Program-made: the position numbers and the translations under genes
The notes under the pieces: model-generated
What the model saw: the letters and a program-made list of their open reading frames with translations, nothing else
Database searches by the model: none
Told to the model about the DNA's origin: nothing
IMG/VR virus record: IMGVR_UViG_3300013102_000789
Location: 1-42,640 of that record
DNA from: a virus
Direction: 5' to 3' (one strand)
DNA: 42,640 nucleotides
Part shown: piece by piece, positions 1 through 42,640 of the stretch
Numbering within the stretch: the first letter of the stretch is position 1
How the letters are laid out: every line of letters begins with the position of its first letter

Positions 1-255
1 CCGATCGAGAACACCACCAACATCAACTTGTCTGAAACCGTGCGTGACGTGCTGGCCGGCCTCACCCCGAGGGAAGCCAAGGTGCTGCGCATGCGCTTCG
101 GCATCGACATGAACACCGACCACACCCTTGAGGAAGTGGGCAAGCAGTTCGACGTCACCCGCGAGCGTATCCGCCAGATCGAAGCGAAGGCGCTGCGCAA
201 GCTGCGTCATCCGAGCCGGTCCGAGCAGCTGCGCAGCTTCCTGGATATCGATTGA
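1..255 (+). CDS. rpoD: RNA polymerase sigma factor RpoD, C-terminal end (partial)
   Basis: This is the last 84 residues of the primary sigma factor, open at the left window edge and in frame from base 1. The stretch carries sigma region 4: the segment [20 protein letters not shown] is the region 4.2 helix-turn-helix that contacts the -35 element, followed by the typical ending [20 protein letters not shown]. The family is highly conserved, so the identification is firm. A strong terminator follows the stop by 35 bp, so this is the end of its transcription unit. It belongs to the host chromosome and not to the prophage. Confidence 0.98.
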
Positions 256-289
256 TCGATACCGGCAGTTCGCGATGAAACACCAACAG

Positions 290-316
290 ACCCCGCGCAA
301 GCGGGGTTTGTTTTTT
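290..316 (+). terminator. rpoD intrinsic terminator
   Basis: A 7-bp GC-rich stem (ACCCCGC 290-296 with GCGGGGT 301-307) encloses the stable tetraloop GCAA and is followed by a T-rich run (TTTGTTTTTT). It sits 35 bp after the rpoD stop and fits a Rho-independent terminator. Confidence 0.9.
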
Positions 317-950
317 GGGGCTGGTCGCAGAGCCGCAGCAGCCTGCCTGCAACGCAGCTGATTTCTTCCAGACCCAGCCCGACCTCACCGTCGGCCGCGT
401 CGTGGATGCCGGCAACGTGGCCCTGATGGCTGAGCGCCCCGGCTGCCTGGACACGCCGCAGGACGGCTGCAGCAGCGGCGATGAAGTTGAACCGGGCAGC
501 GGCCTGGTGATCGGCAGCCGCTGGAACGACTACTACTGCGTGCAGGTCCTGCCACCCGGCAAAGCGGTGGTGGGCTGGGCGCCGGCAGAGCGTGTCATGA
601 AGACCGGCCACATGGCCGACACCGACTTCAGCAGTTGGCTTGGCAGCTGGGACGGCAGCGCAGGGCGCGTGCTGGAGATCCAGGCCGAGGGCGACACGCT
701 GCATCTGCGCATGCTGCCAGCGGGCGGCAAAGGCGAGGGCACGCTGATCGGCAGCGCCGAGCCGATGGGCGATGAGCTGTTTCTGGGTGAAGAACCCTGC
801 GCACTGCGGGCCTCGCTGCAGGGAGCGGAGTTGGTCGTCACCGACAACGGGCAGTGCGCGATCGGCGGCGCGAGCCCGGGGGGTGTGTACTCGAGCCGGG
901 CGGCGGCGCAGCGGATGGAGCGGCTGTTCGAGGGGTTGGGGGATCGCTAG
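315..950 (+). CDS. Probably truncated secreted SH3-like protein
   Basis: An open frame of up to 211 codons, unrecognised at family level. Residues 20-95 (DLTVGRVVDAGNVALMAERPGC to VGWAPAERV, in outline) look like an SH3-type module of exported proteins, and Cys pairs occur throughout, as in periplasmic proteins. There is no signal peptide. The first possible start is a TTG lying inside the rpoD terminator, and the first ATG (426) would cut the SH3-like module in two. The simplest reading is that the 5' end was lost and rpoD now abuts the remnant; a short intact cytoplasmic protein is the alternative. No ribosome binding site is visible before 315. Confidence 0.5.
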   Translation: MGLVAEPQQPACNAADFFQTQPDLTVGRVVDAGNVALMAERPGCLDTPQDGCSSGDEVEPGSGLVIGSRWNDYYCVQVLPPGKAVVGWAPAERVMKTGHMADTDFSSWLGSWDGSAGRVLEIQAEGDTLHLRMLPAGGKGEGTLIGSAEPMGDELFLGEEPCALRASLQGAELVVTDNGQCAIGGASPGGVYSSRAAAQRMERLFEGLGDR

Positions 951-976
951 GCTGATGTGGTGATTTCGTTGCGCGT

Positions 977-1100
977 TTCGTAACTTAATTGCTGCAGTGT
1001 TTTTGCTGATGGCTGATACGTTGTTATTTTAATCAACGGCTTAGAGGTATGATGAGGTTGTGGTTCGCCAAAGATTGGCGTATAGATTCGTAACCTAATT
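977..1100. repeat. Pair of TTCGTAACYTAATT repeats upstream of yjjJ
   Basis: TTCGTAACTTAATT (977-990) and TTCGTAACCTAATT (1087-1100) differ at one base and lie 110 bp apart; the second is 19 bp before the yjjJ start codon. The protein has an N-terminal winged helix, so these could be its own operators, but that is inference. Confidence 0.5.
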
Positions 1101-1118
1101 CGTCTCGAAATCCAGACC

Positions 1119-2519
1119 ATGGCCCGTCCCCGTACCGTCCAGCTCCAGACGCTGTTCGACAGTCTGCCGGCTGGCGAGGTGGTATCGGCGGCCGATCTCA
1201 TTGATCGCCTGGGCGTCACCCGGCCAACCCTGAGCCGTCTGGTCGCCGAGGCCGGGGACCGCGTGGTGCGACTTGGCCGCACCCGCGCCACGGCCTATGC
1301 CGTCCGCCAGCAGACCGCCGCGGGCAGCGAGTGGCCGCTGTACCGTCTGCGCCCAGACGCCACCCTTGAAGAACTGGGCTCGGTCGTGGCACTCACGGGC
1401 GAGACCTTCCACGTGGCGACTACCGCCGCACGTCCCAATCTGACCCGTTCGCCCGACGAGACCGTCGACGGCCACTTCCCGGGGCTGCCGTGGTATCTGG
1501 ACGACCTGCGCCCACAGGGCTTCCTCGGGCGCACGTTCGCGCATCGTCGCGGGCGTGACCTGGGCATCCCCGACGACCTCAATCGCTGGCAATTGGGTGA
1601 CACTCTGCAGGCTCTGGTACGTGCAGGCGGCACCGAGATCGGTGACCTCCTGCTTGGCGGCGATGCCGTGCAGATGGCGTTGCGCGCGCTTGATGCGCCT
1701 GGCGATCACGTCCCTGCCGGGCAGCGCGCACGTCGTTATCCCGAGCGCGCCGCAGCGGCATTGGAAGGCGAAGACGTCGGATCGTCGCCGGGTGGCGAGC
1801 AACCGAAGTTCACTGCCACCGTGGAGCATGAGGGAGGGCGCTATGCGGCGCTGGTGAAGTTCGCGCAGCCCACCGCAGGCGAGGCCGCCGAGCGCTGGGC
1901 GGACCTGCTGGTCTGCGAGCACCTCGCCCTGCAGTGCCTGCGCGACGCGGGGGTGGACGCGGCGGCGTCCGAGATTCTCCAGACCGACACGCACACGTTC
2001 CTCGAGGTGCAGCGCTTCGACCGTACCGTCGACGTGCTCGGCCGGCGTGGCTTCGTCTCGCTGCTGGCGCTGTCCTCGGCCTTCGTCGGTGACGTGACCG
2101 TGGACTGGGGGACGGCGGCCGACGCGCTGCTGACGCAGGGCTGGGTCGATCGCGACGCGCAGGCCGCCATGGGCAGGCTGCACGCCTTCGGCCGGCTGAT
2201 CGGCAACAGCGACATGCATCAGGGCAATCTGGGTTTCCACCTGGTCGACCGCGGCCCGCTGCCGTTGGCGCCCGCGTATGACATGTTGCCGATGTCACTG
2301 GCACCCTCGCGCACAGGGGTGCTGCGTGCAGCTACGCCGCTCGCCTCCATCGCCCCGGAGCGCAGCGGCCAGCTCGCGCACCTGCACTGGGCAGCGCCGC
2401 TGGCGGTGGACTACTGGCAGCGCGTGGCGGGCTCGGCGCTGCTGCGCTCGGACGTGCTGCGTGAGCTGGGTGCGGAGAATGCGCGTCGGGTGCAGGCGAT
2501 GGGGCAGCGTTTCGGCTGA
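1119..2519 (+). CDS. yjjJ: HipA-family serine/threonine kinase with N-terminal winged helix (YjjJ type)
   Basis: A 466-residue protein. Residues 1-60 form a winged helix (LFDSLPAGEVVSAADLIDRL and LGVTRPTLSRLV), and the rest is a HipA-type kinase. Visible kinase features are the glycine-rich SPGGEQPKF near residue 222, the catalytic loop GNSDMHQGNLGF near 362, and AYDMLPM near 386, which corresponds to the metal-binding DFG-like Asp. HipA kinases of toxin-antitoxin modules phosphorylate aminoacyl-tRNA synthetases. YjjJ-type members carry the DNA-binding part on the same chain and have no separate HipB antitoxin, and none is seen here either. The ATG start at 1119 follows two near-identical 14-bp repeats that may be operators. 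Substrate and toxicity are unknown. Confidence 0.85.
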   Translation: MARPRTVQLQTLFDSLPAGEVVSAADLIDRLGVTRPTLSRLVAEAGDRVVRLGRTRATAYAVRQQTAAGSEWPLYRLRPDATLEELGSVVALTGETFHVATTAARPNLTRSPDETVDGHFPGLPWYLDDLRPQGFLGRTFAHRRGRDLGIPDDLNRWQLGDTLQALVRAGGTEIGDLLLGGDAVQMALRALDAPGDHVPAGQRARRYPERAAAALEGEDVGSSPGGEQPKFTATVEHEGGRYAALVKFAQPTAGEAAERWADLLVCEHLALQCLRDAGVDAAASEILQTDTHTFLEVQRFDRTVDVLGRRGFVSLLALSSAFVGDVTVDWGTAADALLTQGWVDRDAQAAMGRLHAFGRLIGNSDMHQGNLGFHLVDRGPLPLAPAYDMLPMSLAPSRTGVLRAATPLASIAPERSGQLAHLHWAAPLAVDYWQRVAGSALLRSDVLRELGAENARRVQAMGQRFG

Positions 2520-2575
2520 TGTGAGGGGTGCAGTGGAAAGCGCCTGCGGGCCTCCACTACACTGTGCGGCCGCAA

Positions 2576-2651
2576 GGGCCTATAGCTCAACGGTTAGAGC
2601 AGAGGACTCATAATCCTTTGGTTCCAGGTTCGAATCCTGGTGGGCCCACCA
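2576..2651 (+). tRNA. tRNA with CAU anticodon, probably tRNA-Ile2 (lysidine-modified)
   Basis: A complete cloverleaf with encoded CCA: acceptor GGGCCTA pairs with TGGGCCC, D stem GCTC/GAGC, anticodon stem GAGGA/TCCTT with loop CTCATAA, T arm CCAGG-TTCGAAT-CCTGG. The CAU anticodon could be Met or Ile2. C4-G69 and C5-G68 pairs, known determinants for the lysidine synthetase TilS, are both present, and the anticodon arm resembles E. coli ileX more than elongator tRNA-Met. I therefore favour tRNA-Ile2. The 3' half is the prophage attachment site; integration leaves the gene intact here. Confidence 0.95.
2607..2651 (+). other. attL, 45-bp core overlapping the tRNA 3' end
   Basis: It starts at the anticodon loop (CTCATAA) and runs through the terminal CCA. 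It is identical to 40654-40698; the bases just outside differ on both sides (A versus C at the left, T versus A at the right). The phage carries the 3' half of the tRNA, so the gene stays functional at this end. Confidence 0.93.
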
Positions 2652-2659
2652 TAAAAAAC

Positions 2660-2692
2660 AGGCACTTAGGCGTCGGCTTGAGTGCCTTTTTT
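2660..2692 (+). terminator. Terminator just downstream of the tRNA, brought in by the phage
   Basis: AGGCACT (2660-2666) pairs with AGTGCCT (2681-2687), followed by six Ts. It lies inside the prophage, directly after attL, so the tRNA now uses a phage-borne terminator. Confidence 0.75.
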
Positions 2693-2698
2693 GTGTCA

Positions 2699-2721
2699 GC
2701 GGAAAAATTGCCGGAAAAATT
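2699..2721. repeat. Left pair of CCGGAAAAATT repeats, putative integrase arm sites
   Basis: GCGGAAAAATT (2699-2709) and CCGGAAAAATT (2711-2721) are spaced 12 bp start to start, 48-70 bp inside attL. Two more exact copies lie inside attR (40549, 40602). The placement matches arm-type sites bound by the N-terminal domain of P2-family integrases. Confidence 0.55.
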
Positions 2722-2811
2722 CGCAGAGATCGCAAGGTTCCACGGAATTTGCTGCTCGTGGATATGCAGTGGACACTTGCTGCCAGATATCAGGAGGGGA
2801 GCGGAAAAGGA

Positions 2812-4101
2812 ATGAGCAGCCCTAGCCGGCAGGCGCGTGGAGAGTACGCGGAGGCCGCCAAGCTTCTGTGGTCGATCAAGGAAGATGACGACCGTTTTGA
2901 CTTGGTGCTTGGCCTACAGCGTTATCTAATTCGGAGTATTTCGCAATGTGAAGGGCGTGTTCCACGTTTGCGGGAAGCGCGAGCGCGCTGCAAAAGATAT
3001 CTCGCGCGTAACCGGGTGAACAAAGACCGGGCTAGGGGCGTCAAGCAGCTCATCACCGGGTTGGACGAGAGAATAAAGTCTCTACATCACGCAATATTCC
3101 TATGGCGTTGTTTCGGCGATGGAATTGCCTTCATCTATCAATCGAAGTACGCGCTCAAGCATCTGTTCTACGACGGCGAGTACATGCCCAAGCAAGGGCC
3201 TGGGTTCATTTCAGGCAAAAGCGGCTTCCGCAAAGAGTACAAGCTTCTAAGGCAGGGGATTGAGATGAATGTGCCTGTCGTTCTGTCCGATATAACGAAC
3301 GTCATAAGGCATGGTGATCTGTGTGCGCTAGCGGGTCCAGACCCCCTAATCATCGAGATGAAGTCCTCAGGAAACACGAACGCTCGAACGGAACGACAAG
3401 CGTCTGGAATGCAGGAAATTGCCCAATTCTTCCGCGATGACTATGCGGAGTCGTTTCGCGGCTTGCGTAACGTCCATCGAGTGGAGGTCTCACCTGGGGA
3501 AGTTGAGCACTCTTCCTCTATGAATGAGTGTATGCGTGATGCTCTAACCGGGGGCTGCGCAGTTCGGCACCCGGAAGCGGGGCTGACCTATTTGGCGTTC
3601 AACTCTGAATTCGTGAAAGAGTCCACAAAAGTCGATCAAATCCTCGATAGAGAGGCTGGTACTGGCTCTGTTCTCTTTACGCTGACTCCGGATGAAACAT
3701 GGTTGCCCGCGTACCCCTTCACTCTCTCCTTTGAACCGTCCAACCTAGTTCCATTCATTCATCGGTCAATACATGTCGTTGTCATCATCGACGCGTTGGT
3801 GGTCAAGCGTTCGCTGGCAGAGCGCGGTATGACGAGCTGGGGAGTGATGGATGGCAGCTGGGCCTTTCAAATAGCTATGAATGAGGGAAGGCCCGACCAA
3901 TGTATGTTCCGCGTGAGTGAGAGGAACTTCGGAAGAGTTGCGTGTGAATTCCAGTCACTGGCGTGGTGGATAAGTGCGCAAGTAGCGATTTGGAACGAGA
4001 GCGCACCCATTGCGGCCACTCTTGAGAACGTCCCGTACCAAGAGGTCCCGAAGGATTGGCTTGAAATAGAGTGTTGCTTTGCGTCCAACCTTAGCAGTTG
4101 A
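2812..4101 (+). CDS. Unknown cargo protein with PD-(D/E)XK-like nuclease signature
   Basis: A 429-residue protein not assigned to a named family. Start: an in-frame ATG at 2812 follows AGGAGGGGAG, whereas the earlier ATG at 2749 has no such site. Residues 1-100 are charged and probably helical. Around residues 165-190, HGDLCALAGPDPLIIEMKSS fits the PD-(D/E)XK pattern (D169, E182, K184): an Asp on one strand followed by ExK on the next. The C-terminal 200 residues are unassigned. The gene sits between attL and int, convergent with int, and its base composition (roughly 50% GC) is far below that of the phage genes. It is not a P2 core gene. By position and signature it could be an anti-phage nuclease; this is inference. 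Confidence 0.8.
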   Translation: MSSPSRQARGEYAEAAKLLWSIKEDDDRFDLVLGLQRYLIRSISQCEGRVPRLREARARCKRYLARNRVNKDRARGVKQLITGLDERIKSLHHAIFLWRCFGDGIAFIYQSKYALKHLFYDGEYMPKQGPGFISGKSGFRKEYKLLRQGIEMNVPVVLSDITNVIRHGDLCALAGPDPLIIEMKSSGNTNARTERQASGMQEIAQFFRDDYAESFRGLRNVHRVEVSPGEVEHSSSMNECMRDALTGGCAVRHPEAGLTYLAFNSEFVKESTKVDQILDREAGTGSVLFTLTPDETWLPAYPFTLSFEPSNLVPFIHRSIHVVVIIDALVVKRSLAERGMTSWGVMDGSWAFQIAMNEGRPDQCMFRVSERNFGRVACEFQSLAWWISAQVAIWNESAPIAATLENVPYQEVPKDWLEIECCFASNLSS

Positions 4102-4115
4102 AGTTCGAACTTTGC

Positions 4116-5303
4116 CTAGCGCTTTCGCGGTGGTTTGACTATTGGGATGTCATGGTCATATCGGCCTGTGGTTGCCGGGGACTTGTGCCCCGCCGCGTCC
4201 TGCTTGTCGCCCCGGTTGCCGGCAGTGTCGGTGACGCCCCGGTGCTTGAGGCCATGCATGGAGAAGCGCTCGCTTTCCTCGATCACACCCTCGCGCATCG
4301 CCATGTGGATGAAACGCTGCCACGCGCTGGACACGGAGGATCGGGCGATCGGGTTGCCGGTCTGTTCGACCAGCAGAAAGCGCTGTTCCGGCCGTATCGG
4401 TACGGCGAAGTTGCGGCCGTCGCGGTGCCAAATGGTATTGCGCCGGGCCACCAGCGCCTCCCACGCTTCGGTCATTTCGTCGTTCCACTCGGTGATCGAG
4501 GCGCGCGAACCTTTCCGTCGGTCGCCATGCACGCCCTGGTCAAGTCGGTGGGCGTCGGTCAGCGTGCACACCTCGATGCCGCGAAGGCGTGCGCTGAAGG
4601 CCAGCACCATGGCCGGCGCAAGGTATCCGGGGCAGCTTCCCTTGGTGTGGGGCGCCCTGGCGCCGCGCTCGCGTGCGAAGGCCAACACCTTGGCGAACGC
4701 GTCGGGCGTGGGCATCTTGTGTTCGCTTGCTTCTTTGGCTTGGCGCACGCCGGTTGCCGGGTTGTGCTTGCAGTAGCCGTGGCGTACGCCCCACGCGAGC
4801 GTGCGGCGCAGGTAGCGGAACTGATGGTTGGCCTTGCTCGGAAACGGTGGCAGCGCGGGCTGGTTCCGAGTAGCCGGCCGGCCATTGGCGAACACCTCGA
4901 CCAGACGCTGCACGACCGGGGTGGTGATGCGTTCGACCGGCATGCTGCCGAACGTCGTACCGTCCTTGCGGATGTAGTTGGCCAAGCTGTCGGCGTAGCG
5001 CCTGTAGTCTGCTTGGGACTCAAGGCTCAGCTCCTTGAATTCGCTGGATTCGTGGAAGCGGTCGAACAGGTAGCGGACCGTGCCGCGCTGCTGGCCCGTG
5101 GTTAGTGATTCCACAATGGCATGCAGGTCGGACAGGCGCGCACTCGCGTGGGCGACCGTGCGTTTTACGCGCCGGCCGCCCTCCGCGTGATCCTCGTACA
5201 CGAACCAGCGGTTGTCGTGCCAATAGATCCCTTTGGGCAAGGCATCCTGCTCGATGTGGCCCGGTATCGCCGGGTTGAACTTCCTTTTTCTGCCGCGTGT
5301 CAT
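4116..5303 (-). CDS. int: Phage tyrosine integrase
   Basis: A 395-residue site-specific recombinase that would join phage and host DNA at the tRNA site. The C-terminal catalytic domain shows R241 (SARLRGIEVCTL), H350 with K353 in place of the usual second Arg (MHGLKHRGVTD), H373 (GHKSPATTGRY) and the nucleophile Y382. The N-terminal part (residues 60-190) is a SAM-like core-binding domain, and residues 1-50 are basic, fitting an arm-binding domain. The ATG at 5303 is preceded by GAGGA and overlaps the stop of the DUF4224 gene by one base. It is the last gene of a leftward operon, so int expression depends on transcription through the antisense-RNA locus at 6744-6962. Confidence 0.93.
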   Translation of the reverse strand: MTRGRKRKFNPAIPGHIEQDALPKGIYWHDNRWFVYEDHAEGGRRVKRTVAHASARLSDLHAIVESLTTGQQRGTVRYLFDRFHESSEFKELSLESQADYRRYADSLANYIRKDGTTFGSMPVERITTPVVQRLVEVFANGRPATRNQPALPPFPSKANHQFRYLRRTLAWGVRHGYCKHNPATGVRQAKEASEHKMPTPDAFAKVLAFARERGARAPHTKGSCPGYLAPAMVLAFSARLRGIEVCTLTDAHRLDQGVHGDRRKGSRASITEWNDEMTEAWEALVARRNTIWHRDGRNFAVPIRPEQRFLLVEQTGNPIARSSVSSAWQRFIHMAMREGVIEESERFSMHGLKHRGVTDTAGNRGDKQDAAGHKSPATTGRYDHDIPIVKPPRKR

Positions 5304-5524
5304 CAGATGTTGTCCTCTTCCCGTACTTCGTGCTGGTGCGGATCGACCAAGCCCAGCGCCGCGTTCAGGGCGTCGAGCGTGGTCCAGATCCCGCCGTGGC
5401 GGTCGTACTTGTACCGGATACCCTGGCGTTCTGCCCAGCGCCGCACGGTTGCCGCTCGGGGCGGCGGGCCTTGGGGGGTGCACAGTTCCTGCAGGACGTT
5501 GAATTGCACAATGCGGCTGCTCAA
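5303..5524 (-). CDS. DUF4224-like small protein, possible excisionase-type DNA-binding protein
   Basis: A 73-residue protein starting at TTG (5524), which overlaps the upstream stop as TTGA; a GTG five codons later is the alternative. Its core, PRAATVRRWAERQGIRYKY followed by a GG-turn and WTTLDALNAALGL, has the shape of DUF4224: a small helix-turn-helix resembling excisionases. It lies directly before int with a one-base overlap, the usual place for a recombination directionality factor. The directionality role is inferred from position and fold only. Confidence 0.75.
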   Translation of the reverse strand: MSSRIVQFNVLQELCTPQGPPPRAATVRRWAERQGIRYKYDRHGGIWTTLDALNAALGLVDPHQHEVREEDNI

Positions 5525-5724
5525 AGCTCGGACGCCTCCATCCACTCGCGCCGGCAAACCCACTGCCGGCGCATTTCTTCCCGCAGGATTTCGGCGGCAG
5601 CGGGGCCACGTTTCCCCGCGATGCGGGCTATCAGTTCGTCCACCCACCTGCCGCTGTTGCATCCCTGCCTGATCCAGTGGCGGGCCTCGCAGGCCCGCCG
5701 ATGTTCCTCTGTGGCATCATCCAT
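5521..5724 (-). CDS. Small phage protein of DUF7696 type
   Basis: A 67-residue, highly charged, probably all-helical protein (EEHRRACEARHWIRQG near residue 6, then GKRGPAAAEILREEMRRQW). Its stop overlaps the DUF4224 start by four bases and its ATG touches the upstream stop. It resembles small proteins common beside integrases of Xanthomonas, Stenotrophomonas and Burkholderia phages; the role is unknown. The family name is from memory and less sure than the gene itself. Confidence 0.7.
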   Translation of the reverse strand: MDDATEEHRRACEARHWIRQGCNSGRWVDELIARIAGKRGPAAAEILREEMRRQWVCRREWMEASEL

Positions 5725-6002
5725 TACCCGGAACTTCTATCGCCCAAGCTCAGTCCCAGCTGGACGACATTGCTGGCGCTGGCTGGAATCTGGACCGCGC
5801 GGCCGTACAGGCGGATCCACTCCTGCAGTGCCAGGTGGGCGCTGGGATGCTTGTGGGTGCGAACGCACCGGCATTCGATAAAGTGCCCACCGCCGGCTGC
5901 AGGCCGGCGGCAATCCTCCATCAGGCGGGCTGTGTGCCCGGCCTTGCAGACAGGCAAGGGCCACGGTGGCGTCAACTGCCGCTGCGTCGCCTGGTACTTC
6001 AT
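5724..6002 (-). CDS. Small phage protein with Cys/His cluster
   Basis: A 92-residue protein. Residues 19-47 hold several Cys and His (CKAGHTARLMEDCRR, then HFIECRCVRTHKH), suggesting a zinc-binding finger. The ATG at 6002 has a strong ribosome binding site (GGAGGGAGGG) and overlaps the upstream stop as ATGA; the gene's own stop touches the next ATG. It is thus part of the tightly coupled int operon. Function is unknown; DNA or RNA binding is a guess based on the Cys/His spacing. Confidence 0.75.
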   Translation of the reverse strand: MKYQATQRQLTPPWPLPVCKAGHTARLMEDCRRPAAGGGHFIECRCVRTHKHPSAHLALQEWIRLYGRAVQIPASASNVVQLGLSLGDRSSG

Positions 6003-6139
6003 TCACCCTCCCTCCGCGCTGCGTCGAAGTCGTATGCGCGGTCGAAACTCAGGTGCGTGATAGCCTGCGCGCCGGGTCCGGTGTCTGCCCCCTGCGAACA
6101 TGCGGCGGTGGCTGGGTGCAACTCAGTCTGCTGTTTCAT
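5999..6139 (-). CDS. 46-residue phage protein in the int operon
   Basis: ATG at 6139 follows GAGGAAGAG by two bases; the frame runs 46 codons and ends in TGA overlapping the next ATG (ATGA). The C-terminal half (ITHLSFDRAYDFDAARREGE) reads like a real, charged protein tail. The overlap fits the pattern of every junction in this operon, which is the main argument for the gene. No function can be given. Confidence 0.65.
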   Translation of the reverse strand: MKQQTELHPATAACSQGADTGPGAQAITHLSFDRAYDFDAARREGE

Positions 6140-6210
6140 GGCTCTTCCTCGAGCTTCGTGGTGGGAAGGCCCAGCGGTGGCGTTGGCGCGCCACCGGCCG
6201 GACCCACTTG

Positions 6211-6483
6211 TTACAGGGTGTCGGCCAGGTCTACGCCTGGCGCTTGGTCGGGGCGGTGGGCATTGCCCAACACCTTTCGCATTTCGTCCGCGATGTACGC
6301 GGCTACGGCGGCGACGTGGTCAAGGGTGATCGGCGAGGGCTGATCGGTGTCCAGCAACGCAAGCAGATCCGCTGCGCGCTGGGCCTGCCAGAGCCGGTCG
6401 ATATCGAGTTCGTGCACGCAGTAGTGGATGCTGTTCAGCACCTCGGCCGGCGTCCGGGCCGCGTCGCGGATGTACGCGCTCAT
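6211..6483 (-). CDS. Hypothetical phage protein, 90 aa
   Basis: Starts at ATG 6483, overlapping the stop of the upstream gene by four bases (ATGA). The protein is acidic and helical (AEVLNSIHYCVHELDIDRL, then DHVAAVAAYIADEMRKVLG), with no recognised motif. Third gene from the end of the helical small-protein cluster in the int operon; 71 bp separate it from the 46-residue gene. Role unknown. Confidence 0.75.
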   Translation of the reverse strand: MSAYIRDAARTPAEVLNSIHYCVHELDIDRLWQAQRAADLLALLDTDQPSPITLDHVAAVAAYIADEMRKVLGNAHRPDQAPGVDLADTL

Positions 6484-6731
6484 GAAAGCGCTCCCCGGCC
6501 GGCGTTCGGCACGGTGGCCTGGCAATGCTCCCACCGGGCTTTGACCTGATCGATGGCGGTCTGGATCTCGCCCAGCGTCAGCTGTGCCGGCGTCTTTCCG
6601 GCGCCGAGCAGGCGCGCAAAGAGACCCTGCCAGCAGGCATGGTTCCATTCGGTGGTGTCGGCGATCTGGCCGAAAAAGTGTGCGAGCTGGCGCGCAGCAT
6701 GAGCGGGCGCAACTTGGGTGTCGTGCGACAT
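6480..6731 (-). CDS. First gene of the int operon, 83-aa hypothetical protein
   Basis: A helical, Trp-containing protein (AARQLAHFFGQIADTTEW, then LTLGEIQTAIDQVKARWEH) of unknown family. The ATG at 6731 follows AGGAG. That ribosome binding site directly abuts the 7-nt block AGCCTAG, one of the two sequences complementary to the loops of the antisense RNA at 6797-6872, and also sits in the palindrome GGAGACGTCTCC (6733-6744). Translation of this gene is therefore the likely direct target of the RNA. By analogy with the first genes under C4 control in P1, a host-interfering or anti-immunity function is possible but not shown. Confidence 0.8.
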   Translation of the reverse strand: MSHDTQVAPAHAARQLAHFFGQIADTTEWNHACWQGLFARLLGAGKTPAQLTLGEIQTAIDQVKARWEHCQATVPNAGRGALS

Positions 6732-6743
6732 CGGAGACGTCTC

Positions 6744-6780
6744 CTAGGCTTGAGATGTGATCTCGGGGAGACGTTCTTAC
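6744..6780 (-). promoter_or_regulatory. Downstream target site of the antisense RNA
   Basis: On the minus strand the site reads TAAGAAC, 22 nt, AGCCTAG. Both 7-nt blocks are complementary to the ncRNA loops (GUUCUUA and CUAGGCU). The 22-nt insert contains GAGAT-CAC-ATCTC, a hairpin that would bring the blocks together. The second block abuts the AGGAG of the 6731 start. Confidence 0.75.
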
Positions 6781-6796
6781 GCGCCGCACCGAGAGT

Positions 6797-6872
6797 GTCG
6801 GGAGGTTAAGAACCGAGCCTAGTCGGCGGGCCTGATTCCCCTTTCGGGTGTTGTATTCGGCCCCCTCCCGAC
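6797..6872 (-). ncRNA. C4/CI-type antisense immunity RNA
   Basis: The 76-nt minus-strand segment folds like a tRNA. A perfect 9-bp closing stem (GTCGGGAGG with CCTCCCGAC) encloses GGGCC/GGCCC containing a CCC-GAAA-GGG hairpin, then CCGA-CUAGGC-UCGG, then single-stranded GUUCUUAA. The loop CUAGGCU and the tail GUUCUUA match, by complementarity, two 7-nt blocks present both upstream (6944-6962) and downstream (6744-6780) in the same transcript. This is the arrangement of phage P1/P7 C4 RNA and P4 CI RNA, where pairing stops translation and causes premature termination of the operon. Size and fold agree with those families. Which promoter makes it is unclear, because a terminator lies between it and the upstream target. 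Confidence 0.8.
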
Positions 6873-6908
6873 GCAGGAAAATGCGTCGGCCGCCCGGATT
6901 AAGGGCGC

Positions 6909-6939
6909 AAAAAAACCGCGATGTCTGACGGGCGCGGTT
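6909..6939 (-). terminator. Leader terminator between upstream target and antisense RNA
   Basis: Reading the minus strand, AACCGCG pairs with CGCGGTT across a 12-nt loop and runs into seven Ts. It lies 5 bp after the upstream target site, so pairing there could change termination. Confidence 0.8.
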
Positions 6940-6943
6940 ACCG

Positions 6944-6962
6944 CTAGGCTTGGAGTTCTTAC
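6944..6962 (-). promoter_or_regulatory. Upstream target site of the antisense RNA
   Basis: On the minus strand it reads TAAGAAC, 4 nt, AGCCTAG, the same two blocks as at 6744-6780 in the same order but closer together. It corresponds to seqA of P4 or a1/b1 of P1. A possible promoter for the leader is TTGACA at 7005-7000 (minus) with a poor -10. Confidence 0.7.
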
Positions 6963-7050
6963 GCTCCTTGCGGCGGACTTTGCCCTCGATATTTGCGGGT
7001 GTCAAGCACCACGTGAACATGGCGGCGAGCCAGATCAGCGCAAAGCGACC

Positions 7051-7103
7051 TGTAGCCATGCGGCTACAAAGTGCTTGACCACATGTAGCCGTTAGGCTAC
7101 ATT
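7051..7103 (+). promoter_or_regulatory. Promoter and twin operators of the toxin-antitoxin operon
   Basis: TTGACC (7075-7080), a 17-bp spacer and TACATT (7098-7103) make a good sigma-70 promoter. Two identical palindromes TGTAGCC-N4-GGCTACA lie at 7051-7068 and 7084-7101, 33 bp apart (about three helical turns); the second covers the spacer and -10. This fits autorepression by the antitoxin. Confidence 0.8.
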
Positions 7104-7110
7104 TTGAACC

Positions 7111-7398
7111 ATGGAAACGAAGCGCACCCCCCAGTTCACCGCATGGATCGACGGCCTGAAGGACATCACGGGACGCGCTCGCATTCTGGCCCGCATCCGC
7201 CGCTTGGCCGATGGCAACCCGGGCGACCACCGGAACCTGACCGGCGGCGTCTCGGAACTGCGCGTCGATGTGGGTCCGGGTTACCGGGTGTACTACACCC
7301 AGCGGGGAAACGAGTTGATCATCCTGCTGGTGGGCGGCGACAAGGCTAGCCAGCAGCGGGACATCGACAAAGCGAAGGAAATAGCCCGCGCCCTCTGA
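7111..7398 (+). CDS. RelE/HigB-type toxin (phage Gp49-like)
   Basis: A 95-residue protein matching the compact RelE-fold toxins annotated as addiction module killer proteins: TPQFTAWIDGLKDITGRARILARIRRLADG at the N-terminus (two stretches), then GVSELRVDVGPGYRVYYTQRG and ELIILLVGGDK. The GYRVYY strand and the C-terminal KAKEIAR tail are typical. Family members cleave mRNA on the ribosome. The gene precedes its antitoxin, the reversed order usual for HigBA. The ATG at 7111 lies 7 bp after the promoter -10, so the transcript may be nearly leaderless. Confidence 0.9.
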   Translation: METKRTPQFTAWIDGLKDITGRARILARIRRLADGNPGDHRNLTGGVSELRVDVGPGYRVYYTQRGNELIILLVGGDKASQQRDIDKAKEIARAL

Positions 7399-7473
7399 GG
7401 GGCGGGCAGCAGCGTCACGAAGTACCGAAACATCCAAGTCACGGAACAACGAAGCAAACGGAGTCACACAGTC

Positions 7474-7776
7474 ATGGCAGCCAAGAAGAAGATTCAGCTG
7501 GAGACGTTCGACGTCGCCGAACACCTGCGCACCCCGGAGGAAATGGCCGCGTACCTGGACGCCTGCATCATCGAGAGCGACGGCGACTCGGCCTTCATCG
7601 CCAAGGCGCTCGGCGACATCGCCCGTGCCCAGGGCATGAGCAAGGTTGCCCGCGACGCTGGTGTATCGCGTGAGAGCCTCTACCGCGCCCTGTCCGGCGA
7701 ACGCAGCCCGGACTTTGCCACCATCCTCAAGGTGACGCGCGCCCTCGGCGTGCAGTTGCACGCGAGCGCTGCCTGA
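7474..7776 (+). CDS. HigA-like antitoxin with XRE-type helix-turn-helix
   Basis: A 100-residue protein. Residues 10-50 (FDVAEHLRTPEEMAAYLDAC and onward) form the toxin-binding half and residues 52-95 the DNA-binding half: ARAQGMSKVARDAGVSRESL followed by YRALSGERSPDFATILKV. This is the putative addiction module antidote family paired with RelE/Gp49-like toxins. It begins 75 bp after the toxin stop, behind ACGGAG. It is expected to neutralise the toxin and repress the operon through the palindromes at 7051-7101. Confidence 0.9.
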   Translation: MAAKKKIQLETFDVAEHLRTPEEMAAYLDACIIESDGDSAFIAKALGDIARAQGMSKVARDAGVSRESLYRALSGERSPDFATILKVTRALGVQLHASAA

Positions 7777-7779
7777 CCG

Positions 7780-7971
7780 ATGGGCCAGGCGGAGCCGGGC
7801 AAGGTCGCCCTGCATGCGTGGGACGCTACGGACAACCTGCGAAGCGAGGACGACGTTCGGATGTTCTTGGAGGCCAGCAGGGAGCAAGCGGGTAGCGACC
7901 CGCAGTTCATGGCTTTGGCACAGGCCATCGTTGACCTGGCGCGCAAGCGCTGGAGGTTGACCGATCGATAG
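7780..7971 (+). CDS. HTH-less paralogue of the antitoxin
   Basis: A 63-residue protein starting 3 bp after the antitoxin stop. Its core (WDATDNLRSEDDVRMFLEAS, then DPQFMALAQAIVDLARKR) lines up with the N-terminal half of the antitoxin (FDVAEHLRTPEEMAAYLDAC, then DSAFIAKALGDIARAQ), then ends before any helix-turn-helix. It looks like a duplicated antitoxin cut back to its toxin-binding half. It could bind toxin without DNA, or dimerise with the antitoxin and alter repression. It is convergent with the primase gene, 5 bp away. Confidence 0.75.
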   Translation: MGQAEPGKVALHAWDATDNLRSEDDVRMFLEASREQAGSDPQFMALAQAIVDLARKRWRLTDR

Positions 7972-7976
7972 GGTGT

Positions 7977-10679
7977 TCATGCCTTGAACACCCAGCATTT
8001 GACCGTGGTGGCGGCGCCCATGGCGCCCTGACGGATAGCACTGTTCACCGCGACGTTCGTTTCCAGGCACTTATGCCGCCGGGAATCGCGCAGCAGCGAG
8101 CGCAGAACCTTGAGGTCGGCCAGCTGCTGCGAATGGAATGCAGCCTTCGCGGCGAACTCGTTGAGGTTGATGGCGATCCGCCCCGGATCGCGAGAGTGAT
8201 TGACCGCCGGCATCCCCCCGTTCGTAGTTTCCAGATACTCGTAGACCTCCCAGAACTCGTTGACCAGGGCGTTATCTGCGCTGACGGCGCTCTGGCGTTC
8301 AAGGGCGGCGACCACCAGCGCCTCCCGCGTAGCGACCACCATTTCCTCCGGGATCTCCAACACCAGCCGCAGGGCGTCCAGCAACGCCAGCATCTGCGCG
8401 TGATTCTTGATGACGCGTTCCATGCGCAGTTCCCCGCGCTCGCGCAGCTTGGCCTCATAGAAGCGCGCGCGCTCGGCGAACTTTTCCATGATCTGGCTCT
8501 CGGCACGCGCGGCGCGGATCAGGAAATGGCTCAGTTGCTCCACCTGCAGGCCATTGAGGTTGTCTGCCGCAATGCGGCTCTCGGTCGTGACCTGCGGCTT
8601 GCGGAAGTGCAGCTTGACGATACGCGTCAGGATCGCCTCGCTGGCGTCCACCGCAGCATTTTGGCTGATGACGATGGTGCCCCGGAACGGAGGTTCATAG
8701 GTGTCGTTGCCGCCGTTGCGCACGCCACGCGTGGCGAGCGTGCCGCCGCCGTAGTAGTCCTTCAATTCATCCCATTCAAACGACTTGGCGTGCGAGCGAT
8801 CGGCATCGCTGCGGTCGGCTTCCAGCAGCACCACTGGCATGCCCGAAATCTGGCCCATGGCGCGGGCGCGGCCGGCCTTGGATGACTTGGCCGGGTCGAA
8901 GCCCTCGTAGTCGCTGCGGCCCAGCAGCTTCCACAGGAAGGTCAGCAGGGTGGTCTTGCCGGCACCGGCCTCACCGGTCGCCTCCAAGAAAGGGAACGAC
9001 TTGTGCGCGCTGCGGATCTGATTGGCGTACAGCGAGCCGAACCAGAACGTAAGCGCCACCATGCCGTGGGTGCCGAAGCACGTCCACATCCACTGCAGCC
9101 ACTCGTTGCGCTGCTTCTCCGGGTCACGCTGGATATACAGGCGAATGGACTTCTGCGTGGTCTTCACCCGCAGGTTCTTGAACTCGAAATAGTCCTCCGC
9201 ATTGGCGAAGCTCAGTTCGCCGTCGCGCACCGCAACGTCGCCCAAGATGTAGGACTTGTGTTCCTCGCTGTAGCCGACGAAGTCGATGGTCTGGACCTTG
9301 GTGATGTCGTACAGCACGTCCCGAATGATGCAGTCCAGCTGGTGACCGGTACCGGTGAAGACGGCACCCTGCGCCATGCTGATGAGGCGCTTCTTGAACT
9401 CGCTGGCGCTGGCGACCTGGGCACCGGTAAATGTGCCTTTCACGGGTGGCGCATCGTGCGGGAAGTTGACGCGGAAGAAGTACCAGCTTTCGTCAGTCGC
9501 TTCATGACTCTGGAAGTAGAGCGCCTCGGGATAGCAGTTGGCGATTTCTTCCACGCTGCAGCAGGCGCGGCGAATCTTGTCGGCCTCGTCGGCGTCCAGT
9601 TCCTCGTCAGGGTCTTCCTGACGCTTGGCGCGCTCCTGGCACAGCTTGTCGAACTTGACGCTGTCAAAGCTGAACCAAAACAGGCGCGAGCGGTGTTCAA
9701 GATGGAACTCGCGGCGCTGGGTATGGCCGTACATCAGCAGCCCTTTCTCGATGGCAGACCAAGCCAGCAGCACGTCGCCCTGGTAGCGGGCCTCGGTGAT
9801 GTCGACATCCCACTGCGCCTGGCGCGCGTCGGCGTCATTGATGATGGAGGCCCGAAGGTGCAGATCGTTCCAGTCGGTCTTCTTCCCCGGCTTCTGCGGG
9901 ATCAGTGCGGCGCGGCTCTTGAAGCCCAAGGACTCGGCCCGGCGGGCATGCTTGCGCACGTAGTCACGCGCAGTCGGCTCGTTGTCGTAGGCCCATACCA
10001 GCACCGGCAGGTTCCCGCTGCGCTGGTCGCGGAGGGCGCGCAGCGATTCCTCGGGGTAGCCGTTGCTGGACATGCCGGATGCCGCCGCGATTCCCTGCTG
10101 CAGCAGCGCGATGGCATCGAAGATACCCTCGGTGATCCAGACCTCTTTCACAGTCGGCAGCATTGCCTCAGCAGCGGGCGCGATCCACCACACGCCAGCG
10201 TAGCTCTGGCCCGGCATGAAACGAGCCTTCTGTTTGCCGAAGCGGTGGGCGCGGTCAATCAGGCGCTCCCAATAGCCGCCCTTGGTCAGCGGGAACCGCA
10301 CCGTCGCAGTGCCTTCCTTGGACTTGCGGTCGTAGTAGGCCTCTTGCGTGTAGAGGCCACGCAACGACGCAAGATCGAATCCACGCGAGTAGCGCAGGTA
10401 GGCATCAGCAGCGGCGTGCGGCTCCGTCTCCGTACGCTCATGGCGCTTGGACCAGTCATCAAACAGGTCGTCGTAGACATCCTTGACGCTCACCTCGTGC
10501 CCGCACTTGGCTTGGCGGCCGCAGCGCAGCACCCATGGCTTCTGGAAGCTGGTGTAAAGCTCCTTCTGACCACAGGCAGGGCACTTGCCGCCCCGCATGT
10601 ACTCGGTGCTGGGACGATGCTTGAGGCCGTAGTCCCGCTCGATGAGCTGCAGAACCTGTTGGCGGATGTCTTCTTGCAT
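7977..10679 (-). CDS. Phage primase-helicase
   Basis: A 900-residue replication protein. Residues 33-59 form a zinc ribbon (C33, C36, C53, C59). Residues 178-235 form a Toprim domain with EVWITEGIFDAIALLQQG and VWAYDNE, which would synthesise primers. A P-loop ATPase follows, with Walker A ATGEAGAGKTT near residues 567-577 and a Walker B-like region PVVLLEADRSD, fitting a ring helicase. It would start replication of the phage genome and takes the place of P2 gpA, although no rolling-circle endonuclease motif was seen. It is the last gene of the leftward early operon and is convergent with the toxin-antitoxin operon. Confidence 0.9.
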   Translation of the reverse strand: MQEDIRQQVLQLIERDYGLKHRPSTEYMRGGKCPACGQKELYTSFQKPWVLRCGRQAKCGHEVSVKDVYDDLFDDWSKRHERTETEPHAAADAYLRYSRGFDLASLRGLYTQEAYYDRKSKEGTATVRFPLTKGGYWERLIDRAHRFGKQKARFMPGQSYAGVWWIAPAAEAMLPTVKEVWITEGIFDAIALLQQGIAAASGMSSNGYPEESLRALRDQRSGNLPVLVWAYDNEPTARDYVRKHARRAESLGFKSRAALIPQKPGKKTDWNDLHLRASIINDADARQAQWDVDITEARYQGDVLLAWSAIEKGLLMYGHTQRREFHLEHRSRLFWFSFDSVKFDKLCQERAKRQEDPDEELDADEADKIRRACCSVEEIANCYPEALYFQSHEATDESWYFFRVNFPHDAPPVKGTFTGAQVASASEFKKRLISMAQGAVFTGTGHQLDCIIRDVLYDITKVQTIDFVGYSEEHKSYILGDVAVRDGELSFANAEDYFEFKNLRVKTTQKSIRLYIQRDPEKQRNEWLQWMWTCFGTHGMVALTFWFGSLYANQIRSAHKSFPFLEATGEAGAGKTTLLTFLWKLLGRSDYEGFDPAKSSKAGRARAMGQISGMPVVLLEADRSDADRSHAKSFEWDELKDYYGGGTLATRGVRNGGNDTYEPPFRGTIVISQNAAVDASEAILTRIVKLHFRKPQVTTESRIAADNLNGLQVEQLSHFLIRAARAESQIMEKFAERARFYEAKLRERGELRMERVIKNHAQMLALLDALRLVLEIPEEMVVATREALVVAALERQSAVSADNALVNEFWEVYEYLETTNGGMPAVNHSRDPGRIAINLNEFAAKAAFHSQQLADLKVLRSLLRDSRRHKCLETNVAVNSAIRQGAMGAATTVKCWVFKA

Positions 10680-10686
10680 GATCGGG

Positions 10687-10905
10687 TCAGGCCTTCGCGC
10701 TGCTGCGCTTGCTGCTTTTCTGCGGGCGGTGGGGCGGTGCGGTGATGACCTCGACCTTGCCGCCGGCCTTGCGGAACGCGGCGACCTGAGCGGCCAGCGT
10801 TGCAGCGTCCTCGGCCTTCTTGGCTGGATCGGTGGGGACGTGCCCGTCAGGACCGGAAACGAAGTAGGGCACCTGCGCGGTGGACCAAGCGTCGCGCTGC
10901 GTCAT
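10687..10905 (-). CDS. Small early phage protein, 72 aa
   Basis: Its ATG overlaps the stop of the upstream gene (ATGA). The middle is a basic amphipathic helix (ATLAAQVAAFRKAGGKVEVI) and the tail is Lys/Ser rich. No family recognised. Position directly before the primase, 7 bp apart, suggests an early replication-associated role. Confidence 0.7.
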   Translation of the reverse strand: MTQRDAWSTAQVPYFVSGPDGHVPTDPAKKAEDAATLAAQVAAFRKAGGKVEVITAPPHRPQKSSKRSSAKA

Positions 10906-11258
10906 GGGGTGTCCTCGCCACGGTCGGCATCGCTGTCGATCAGCGCCAAGCCCTCGGGCGGGTTCTTGATCTCGACCACGCCGTAGTCGTTCAGTTCGAT
11001 ACCCAGATCGGTGGCTTCCACCACGCGGTCATCGCCGGGGGCGCAGCGGACCAGGCGCAGGGCCATCAACTGCCAAACCGGGGCGGCGGTGAAGAACTGG
11101 CCGCACTCGCACTCGCGGCCGAAGTAGCACTTTCGGCAGGCGTAGCCGTCCCGGCCGACGTAGCCGTGTCGGCCAACGACCAACCCGCCGCAGCGGATGG
11201 TGGATTCAAGGCAAAGCTTCGCCGTTGGCGACAGCATCGCCAGTTCAAGAACAGCCAT
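10902..11258 (-). CDS. Cys-rich early phage protein, 118 aa
   Basis: ATG at 11258 follows GAGG at a good distance. Residues 22-52 hold at least five Cys (RCGG, CRKCYFGRECECG), suggesting a small zinc-binding module; the remainder (LVRCAPGDDRVVEATDLGIE) is acidic. Sits between the ogr-like gene and the 72-residue gene with a four-base overlap. Function unknown. Confidence 0.7.
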   Translation of the reverse strand: MAVLELAMLSPTAKLCLESTIRCGGLVVGRHGYVGRDGYACRKCYFGRECECGQFFTAAPVWQLMALRLVRCAPGDDRVVEATDLGIELNDYGVVEIKNPPEGLALIDSDADRGEDTP

Positions 11259-11270
11259 CGTTGTGTTACC

Positions 11271-11597
11271 TCAGTGGTCGGCGGGGAGCGGCAACGCGTC
11301 GAGCAGGTCGGGCTGGTTGCCGCTGTGCTGCAGCCGGTGTGCGCGCTGTGCGATCTCGCGTGCGTACGCCGTGCTGGGGGGTAGGTCGGTCGGCCTCGCA
11401 TGGGGCAGGCCGCTTGGGCTGGCAACGCCGGTCAACTCGGTGTGCCCGGTAAAGGCGGCCGAGCAGACCGGGTTGGTGCAGTTGAACGAGTCGTGGCGCA
11501 GATGGTCATGGCTCAGGTGGCTGGTGCGCTTCACCAGAGGCGACTTGCAGAAGTCGCACCTGAAAACGGTCTTCCGACGTGGGCCGTATGCGGACAT
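11271..11597 (-). CDS. ogr: Ogr/Delta-type zinc-finger activator of late genes
   Basis: A 108-residue protein with C14-x2-C17-x22-C40-x4-C45, exactly the spacing of the P2 Ogr/P4 Delta zinc finger, in a recognisable context (FRCDFCKSPLVKRTSHLS). Ogr proteins bind upstream of late promoters and recruit RNA polymerase through its alpha subunit. The C-terminal 50 residues are an extension beyond P2 Ogr (72 residues). Here the gene is in the leftward early operon, 6 bp after the gp16-like regulator, so early transcription would switch on the late operons. Confidence 0.88.
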   Translation of the reverse strand: MSAYGPRRKTVFRCDFCKSPLVKRTSHLSHDHLRHDSFNCTNPVCSAAFTGHTELTGVASPSGLPHARPTDLPPSTAYAREIAQRAHRLQHSGNQPDLLDALPLPADH

Positions 11598-11603
11598 GGG
11601 GAC

Positions 11604-11819
11604 TCAGCTGGCCGAGGGGCCAACGGTGCCGGCCTTGATGCCCAGCACAACGGCGGCTTTATGCGCTTCGCCGCGGCGACCCTTGTTGCGGCCGGACAGC
11701 ACCAGCCAGGTAGCCCGCGTATCGAGGTTGTGGGTGCGGGCGAACTCCGCGATGGAGACGCCCTTCTCGTCCAGTTCCTTACGCACCTGGGGTGCGGTTT
11801 TTAGGACAGGTTTGGACAT
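11604..11819 (-). CDS. BcepMu gp16-family DNA-binding regulator (Cox-like position)
   Basis: A 71-residue protein (start ATG 11819; a longer frame upstream crosses the promoter and was not chosen). The pattern APQVRKELDEKGVSIAEFAR, then GRNKGRRGEAHKAAVVLGIK is that of the BcepMu gp16 phage-associated family, with a small helix-turn-helix. First gene of the leftward early operon and divergent from the repressor, where P2 has cox; it may act as the opposing regulator. That role is inferred from position. Confidence 0.82.
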   Translation of the reverse strand: MSKPVLKTAPQVRKELDEKGVSIAEFARTHNLDTRATWLVLSGRNKGRRGEAHKAAVVLGIKAGTVGPSAS

Positions 11820-11857
11820 ATCGGTCACCAAAGTGTGATTATTGTGTACTTGGGGTA

Positions 11858-11886
11858 ACGATAGTGCGAAAAAACGCACCAGTCAA
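11858..11886 (-). promoter_or_regulatory. Leftward early promoter with repressor operator in its spacer
   Basis: On the minus strand: TTGACT (11886-11881), a 17-bp spacer, TATCGT (11863-11858). Sixteen of the 17 spacer bases are the palindrome GTGCG-N6-CGCAC (11864-11879). A repressor bound there would occlude both promoter elements. The transcript covers the gp16-like gene, ogr and the primase. Confidence 0.78.
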
Positions 11887-11903
11887 CATGGAAGGTACGA
11901 AAA

Positions 11904-12389
11904 ATGTCACTTACTGAGGATCCGAGGCACGGCGTGGGCGCACGGTTGCGCGTCGAGCGGGAACGACTGGGAATGAGCCAGGACGAGATGGGCACCCGCG
12001 CGGGGAAGAACAAAAACACCCAGATGCGCTACGAGACGGGGGTGAACTCGCCCACGGCGGCGTACCTGCACGACCTGGCCGACCTCGGCGTGGACATCGG
12101 CTATGTCCTGACCGGCTTCCCGACTGAACTGCACGACGAAGATGCCGAAATGCTCGCGCGCTTCCGGGTGGCGTCGCCAGAAATGCGGTTCGCGTTGCGC
12201 ATGATGCTGACCGCTCCAAAGGAGGCTGTGGAAGCGCAGGCGCAGGCGCAGCCGCAGCCGCAGGGCAGCGCGCCGCCGCTGGTTGGTGGCAACAATTCCG
12301 GCCAGGTCAATGCGGGTGCTGTCACGCAGGGCGACGTCAGCTTCCAGATCGGTTCGCGCAACAAGGGCGGTCGCAAACGGTCGAGTTGA
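11904..12389 (+). CDS. Phage repressor, XRE family
   Basis: A 161-residue protein with an N-terminal XRE helix-turn-helix (residues 13-60: LRVERERLGMSQDEMGTRAG, then YETGVNSPTAAYLHDLADLG) and a Gln/Pro/Ala linker (residues 112-124). There is no LexA-like protease domain, as expected for P2-type C repressors, which are not SOS-cleaved. ATG at 11904 follows GGAAGG. It is divergent from the early operon and is expected to bind the palindrome in the early promoter. The C-terminal tail (GNNSGQVNAGAVTQGDVSFQ) is of a type seen in Xanthomonadaceae phage repressors. Confidence 0.87.
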   Translation: MSLTEDPRHGVGARLRVERERLGMSQDEMGTRAGKNKNTQMRYETGVNSPTAAYLHDLADLGVDIGYVLTGFPTELHDEDAEMLARFRVASPEMRFALRMMLTAPKEAVEAQAQAQPQPQGSAPPLVGGNNSGQVNAGAVTQGDVSFQIGSRNKGGRKRSS

Positions 12390-12439
12390 ACATCGGTCAG
12401 CTGATATTGGCCATCGGCCAACATATCGACGGAGGCAAG

Positions 12440-12470
12440 GGCGCCTGTAGAGGGAAACGCGACAGGCGCC
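12440..12470. terminator. Hairpin between convergent repressor and D genes
   Basis: GGCGCCTGT (12440-12448) pairs perfectly with ACAGGCGCC (12462-12470) over a 13-nt loop. It lacks a T-run but sits exactly where two convergent transcripts end, the last base being the D stop codon. Confidence 0.55.
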
Positions 12471-13468
12471 TACGTCGTTGCCCCGCGTTCAAGTTCAAGC
12501 GCCGTGGTAAAGCCGGCGCCGCCGTCGATGTTGTGCGTCGCCTTCACCACCAGCCACGTGGTGCCATCGATGTCGGGCTTGATGCCGGCGATATTCACCG
12601 TCTGACCGGGATAAAGATCGGCACGGCCTAGCGCCAGCTTGAACGATAGCGTCGCTGTCCCGCGTGCCAACCGCTGCAACTCCGCCTTCGCGTGCTGCCG
12701 CGCCTCACTCTCGCTCGCATAGGTCTGCTGCAGCTTCTTCTCGTTCTTGGAACTGCCTACCAGCACCGACTTGCGCCGCGCCGCGCTGCGATCACCCCAA
12801 TATGCACGCACGCCGGTCACCGCATCGCGGTCGACCACCGTGTAGCGGTGCGAGTCACCCGAGGCGCGCGTCAGCGTCTGCACCGGCAGGCTGATGCCTT
12901 CCTTGGTGGTGGCACTGTCGATGGGCTTGAAGATCAGCGTGCCGGCCTTGATGGTCGCCACGGCATCGAAGCGCTTGCCCAGCCGCGTGAGCAGGTTCAG
13001 GTCGCTCTCGTTGCCCTGGTCCAGATGCGGCAGCGCTATGGAGTCGAGCGCGGGCGCTACGGCCGCTTTCAGCGCGTGGTCAGCGGCAAGGATGCGCAGC
13101 ACCGCGCCCAGGCTGGTGTCATGCCAGCTGCGCTCGCGCCGGGTGCGAATGGAGCGGGTCAGATCCGCACTGCGGGCGCGAATGGTGATGATGTCGGGTG
13201 GGCCGCTGTGTTCGGCCTCATCGACCACGAAGGTGCCCTTGTTGACGATGCCGCTGTCGGCCCAGCCGAACGCCAGCGCCAGCGTCACGCCGCGACGGGG
13301 CAACGCCAGGCGCCCATCATGGTCATGCAGACGCAGGTCGACCTGGTCGGCCTCATCGCCCCGGCTCTCGATCAAGTTCAAATCGAGCAGGCGTGGCGCG
13401 ATACGGTCGGTGATGTCCACGCCGTCGAGCGTGGCGCGCCACATTGGGATCGGGTAGTTGGCACTCAT
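12470..13468 (-). CDS. D: Tail hub protein / late control protein gpD
   Basis: A 332-residue protein matching P2 gpD: PIPMWRATLDGVDITDRIAP at the start, a Val-Asp-rich hub fold, and the C-terminal SFKLALGRADLYPGQTVNIA region. gpD connects the tail tube to the spike gpV at the baseplate. The ATG overlaps the U stop by four bases. Last gene of the leftward late operon. Confidence 0.93.
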   Translation of the reverse strand: MSANYPIPMWRATLDGVDITDRIAPRLLDLNLIESRGDEADQVDLRLHDHDGRLALPRRGVTLALAFGWADSGIVNKGTFVVDEAEHSGPPDIITIRARSADLTRSIRTRRERSWHDTSLGAVLRILAADHALKAAVAPALDSIALPHLDQGNESDLNLLTRLGKRFDAVATIKAGTLIFKPIDSATTKEGISLPVQTLTRASGDSHRYTVVDRDAVTGVRAYWGDRSAARRKSVLVGSSKNEKKLQQTYASESEARQHAKAELQRLARGTATLSFKLALGRADLYPGQTVNIAGIKPDIDGTTWLVVKATHNIDGGAGFTTALELERGATT

Positions 13469-13863
13469 GCCGCCGCTACCTCGGCGTCGTCGTCTGCGCG
13501 CCCGAGCTGCAGCTGGAATTCGATGCGGCGCGGCGTGCCATCGGAGAAGAACTCCGTGCGGCCCTCGTTGATCGACAGGATGACGTAGGCGCCGTAGACC
13601 GTGCCGTTGCCCTCAACCAGCGCCAGCGGTCGGCCCTCGGCCGCCAGCTCGCGCAGCACGTCCAGCGTGAGCAGATCCTCCGCCAGTTCGGCGTGGATCA
13701 CCCCCGACAGGTCGATGGTTTCCTCGCCGGGGCCGACGTACTGCCGCGCGGCCCGCGCGCCGACGCGCTCGCTGGTGGGATGGCGCCACGACATCTGGCG
13801 TTGCAGCTGCTGGTAGGCGGCAGTGGCAAGGGAGAAAACGAACGTGCCCAGGGACATCATCAT
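13465..13863 (-). CDS. U: Tail terminator-type protein gpU
   Basis: A 132-residue protein starting with three Met codons (13863, 13860, 13857; the exact start is uncertain). FVFSLATAAYQQLQRQMSWR, the central RQYVGPGEETIDLSGVI and ending EFQLQLGRADDDAEV are characteristic of P2 gpU, which acts at the head-proximal end of the tail. Lies between the tape measure (11 bp gap) and D (overlap). Confidence 0.92.
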   Translation of the reverse strand: MMMSLGTFVFSLATAAYQQLQRQMSWRHPTSERVGARAARQYVGPGEETIDLSGVIHAELAEDLLTLDVLRELAAEGRPLALVEGNGTVYGAYVILSINEGRTEFFSDGTPRRIEFQLQLGRADDDAEVAAA

Positions 13864-13874
13864 GGTTGCGTTGC

Positions 13875-16742
13875 TCAGTCGGTCAGGCGGCTGTTGAGAC
13901 GCGAGGCGGACTCGCGGTCGCGGCGGTCCAGTTCGGCACGCACGGCCTGCGCGATGGCCTGCGCATCGGCGCCGGCACCAGCTTGGATAGTGATGTGGTA
14001 GGTGTTGCCGCCGGCCTGCGCGCTGCCGGCGGCGCCCGTGGACGGTGCCAAGACCGGCGCACTGCTCACGGGCACCACAGGCGTCACAGCGGCCGCCAGC
14101 GCGATGCCCGCGCCCGCGCGCCTCATGCGGTCCCCGAGGCCCACCACCGACTGCACGGCGCGGTCCCGGCCGCCGTCGAGGCCACCGGTCAGGCCCTGCA
14201 TGGTGAAGTCGCCCAGCTGGGCGAACACGCGGGACGGGCTGTGGATGCCGAGCTTGGCTTTGAACGAGTCGATGGCGCCGCCGGCCACGCCGGCAATGGC
14301 GTCGCGCACACTGCTTGCCATCGAGCCGATGCCGCTGACCAGGCCGCGCACCATATCCACGCCGGCCTGCACCATCTTCGCCGGCCACCCGCCGAGCAGC
14401 GTGCTGATGCCGTTCCACGTCTGCAGCACGCCCTCGCGCAGCTTGTCGCCGTTGAGGGTGAAGATGCCCACGATCATCGCCCACGCGCCCTGCAGGAACG
14501 TCCACGCTCCGGTCATGGTGGCCTTGATGGCCGGCAGCAGGAACATGAAGGCCTGCACCAGCCAGCCGATGGCCTTTACCGCCGCTCGCAGGTTCACCGT
14601 CAGCACCGTGGCCAGAAGCTGGCCGAATCCACGGCCGGCGTCGGTCGCGCCCTCCAGCTGCTCGCTGGTGGCTTGGAACGGCGCGAACAACTGCTTGACC
14701 CACGACCATGCCTTGCCCATGGCGTCGGACACCTGGTCCCACACCGGCGCCAGCGGCGCCAACGCGTTGCTCAGTTCATCAAGGATCGGCCCGACCACGT
14801 CGCTGATGCCCTGCCACATGCCGATCATGAAGGCCTTGATCGGCCCCCAGTATTTCCAGACCAGCACGGCCACCAGCGCCACGGCGGCGCCGATGGCAAG
14901 CACAGGCGCGCTGATGCCGCCCAGCAGCGGCAGCAGCATGCGGCCGACGTTGAGCAGCATGGGAAATGCGCGGCCCCCCAGCGACACCACGCGCGTGATC
15001 AGCCCGCCAATGCCGCCGCCGGAACTGAGCAGCGCGATTGCGCCGTGGATCTGGGAGAAGGCCATGGCGACGACGCCGGCACCGACCAGCAGGCCACCCA
15101 GCACGGTGACCAGGGTGGTGCCGACGATGGCGGCCTTGGCGAGCGACTTGACCAGCTCGGGGTTGGCGCGCACCCAGTCGATCACCTGCTTGACCACCTT
15201 GGCGGTGCGCTCGGCCAGCACCTTGAAGTCGGGCAGCAAGGTTTCGCCGATGACCTGCGCGGTGACGCCAGCGGCGTTCTTCAGTAGCTGCAGGGCATTC
15301 TCGGACGTGGCGACACGCGAGGCGTACTCGGCGTTCATGGAGCCGCCGTACTTGCTGGCGTCAGTCACCTTGTCGAGGTTGGTTTTCAGCAGGTCGAGGT
15401 TGGTCAACAGCGGCGCGATCGCGCCCACCGATTCGCGGCCAAACAGCGTCGTCATGGTCGCCGCCTGCTGGTGCTTGGGCAGCTTCTTCAGCTTTTCCAG
15501 CACCGACAGGATCGCCCCGCCGGCATCCTTCTGCATCGCCTTCGCCATGGCAGTGGCGTTGATACCCAGCGACTTGAACGATTCCCGCTGCCGCTTCGTG
15601 GCGGCTTCGCCCGAGCCGAGCGTCAGCAGCATGTTCTTGATGCCGGTGGCCGACACCTCCGACTCGATGCCCATGCCGGCCACGGTCGCGCCCAGCGCCG
15701 CCAGTGGGCCGCTACCGAGGCCAGCCACCTCGCCCAGGGCGCCAATGCGGTTTACCACCTCGCTGATCTTCTGCACGCTGGCAGGGCCGGTGTTGCCCAG
15801 GTAGTTGATCTTGTCGGCCAACACGACCACATCGTCCTGGCCCATGCGGAACGCGGTGCGCCAGGTCGCCATGGTCTGGCCAGCTTCCTCGGCGGTGGAA
15901 TCGAAGGCCACGCCCATCTTCGCGGCGTCCTGCGCGAAGCGCACCAATTCTTCCTTGGCGATGCCGGCCTGGCCGGCTGCAGCCACGATCTTGGCAATGT
16001 CCGTGGAGGCCATGGGCAGCACCAGCGACAGGTTCTGTACGTCACTCGCCATTTGCTTGAACTGCTGCGGGGTGTCGAAGTCAACCACCTTCTTCACGTC
16101 GGCCATCGCAGATTCAAAGCTCATTGCCTCGGCCAGCGGCAGCGCCTGCGCCATCAGCGCACGCTGGCCGCCGAATGCCATTGCCATACCCGTCGCGGTC
16201 ATGCCGATGCCGGCACTCTGCAACTTGCCTGCGCGCTCCTTGGCCTTGGAGGCCAGGTTCAGATGGCGCTCCTGCTTGCGGATGTTCTCGGTAGTGCGTG
16301 CGATATCGCCGCGCAGCTTGCGCTCGCCGTTGGACAGGTCACGTGTGCTGATCCCGGCCCGCATCAAGCCGCTGCGCAGGCGCTGTAGTTCCGCCGCCTG
16401 CTGCTGCTGTTTGGACTTCATCAGCCCGGCAACGCGGGTAGCGTCCTTGAATTCCTTGGTGAGGGCGCGCGATGGTGCGGCCGCGGCCTTCATGCGGGCG
16501 GCCAGCTCGCTCACGCGGGTCTGCTGCTCGGTGTACGCCACGGCGGACTGGCGCGAGGCCGCAACCTGCTGCCGGAACGCGCTCAGGTCTCGCTGGGTCG
16601 CGTTGAACTTGCGCAGTGCATCCCGCGACTGCAGCAGCTGATCGGCGACGCCCTTGCCGCCGCGCTGGATCTTGCGGAACGGCGCGGTCACCTTGTCCAT
16701 CGCGGACAAGATGACCTGCATGCGGAGGTTGTCGGAGGCCAT
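13875..16742 (-). CDS. T: Tail tape measure protein gpT
   Basis: A 955-residue protein that sets tail length. The N-terminus (residues 1-190) is Gln/Lys/Arg-rich coiled coil; residues 190-480 form the TP901-type core with ASTDIAKIVAAAGQAGIAKE; residues 520-640 hold several hydrophobic segments (GTTLVTVLGGLLVGAGVVAM, ISAPVLAIGAAVALVAVLVW) that may insert in the host membrane on DNA entry. The C-terminus has the usual GDFTMQGLTGGLDGG block. The start overlaps the end of a micro-ORF after E'. Its length is somewhat above P2 gpT (about 815 residues). Confidence 0.94.
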   Translation of the reverse strand: MASDNLRMQVILSAMDKVTAPFRKIQRGGKGVADQLLQSRDALRKFNATQRDLSAFRQQVAASRQSAVAYTEQQTRVSELAARMKAAAAPSRALTKEFKDATRVAGLMKSKQQQQAAELQRLRSGLMRAGISTRDLSNGERKLRGDIARTTENIRKQERHLNLASKAKERAGKLQSAGIGMTATGMAMAFGGQRALMAQALPLAEAMSFESAMADVKKVVDFDTPQQFKQMASDVQNLSLVLPMASTDIAKIVAAAGQAGIAKEELVRFAQDAAKMGVAFDSTAEEAGQTMATWRTAFRMGQDDVVVLADKINYLGNTGPASVQKISEVVNRIGALGEVAGLGSGPLAALGATVAGMGIESEVSATGIKNMLLTLGSGEAATKRQRESFKSLGINATAMAKAMQKDAGGAILSVLEKLKKLPKHQQAATMTTLFGRESVGAIAPLLTNLDLLKTNLDKVTDASKYGGSMNAEYASRVATSENALQLLKNAAGVTAQVIGETLLPDFKVLAERTAKVVKQVIDWVRANPELVKSLAKAAIVGTTLVTVLGGLLVGAGVVAMAFSQIHGAIALLSSGGGIGGLITRVVSLGGRAFPMLLNVGRMLLPLLGGISAPVLAIGAAVALVAVLVWKYWGPIKAFMIGMWQGISDVVGPILDELSNALAPLAPVWDQVSDAMGKAWSWVKQLFAPFQATSEQLEGATDAGRGFGQLLATVLTVNLRAAVKAIGWLVQAFMFLLPAIKATMTGAWTFLQGAWAMIVGIFTLNGDKLREGVLQTWNGISTLLGGWPAKMVQAGVDMVRGLVSGIGSMASSVRDAIAGVAGGAIDSFKAKLGIHSPSRVFAQLGDFTMQGLTGGLDGGRDRAVQSVVGLGDRMRRAGAGIALAAAVTPVVPVSSAPVLAPSTGAAGSAQAGGNTYHITIQAGAGADAQAIAQAVRAELDRRDRESASRLNSRLTD

Positions 16743-16819
16743 CAGTGCAGCCCCTCAATGTGGTTCGCCGAAAGGCCATGGCGGGTCGACGGGAAGAGGG
16801 CTGCGCTGCTGGGGGTCAT
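16742..16819 (-). CDS. Possible 25-codon micro-ORF linking E' and T
   Basis: An ATG at 16819 overlaps the E' stop (ATGA) and its TGA overlaps the T start (TGATG), giving a 25-residue peptide between them. Both junctions are coupled in the way of real genes in this operon. Against it: the peptide has no recognisable features and no ribosome binding site of its own. It may serve only to keep ribosomes on the message up to the T start. Confidence 0.35.
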   Translation of the reverse strand: MTPSSAALFPSTRHGLSANHIEGLH

Positions 16820-16932
16820 GTGTTGTTTCCGCTACGTTCGACGGCCCGCTCCCGCCATTCCATCAGTTCGGTCACGGTCCAGCGTTCCATCTCGCTGGGT
16901 GGGAAGTGGAAGATGACGGCCACATCGGCCAT
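16816..16932 (-). CDS. E': gpE' (GpE family), reached from E by -1 frameshift
   Basis: In the -1 frame after E, residues MADVAVIFHFPPSEMERWTV and TELMEWRERAVERS match the GpE family of P2-like phages. The ATG at 16932 would give a 38-residue stand-alone product. The known mechanism in P2 is a -1 slip near the end of E, giving an E+E' fusion; here the fused product would span 17288 to 16816. The slippery site is at 16983-16977. E and E+E' act as tail assembly chaperones for the tape measure, like lambda G and GT. Confidence 0.88.
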   Translation of the reverse strand: MADVAVIFHFPPSEMERWTVTELMEWRERAVERSGNNT

Positions 16933-16940
16933 CGCATCCT

Positions 16941-17288
16941 CTATGCGTTCAGGGATTCCCGGTCCGCCTTCTTCATGAAAAAACCAGCGATCTCGGTACC
17001 CAGGGTGACCAGGTCTGCCGGGTCGAGCTTGTCCACGTCGGCCGTGGTCAGCGTCGGGAAGGTGATGCGCGGGGCCAGGGTGCGGATGGCGGTAACGTCC
17101 ATCTGCAACAGGTCCAGCAGCTTCACACCACGCAGCGAGCCGGCATCCGGCTTGCGGATCTGCAGCTTGTCGATGACCTGGTCACCGCGCGTGATTGGGG
17201 AATCCAGCTCGACGGTGGCGTAGTCGGGTGCGCTGACCTTGCCGGTGGAGGTGTCCAGCACGGCGTTGTCGGGGGTCTTGCGGCTCAT
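16941..17288 (-). CDS. E: Tail assembly chaperone gpE
   Basis: A 115-residue protein of the P2 gpE family (VELDSPITRGDQVIDKLQIR, then a MDVTAIRTLAPRITFPTLT stretch). It ends in SLNA 36 nt after an in-frame slippery heptamer, T TTT TTC, from which a -1 shift yields the longer E+E' protein. It follows the tube gene across a hairpin that may reduce its expression relative to the abundant sheath and tube. Confidence 0.92.
   Translation of the reverse strand: MSRKTPDNAVLDTSTGKVSAPDYATVELDSPITRGDQVIDKLQIRKPDAGSLRGVKLLDLLQMDVTAIRTLAPRITFPTLTTADVDKLDPADLVTLGTEIAGFFMKKADRESLNA
16977..16983 (-). other. Slippery heptamer T TTT TTC for the E/E' -1 frameshift
   Basis: In the E frame the codons read GGT TTT TTC, so T TTT TTC has the X XXY YYZ phase required for -1 slippage (P2 itself uses T TTT TTG). 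After the shift the frame stays open into E'. Confidence 0.85.
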
Positions 17289-17310
17289 AGGGTCTCCGGA
17301 GGGGAAGCAA

Positions 17311-17329
17311 GGCCCGGCAGTGCCGGGCC
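17311..17329 (-). terminator. Hairpin between tail tube and E genes
   Basis: GGCCCGGC and GCCGGGCC form an 8-bp GC stem with a 3-nt loop, followed on the minus strand by TTGCTTCCCC, a poor T-run. It may be a partial terminator or an mRNA-stabilising hairpin after the highly expressed FI-FII pair. Confidence 0.5.
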
Positions 17330-17340
17330 GTGGTGAGGGG

Positions 17341-17850
17341 TCAGATGCCGATGGCGCGACGCTGTGCCTGCAGCAGATCGACGCCGTCGACGATGAAGAT
17401 CATGGCGACCATGTCGATCTCGATCTCGGTGCGGCCGTTGATGGACAGCTTGTAGTAGCTGGCCGTGGTTTTCACGCTGAACTCCGTGTCGTCGCCGACC
17501 TTACCGGTGCCGGGGTCGATCTCGCTGTGGCGACCGCGCAACACGATCTCCACCGCATCCACTTCACCGGTATCGTCGCGCTGGTAGGCGCCGGCAAAGC
17601 GCAGCTGCACGCCGTTGTGCCGGAGCGTGCCGTACTGACGCAGCACCTCGCGGACGAGGCCACCGCACTTCCATTCGGCCTCAATCTTCTCCTGGCCCAT
17701 GTCGATGTCGACGGGGCCGGCCATGCCACCGGCACGGTATTCCTCCATCTTGCGGGTCAGGGTGGGCAGCTTGAATTCGGTGACCAACCCCCGGTAGCTC
17801 TCGCCATCGTTGAACAGGTTGAGGTTTTTCAGCTTGCTGGGCATTCCCAT
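17341..17850 (-). CDS. FII: Major tail tube protein gpFII
   Basis: A 169-residue protein matching P2 gpFII: KLKNLNLFNDGESYRGLVTE at the N-terminus, KMEEYRAGGMAGPVDIDMG, and an ending rich in beta strands (YYKLSINGRTEIEIDMVAMI). It polymerises into the inner tube around the tape measure. It follows FI by 25 bp, behind GAGGAACTG. Confidence 0.95.
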   Translation of the reverse strand: MGMPSKLKNLNLFNDGESYRGLVTEFKLPTLTRKMEEYRAGGMAGPVDIDMGQEKIEAEWKCGGLVREVLRQYGTLRHNGVQLRFAGAYQRDDTGEVDAVEIVLRGRHSEIDPGTGKVGDDTEFSVKTTASYYKLSINGRTEIEIDMVAMIFIVDGVDLLQAQRRAIGI

Positions 17851-17875
17851 GTTGTCAGTTCCTCAGTAATGCCGG

Positions 17876-19042
17876 TCAGCCGTTGATGCGGCTCGGGAAG
17901 TCGGCGAAGTAGCGGTCGGTGATGCGCTGGTTCAGCTGCAGGTTTTCCAGCGGCGGCACGGGAGTGAAGTCGTAGTCGATGACCAGCTTTCCGCCCGACA
18001 GCGAGGTCGGAAGATTGGCCGCTTCGTCGTACCAGGCGGTGGCGTCGATGATGTAGCCGCCGTTCTTCAGCTCGCGGAACTTGGCGTTGATGCTCTCCAA
18101 GATGTCCTTGATCTGGCTGGGGTGAAGCGGCTTGTCCATGTAGACCAGCATCGCCTCGGCGATGGTGTCGGCCAGGATCTGCGCGGTGCGGGTGGCCGTC
18201 TCGAATGCGAACAGCGGATCACTGCTCAGGGTGCGGTTGCCCCAAAAACGGTAGCCGTTGACATTGACCAGCGTGGTCACGTCCTTGGAGTTCAGCAGGC
18301 CGGCGTCGGTGTCGGGGTTCTGCAGATCCCAATGCACGTCGCGGCTGATGCCGGTCACGCCGGCGACGGGAACATTGGAGATGGACTTGTGCCAGCCCTG
18401 CTCCTGATCAATGCGGGCACGCAGGCCGGCGGCTCGGGCCGTCGCAAAGGCCATGGCCGAGGCATTGAGGGTGGTATCCCACGCCACGAAGTCGGGCCAG
18501 ATCATCATCAGCTCGCGCTCGCTGAACTGATCGCGGTACACGATGACATCGGAGACCTTGCCAGCGGCCGAGGCGCTGACGTAAGCCATGGCCCGCAAGC
18601 TCTTGGCGATGGGCGCCAGGGCGGTGACCACTTCCTGCGTGTCCAGCCCCGGCACAGCGAGGATGCGCGGCTTGACGCCCAGCTGTGCCTCGGCCACCAG
18701 CAGCGCCTGCATGCCGGTGTAGCTGCCGGTGTCATTGCCGCCGATGATGTTGGACGTGGTCTCCGGCTCTGCCACGCCCTGGGCCACACGCACCACGACG
18801 GTGACCGGATTGGCCTGGTCGGCGATGCCGCGCAGGCTCGCAGCGAGCGTGCCCTTGGTGCCTGCTTTTGCGATGGCACCGCGCACGTCGGTCAGCAGCA
18901 CCGGCTTGTTGAGCGGGAAGACGGTAGCGTCTGCGTCCTCGGCGGTGCAGACGATGCCGAGGATGGCGGTGGCCACGGTGCGGATGGGGCGGGTGCCGCC
19001 GTTTACTTCAACGACGCGTACGCCGTGGTGGTACTGGTCCAT
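17876..19042 (-). CDS. FI: Contractile tail sheath protein gpFI
   Basis: A 388-residue sheath subunit (P2 gpFI, 396 residues). Visible family regions are YHHGVRVVEVNGGTRPIRTV at the start, WPDFVAWDTTLNASAMAFAT in the middle, the GVTGISRDVHWDLQNPDTDAG segment shortened here, and RFWGNRTLSSDPLFAFETAT. Sheath subunits surround the tube and contract to drive it through the cell envelope. Preceded by GGAG eight bases before the ATG. Confidence 0.95.
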   Translation of the reverse strand: MDQYHHGVRVVEVNGGTRPIRTVATAILGIVCTAEDADATVFPLNKPVLLTDVRGAIAKAGTKGTLAASLRGIADQANPVTVVVRVAQGVAEPETTSNIIGGNDTGSYTGMQALLVAEAQLGVKPRILAVPGLDTQEVVTALAPIAKSLRAMAYVSASAAGKVSDVIVYRDQFSERELMMIWPDFVAWDTTLNASAMAFATARAAGLRARIDQEQGWHKSISNVPVAGVTGISRDVHWDLQNPDTDAGLLNSKDVTTLVNVNGYRFWGNRTLSSDPLFAFETATRTAQILADTIAEAMLVYMDKPLHPSQIKDILESINAKFRELKNGGYIIDATAWYDEAANLPTSLSGGKLVIDYDFTPVPPLENLQLNQRITDRYFADFPSRING

Positions 19043-19057
19043 TGCTGGCTCCTTGGG

Positions 19058-19417
19058 TCAGGTTTCGCGGTAGCGGAGGGGGACGGTCAGCCGGGTGAAC
19101 TCGTTGGACTGCAGGCTGCGTACACGGCGACAGGTGACATCGAGGACGAACGCGCCCGGCTGCTCGCCACGCGACAGCGCCAGTTGCTTGATCTGCAGGC
19201 GGGGTTCCCAGCGCATCAGCGCGGTGGCAGCGGCGCCGTACAGACGCAGCTGGGTGGTGCTGTTGAACGGCTGGTCGATCAGCTCGGGAAGCAGCGAGCC
19301 GAAGTCGCGGCGCTGCACCCGCGTGCCGATGGGCGTGGTCAAGATGCGTGCGATGGACTGCACCAGGTGGGCGTCATCGTCCAGCCAGCGGCCCGTGGCG
19401 GCATCCATGCCCCTCAT
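19058..19417 (-). CDS. W: Baseplate protein gpW (GPW/gp25 family)
   Basis: A 119-residue protein. Pattern IARILTTPIGTRVQRRDFGS then LLPELIDQPFNSTTQLRLYG is that of the GPW/gp25 wedge protein, related to T4 gp25. The start at 19417 (MRGMDAATGRW) has an alternative three codons in. In P2, W follows V directly; here a 152-residue gene separates them. Confidence 0.93.
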   Translation of the reverse strand: MRGMDAATGRWLDDDAHLVQSIARILTTPIGTRVQRRDFGSLLPELIDQPFNSTTQLRLYGAAATALMRWEPRLQIKQLALSRGEQPGAFVLDVTCRRVRSLQSNEFTRLTVPLRYRET

Positions 19418-19555
19418 CGCGCCGCGCTCCGCGAGGGAGCGCGACGGCGCGCCGGGGTCAGATTGGGCGAGGTCGAGGCCATGACCTCATTCTGTGGACG
19501 GGCTTCGCCGAAGGCGTGGCCGCTGTCGTGTATCAGCTACCCAAACACCAGCGCG

Positions 19556-20014
19556 CTACAGCGTGTCTGGCAGGCCCGGCAATTCCACGGGCGGAAGCTC
19601 TGGCGGCTTGGGAAGTTCGGGGACGGTGACGCTCGGCATCTCGATGCTGCAGGAGCCGATGCGCGAGGAGGCAGTGCCGATGGCCGCCTGCAGCTTGGCG
19701 ATAGCCTCGGTTACCTGTGCGAGTTGCACGGGCAGCACCACCATAGGCTTCACGTACGGCTGCAGGACGGCCGAAATGAAGTCGGTGATCCACGTAACGA
19801 TCTGCGCGGGGTTGGCGCCTGGGGCCGTAAGCAGCGCCATCATGGGCTGCAGCGCGGCCATCTGCGCGCCAATGCCACTGAGCAATGCGTTTGCCGACTG
19901 CATGGCCTCGTCGGTGAGCGCCTGCAACTCGGCGCAGGACTGGACCGCGTTGATCTGTTCGGCCAGGCGGTCGAATGTCTCGGCGTTGAACGGGAGGGAG
20001 CCTTGCGGGTTCAT
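19556..20014 (-). CDS. Hypothetical phage protein between V and W
   Basis: A 152-residue protein, mostly Ala/Gln/Leu-rich helix (residues 10-120), ending in a Pro-rich tail (PSVTVPELPKPPELPPVELP). No recognised domain. It lies 7 bp after V in the baseplate cluster and ends 138 bp before W; no gene of this kind is present in P2 itself. The helical body and Pro-rich tail suggest a structural or chaperone role, without firm evidence. Confidence 0.8.
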   Translation of the reverse strand: MNPQGSLPFNAETFDRLAEQINAVQSCAELQALTDEAMQSANALLSGIGAQMAALQPMMALLTAPGANPAQIVTWITDFISAVLQPYVKPMVVLPVQLAQVTEAIAKLQAAIGTASSRIGSCSIEMPSVTVPELPKPPELPPVELPGLPDTL

Positions 20015-20021
20015 GGGTGCC

Positions 20022-20591
20022 TCAGAAAATGTTGGTGACCACGCCGCGCTCGACGGTCACGACCTGGCCGGTGGCGGTGGTGAACGTGCCCGATGCCCCG
20101 GTACCGGCAGACACGTTGCCATCGGCCGAAACGCTGCCGGTGGCTCGGGTGGTGGGGGTATCCAGCACCACGGCCGCACTGGCATGCACCTCGGCCTGCT
20201 GGCAATTCACGATGACGCTGCCTGTGCCGGTGTTCACCGACAGCGTCGAGGTGGCGTGGTTGAACTCGACGGTACTGCCGTCCGGGTAGGTCGTGCGGTC
20301 CACGTCCTCGCTGCTGGCCGGCTGTGGGTACTCATCCTGCGGGACGCTGCCGAGGATGACCGCCTGCGAGATATCGCCGTCCGGGCATCCCAGCATCACC
20401 TGCTCGCCGATGCCGGGGACGTGCCAGGTGCGGCCGTTCGGACCCGCGCGGCGTTCCAGCCAGGTGATCCAGTCGCTCTGGATCTCCCCGGTCTGAACCC
20501 GCACGCGCGCGGGCACAGCGGCGCGAACCGCGATCACCGTGCCCCAACGCAGCATGTTGCTGACCTCTGCAGGGATGTCGCCGCGCGCCAT
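20022..20591 (-). CDS. V: Baseplate spike protein gpV
   Basis: A 189-residue protein. Residues 15-90 form the OB-fold of P2 gpV (RWGTVIAVRAAVPARVRVQT, then DWITWLERRAGPNGRTWHVP and GEQVMLGCPDGD), and residues 95-189 a beta-helical needle with repeated short strands (TLSVNTGTGSVIVNC and onward). The trimer forms the membrane-piercing tip of the tail. Start at ATG 20591; a longer upstream reading belongs to another frame's gene. Confidence 0.93.
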   Translation of the reverse strand: MARGDIPAEVSNMLRWGTVIAVRAAVPARVRVQTGEIQSDWITWLERRAGPNGRTWHVPGIGEQVMLGCPDGDISQAVILGSVPQDEYPQPASSEDVDRTTYPDGSTVEFNHATSTLSVNTGTGSVIVNCQQAEVHASAAVVLDTPTTRATGSVSADGNVSAGTGASGTFTTATGQVVTVERGVVTNIF

Positions 20592-20596
20592 GGCGT

Positions 20597-21205
20597 TCAA
20601 GCCCCTGCCACATCGGTGGTGGGTTGCGGCGGCGTCGGCAGGGTTTCGGCAGGCGGGGGCACGCTCTCCCATCGGCCCTGCGCGTCGCTGTACTGCCACG
20701 GCCCGGTGCTGTCGCGCGGCGGTGCCAGATCCGTCGCCGTCGCCGGCAGCGGCTCGCCCACGGCCAGCGGCGGCAGGTTGAGGCCCGTAGCCTTCTCCCA
20801 GATTGCCGTCTGGCTGAAGTCGGGCACCAGCTCCCACGTTTCCAATGCCACGTTCCACCGGTTGGCGGCAGGTTGACCGGGGGCAAGTGCGAGCGGTGCC
20901 TGCGCGGTGACGGATGGTGGTGGCAGGTCGCCCAGGGCAAGCATGTTGGGAGCGGCCAGGCCGGTGGCCTTGTCCCACAGCATCACGCCCCGGAAGTCGG
21001 CTACCGTCTCCCACGCAGTGCGATCTGAGTTGATGCGCCACGCTTGTTGGGTGCCTGCGTTGTCCATCGGTGGGAAGTCGACGGTGTTGTCGGGTAGCGG
21101 GCAACTGCCATCGGCTTCCGGGTAGATCCGGATCGGCAAGAGATAAAGGCCGGTCACTTCATCGAACGAGTGGCCGTAGGTCTCATGGGATTCTTTCAGC
21201 TGCAT
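20597..21205 (-). CDS. Tail fibre assembly-like protein with internal repeats
   Basis: A 202-residue protein placed right after H, where P2 has the fibre chaperone G. It contains two copies of a unit of about 60 residues: AWETVADFRGVMLWDKATGL and TWELVPDFSQTAIWEKATGL, each followed by a short GDLPP/GEPLP turn, plus a third partial copy near the end (RWESVPPP). The N-terminus (EVTGLYLLPIRIYPEADG) resembles caudovirus fibre-assembly proteins. Whether it is a chaperone or a fibre component cannot be decided here. Confidence 0.75.
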   Translation of the reverse strand: MQLKESHETYGHSFDEVTGLYLLPIRIYPEADGSCPLPDNTVDFPPMDNAGTQQAWRINSDRTAWETVADFRGVMLWDKATGLAAPNMLALGDLPPPSVTAQAPLALAPGQPAANRWNVALETWELVPDFSQTAIWEKATGLNLPPLAVGEPLPATATDLAPPRDSTGPWQYSDAQGRWESVPPPAETLPTPPQPTTDVAGA

Positions 21206-21214
21206 GGTTCTCTC

Positions 21215-22651
21215 TCAGTAGGCGATGCAGTACAGCATCCGGATGCCTGCCGGCAGGTTGCGGGCCGCACCTGTGCTTCCAACGGTGATGGCGTGCGCGT
21301 GGTCACCTACGGCTCCCACGGAGATTGTGTGGCTGTGACCACCAGCGCCGTTCATGCCAACGTTATGTGCATGATGGCCGCCGGCGTCTGTGTTGAAGCT
21401 ATGAGCGTGGCCGCCTGCACCCCCGGTTCCACCGTCGCTCGGGAGCGCGTCGTTGTCGCGCTCTCGGTACACGCCATAACCATTGATGGCCGGGGTGGAG
21501 GGAACGACACCGCCGTGTGCGTGGTCACCCTGCCACGAGGTGCCGCCCGTATGTGCGTGGCTACCCTGGCCATCGGTCCACGCGCTGTGGGCATGGTCGC
21601 CCACGCCGCTTGCGCTGGCAGAGTGGGCATGCCCGCCGCCGGCCGAGGCGCTGGCGCTGTGGGCATGCGAGATCACGGCACCCGCGCTGGTCTGGCCGAC
21701 TTTCGCCGGATCACCCGTGTGGATGATGCCGCTGTCTTCATCAACCTTGGGTAGCTTGAACGTGGTGCCCTCGGCATTTCCGCCGTAGGTAGCGCCGATG
21801 GCTGCGAAGAGACGCGGGTAGTCGGTGCGAAGCAGCTCGCGACCATCACAGAGCAGGGTTCCCTCGGGTGCGGCGATGCCCGCGAAGGTAATCACCTGGC
21901 CGGCGATGTAAGCGGTGGCGGGTACTCCGGTGAGATTCTCCCACGACAGGTAGTGCGAGCCGTGCTTGCCGTCCAACAGGTCGGCGTCCAGCCCGTTGCC
22001 GTCACCTTCGTCCTTCAGCGCTGCGCCTTTCAAGCCCAGCAGCTGCCACATGGCCTGCTCGGTGGCGGCGGCGATCAGCTTCTTGGCGATTGCGGTGGGT
22101 GCCCCAACACCGAAACGACCGTCGAGCGAGGCGCGCAACCCCTTCGAATGCACGGCGCGGGAGGCATCGACCCCCTCGGCCGTCTCTTCCGGCGTTGCCA
22201 GTTCCAGCACGCCGACCTTTTCCTCGGTGCCGACATTGAGGTCGAAGTTTGCGTCGCCGAAAGCGATGTTGACGGCACCGATGTCGGCGAACTGCAGGTC
22301 TGAGGCAAGTACGAGCGCGGCCTGTGTGGATTTCTCCGCGAGCACCGACTGCTGCCCGTACACCGCCAGCAGCGTGCCGCTCGCAAGGTAGAGGCCGATG
22401 CCCCGAACGGTGTAGCCCGCGTCGGTCGCGTCGCGCGCAGTGACGTGGATCGTGTCGGCACTGGTAGCGCCGCCCTTGATCGAAGTAAGGCGGGTGTGTT
22501 CGCCCGGCAGGGCTTGGAGTTCGGCGTGCGCTTCGAACACCTGGTCGGTCAATCCCACCGACTCAGCGATAACGGGCGCCGTGCCGTTCTTTTCGGCGTT
22601 CACGATGGCCTCGCGGCCTCGACGGGTGACGATGAATCTCAAGCCGGTCAT
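21215..22651 (-). CDS. H: Tail fibre protein gpH with collar domain
   Basis: A 478-residue fibre. Residues 1-160 match the P2 gpH N-terminus that docks on the baseplate (IVTRRGREAIVNAEKNGTAP). Near residues 270-330 is a tail-collar domain (GTLLCDGRELLRTDYPRLFA, then GTTFKLPKVDEDSG). The last 130 residues carry about ten HxH motifs (GHAHS, DHAHS, SHAHT), which bind metal in fibre tips, and the protein ends RMLYCIAY like other fibres of this type. It would bind the host receptor. The ATG overlaps the I stop by four bases. Confidence 0.92.
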   Translation of the reverse strand: MTGLRFIVTRRGREAIVNAEKNGTAPVIAESVGLTDQVFEAHAELQALPGEHTRLTSIKGGATSADTIHVTARDATDAGYTVRGIGLYLASGTLLAVYGQQSVLAEKSTQAALVLASDLQFADIGAVNIAFGDANFDLNVGTEEKVGVLELATPEETAEGVDASRAVHSKGLRASLDGRFGVGAPTAIAKKLIAAATEQAMWQLLGLKGAALKDEGDGNGLDADLLDGKHGSHYLSWENLTGVPATAYIAGQVITFAGIAAPEGTLLCDGRELLRTDYPRLFAAIGATYGGNAEGTTFKLPKVDEDSGIIHTGDPAKVGQTSAGAVISHAHSASASAGGGHAHSASASGVGDHAHSAWTDGQGSHAHTGGTSWQGDHAHGGVVPSTPAINGYGVYRERDNDALPSDGGTGGAGGHAHSFNTDAGGHHAHNVGMNGAGGHSHTISVGAVGDHAHAITVGSTGAARNLPAGIRMLYCIAY

Positions 22652-24057
22652 GGGGTAGGAGCTTCCGTAGCTTGGAGGCGGACAAGCAGAGCCAGATGCG
22701 TACCGGCGATGACGCCAATCCGCCCGGCCACGTTGAGGCCCTGGGTAAATGTGAAGTGGCTGCGCACCGGCTTGGTCAGGTTGACCTCGGCGATTACGTC
22801 GTCCACGTACTGCGCGGTGGCGGTTTCCCCGCTCTGGCCGGAAAGCGTGAGCGTCAGTGCAAACGTGTGCGGCTGACCGCGAGGGGTTGTCTGCCACCAT
22901 TCGGTGATCTCGACCGATCCCCCGAAGCTACCCACGACGTCTGCGATGCTGCGGGCGGTGCCCTTGCGCCGCTGCACAAGCAGCGAACCAGCTACGCGGG
23001 CGCGCTTGACCGGTAGCGGCCAGCTACTGCGCCACGTATCGACCGACATCGCCCAAGCCAACCACGGCAACAGATTCTCCGGGCAGGTCCAAGGGTTCCA
23101 CAGCAGATCCACAACCGTATCCACCTCAGCCGCGTGGGCGGTCACCGCTTCTGCGACACGCTCAACGCCACTGGCATTGGGAGGCAGCAGGCTGTCTGGA
23201 ATGTCAAAGCTGACTGTTCCATCCCATGTGATGGTCGCGCCGGGCGGCGGCGGCTCGTGCAGAGTTACGCGGTTGCGCGCATCAATCACATAGTCGGGTG
23301 CGGCGGGTTCACCGTTGCGCGTGGGAACGTACGCGGTTGCGACGCTGCCCTGCTCAAGCTGCGGCGCAGAGATGCGGAACGTCACGTCAACAGCGGTGCG
23401 GGGAGGGATCGTCATCTCGATGTAGCAGGACACCGCGGCCGCTTGGGTGCCGGTGACCGTCCGCGTGGTACTCAGGCGGGTCAACGCGGTACCTGGCCGA
23501 ATGTCTGCGCTGCTGCGCTGTAGGCGCTGACCTGCAGCATCGACCTCCGCGATCACCAGCCGGCGTACAGGGTCTTCAAATCCTCCCGCTGGATCGCCCG
23601 CGATGATCTGCACGCCGGCACTCAGCGTCCAAACATGGCCGGGGTTGCTGGGGATCGGCTGGGTGTTGAACAGGAGATCGGCGCTTCGCACCTGCTGTGT
23701 GTTGTTCCGGTTGTAGACGCGCAGATCGAGATAAGGCGTGCCGTCCTCAAGCTGACCGACGCCGACGACCTCGCGCAGCAGTCCGGTGATCCTCGCAATG
23801 CTCCAGCCAACCGGAAGATCGCCGTCGACGTTGACCGTGCCAGGCTTTGCCAACAGGACATCGGAGCAGTAAAGAACATTGCCACGGGGCTGCCGGGACA
23901 GCGGCACCCGGCCGCGCCAGTCGGTGCGATAGACGGCGGAGACCTCAGCGGTCAGCCGGGTCGGCTTGCCCAGGATGGACGGGAGGAAATCGGTGCGGTT
24001 GCCGTCCCCTTTCCCCATCAACTCACCGATCAAACGCCTGCTGAATGGCTTACTCAT
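22648..24057 (-). CDS. I: Baseplate protein gpI fused to an N-terminal lectin-like domain
   Basis: A 469-residue protein, far longer than P2 gpI (about 176 residues). Residues 282-469 match gpI (SLLPPNASGVERVAEAVTAH, LLWNPWTCPENLLPWLAWAM, LLVQRRKGTARSIADVVGSF). Residues 1-280 are extra, with the look of carbohydrate-binding jelly-roll domains found in phage spikes (DLPVGWSIARITGLLREVVG, AAVSCYIEMTIPPRTAVDVT, SAPQLEQGSVATAYVPTRNG). The start is set at ATG 24057, overlapping the J stop. The extra domain may give the baseplate its own glycan binding. Confidence 0.88.
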   Translation of the reverse strand: MSKPFSRRLIGELMGKGDGNRTDFLPSILGKPTRLTAEVSAVYRTDWRGRVPLSRQPRGNVLYCSDVLLAKPGTVNVDGDLPVGWSIARITGLLREVVGVGQLEDGTPYLDLRVYNRNNTQQVRSADLLFNTQPIPSNPGHVWTLSAGVQIIAGDPAGGFEDPVRRLVIAEVDAAGQRLQRSSADIRPGTALTRLSTTRTVTGTQAAAVSCYIEMTIPPRTAVDVTFRISAPQLEQGSVATAYVPTRNGEPAAPDYVIDARNRVTLHEPPPPGATITWDGTVSFDIPDSLLPPNASGVERVAEAVTAHAAEVDTVVDLLWNPWTCPENLLPWLAWAMSVDTWRSSWPLPVKRARVAGSLLVQRRKGTARSIADVVGSFGGSVEITEWWQTTPRGQPHTFALTLTLSGQSGETATAQYVDDVIAEVNLTKPVRSHFTFTQGLNVAGRIGVIAGTHLALLVRLQATEAPTP

Positions 24058-24940
24058 AGGTTCCCTCGTGGACGACATCGATGGCGGTGCAATAGGCCGC
24101 TTGGTGGCTTGCCATCACCAGGTCGGCAGGCGGCTCGGCCAGGTCGACGCGCTGAACCCCATCCACGTGCAAGGCCGCAAACAGCCCGGAGCGCGGCACG
24201 TCCCGGCCAAGCCTGCGCGACTCATCGACATAGGCCCGCAACCGCCGGTTAGCCTCAGCCAATACGACGGCAGCATCGGGGCCGGCGAACGTAAAGACCT
24301 TTGCGCTCACGGCGTAGGGGATGATCTCTGCGGGGCGAACCGACACCACGTCCGTGAGCGGGCGCACGTTGCCGTCCATCAGGGCGTCGGTCACGCGCTT
24401 CTGTACCGCTGCCGAGGGAACTCCCTCGCCGCTGCGAGACAGCACCGTGACCACGACCTCGCCGGGGCTTGGGCTACTGGCACTCGCGTCCAGCACGTCG
24501 GACGATGCAGAAAGCGCGTGGAACAGGTAGGCACCCTCCGGACCGGCGACGCTGTAGCCCTCGGGCGCCAGCTGGACACGACGTCGGAAATCGGTGTCGC
24601 TCTCCATGACCGCCGGGAGGTTCTTGCCAGGGTCGGCGGCAACAAGGGTTTGGCGCTCCACGCCGAAGAACGCGGCCAGGTTGTCCAGATCCGCGCCGCG
24701 CGCATAGGCCAGCATTGAGCCAGTGGCGCGAACGTTGAACGATTCGCGCAGGTGCACTTCGCGATAGGCACAGACCTGCAACAGCACGCTCATCGGATCC
24801 GATTCGAGCAGGTCTTCGTAGTCCGGCGCCAGCAAGTGAAGGATGGCTTTCAGGTCGGCGTAGGACTGCTCAAAGCTGACCTGTTCGGTCAGGTCCGGAA
24901 CGGGCAGCTTGGATAGCTCGACGGCGGTAAAGGTGGACAT
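24050..24940 (-). CDS. J: Baseplate wedge protein gpJ
   Basis: A 296-residue protein of the gpJ/T4 gp6 family: LAPDYEDLLESDPMSVLLQV, REVHLRESFNVRATGSMLAY, the LDNLAAFFGVER motif and the C-terminal ALHVDGVQRVDLAEPPADL are typical. It builds the baseplate wedge together with gpI and gpW. ATG at 24940 is chosen; five codons upstream another ATG exists. An 81-bp gap precedes it, which holds no gene and could contain a late promoter. Confidence 0.93.
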   Translation of the reverse strand: MSTFTAVELSKLPVPDLTEQVSFEQSYADLKAILHLLAPDYEDLLESDPMSVLLQVCAYREVHLRESFNVRATGSMLAYARGADLDNLAAFFGVERQTLVAADPGKNLPAVMESDTDFRRRVQLAPEGYSVAGPEGAYLFHALSASSDVLDASASSPSPGEVVVTVLSRSGEGVPSAAVQKRVTDALMDGNVRPLTDVVSVRPAEIIPYAVSAKVFTFAGPDAAVVLAEANRRLRAYVDESRRLGRDVPRSGLFAALHVDGVQRVDLAEPPADLVMASHQAAYCTAIDVVHEGTYE

Positions 24941-25021
24941 GGCGACACCGGGCAAAGGGGCGTATCAAGGGTGTCATCGCCACCCATTCGCCTCTATTCG
25001 CAGCGTGTGTAACGTGTGCGC

Positions 25022-25489
25022 CTACGGCTTTCCGGCAATCAGGTGATCCCTGATCGCGTCACGCACCAGGGCGAGGCTGGCGTCAGAAAATCCGAGCAGT
25101 CGGCGTTGCTCGTAGCGCACGCGCGGACCGCCGCGGCTGACCCTGTCCGACCGGCCCTCTTGGTGGATGGTGGCGATACGGGAGACACGCCCGACGAACC
25201 CCACCGATATCTGTTGCGCGTCGGCGCGCACGCGCAGGTGCTTGGCTTGGCGCAGCTTCGCAAACATGGCTGCGCGCTTGATTCGCCCGGCCTTCTGGCG
25301 GGCCGGGGCCGGCTTGCGGCGGGGCGCGTAGGCGCTCCCGTCTGGATTGCGCTGTGCGGCGATACGGCGCTGTTCCGCGCGGCGCAGCTGCATACCCACG
25401 CGCCGGGCCAGCCGCACGCGCTGGGCGGGCTGCAGGCGCGTCAGCAGGGGTTCAACCCACTGCTCCAATGCCCGCAGATCATCAGACAA
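25022..25489 (-). CDS. S: Tail completion protein gpS
   Basis: A 155-residue basic protein matching the phage virion morphogenesis (gpS) family: DDLRALEQWVEPLLTRLQPA, RRAEQRRIAAQRNPDGSAYA, and GRIKRAAMFAKLRQAKHLRV. The start is a TTG at 25489 overlapping the R stop, chosen because family members begin with the DDLRALE segment. Works with gpR in finishing the tail. Confidence 0.9.
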   Translation of the reverse strand: MSDDLRALEQWVEPLLTRLQPAQRVRLARRVGMQLRRAEQRRIAAQRNPDGSAYAPRRKPAPARQKAGRIKRAAMFAKLRQAKHLRVRADAQQISVGFVGRVSRIATIHQEGRSDRVSRGGPRVRYEQRRLLGFSDASLALVRDAIRDHLIAGKP

Positions 25490-25973
25490 GCAGAATGTCC
25501 GGAAGGGTGGCGACCAAGCCACCGGCAGCGTCGATCACGGCCCCGCCGGCCAGCGACAAGGCATGGTAGTCCTCTGTGGGTGGTTCGCCCACGTGGGTCA
25601 GCAGGAAGGTGCCATCGGCCTGCGCGGCCACCACCACGCGCTCACTCAGTGGCAGCTTGACCGCCACGTCGACCAGGTCGTTTGCCAGTACGTCGACATC
25701 GAAGGCGATGTCGTCGCGGCGAGCGGGGTTGGCGAGCAGTTCGGGCTGGTGCCGTGTCACCCACTGCAGGAGCGGCAGCATCACCGAGTCGGGACTGCCG
25801 GCGTAATCGGTCAGGATCAGAGAGAGCGTGTAGAGGTATTGGAACGACAAGCCCGGCTCGTAGCTGCTCTGGAGCTTGCCCTCTTCCACGAACACCAGCA
25901 GACGGTCTGGGCTGTCCCGCAGGCCGGGAACGGACGCCAGCAGGTGGTCACGCAGGGAGCCGGGCTTAATCAT
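25482..25973 (-). CDS. R: Tail completion protein gpR
   Basis: A 163-residue protein of the P2 gpR family (PGSLRDHLLASVPGLRDSPD, DRLLVFVEEGKLQ, then LILTDYAGSPDSVMLPLLQW). It acts with gpS in completing the tail before joining to the head. It overlaps both neighbours: Rz upstream and S downstream, by eight bases each. Confidence 0.9.
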   Translation of the reverse strand: MIKPGSLRDHLLASVPGLRDSPDRLLVFVEEGKLQSSYEPGLSFQYLYTLSLILTDYAGSPDSVMLPLLQWVTRHQPELLANPARRDDIAFDVDVLANDLVDVAVKLPLSERVVVAAQADGTFLLTHVGEPPTEDYHALSLAGGAVIDAAGGLVATLPDILLV

Positions 25974-26472
25974 GCGCCTGTTCCTGCCGCTGACGCACAG
26001 CGTCCTGCAGGCCGATCAGCTGTTCGCGGATGGCGTGGCAGCTGGTGTAGTTGTCGGCGACGGTGTTGGCGACGGTAGAGAGCGCAATGTCGGCGGCGGG
26101 CGCATCAGGATCTCCGGCAGGTCCGGCCAGGGGGCGGTTTTCTGCGGCTGCGTCGTGCAGGCGGACAAAGCCGACAGGCACAGGGCAAGCGCGATCAGCT
26201 TGGGGCGTGACATAGACGGGAACCTCTTTGACGATGGTGGCGCCGGCCTCGCGCACGTACTGCACGCGGTCGACGTAGCGGGTGATGACCTTGGCGTCGC
26301 CGCTGATCGCGTCCCGGTGCTCGATAGCTGTATCGCGCTCGGCCTCGGCGTGGTCGCGCTGGCGGGCCACGCCATCAATGCGCCTTTGCTGGACAAGGGC
26401 GACGACGATGCCCAGCAGCAGCACGACCGCCAGCAACGCGGCCAGGGTCGCCGCCAGGCGCCGGGAGATCAC
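25966..26472 (-). CDS. Inner-membrane spanin (Rz-like)
   Basis: A 168-residue protein starting at GTG, overlapping the endolysin stop (GTGA). Residues 5-28 are one membrane segment (LAATLAALLAVVLLLGIVVA), followed by a charged coiled coil (RQRDHAEAERDTAIEHRDAI), the layout of i-spanins that fuse inner and outer membranes in the last step of lysis. An o-spanin frame is embedded in it (26016-26213), which confirms the role. Confidence 0.9.
   Translation of the reverse strand: MISRRLAATLAALLAVVLLLGIVVALVQQRRIDGVARQRDHAEAERDTAIEHRDAISGDAKVITRYVDRVQYVREAGATIVKEVPVYVTPQADRACPVPVGFVRLHDAAAENRPLAGPAGDPDAPAADIALSTVANTVADNYTSCHAIREQLIGLQDAVRQRQEQAHD
26016..26213 (-). CDS. Outer-membrane spanin lipoprotein (Rz1-like), embedded in Rz
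   Basis: A 65-residue protein in another frame wholly inside the Rz gene. The N-terminus is a lipoprotein signal with lipobox LSAC (LIALALCLSALSACTTQ), predicting a mature peptide anchored in the outer membrane. The remainder is rich in Pro (16 of 46 residues, about), typical of Rz1. Nested Rz/Rz1 pairs are common in P2-like and lambdoid phages. Confidence 0.88.
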   Translation of the reverse strand: MSRPKLIALALCLSALSACTTQPQKTAPWPDLPEILMRPPPTLRSLPSPTPSPTTTPAATPSANS

Positions 26473-27107
26473 GCAGCCCCCAGGACTTGCAGGGCGCGGT
26501 TGGTGCGGCTGATGCGGTCGGCCATGCCCTCGGGCGTAGCCTTGGCCATGGCCGAGCCGAGATTGATGCGGCGACTGACCGCCAGCACGTCGCCGGAATC
26601 GGCAAGGGTGTTCAGGCCCGCGTCCTTCCAGTAGGCGGCAGCGGCAGCGGCGCCGATTTCCACGTCAAGCAGCAGCTGGGGGGCCTGTTCCAGCGGCTGT
26701 CCGATCAGCTGGCCGACGTGCGCGTAGTTGCCGCGACCGGTGATCTGCACGGGGCAGCGGCCACGGTAGCGGTAGCCGTCGCCGCTGGCCTCGTTCCCGT
26801 TCCCGTTGCGATTGGCATAGACGCGGTTGCCTAGCTTTTCCGGGTTGGCGACGAACGCGGACACCTCGGTCGGCGCGATGCGTTTGCCGAACACTTCCAG
26901 CAGGCGCTTGCTGCTGTAGCTCAGGTTCTCTTCGATTCGCGACAGGCTCAGGCTTTCATGGCCGACCTGGGCGAGAAAGTGAGCGGCGCGGCGCTTGGTG
27001 GGGATGCTGAAACGCAGCATGGCCGCGTTCAGCGCGGGCGCCCAGCGCTGCGCTCGCGGCAGCGGGCATTGCATGATCTGGCTCAACTGTTCGGCGGTGA
27101 CCATCAT
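26469..27107 (-). CDS. Endolysin, glycoside hydrolase family 19
   Basis: A 212-residue peptidoglycan hydrolase of the GH19 chitinase-like type found in many P2-like phages. The catalytic Glu is probably E51 (AHFLAQVGHESLSLSRIEEN), followed by LSYSSKRLLEVFGKR and the YRGRCPVQITGRGNYAHVGQ substrate-cleft motif. No signal peptide, so holins must release it. The start overlaps the holin stop; two adjacent Met codons are possible starts. Confidence 0.93.
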   Translation of the reverse strand: MMVTAEQLSQIMQCPLPRAQRWAPALNAAMLRFSIPTKRRAAHFLAQVGHESLSLSRIEENLSYSSKRLLEVFGKRIAPTEVSAFVANPEKLGNRVYANRNGNGNEASGDGYRYRGRCPVQITGRGNYAHVGQLIGQPLEQAPQLLLDVEIGAAAAAAYWKDAGLNTLADSGDVLAVSRRINLGSAMAKATPEGMADRISRTNRALQVLGAA

Positions 27108-27379
27108 TCAACCCTCAGAATCTGCGCCACGTTGCCTCGGGCGCGGTAGGTCACCAACAGTAGGACAACAAGCAGGCCCAGCTGCCACACGCTGACCTGT
27201 GCCGACGCACCTAACAGCGCGACGTGAATGGCGAGGCCACCGCTGCAGGCGATCAGCAGCCAGGCGCAGCACGAAACGCCGAGACGGTGACAGGCATCCG
27301 GTCCCGGCCGGTAGGTAATCAGCCGCAGGCAGATAGCCAAGCTGCTGACTAGGGTGGCGACGACAAGCAAGCTATGCAC
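27104..27379 (-). CDS. Holin-like membrane protein, three segments
   Basis: A 91-residue protein starting at GTG 27379, chosen because GGAGG lies eight bases upstream; an earlier GTG at 27394 lacks a site. Three membrane segments are visible (SLLVVATLVSSLAICLRLIT; GVSCCAWLLIACSGGLAIHV; WQLGLLVVLLLVTY), as in putative 3-TM holins beside P2-like endolysins. It would permeabilise the membrane or modulate the second holin. Confidence 0.82.
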   Translation of the reverse strand: MHSLLVVATLVSSLAICLRLITYRPGPDACHRLGVSCCAWLLIACSGGLAIHVALLGASAQVSVWQLGLLVVLLLVTYRARGNVAQILRVE

Positions 27380-27731
27380 TGGGCGGTCCTCCACGACGGA
27401 AACGGGACAGGTCAGGGGGGGTACGGCTACGCTCGATCAAGCCAAGCGTCACGGTGATGGCGCAGGCCGCTGCCGCGAAGGCAGCCACGCCAGCGGACTG
27501 GATCGGCAGCCAGCGCAGTACGTCGGGTGCGGCGTAGTAGCCGGCCACCACGCTGATGCCCAGGTAGACCAGCCGCTTCCAGATCGGCAGGTTCTTGGCC
27601 GAGACGACAAACAGCGTGCCGCCGGCAAACGCGCCGACCAGGGCGTCGCCGTCGATGCCGGGCAGCAGCGAGGCCAGCCCCACCCCAGTGGCGAGCATTG
27701 CGGTGCCGGTGAGGGAGGTAGGTTCGGTCAT
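27372..27731 (-). CDS. Putative holin
   Basis: A 119-residue protein with hydrophobic segments MLATGVGLASLLPG, ALVGAFAGGTLFVV, LVYLGISVVAGYYAAP and AAFAAAACAITVTLGLI, and a charged tail. It matches the putative phage holin family whose centre reads like LPIWKRLVYLGISVVAGYYA. It precedes the smaller holin-like gene with a short overlap; together with endolysin, Rz and Rz1 it forms the lysis cassette. Confidence 0.85.
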   Translation of the reverse strand: MTEPTSLTGTAMLATGVGLASLLPGIDGDALVGAFAGGTLFVVSAKNLPIWKRLVYLGISVVAGYYAAPDVLRWLPIQSAGVAAFAAAACAITVTLGLIERSRTPPDLSRFRRGGPPSA

Positions 27732-27735
27732 CAGG

Positions 27736-27951
27736 TCAGTCCCAGAGCTGGATCAGCGGTCGCTCGGTGGCGATCGAATGGGAGGAGGGGAGGGCCGGCA
27801 GTGTCACCACCGTCCCCATCGGAAGAATTGGCCCGTGCAACGACAGGCCCGGGTTGAGCGCGAACACCTGCTCCGTCATGCCGGCAGTGGTGCCCAGGTG
27901 ACGCCAGCACAGCAGGTCGATGGTGTCCCCTTGCTGGGCGTGGACGCGCAT
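27736..27951 (-). CDS. X: Tail protein gpX
   Basis: A 71-residue LysM-like protein of the P2 gpX family: VHAQQGDTIDLLCWRHLGTT, then EQVFALNPGLSLHGPILPMG and TVVTLPAL. gpX is a minor tail/baseplate protein thought to bind peptidoglycan or help join baseplate parts. Its ATG overlaps the stop of L by one base. Confidence 0.92.
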   Translation of the reverse strand: MRVHAQQGDTIDLLCWRHLGTTAGMTEQVFALNPGLSLHGPILPMGTVVTLPALPSSHSIATERPLIQLWD

Positions 27952-28418
27952 CAGATCAGCGCCACGGTGACGCGACGACGTCCGAGAAAATCACTGATCG
28001 CATAGCGCTGGTCCCGGCGCAGGTCATCAATGGTTGGGGTGAGGTCTTCGGCGCGCTGATTGCCCTGCGCAGTGGCGTCATAGGAGCGGTAGCGCTCGGA
28101 CAACTCGACGGCGGCCGCGCACTGCACCGCGCGCAGGAACAGCTGCAGGTGACGCGTGGAGCCGTCTACCTCATCGGAGGGAACATCGGCCAAGGCGGCG
28201 TATCCCCTCGCCTGCTGCTCCACACGCCACTGGGCAAGCTCATCACCAACGGTGAGCATGGCTGCCACCACGGCCACGCGCAGGCGGGCCGTGGTGACAC
28301 TGCCGTCAAGACGCATGGCCTCGCGCAACGGGCGCAGCTTGACCGCCGGCCAGAAGCTGCCAGCGATCACGTCGGCCTCGGGAGCAACTGCAGGTGCGTT
28401 GGCGGTGAATCCGCTCAT
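27951..28418 (-). CDS. L: Head completion protein gpL
   Basis: A 155-residue protein matching P2 gpL: FWPAVKLRPLREAMRLDGSV, LRVAVVAAMLTVGDELAQWR, RYRSYDATAQGNQRAEDLTP, and the last block RRDQRYAISDFLGRRRVTV. gpL closes the portal after DNA packaging. A 99-bp stretch without a gene separates it from M. Confidence 0.93.
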   Translation of the reverse strand: MSGFTANAPAVAPEADVIAGSFWPAVKLRPLREAMRLDGSVTTARLRVAVVAAMLTVGDELAQWRVEQQARGYAALADVPSDEVDGSTRHLQLFLRAVQCAAAVELSERYRSYDATAQGNQRAEDLTPTIDDLRRDQRYAISDFLGRRRVTVALI

Positions 28419-28517
28419 GGTGGCCTCAAGGAAAGAAAGCCGGTGGTCGGGGCGTCACACCACGGGATGGATACCTGGTGATCGGCCCCGAGCCGGCTGG
28501 GTCGCGGGGACGCTCTG

Positions 28518-29234
28518 TCAGCCGTTGCTATCGCCGTTGGCGGCAGCGGTGGCTTGTTTCTTCTGGACACGCAGGGCGCGTTCCAGATCCTTCTTCCCGC
28601 CGCAGCTGCCGTGCAGCTGCAGAGCGGCGTGCAGATGGCCGATGGCGCGATCTACCGCGTCGGTTGGCACCTGCTCGGGGTCGCCTTCCCCCAGGATGTT
28701 GCGGGCCTGCGCCAGATGCAGCTTGGCCCTGACTTCGTCCGGCATGTCCTGGCCGGTGGTCAGCAGCTGCGCCCTTTCCAAGATGGCGCCGTCGAAAGTG
28801 CCGCCGACCTTCTGCAGGTTCAGCGCGCCCTCGGCGATTTCCTCGGCGACCAGGCACCCGGTGGTGCGCTGGAAGCGGTCGGGCATCTTCATCCCATGCG
28901 CCAGCACGTACTCGGCCAGCTGCAGGCCCTCGTTGTAGCGGCCTGCGTCCATGTTCCAGATCATCAGGGTGGTGATGACCTCATCGGTCGCGCCCTTTCC
29001 CTCGGCCAGTACGCCTTCGACGTAAGGGTCATAGGCGGGCAGCAGCTGGGCCTTCAGCTGTGCCTTGCCTTCATTGGACTGGATCTGCTTCAACCGCAGC
29101 CGGTCTTGATGCAACTGCATCATCGCCAGTTCGAACTGGCCGGAACCGTCCATAGGCTGGTCCGCCTGGCGGGCGGAGGCCTCCTGCGCGGCGAGGACGC
29201 GGCGCAGGTGACGCTTGGCGGGGCTGTCGGCCAT
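28518..29234 (-). CDS. M: Terminase small subunit gpM
   Basis: A 238-residue protein of the GpM family: SPAKRHLRRVLAAQEASARQ at the N-terminus, QLHQDRLRLKQIQSNEGKAQ, and VITTLMIWNMDAGRYNEGLQ. In P2, gpM recognises and, with gpP, cuts the cos site. The C-terminal part (AIGHLHAALQLHGSCGGKKD) is the usual tail. Three bases separate its start from the N stop. Confidence 0.93.
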   Translation of the reverse strand: MADSPAKRHLRRVLAAQEASARQADQPMDGSGQFELAMMQLHQDRLRLKQIQSNEGKAQLKAQLLPAYDPYVEGVLAEGKGATDEVITTLMIWNMDAGRYNEGLQLAEYVLAHGMKMPDRFQRTTGCLVAEEIAEGALNLQKVGGTFDGAILERAQLLTTGQDMPDEVRAKLHLAQARNILGEGDPEQVPTDAVDRAIGHLHAALQLHGSCGGKKDLERALRVQKKQATAAANGDSNG

Positions 29235-29237
29235 GGC

Positions 29238-30254
29238 TTAACCCTCCGGCAGTTCGATGTTCTCGATCAAGGTGCCCAGGCCGTAGTCTTCCACCACATA
29301 GGCGTCGTTCGACTGCTCGAAGTTGGCAACCCGGTTCTTCTGCGGCTGCTCCTGAATGAAGCGGCGACGCCCGCCGATCTGCCAGTACAGCGACAGGTTG
29401 GCCAGGCTGGTGATCAGGATGGCGTTGTCGGGCATGTACGGCACGTCGACCGGCTGCAGGCCGCCGATGCGCTTGTTGGCCAGCAGCAGGTCGGTGGCGA
29501 TCTTCTCGGTGGCCGGCTGGTCCTTGTTGACCATCGGGAAGTACTTGTCGTGGATCAGGTCGCGGCCGAGGATCACCACCAGGCCGGGATCACGGCGGTG
29601 CCACGGGTCGATCAGGCTGCTGACCGCGTCCATGACCAGTGCGTCGAGGTTGGCATAGTCCGCGTCGGCGCCGCCGACCTTGATCGCGCCCTCGGTCTTG
29701 CCGCTGGCCATGACGCGCTGCGGGGCGTTGCTGCGGTACTGCTGCAGCCAACCGATGTTCACGTCTTCCAGCAGCGGGTTGGCATTGCGGTCCGTGGTGG
29801 CCGCAGCCTTGGTGCCATGGAAACCGATCAGCATCCGGTCCAGTGCCTGCCGCTGCACGATGCTGTCGCGGATCAGGGTCTGGAAGTTGGGCTGACGCGC
29901 CCAGGCATCGAGCGTGGCGTAGCGCAGTGCGGTGTCGAAGTCGGTCTGGACCGCCCGGTAGCCCTTCTTGTCCAGCGCGGTCACGTCGCGCGGCTGGCGC
30001 TCGGCGTTGCCGGTGGTGTCGGTGCGGCCGGCGATGGTGCCGGAGACGCCGACGCCGACCTTTTCGCCTTCCAGATCCGGCACGCCGACGATGTTGATCG
30101 AGCGCAGGAACGCGCTGGATTCCTGAATCCGCTGTTCCATGATCTGCTGCACCGCCGGCACGACGGTGAAGGTATGCGCGATGGAGCCGACATTGTTCAG
30201 CTCGCCCTGGCGGCGGGTGTAGGCGTCAAACGCTACGCGGGTGTTGGGATGCAT
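29238..30254 (-). CDS. N: Major capsid protein gpN
   Basis: A 338-residue capsid precursor matching P2 gpN (357 residues): NVGSIAHTFTVVPAVQQIME, the E-loop/N-arm region EKVGVGVSGTIAGRTDTTGN, and ILGRDLIHDKYFPMVNKDQP. HK97-fold, with N-terminal processing by gpO expected. An autoregulated assembly with gpO upstream is standard. Confidence 0.95.
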   Translation of the reverse strand: MHPNTRVAFDAYTRRQGELNNVGSIAHTFTVVPAVQQIMEQRIQESSAFLRSINIVGVPDLEGEKVGVGVSGTIAGRTDTTGNAERQPRDVTALDKKGYRAVQTDFDTALRYATLDAWARQPNFQTLIRDSIVQRQALDRMLIGFHGTKAAATTDRNANPLLEDVNIGWLQQYRSNAPQRVMASGKTEGAIKVGGADADYANLDALVMDAVSSLIDPWHRRDPGLVVILGRDLIHDKYFPMVNKDQPATEKIATDLLLANKRIGGLQPVDVPYMPDNAILITSLANLSLYWQIGGRRRFIQEQPQKNRVANFEQSNDAYVVEDYGLGTLIENIELPEG

Positions 30255-30291
30255 CGTGGTGTCCTTGGTTATCGGGGTGTGCTGCAGGCGA

Positions 30292-31152
30292 TCAGCAGTC
30301 GGTGAGTTCAGCGCCGGCCGGGCCGGTGACGGGCGGGCGCTGGGTGCTGAACTCGGGGGTCTTGTCGACGGTGGATTTGAGCGAGGCGAACTCAGCGCGC
30401 AGACCCTGATTGGCGCGCTCGCTCTCGGCCAGGCGCGCGGTCAGCGCAACCAGCTCGCCCTGCTGGCTGACCATCTGCTCATCCATGTCGGTGAGCAGAC
30501 TGGCGAAGCGCTGCAGGCCTTCATCGTCCTCATCGGCCGGGGGCGGCGCCGGGGTGGCCGGCTTGAACATGCCCTTGATGCGGTCGGAGAAGGAGCGGGC
30601 CGGCGGCGCGGCCGGGGCGACCTCATCCAGCTCGATATCGACCAGCTCGGCGGCGCTGAACAACGTGTCCGGGTTGGTCTTGCGCGCTTTGAGCGGGCTG
30701 GCGTCCGGATTCTGCGCGGCGAAGGCCAGCATCTCGGTGCCCAGGCTGGCAGGAGTGTCGGTCACGGCCACGCCCATCAGGTAGGCCTTGCCGGTGCCGG
30801 CGAAGTTCTCCTGCACCTCGACCGAGGTATACAGCTTCTGTTTCTGCACGTTGACCATGTTGACCAGGTCATCGGTCGGGTCGATCTGCACGAACAGCGC
30901 CAGCTTCGTCTCGCCGGCGACGGTGACTTCTTCGGCCTTGGCCGCCAGCACGCTGCCGTAGGCGCGGAACGGGGAGTCCGGCAGCAGGCTGCGGAGGTGT
31001 TCCACCCATACGCGCGAGCCGTAGGTGTTGGCGCTGTAGGTCGCCGCCATCTGCTCGATCCAGCTGCGCTCGATCTTGCGGCCATCGGTGGTGGCGCCCT
31101 CGACCGCAACGCGGAAGAACTTGGAGCGGTACTTCTTGGTCTTGTTGGACAT
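30292..31152 (-). CDS. O: Capsid scaffold and maturation protease gpO
   Basis: A 286-residue protein. Residues 1-150 are the serine protease (SKFFRVAVEGATTDGRKIER, VWVEHLRSL with the probable catalytic His, VAVTDTPASLGTEMLAF with the probable Ser), and the helical C-terminus (residues 215-270) is the scaffold. gpO directs capsid assembly, cleaves gpN and itself. Start at ATG 31152; the frame stays open upstream but enters the divergent promoter region. Confidence 0.93.
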   Translation of the reverse strand: MSNKTKKYRSKFFRVAVEGATTDGRKIERSWIEQMAATYSANTYGSRVWVEHLRSLLPDSPFRAYGSVLAAKAEEVTVAGETKLALFVQIDPTDDLVNMVNVQKQKLYTSVEVQENFAGTGKAYLMGVAVTDTPASLGTEMLAFAAQNPDASPLKARKTNPDTLFSAAELVDIELDEVAPAAPPARSFSDRIKGMFKPATPAPPPADEDDEGLQRFASLLTDMDEQMVSQQGELVALTARLAESERANQGLRAEFASLKSTVDKTPEFSTQRPPVTGPAGAELTDC

Positions 31153-31308
31153 GGTGCCCTCTGCTTGGTGGTCGAAAACATCGGCTGGCGATGCGATGAC
31201 CCATGTTCGGCAGAGGGCAATTTCCGGGCAACGAAGTTGCCGTGTAACTGATTGAGCTACGCGGGAGTTTGCTGTGCGTGAACGCACGCGGTAGGCACCC
31301 TAGACCAT

Positions 31309-33066
31309 GTGAATACCGTTGTCGACCAGATGCCGATCGATGTGCGCAGGCAAGCCAAGTTCCTGTATTGGATGGGCTGGCGTGTCTGTGACATTGCCGA
31401 GGCGACAGGCGAGAAAGAGAAGACCATCCACAGCTGGAAGGCGCGCGACGAATGGGACCGCGCCGACAACGTGGAGCGGATCGGCGGGGCGCTGGAAGCC
31501 CGCCTGATCATGCTGATCATGAAGCCGGAAAAGACCGGCGGCGACTTCAAAGAGATTGATCTGTTGCACCGCCAGCTTGAGCGGCAGGCACGGATTCAGC
31601 GCTACCAGGGCGGCGGCACAGAGACGGATCTGTCCCCGGAAATTGCCAAGCGCAACGCCGGCCCAAAGAAGAAGGCCCGCAAGAACGAGTTCACCGAGGA
31701 CCAGGTAACGCTGCTGGTCGACGCCTTCCTTGAAACGTCATTCGGCTACCAGCGCGATTGGTACCGGGCACGCGATCAGCGTACCCGCGCGGTGCTCAAG
31801 TCTCGGCAGATCGGGGCCACCTTCTACTTCGCCCGCGAGGCGCTGATCGATGCGCTGACAACCGGGCGCAATCAGATCTTCCTGAGCGCATCCAAGGCGC
31901 AGGCCGACCTGTTCCGTCGCTACATGCAGTCCTTCGTGCGTGAAGTGCTGGACGTGGACCTGACCGGCAATCCCATCGTGCTGGCCAACGGCGCCGAGCT
32001 GTTCTTCCTGGGTACCAATGCGCGCACCGCGCAGGGCTACCACGGCAATTTCTATTTCGATGAGTTCTTCTGGACGCACAAGTTCAACGAACTGAACAAG
32101 GTCGCCAGCGGCATGGCGATGCACAAGAAGTGGCGCAAGACCTACTTCAGCACGCCGTCCTCGATGGCCCACGAGGCCTACGACTTCTGGACCGGCGAGC
32201 GCTTCAACAAGGGCAAGCCGGCCGCCCAGCGGCACCAACTCGACGTTTCACACGATGCCCTGCAGGGCGGCGCGCTCTGCGAGGACCGCATCTGGCGCCA
32301 CATCGTCACCATCCTTGATGCCCAGCGCGGCGGCTGCGACCTGTTCGATATCGAAGAGCTGCGCCGCGAGTACAGCCCGGATGCCTTCGCCAACCTGCTG
32401 ATGTGCGACTTCGTGGACGACAGCGCCAGCGTGTTCCCGCTCGCCCTGATTCAGCCGTGCATGGTCGATAGCTGGGAGGAATGGGGCGGCGACTACAAGC
32501 CGTTCGCGCAGCGCCCCTTCGGTGATCGGGCGGTGTGGATCGGCTATGACCCGGCCGAAACCGGCGACAGCGCCGGCCTGGTGGTGCTCGCCCCGCCGGC
32601 CGTCGAGGGCGGCGCGTTCCGGGTGCTGGAGAAGCATCAGTTCCGAGGGATGGACTTTGCCGGCCAGGCCGCGTTTATCCAGAAGATCTGCCAGCGGTAC
32701 TGGGTGACCTACATCGGCATCGACACCACCGGCATGGGCACCGGCGTGGCACAGCTGGTCCGGGTGTTCTTCCCGAACGTCACCACCTTCCACTACTCGC
32801 CCGAGGTCAAGTCGCGCCTGGTCCTCAAGGCCTACGACGTGATCAAGAACGAGCGCCTGCAGTTCGACGCGGGCTGGACTGACCTGGCCCAGTCGATCAT
32901 GGCGATCCAGAAGACGATGACGGCCAGCGGGCGCCACATGACCTACACGGCAGGCCGTTCCAACGAAACCGGCCACGCCGATCTGGCGTGGGCGCTCTTC
33001 CACGCCCTGCACAACGAGCCGCTGGAAGGCACCACCGCCCGCACCAGCACCATGGAGATTTACTGA
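31309..33066 (+). CDS. P: Terminase large subunit gpP
   Basis: A 585-residue packaging motor starting at GTG 31309. The N-terminus holds a helix-turn-helix (WMGWRVCDIAEATGEKEKTI). The ATPase has a Walker A-like KSRQIGAT near residue 165 and Walker B FYFDEFFW near 250; the nuclease domain begins with GYDPAETGDSAGLVVL near residue 410. It cuts concatemers at cos and pumps DNA into the head. Divergent from gpO; the 156-bp gap between them should hold Ogr-dependent late promoters, but no clear site was picked out. Confidence 0.95.
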   Translation: MNTVVDQMPIDVRRQAKFLYWMGWRVCDIAEATGEKEKTIHSWKARDEWDRADNVERIGGALEARLIMLIMKPEKTGGDFKEIDLLHRQLERQARIQRYQGGGTETDLSPEIAKRNAGPKKKARKNEFTEDQVTLLVDAFLETSFGYQRDWYRARDQRTRAVLKSRQIGATFYFAREALIDALTTGRNQIFLSASKAQADLFRRYMQSFVREVLDVDLTGNPIVLANGAELFFLGTNARTAQGYHGNFYFDEFFWTHKFNELNKVASGMAMHKKWRKTYFSTPSSMAHEAYDFWTGERFNKGKPAAQRHQLDVSHDALQGGALCEDRIWRHIVTILDAQRGGCDLFDIEELRREYSPDAFANLLMCDFVDDSASVFPLALIQPCMVDSWEEWGGDYKPFAQRPFGDRAVWIGYDPAETGDSAGLVVLAPPAVEGGAFRVLEKHQFRGMDFAGQAAFIQKICQRYWVTYIGIDTTGMGTGVAQLVRVFFPNVTTFHYSPEVKSRLVLKAYDVIKNERLQFDAGWTDLAQSIMAIQKTMTASGRHMTYTAGRSNETGHADLAWALFHALHNEPLEGTTARTSTMEIY

Positions 33067-34073
33067 TGTCCGACACCGCCGATCAGGCACCCGCAGCCGC
33101 AGGCGCGCAGGCGTTCACCTTCGGTGAGCCGACCCCCGTACTGGATTCGCGCGGCATCCTCGACTACGCCGAGTGCTGGCAGAACGGGCGGTACTACGAG
33201 CCGCCCGTGTCGCTGTCCGGCCTGGCGCGCACGACGCGGTCTAACCCGACCCTGCAGAGCGGCCTCCTGTTCAAGCGCAACATGCTGTCGCTGACCTTCA
33301 AGCCGCACCCACTGCTGTCGCGCGAGCGCTTCAACCAGCTGGCGCTGGACTGGATCACCTTCGGTACCGCGTACGTCGAGCGCCGGAACTCAGTGACCGG
33401 GGCGCCGCTGGAAATGCTGGTGCCGCTGGCGCAGTACGTCCGCCGAGGCGTGGTGCCTGGAGAGTTTTTCCAAGTCCGCGGCTACCGCGAGGAACACGCG
33501 TTCAAGCCGGGGAGCATCTTCCAGTTGCGAGACGCCGACGTGGACCAAGAGATCTACGGCATGCCCGAATGGCTGTCGGCGGTGCAGTCGGCGCTGCTCA
33601 ATGAATCGGCCACGCTGTTCCGACGCCGCTACTACAACAACGGCTCGCACGCCGGCTTCATCCTGTACCTGTCCGATGCGAACGTGAACGGCGACGACGT
33701 GGATGCAATGCGGCAGGCGCTGAAGGACTCCAAAGGCGTGGGCAACTTCCGCAACCTGTTCCTGCATTCTCCCGGCGGGCAGAAGGACGGCATCAAGCTG
33801 ATCCCGATCAGCGAGGTGGCGGCTAAGGACGAGTTCAGCGGCATCAAGAATGTGACGCGCGATGACATGCTGACCGCGCTTCGCGTGCAGCCGCAGCTGC
33901 TCGGGATCGTCGCGCAGAACTCCGGCGGCTTTGGCGATATCGGCAAGGCCGCTCAGGTCTGGGCGGCTATGGAGTTGGCACCGCTGCAGGCGCGGATGAC
34001 CGCCATCAACGAATGGCTCGGAATGGAGGTGATCCGCTTCAATCCGTTCACCGTGGGGTCGACCGGCTCATGA
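33066..34073 (+). CDS. Q: Portal protein gpQ
   Basis: A 335-residue portal of the P2 family: EPPVSLSGLARTTRSNPTLQ, LDWITFGTAYVERRNSVTGA, the core LRDADVDQEIYGMPEWLSAV and the tail VQPQLLGIVAQNSGGFGDIG. It forms the DNA entry ring and docks terminase. The ATG overlaps the P stop. In P2 the cos site lies just beyond Q, so it should be near 34074-34143, though no known cos sequence is recognised there. Confidence 0.95.
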   Translation: MSDTADQAPAAAGAQAFTFGEPTPVLDSRGILDYAECWQNGRYYEPPVSLSGLARTTRSNPTLQSGLLFKRNMLSLTFKPHPLLSRERFNQLALDWITFGTAYVERRNSVTGAPLEMLVPLAQYVRRGVVPGEFFQVRGYREEHAFKPGSIFQLRDADVDQEIYGMPEWLSAVQSALLNESATLFRRRYYNNGSHAGFILYLSDANVNGDDVDAMRQALKDSKGVGNFRNLFLHSPGGQKDGIKLIPISEVAAKDEFSGIKNVTRDDMLTALRVQPQLLGIVAQNSGGFGDIGKAAQVWAAMELAPLQARMTAINEWLGMEVIRFNPFTVGSTGS

Positions 34074-34143
34074 AGAACTAAGTCGCGGCGAATTCGCCAC
34101 GCTTAGGGGCAAGGCCTGCCGTAGCTATTACCCGAAGAAGAGA

Positions 34144-34587
34144 TCACTCAAGGGCAAGGGACTGCTCCATGGCGTTGCGCTGAACGTCCTGCTGACGCTC
34201 CTGGCGCAATGCACGAGAAGAGCAAAATGCCCTCGATACTGCGGCGATGAGCGTAGCTGGCGGAGCCGTTCTTGGAATTGCCGCTGTGGCCCCGGCATCT
34301 AATGCATCTTTCGTACTCGCCGAACTAGCGCTGCAAAGGTAGCTAACGACACGCACGCCGGGATAGCGACGCAGAACTTCTCTTATGAGCTCCGCTCCGT
34401 CGCAGGTGCTGCGGCTAGGCATGCTGTAGTCAAGGATGGCAACATCACACTGCGCGCGAGCGAGTGCGTCAATCGTGGACTTTGCACACTCTGCCTCCCC
34501 AACGATCCTTGCGTTCTTTAAAGCGTGCAGCTGAACTCGCAAGCCAATGCGCACAACCGGGTGATCGTCAGCAATAACAATGTTCAT
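34144..34587 (-). CDS. Orphan response-regulator receiver domain (NarL/FixJ-like, no output domain)
   Basis: A 147-residue receiver domain starting at ATG 34587. The acidic pair D7-D8 (MNIVIADDHPVVRIGLR) and phospho-acceptor D53 (VAILDYSMPSRS) are intact, S82 stands in the switch position, but the conserved Lys of the KP-type motif is replaced by R106 (AIPRTAP). The LuxR-type helix-turn-helix of this subfamily is missing: after the receiver only about 20 residues of Gln/Arg-rich tail follow. No kinase is nearby. It is the first cargo gene right of the portal and is separated from the divergent autotransporter by 345 bp. Confidence 0.8.
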   Translation of the reverse strand: MNIVIADDHPVVRIGLRVQLHALKNARIVGEAECAKSTIDALARAQCDVAILDYSMPSRSTCDGAELIREVLRRYPGVRVVSYLCSASSASTKDALDAGATAAIPRTAPPATLIAAVSRAFCSSRALRQERQQDVQRNAMEQSLALE

Positions 34588-34932
34588 GACTTGGCTCTGA
34601 TGGGAAGCCCTCAATGATGGCGGCGGTGTACGCCCAATGACATGCAACTTGTTGTAGTTGCGTTCCCGCTGTGGCCAGTTTCCCTACCTGCCCTCCGGGC
34701 CGTCGTACCGGGTGCTCTGGTGCGACGTCTTCCTGTCGCGTCGCAGCGGCGCCCGATTCATAAATGTGAAGCGTGTCGCGGTCGGCCCGAATTGCATCCG
34801 GAGGCCGGTAACTTTCGTATTAGTTGTATTCACATCGCTATGCGGCTCCGGTCAAATGCCCCCCTGTCGTTCGCACTGGCTGAATAACGGGCCGGTGCGC
34901 TTTGTTTTGTGACACAGCCAGAGGGCACTGCA
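34588..34932. other. Intergenic region between receiver and autotransporter genes
   Basis: About 345 bp between two divergent cargo genes. It must contain their promoters, but no convincing -35/-10 pair stands out. Lower GC stretches lie at 34810-34850. No gene was supported; the frames here lack ribosome binding sites and recognisable content. Confidence 0.5.
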
Positions 34933-37608
34933 ATGACCAAGAAGAAAATGCTAACCAACAATTCATGCGCGAGTGCCGCCGCCGCGCTCGTTCTCGACCA
35001 GCGCGCCTTACGCCACGCGGGTAGCCGTCCGCGTTTGCTCTCGGCAATGATAGGCATGGCTTTGACCTGTACGTCTCTGACAGCGACGGCCGCAACTACG
35101 ATTGGCGCCGGGCAGTCAAAAACTGTGGTCGCTGCAAACGGACTCGATGACTACCTAGTTGAGGATGGCGGTGAACTTATCGTCGCACCCGGTGGCCGAA
35201 CGGGGTTTGTGCAGAATACGAACGGCAAGGTAACGTTTCAGCCCGGAAGTCTTATCAACGTCGCCGGTGGTTTGGCTACTGGCGGCTGGGGCATAAGGAG
35301 CGTTGGAACGGCCGCAGGCACCCAAGCGACCGACCTCGCTATAACGGATGTGAGAATGGCATCTAACGATAAGGGGGTTTTGCTAAACGCAACGTTGGCG
35401 AGCAACCCGGTCACTGCGAATATTGTCGGCAGTTCAATTACTGCAAAATTTGAGGGGCTTGGTGTCATCGGTGGTGCTGTCGCTAGATTGTCGGGCACGA
35501 CAGTTGTCAGCTCGGATGCGAGCGCAATTAGGGTCGGTGCAGGCGATAACAATCTGGATATTATTGCTGGATCCCTTATCAACGGGCGCACCTACGGCAT
35601 TTCCTTTTCCCGCGCACTCTCTGACCCAGCCGGTGGGCCCGTATCCAATGTCACGATCGATGACTCAGTGATCGAGGGCCTTACGGGATCGGCGATTCAG
35701 GTCCAAGATGGAGCGCTGGCCTCGGTAGTCGTTCGAGGTGGCTCCAAGTTGAGGACCATATCTGGAACACTCGTCAATGTGGACGCCGTCAGTAATCTGG
35801 ATTTTTATGTCACCGATAGTGCATTGGTTGGAGACCTGGTCGCCGATGAGTCCGCGTCCGGAGAATTTAATGCAACCTTCGACTCGGGTTCCAGTCTGGT
35901 GGGCGACGTCACGGGCGTGGACAGGTTGTCTCTCGTCAATGGCGCAACCCTGACTGGTGACGTCCGCAATAACTATCTCGTGGGCAGTTCTTTCTTGGTC
36001 GACAGCGGCGCGACGTTTACTGGTGGTACCAATATCGGGGAGATGACGGTCGGTCAGGACGGAAAATGGACCCTGACCAGATCATCGGGCGTCGAGAAGC
36101 TGGAGTTGAGTAACGGCGTCATCGAACTTAGCGATGGCACCGGCACCTTCAACCAACTGATTGTTGGAGGCGATTTCAATAGCACCGGCGGTACATTGGT
36201 CTTTAATGCCGAACTGGGCGACGACCGTTCTCTCTCCGATCTTCTTCGTGTGGTGGGCGACACCTCTGGGCAGGCAAATATCCAAGTGAACAATGTCGGC
36301 GGGACTGGTGCACAGACAACTGACGGCATTCAAATCATTCAGATCGACGGCGTGTCGGGTGCTCAGTACACCTTGGCTGGCCGGGCTGTGGGCGGCCAGT
36401 ATGAGTATTTCCTGCACCAAGGCAGCGTATCTAACCCCAGCGACGGTGACTGGTATCTCCGCTCGCAGCTCAACACTCCGGTCGATCCTTGCATCGCCGA
36501 CCCCAATGCTCAGGGATGCCCGGTTGATCCGGTTGATCCGGTTGTTCCGGTTGATCCGGTTGACCCGGTTGTTCCGGTTGATCCGGTTGATCCGGTTGTT
36601 CCGGTTGACCCGGTCGATCCGATTGACCCCGTAAATCCCGTTGATCCGGTGGATCCGGTTGACCCGATTGCTCCGCCGCCGCGCGTCCTGCGCCCGGAAA
36701 CCGGCGCGTATCTTGCCAATCAGGGTGCTGCCCTGCATATGTTCCAGCAGGGCATGTCCAACCGCGGCGGGGAAATCGACTTCGGCGGCGGCTCCGCAGC
36801 GGCGTGGACGAATGTCTCCACCGGCAAGGCCGAATATGGAGTGGGTGGTCAGATCGATGTCAGCAGCGACAGCACCGCTTTTCAGATTGGCAGTGACGTC
36901 TGGAGCGACAGCAAGGCCCGTGTGGGCGTTGTGGTGGCCAGCGGCAAAACTACCAGCCATTCCACCTCGCGCCTGAGCGGCTATGCTGCACGCAGTGAGG
37001 TCAAGGGCACCGCTGTCGGCGTATACGGTACCTGGACGCAGCGCCCGGGTGATGCCGAAGGCGCATACGTGGACGGCTCGGTACAGTTCGCTCGCTTCGA
37101 TAACACCGTACGTGGTGATGGTCTGGTTGAGGAGTCCTACGATGCCAAGGCGGTAATTGGCTCCCTGGAGGCGGGCTACGCCATCCCTGTGCACTTGGGC
37201 GACCGTAGCAATGTATATCTTGAGCCGCAGGCGCAGATTACCTACACCAAGTACAAGTCTGATGCCCTCACCGAAATCAATGGCACGCAGATTGATGGCT
37301 CTCGGATCAATGCCCTGAGCACGCGTGTCGGCTTGCGTCTGTCCAGCCGCTCGCGTACTACGAACAACAATCTCGTCCAGCCCTTCATGGCGGTCAACAT
37401 GCTGCATGACGGCAATCCAGAAGGCGGCGTAACTTTCAACGGTGACGAGGTGCGCAGTGACGCACCGCAAAATCGTTTCCAGGCGCGTGCCGGTGTTCAG
37501 CTCTCGGTAGGTGCGCATTGGTCTGCTTGGGGGGATGTGAGCCTCGAAAGGGGGGCCGACGACTATCGCAATCTCGCTGGTCAGATCGGTCTGCGTCGCA
37601 GCTGGTAA
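34933..37608 (+). CDS. Autotransporter (type Va secreted protein)
   Basis: An 891-residue outer-membrane protein. Residues 1-54 form a long signal peptide with an extended N-terminal region ([20 protein letters not shown] before the expected cleavage). Residues 60-525 are a passenger of short repeated beta strands and Gly-Asn/Asp turns, as in beta-helix adhesins. Residues 529-579 are a Val-Asp-Pro repeat linker. The last 310 residues are the beta-barrel ([20 protein letters not shown] and onward), ending [12 protein letters not shown] with a terminal aromatic residue as barrel assembly requires. Start ATG 34933 follows AGAGGG. It is not a phage structural gene; the base composition of the passenger is lower in GC than the phage genes. 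Likely a lysogenic-conversion cargo that changes the host surface. Confidence 0.92.
36520..36671 (+). repeat. Tandem 9-bp repeats encoding the Val-Asp-Pro linker
   Basis: About sixteen imperfect units of CCGGTTGAT, with every third unit often GTTGTTCCG, giving a 27-bp higher-order period. It encodes VDP/VVP triplets. Because units are multiples of three bases, length changes keep the frame. Confidence 0.9.
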
Positions 37609-37623
37609 TTAGGCGATGGGATT

Positions 37624-37662
37624 CAGACAGTCCGCCTGTCGCTGGCGGACTGTCTGGTTCTT
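37624..37662 (+). terminator. Autotransporter terminator
   Basis: A perfect 13-bp stem, CAGACAGTCCGCC (37624-37636) with GGCGGACTGTCTG (37644-37656), 7-nt loop, then GTTCTTT. It starts 16 bp after the autotransporter stop. Confidence 0.88.
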
Positions 37663-37774
37663 TGCCTCTTACGTCACGGCTACCGGCGATTGATGACCTG
37701 GCGGAGCGCCTGTGCTGCCTGGCGTGGCTCGGGAAAGCGGGCGCAAGGCCAACAAGCACCACTCGGGCGGCAAT

Positions 37775-37918
37775 TCGACTGACCCGATGCGGCGGGTAAT
37801 CCCCATCTGCGAGGAGGGTGGCCAAATCTTGGATTCGTTTGGCGGGTCACGCATCAATACGTTGATATGGCCCTGTCGCGTTCTCCCGCCGCGCAAACCG
37901 CAGATTGATGTCACCTAA
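37775..37918 (+). pseudogene. Probable remnant of a DNA methyltransferase
   Basis: The + frame ending at 37918 contains MRRVIPICEEGGQILDSFGG followed by SRINTLI. This resembles the C-terminal AdoMet-binding part of N4/N6 DNA methyltransferases, where a GG-x-(I/V)-LD-x-F-x-GS-GTT-L motif is usual. The Gly-Thr-Thr is replaced by Arg-Ile-Asn and the rest of the enzyme is absent, so it would not be active. It is a fragment, reading off at the terminator at 37921. Confidence 0.5.
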
Positions 37919-37920
37919 CC

Positions 37921-37945
37921 AAAGCCGCCTTCGGGCGGCTTTTCT
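37921..37945. terminator. Bidirectional terminator
   Basis: AAGCCGCC (37922-37929) and GGCGGCTT (37934-37941) with a TTCG loop; T-runs are present on both strands (AAA before, TTTTCTT after). It serves the convergent remnant and the 37945-38700 gene. Confidence 0.85.
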
Positions 37946-38700
37946 TATGCTGGGCGGCCAGCATCATCGGTGGATCGCAGGTCCACGAGCTGTTCATACA
38001 GTTTCTTCATCACACCGAAGTGCAGCTCGAAATGGCCGTCCGGAAAGTGGGCCACCGAGCCGATGCGCTCGGTCGACCGCACCATGGCATGTTGGGCAGT
38101 ATGCAGGATGAGGTAGGCGATTTCGTCCGATACACCTGCCCTGAAAATCATCCCCGGACCGCTGCTTTGGTGTCGCAGCGATAGGGCGGTCAGGTCGTTG
38201 TGCGAGAAGCTGCAGAGCAACGGATAGAGCGGGATGAACTCTGGCAGGCCTGCGGCGGTGAACTTATCGGCTTCAAACAGCCTTTTCTTCTTGAATTCGG
38301 CATGCAGTGGACCGTGTCGGTCGCGGCATGCTTCGAGCCGGTCGGCGACTAATTGATGTTCGGCCTGGGTTGGGCCGTGCGACGCCAGCAGCCTCTCGTA
38401 GAACGCCTTCTCGCCACTCACCTGCTCGTACCTCATACGGCGCACGTGATCGTCGGCGGTACCGAGCATGTACATGTCCGCCGTTGCTTCAGCCATCGCA
38501 CGCACATGAACGGTGGCATGGGTCAGCAAGTTGGCACGTGCCAAGCAGACAGTCGCGTCGAACTGTTCCGCGATGGTCAGGAACAGCGCGCATTGGGGGC
38601 GGCCCGGCGGAGCGAGAGGCGGGCGCATTTCGCTGATCAGGTCCGTCATCGCGACCACCTGCATCGCGGAGAGGTCTATAGCGCGCTGTGCGAGAGTCAT
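37945..38700 (-). CDS. DUF5677-like protein
   Basis: A 251-residue, mainly helical protein. The centre ARANLLTHATVHVRAMAEAT and ADMYMLGTADDHVRRMRYEQ, and the later YPLLCSFSHNDLTALSLRHQ, fit the DUF5677 pattern, in which a helical bundle carries a conserved (Y/F)-x-x-L-(C/S)-x-x-x-H block; these domains have been compared with HEPN folds. A TTG start at 38754 would add 18 residues. It is not a P2 gene and lies alone between a terminator and a noncoding repeat region. Biochemical role unknown; nuclease activity is only a possibility. Confidence 0.65.
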   Translation of the reverse strand: MTLAQRAIDLSAMQVVAMTDLISEMRPPLAPPGRPQCALFLTIAEQFDATVCLARANLLTHATVHVRAMAEATADMYMLGTADDHVRRMRYEQVSGEKAFYERLLASHGPTQAEHQLVADRLEACRDRHGPLHAEFKKKRLFEADKFTAAGLPEFIPLYPLLCSFSHNDLTALSLRHQSSGPGMIFRAGVSDEIAYLILHTAQHAMVRSTERIGSVAHFPDGHFELHFGVMKKLYEQLVDLRSTDDAGRPA

Positions 38701-39368
38701 GCGGCGGCTCGTCCGAGGTGACAGTGGGGGAAGTGTGCCCCAATCAGCAAACAAACGGCTTCAGTCCGTAGCGTATCGGAGGCTTCGGCTATCCCCTCGC
38801 GCGCGCACTCGTCTCCCCCCCACGCCTGCCCGCTTAATGCACCTCTTTTTCTGCGCCCCTGCGGCGGCGCCGAGACGCGGCCCTCTATGGCCCGCTGGCG
38901 GCTTTGGAGAGGCGTCCGGGCCCTGCGGAACCCTGCGCGGCGGCGGGTTCCTGAGAGCCTTATACGGTGGCCAGCGGCTTGGCATTGCTCGGGGCATTTC
39001 TGGATATGCCCATCGGAAACAGGTAATCGGGTAACCGCTGCGGCTAGATGCGGTCAAAGACATACTGCCGCAATGCATTCCGGAATTACCTCGACAGGTA
39101 ACTTTGGGTAATTTCCTGAGCTTTGAAAGGTGATGTCATTGATTTCAAAGGACTAATTTTTGTCAGGTGGTTACCTTCCAAAAAGGTAACGGGATTACTC
39201 CAACGTTACCCTATTATTACCTTCTGAAAAGATACTTATCTAATTGAAATATAAGGCTTTGAAGGGCTTAAAGCATGGGTGATTACCTAGATTACCCGAT
39301 TCCCGTGGGCACATCGAAAATTGCCATTTAAAGCGGGAAGGGGCTACCAATGCCCCCGCGTCGCCGCT
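38701..39368. other. Noncoding region between cargo genes
   Basis: Some 670 bp in which no gene could be supported. The first 300 bp are GC-rich and featureless in all frames. The last 350 bp are AT-richer and contain the GGTAAY motif cluster, a CTTTGAAA/TTTCAAAG inverted repeat at 39121-39150, and half of an 18-bp direct repeat. Confidence 0.6.
39022..39296. repeat. Cluster of GGTAAY motifs (iteron- or operator-like)
   Basis: Eleven exact copies of GGTAAC or GGTAAT (either strand) occur in 275 bp: 39022, 39030, 39085, 39097, 39107, 39170, 39185, 39205, 39216, 39282, 39291, plus a one-mismatch copy at 39194. About 0.3 would be expected by chance. Orientation is mixed and spacing irregular (8-66 bp), unlike strict plasmid iterons. 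Confidence 0.65.
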
Positions 39369-39782
39369 ATGCCGCTGCATGTACACGCCGCCGCCAACGT
39401 CGCAGCACTTGAGACGCCGAGCGGCATGCTGCCGGCCATGGCGCTCCCTGACGGCTTCCAATGGACCACGCACTCGGCGAGCCACACAGATGCCCCGCCG
39501 AGCGTGATCCAGTTCGGCGGCGTGTGGGTGGTGACCCTCTACCGTCGCGCCGACACCGGTAGCTGGATGGCCGCGCTGGATCGGCATCGGCACGGCCCAG
39601 GTGGACCGGCGCGAATCTCCAGCAGCTATGAGCAGGGGTGTGCCGGCGCAGAGACGTGGGTGGCCAGGCACGAGGCGCGGCTACGGGCAGAAGTAGGGGA
39701 GATCAACCGGCGCCGCGAGGCCGTGCGCGGCAACAGGTTGACCAAGGGCAACACCGACGCGCCGTTGGACTGGCACGGGTAG
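39369..39782 (+). CDS. Hypothetical protein, 137 aa
   Basis: Reads as a real protein: LPDGFQWTTH, then VIQFGGVWVVTLYRRADTGS and a charged C-terminal helix (AETWVARHEARLRAEVGEIN). A small beta sheet followed by a helix is likely. The start is uncertain; ATG at 39369 is proposed, others at 39426 and 39438, and none has a clear ribosome binding site. Convergent with the SRAP gene, 13 bp apart. No family recognised. Confidence 0.6.
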   Translation: MPLHVHAAANVAALETPSGMLPAMALPDGFQWTTHSASHTDAPPSVIQFGGVWVVTLYRRADTGSWMAALDRHRHGPGGPARISSSYEQGCAGAETWVARHEARLRAEVGEINRRREAVRGNRLTKGNTDAPLDWHG

Positions 39783-39795
39783 ACGACCAGGTAGG

Positions 39796-40461
39796 TCAGG
39801 CAACCGCCTGCAGCAGCTCCGCGCTGTTGTTTCTGGGCGTGTTGACGGCGCGGCTTACGCGGTAGGCCTCCATGGCCGGCGGCTCGGAGGCCAGCAGCAT
39901 CGCCATCGCTTCGTCGGTACCGACGCGGAGCCAGTCATCGAACTGGACCGGTGCGAGCCACACCGGCATACGGTCGTGGATGTCGGCCGATACGCCGCTG
40001 CTGTCTCCCGTGATGACGGTGAACGTCCCCCGATTCCCGTCCGGCAGCAGTGGGCTGGCGTCCTCCCACAAGCCTGCAGCCCATAGGGGGCTGCTGGCGT
40101 GGATGAACCACGGGTCTTTCTTCCCGTCCACGTCGCTCACTGACCACTCGTAATAGCCGGCCATCGGGACGATGCAACGACGCGCCTTGAACGCCGCCCG
40201 AAAAGCGGGCTTGGTGGCCACCGTCTCGATCCGGGCGTTGATCGTGGACCCCTGCAGTCCCTTGGCCTTCGCCCAGAACGGGAGTAGCCCCCACGCCAAT
40301 GGCGAGACCACGGCCCCATCGCCGCGATCGAGGATCACCGAGGCGCGTTGTGTCGGGGCCAGGTTGTAGCTCGCCGGAATCGACAGCAGGTCGCCGACCA
40401 GCTGGGGGAAGCCGATGGCACTGGAGTCGCGGATAGGGGTTTGGACGAATCGGCCGCACAT
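39796..40461 (-). CDS. SRAP-domain protein (HMCES/YedK-like abasic-site shield)
   Basis: A 221-residue SRAP protein. The catalytic Cys2 (MCGRFV), N33 (YNLAPTQ), R77 (INARIET), E105 (GYYEW) and H162 (HDRMPVWL) are all present. SRAP proteins crosslink through Cys2 to abasic sites in single-stranded DNA and protect them from breakage. Cellular copies are widespread; here it lies within the prophage, 192 bp from attR, on the minus strand. It may protect phage or host single-stranded DNA during replication. Confidence 0.93.
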   Translation of the reverse strand: MCGRFVQTPIRDSSAIGFPQLVGDLLSIPASYNLAPTQRASVILDRGDGAVVSPLAWGLLPFWAKAKGLQGSTINARIETVATKPAFRAAFKARRCIVPMAGYYEWSVSDVDGKKDPWFIHASSPLWAAGLWEDASPLLPDGNRGTFTVITGDSSGVSADIHDRMPVWLAPVQFDDWLRVGTDEAMAMLLASEPPAMEAYRVSRAVNTPRNNSAELLQAVA

Positions 40462-40548
40462 GGCCGGAGGGTAGGAAGGTAGGGTGTCGCTATGGCGTGT
40501 AGACGCGTCCGAGGCGAGCGAGTGGTGAGCGGTTAGGGCGGTTGATCA

Positions 40549-40612
40549 CCGGAAAAATTGCGTGCGTCCCCTCGCTACGTCAGGCGTTCCACGATCCGGT
40601 ACCGGAAAAATT
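40549..40612. repeat. Right pair of CCGGAAAAATT repeats, putative integrase arm sites
   Basis: Exact copies at 40549-40559 and 40602-40612, in the same orientation as those near attL, 42-95 bp inside attR. The 192-bp region between the SRAP gene and attR holds no gene. Confidence 0.55.
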
Positions 40613-40653
40613 CAGGGGGTTATGTCGTTGATTTCAAAGCATGAATGTGGTGC

Positions 40654-40698
40654 CTCATAATCCTTTGGTTCCAGGTTCGAATCCTGGTGGGCCCACCA
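40654..40698 (+). other. attR, 45-bp copy of the tRNA 3' end
   Basis: Identical to 2607-2651 but lacking the 5' half of the tRNA. Sequence to the right is the original downstream chromosome. Confidence 0.93.
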
Positions 40699-40754
40699 AT
40701 CCAGCATCCTATGTCGCCCTGGAAGGGCTGAAATATCCTATAAAAACAGGAATT

Positions 40755-40961
40755 TCAGCTATTTTTCGTCTGCTTGCGTCCTATGTGATCCGACAGAATC
40801 CAGCATCCTTTGGCGGTAACCTCTTTGCTCGCGTCGCCAGTTACCGCCCAATGAGCAATCGCCGCCCATGCCTTTGACCGATACCGCAATTCGTAAGACC
40901 TAGCCCGCTGATACTGTGCAGGAGGAGGCTGACGAGGCATTGCGCCAAATCCGTAGTCCAC
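40755..40961 (-). CDS. Doubtful small ORF right of attR
   Basis: A 68-codon frame with basic content (RARSYELRYRSKAWAAIAHW) and GCAGGAGGAGG on the opposite strand only. No ribosome binding site and no recognised family. It is the only frame worth noting in the 300 bp between attR and the PIN gene; that stretch also has AATCCAGCATCCT repeated at 40698 and 40798. Confidence 0.25.
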   Translation of the reverse strand: MDYGFGAMPRQPPPAQYQRARSYELRYRSKAWAAIAHWAVTGDASKEVTAKGCWILSDHIGRKQTKNS

Positions 40962-40997
40962 TTCGACTGGCGAGTCGCTTATGCGGCTCGTGTCAGC

Positions 40998-41468
40998 CTA
41001 GAACGTCCACTCTTGCTGTGCCATGAATCCTTCAAGGGTGGTGCATTGAACATCGAAATGCTTGCAGATGTTCGGCATCTTTGCGGACTTGTCCTTGAAC
41101 AGTTCCTCGGTGACGACGGTGCCTGCGCGGGCTTTGGCGGCAGCAATTACGAAAGGATCCGCAACCGGAGTGCCTTTCAGTCTCTGCTTCTCGCCAATGA
41201 TGCTCTGAAAATGATTGACGGCTAAGATCGAGGCGACGATCTGAAGCTCCTGCGTAGAAGGCGTGGTAAAGATGTGGCCGTTCTTCGTGATCCATCCATC
41301 AACGTACGGGTCAGGCGCGCCGTTCTGGAGCTCCCGCCTGACCTCTTTTGTTGAGAGCAAGGACCCGGCTTTCACCATGTCGCCCAATCCGGACCACAGC
41401 GTCGCGAAAACGCCGGGGTAGTAGTGTTTGAGCTTGCTAAAGGAGCCAGTATCGAAAACATAGATCAT
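40998..41468 (-). CDS. PIN-like protein of DUF4411 type (probable toxin)
   Basis: A 156-residue protein with the PIN layout: D6 (MIYVFDTGSF), E42/E46 (TKEVRRELQNG), D104 (GTPVADPFVIAAAKA) and TVVTEE, ending PNICKHFDVQC. DUF4411 proteins are PIN-type ribonucleases that pair with an XRE-ImmA/IrrE partner. The ATG overlaps the stop of the upstream partner by four bases, showing co-translation. It lies in chromosome DNA just right of attR. Confidence 0.88.
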   Translation of the reverse strand: MIYVFDTGSFSKLKHYYPGVFATLWSGLGDMVKAGSLLSTKEVRRELQNGAPDPYVDGWITKNGHIFTTPSTQELQIVASILAVNHFQSIIGEKQRLKGTPVADPFVIAAAKARAGTVVTEELFKDKSAKMPNICKHFDVQCTTLEGFMAQQEWTF

Positions 41469-42640
41469 TGCGCTTTCCTTCGCAAAACAAGCTCCTCAAG
41501 GCCTGGCACTTGGGACGGCTTTACGCCCAGGAAATCTGCCGCCTTCTCTTGGCTGAGTTGACCTCGCAGATGCCGTGAGAAAACCTCTCTCAGTAGCCTG
41601 TCGCTGAGATACGCCCCCTTTGATGCGTACCAACTGCCGCCGCCAGCGCCTTCCTTCTTCTGCTTGGTCCACTCAAGGGCTTTTGCCTCATAAAAGATCT
41701 TGGTTGCTCGGCCGCGATCGAGGAAGCGCCGGAGGATCGCTTCTCGACTCACTCCAAATGCGCGCGCAAGATCTGAGAAGAAGGAGTCGGGTAGGGTATC
41801 AACGGAGTGGGGTGCGCTTTGGGTGCGGTGGTCGAAAACTGCAGACGGAATCAATACCTCGGCAGCCACCGCATTGCAGAACACCTCGATAGCCTGCTCC
41901 CGCTTGGGAAGGTCGTCGATGTACGAGGTGTCGAACTTCGATATGCCGTTGATGGCGAACAGTGAATGTGCGAGCTCATGTAGCAATGAAAATATCTGGC
42001 GAGTTTTGGTAGTGCTGTTGTTGATGTATATCAACGGGAATTCATCATCGCGCAAGCAGAACCCTGAAATGCTGGTCTGTTTGAAGCTGTCCTTGAAAAC
42101 GAATATCCCGCGCTTCTCGATGGCTTCGCGCCACGCCTTTAGCGCATCCTCGTCTCGCGCCCAAGATGCTTGGATCTCGGTATCAATGCCAAGGGTGGCC
42201 CTAATCTGACGAGCTTTCGCGGCGAGGTCGTCGCCGATACTCAGCTTCACCTCATTCCAAATCTTGGAATTTGCCGGATTGGTGCCCTCGTAAAGCTCCG
42301 CCAAACCCAGTTGGTAGGCGCGCGCCTTGCGTAGATGGAGGTAGGTGTCCCTATCCAGCGTGGCAAGATCTTCTTCAGGAAGGGTCCGGAATTCTTGTCT
42401 GGGAGACGCTTCCTTGGGCGGAGTTGGAAGAAAGAAAACCGCAAGGGGGCGCTTGTATAGGTCGTAAGCCAGCGCTTCCAGTTGAGCATAGGTCGGAGAG
42501 GTGTCGCCCCGCTCCCATGACTCGATCTCAATGGCCTGTCGCTTCAGGCGCACAGCAACATCGGCCACCGACATGCCGATGGACTCGCGTGCCCAGCGCA
42601 TCACTGCCGGCTGAACGCCGGCTACCGTCTCCCTAGTCAT
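41465..42640 (-). CDS. XRE-family regulator with ImmA/IrrE metalloprotease domain (probable antitoxin)
   Basis: A 391-residue protein whose ATG is the last codon of the window. Residues 12-60 form an XRE helix-turn-helix (MRWARESIGMSVADVAVRLK, SWERGDTSPTYAQLEALAYD), and residues 165-300 an ImmA/IrrE zinc protease with H221-E222-x2-H225 (LLHELAHSLF). The C-terminal 90 residues may bind the partner. In this two-gene family it is regarded as the antitoxin and operon repressor, possibly cleaving a target. Its promoter lies outside the window. Confidence 0.9.
   Translation of the reverse strand: MTRETVAGVQPAVMRWARESIGMSVADVAVRLKRQAIEIESWERGDTSPTYAQLEALAYDLYKRPLAVFFLPTPPKEASPRQEFRTLPEEDLATLDRDTYLHLRKARAYQLGLAELYEGTNPANSKIWNEVKLSIGDDLAAKARQIRATLGIDTEIQASWARDEDALKAWREAIEKRGIFVFKDSFKQTSISGFCLRDDEFPLIYINNSTTKTRQIFSLLHELAHSLFAINGISKFDTSYIDDLPKREQAIEVFCNAVAAEVLIPSAVFDHRTQSAPHSVDTLPDSFFSDLARAFGVSREAILRRFLDRGRATKIFYEAKALEWTKQKKEGAGGGSWYASKGAYLSDRLLREVFSRHLRGQLSQEKAADFLGVKPSQVPGLEELVLRRKAQ

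Follow-up and report, generated by a model that had tools for sequence, protein, structure and literature searches.

The leader of the integrase operon in this phage very probably encodes a C4-type antisense RNA of about 76 nt, a member of the sRNA-Xcc1 family (RF02221), which would repress gene 1 and the seven-gene operon. The window, i.e. the whole stretch of DNA analysed, comprises the 42,640 bases of one IMG/VR virus record, and the locus is read on its minus strand (Table 1). The original prediction had placed a C4/CI-type antisense RNA here. The type is supported by covariation of the RNA with its targets and by the exchange with genuine C4 RNAs in relatives, but the Rfam family is RF02221 and not C4 (RF01695).

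Layout of the locus

The RNA core has a predicted three-way fold (-38.4 kcal/mol, z -3.25; one of 200 shuffles was equally good), in which the 9-bp closing stem P1 is GUCGGGAGG/CCUCCCGAC and P2 holds the conserved core AAUACAA.ACCCGAAAGGGGAA. Its two antisense segments, a' and b', are complementary to one pair of targets upstream (b1, a1) and to a second pair downstream (b2, a2), and the fold prediction puts b1 in the loop of a GGAG/CUCC hairpin. The 76-nt fold with its closing stem, the complementarity of both segments to blocks on either side, the hairpin joining the downstream blocks next to the AGGAG and the terminator had all been proposed in the original prediction, and all were recovered from the sequence and the predicted fold, a2 even overlapping the AGGAG.

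Table 1. Features of the antisense RNA locus and of the operon downstream (window coordinates)
Feature	Position	Strand	Sequence or product	Basis and remarks
Candidate promoter	7005-7000, 6982-6977	minus	TTGACA, 17 nt spacer, CAAAGT	Inferred; -35 perfect, -10 weak (3/6)
Upstream target b1	6961-6955	minus	UAAGAAC	Sequence, fold, covariation (13 relatives)
Upstream target a1	6950-6944	minus	AGCCUAG	Sequence, fold, covariation (13 relatives)
Intrinsic terminator	6939-6909	minus	AACCGCG...CGCGGUU + U7	Sequence and fold; between upstream targets and RNA
Antisense RNA core	6872-6797	minus	76 nt	P1 (9 bp), P2, P3, junction J3/1; cmscan and fold
Antisense segment a'	6822-6816	minus	CUAGGCU	P3 loop; covaries with a1 and a2; family test
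Antisense segment b'	6813-6807	minus	GUUCUUA	Single-stranded J3/1; covaries with b1 and b2; family test
Downstream target b2	6779-6773	minus	UAAGAAC	Sequence, covariation
Predicted hairpin	6773-6738	minus	CGUCUCC/GGAGACG	6773-6767 with 6744-6738; pairs Shine-Dalgarno; flanked by b2 and a2
Downstream target a2	6750-6744	minus	AGCCUAG	Overlaps Shine-Dalgarno; sequence, covariation
Shine-Dalgarno of gene 1	6745-6741	minus	AGGAG	ATG at 6731-6729
Gene 1	6731-6480	minus	83 aa	phrog_26166; stop overlaps gene 2 start (ATGA)
Gene 2	6483-6211	minus	90 aa	phrog_14861; searched protein 6211-6480
Gene 3	6139-5999	minus	46 aa	
Gene 4	6002-5724	minus	92 aa	phrog_34716
Gene 5	5724-5521	minus	67 aa	DUF7696
Gene 6	5662-5303	minus	Excisionase-like	phrog_1266 (3e-5), weak DUF4224
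Gene 7 (int)	5303-4116	minus	Tyrosine integrase	

With flanks simulated at the dinucleotide frequencies of the real ones, none of 100,000 trials yielded the four matches of at least 7 nt together, and the product of the single probabilities for the four target matches in the window is 3.5e-6. RNAcofold gave no net gain for the RNA-target pair of the window and showed little preference for cognate pairs over those with relatives (mean -5.1 vs -4.2 kcal/mol), loop-loop contacts not being representable in this program. Such poor separation is to be expected where loops meet loops, but it lends the pairing no support. The segment 6725-6788, which includes the Shine-Dalgarno hairpin, has a fold z of -2.95; since the stem of this hairpin is nearly invariant in the relatives, it draws no support from covariation.

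The TTGACA of the candidate promoter and its spacing are conserved in most of the RNA-bearing relatives, and the terminator is present in all of those aligned. The leader promoter, with its weak -10, and the terminator, with its 12-nt loop, were both missed by a consensus scan, so both calls rest on reading and on conservation. A plasmid search with the window locus gave no match.

Assignment to an RNA family

The covariance search proposed with the original prediction did find a known family. By cmscan the RNA matches sRNA-Xcc1 (RF02221) over 6872-6789, model positions 1-87, with 76 bits against a gathering threshold of 53. The C4 model (RF01695, cut-off 45 bits) had no match in the window with E values as high as 10 allowed, and membership of the window RNA in C4 by covariance model was accordingly rejected. 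The leader scored 12 bits with isrK (RF01394), below the cut-off of 50, and no match in the window was reported for the c4-a1b1 model. In Rfam 15 RF02221 stands without a clan, and C4 and c4-a1b1 have a common one (CL00128). The sole cross-match seen was in one relative (L301; L-numbers are labels of relative loci), where a weak full-length C4 match of 17.5 bits covers the same stretch as the RF02221 match; we take it as a hint of distant kinship of the two families and no more.

The reading that best fits its targets is nevertheless that RF02221 is an antisense repressor of the C4 type. No paper tying sRNA-Xcc1 to C4 was found in the literature searched, and the novelty of the link is provisional.

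Covariation in close relatives and replacement by C4

The relatives of gene 1 are viral and chromosomal and include phage Smp131. Thirteen loci, Smp131 among them, combine a gene 1 relative with an RF02221 RNA, and their alignment, suggested earlier as a check, revealed that the loops covary with both target copies. Seven loop alleles (CUAGGCU, CUGUAUCC, CUACGUUC, CUGUGAUC, CUGACU, CUGUUGAC and CUUGUGC) and four tail alleles (GUUCUUA, GUUUCUA, GUUUUGAG and GUUAUGAG) occur in this set. With their own upstream and downstream copies the loops form 6-8 contiguous pairs and the tails 7-8; with differing alleles the matches drop to mostly 2-4 for the loop and 3-4 for the tail, the single exception being the loop of L293, which matches the CUGACU loci over 6. 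Loop and tail vary independently of each other: the loop allele is common to Smp131 and L301, their tails are different, and with the tail the target is altered in both of its copies.

The slot before the gene 1 homologues is filled by RF02221 in L126, L128, L131-L134, L293, L300, L301, Smp131 and the window, and by a genuine C4 RNA (RF01695, 61-83 bits) in 25 loci (L279-L292, L294-L298, L302, L304-L307 and L127). Two viral contigs (L127 and L129), whose gene 1 is 90% identical to that of the window, carry C4 in that place. The leaders of C4-bearing relatives often match c4-a1b1 and isrK, the latter with 50-57 bits in several, and by eye the same loop and tail matches are found in these relatives as in phage P1, which served as positive control. 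In nature, then, one RNA family has been exchanged for another before the same gene. The structure, both antisense segments, both target copies, their covariation and the replacement by C4 can be read directly in the sequences compared. Several such RNAs can coexist in one phage, as Escherichia phage PhiR5_2 (L006, PV340546) has a C4 RNA besides two RF02221 RNAs.

Targets across the RF02221 family

For a family-wide test, samples of loci were chosen mostly by the pattern of the RNA core and not by the target. After a first pass with 118 loci among the matches listed, 141 non-redundant loci with enough flank, again among the matches listed, were compared with mismatched RNA-flank pairs. Downstream matches of at least 7 nt were found for the own loop in 57% (8% in mismatched pairs) and for the own tail in 57% (9%), and upstream matches of this length in 79% (11%) and 70% (11%), respectively; the control is conservative for the tail, because mismatched pairs still have some alleles in common. 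Both segments matched over at least 6 nt downstream in 95 of these 141 loci (67% vs 7% mismatched) and upstream in 119 (84% vs 11%), always among the matches listed. The observed means were reached in none of 2000 permutations (z 17-23). In 88 of the 95 loci the tail target is the more 5' of the two, and the loop target typically adjoins or overlaps the Shine-Dalgarno of the next gene. By this evidence RF02221 is built like C4 and addresses the start of the gene that follows, which provides many annotated copies with testable targets.

The operon downstream

Open reading frames and profile matches agree with the earlier reading of seven genes ending in int. The true start of the excisionase-like gene 6 is probably a TTG near 5523. 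The protein of gene 1, 31 to 95% identical across the aligned relatives, has no Pfam or NCBIfam family; its AlphaFold model predicts three helices (pLDDT 79) and gave no significant Foldseek match in PDB or BFVD. It does match phrog_17048, labelled anti-repressor, at 6e-8. This label is doubtful and may derive from over-long ORFs through the RNA: gp37 of Smp131 (L002:5922-6494), annotated as anti-repressor, is a longer frame running through the RNA locus and gene 1, and the phrog_17048 match covers its last third. The actual Smp131 gene at this place is of about 80 aa. A similar over-long open frame is present in the window at 6211-8070.

Genes following RF02221 elsewhere

Elsewhere in the family the downstream genes are mostly phage antirepressors. 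Among the matches listed, 97 downstream proteins had Pfam hits to Bro-N (29), P22_AR_C (21), P22_AR_N (15), KilA-N (13), ORF6N (10), AntA (8), pRha (4) and SymE (2), where one protein may count repeatedly. In EHEC EDL933 the RNA is directly upstream of the phage antirepressor Ant, and its loop CUUAUUUG faces CAAAUAAGGAGG on the Shine-Dalgarno. An sRNA-Xcc1 of this strain, perhaps the copy at Ant, is reported to be strongly transcribed and hardly translated (PMC5331693).

RF02221 is present in all 35 searched genomes of one Xanthomonadaceae genus, taken as Xanthomonas from genome content and literature, with up to 13 copies per genome, and it occurs in many prophages as well. Some of the Xanthomonas copies precede SymE (PF08845), and here the loop target overlaps the symE Shine-Dalgarno: loop and target are CUUCGAG/CUCGAAG in L309 and L340-L342 and CCUACGA/UCGUAGG in L310, with a shorter match in L333. 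The symE frame of L309 is shortened. A locus of another species (L196) fits the pattern too. The RNAs preceding symE are thus candidates for antisense control of this gene, distinct from SymR. A 2025 survey found the cassette of symE and sRNA-Xcc1 to be the most widespread in Xanthomonas and noted that it must be regulated in another way than by SymR (PMC12444791); for this cassette, puzzling to that paper, the C4-type reading suggests a mechanism.

Other, chromosomal copies of the Xanthomonadaceae (L271, L273, L274, L311-L313, L334-L336 and L343-L365) keep the upstream loop and tail targets, with a loop match of 7-9 nt in nearly all, but lack a clear target downstream. Of the genes that follow them, two were tested (those of L311 and L312), and both belong to the XAC0095 family (NCBIfam T3SS_XAC0095). 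Repression of the next gene is therefore not universal in RF02221, and these copies may work in trans or have no target but their own leader.

Proposed mechanism and alternatives

The leader transcript would start near 6970 and read through the terminator at 6939-6909. Because this terminator sits between the candidate promoter and the RNA, making the RNA requires read-through or an unrecognised promoter. The RNA of about 76 nt would probably be cut out of the leader transcript, and its P3 loop and 3' junction would pair with the two sites around the start of gene 1, one of which overlaps the Shine-Dalgarno. Pairing would keep ribosomes off gene 1, and through translational coupling and polarity the whole operon, as far as the excisionase-like gene and int, would be expressed less; less translation of gene 1 should mean less of the rest, since genes 1 and 2 overlap (ATGA) and are followed by small genes, the excisionase-like gene and int. 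The operon would in this way be kept low while the prophage is dormant, and the RNA would tie the control of dormancy to excision and integration. Through the upstream target copy the RNA may act on its own leader, where it could cause early termination as CI does with seqA, or else the short terminated leader may sequester the RNA and so neutralise it. Transcription, processing, repression, polarity on int and the role of the upstream copy are what we infer from this arrangement.

The neutralising role would extend and not replace ribosome blocking: a short terminated leader with b1 and a1 would soak up the antisense RNA, gene 1 being off where read-through, and hence antisense RNA, dominates and on where the short leader does. 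We regard such a switch between two RNAs as conceivable, if on balance doubtful. The order promoter, targets, terminator, antisense RNA, targets is conserved in the relatives, and the leaders of the C4-bearing ones match isrK and c4-a1b1 above cut-off; the leader of the window, however, has its 12 bits with isrK against a cut-off of 50 and no reported c4-a1b1 match. There is a precedent in kind in Gifsy-1, where IsrK, the leader of the antirepressor operon, lifts anrP translation in trans by a factor of about 100 or more and processing of the read-through transcript leaves a stable RNA, STnc1160, of some 80 nt, but the authors explain the effect by pairing of IsrK with the orf45 mRNA, and constitutive expression of orf45 (STnc1160) failed to counteract it (PMC4825925). 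That pairing should mainly trigger premature transcription termination, as with P4 CI, rather than block the ribosome, appears rather unlikely to us. An intrinsic terminator does follow the upstream targets, which are the only ones retained by the chromosomal family copies, and the C4 and isrK profiles detect P4 CI/seqA (PMC10111431); yet the target letters lie outside the terminator stem, and the usual position of the loop target at the Shine-Dalgarno of the next gene points to translation.

A host-type RNA acting in trans on unlinked host mRNAs is what sRNA-Xcc1 was first taken for. As Chen 2011 is rendered in PMC12189769 and PMC12444791, it is trans-acting and under positive control by HrpG/HrpX, and both papers treat it as virulence-linked, with targets predicted in the host and even in the plant. 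The many Xanthomonas copies, some before XAC0095-family genes and without downstream targets, would suit such a function, but the sites that covary with loop and tail are adjacent ones, in this locus as in the family at large, and the type in the symE cassette also has its targets at the symE Shine-Dalgarno. For the window RNA we consider this quite improbable, and the cis targets suggest that the published function of sRNA-Xcc1 is incomplete. Hardly credible is the idea that the repeats are due to chance or are DNA sites: short repeated 7-mers taken alone might be operator half-sites, but these are complementary to two parts of a folded RNA, its loop and its junction, vary with both in relatives and keep their order, with the family-wide position at the Shine-Dalgarno and the low chance product already given for the window.

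Pairing of the window RNA at the gene 1 start thus remains the preferred reading. It may be speculated, though we would rate the combined proposal as unlikely, that RF02221 is a general antisense cartridge that can be re-aimed and brings its own decoy, the short terminated leader, together a switch of two RNAs. It would be placed in phages before antirepressors or operons of unknown function and in integron cassettes before symE toxin genes, and in Xanthomonas chromosomes its many copies would be reduced to the decoy arrangement and act in trans.

Relationship to known systems

With sRNA-Xcc1 the window RNA has the covariance family and the core in common; sRNA-Xcc1 has been described as a trans-acting, Hrp-controlled RNA of integrons, transposons and plasmids, whereas the window RNA is phage-borne and has cis targets. 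In C4 of P1 and P7, two short segments pair with the leader and block the ribosome. The likeness extends to the antisense segments in the P3 loop and in J3/1, to a target pair at the ribosome-binding site with another one upstream, to a similar size and to the same slot before homologous genes; the conserved core is different, and gene 1 of the window is not a known antirepressor. As in P4 CI with seqA and seqC, an antisense RNA lies between two target copies in the leader; Smp131 in addition has DNA primase and int genes after the RNA on the same strand. The main effect of P4 CI is transcription termination of the replication operon, while the loop target of the window is on the Shine-Dalgarno. 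The IsrK and c4-a1b1 leaders (RF01394, RF03163) likewise stand upstream of an antisense RNA, hold target copies and end in an intrinsic terminator, but the window leader does not reach the isrK cut-off. P22 Sar is a small antisense RNA that limits a phage antirepressor and is transcribed from the strand opposite to its target. Sar and the other antisense RNAs controlling antirepressors are likewise small; the window RNA, unlike Sar, belongs to the leader and shares the strand of its target.

Other regulatory genes of the window

The XRE repressor which had been proposed as a second layer is present as an XRE-type protein (11904-12389, plus strand). It stands opposite an HTH protein (11604-11879, minus), beside which an Ogr/Delta-like zinc finger is found (11271-11597, minus), so that the region 11271-12389 forms a second, protein-based switch. 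Divergent from the RNA are the genes of a type II toxin-antitoxin pair on the plus strand, composed of a Gp49/ParE-like toxin (7111-7398) and an HI1420-like antidote (7474-7776).
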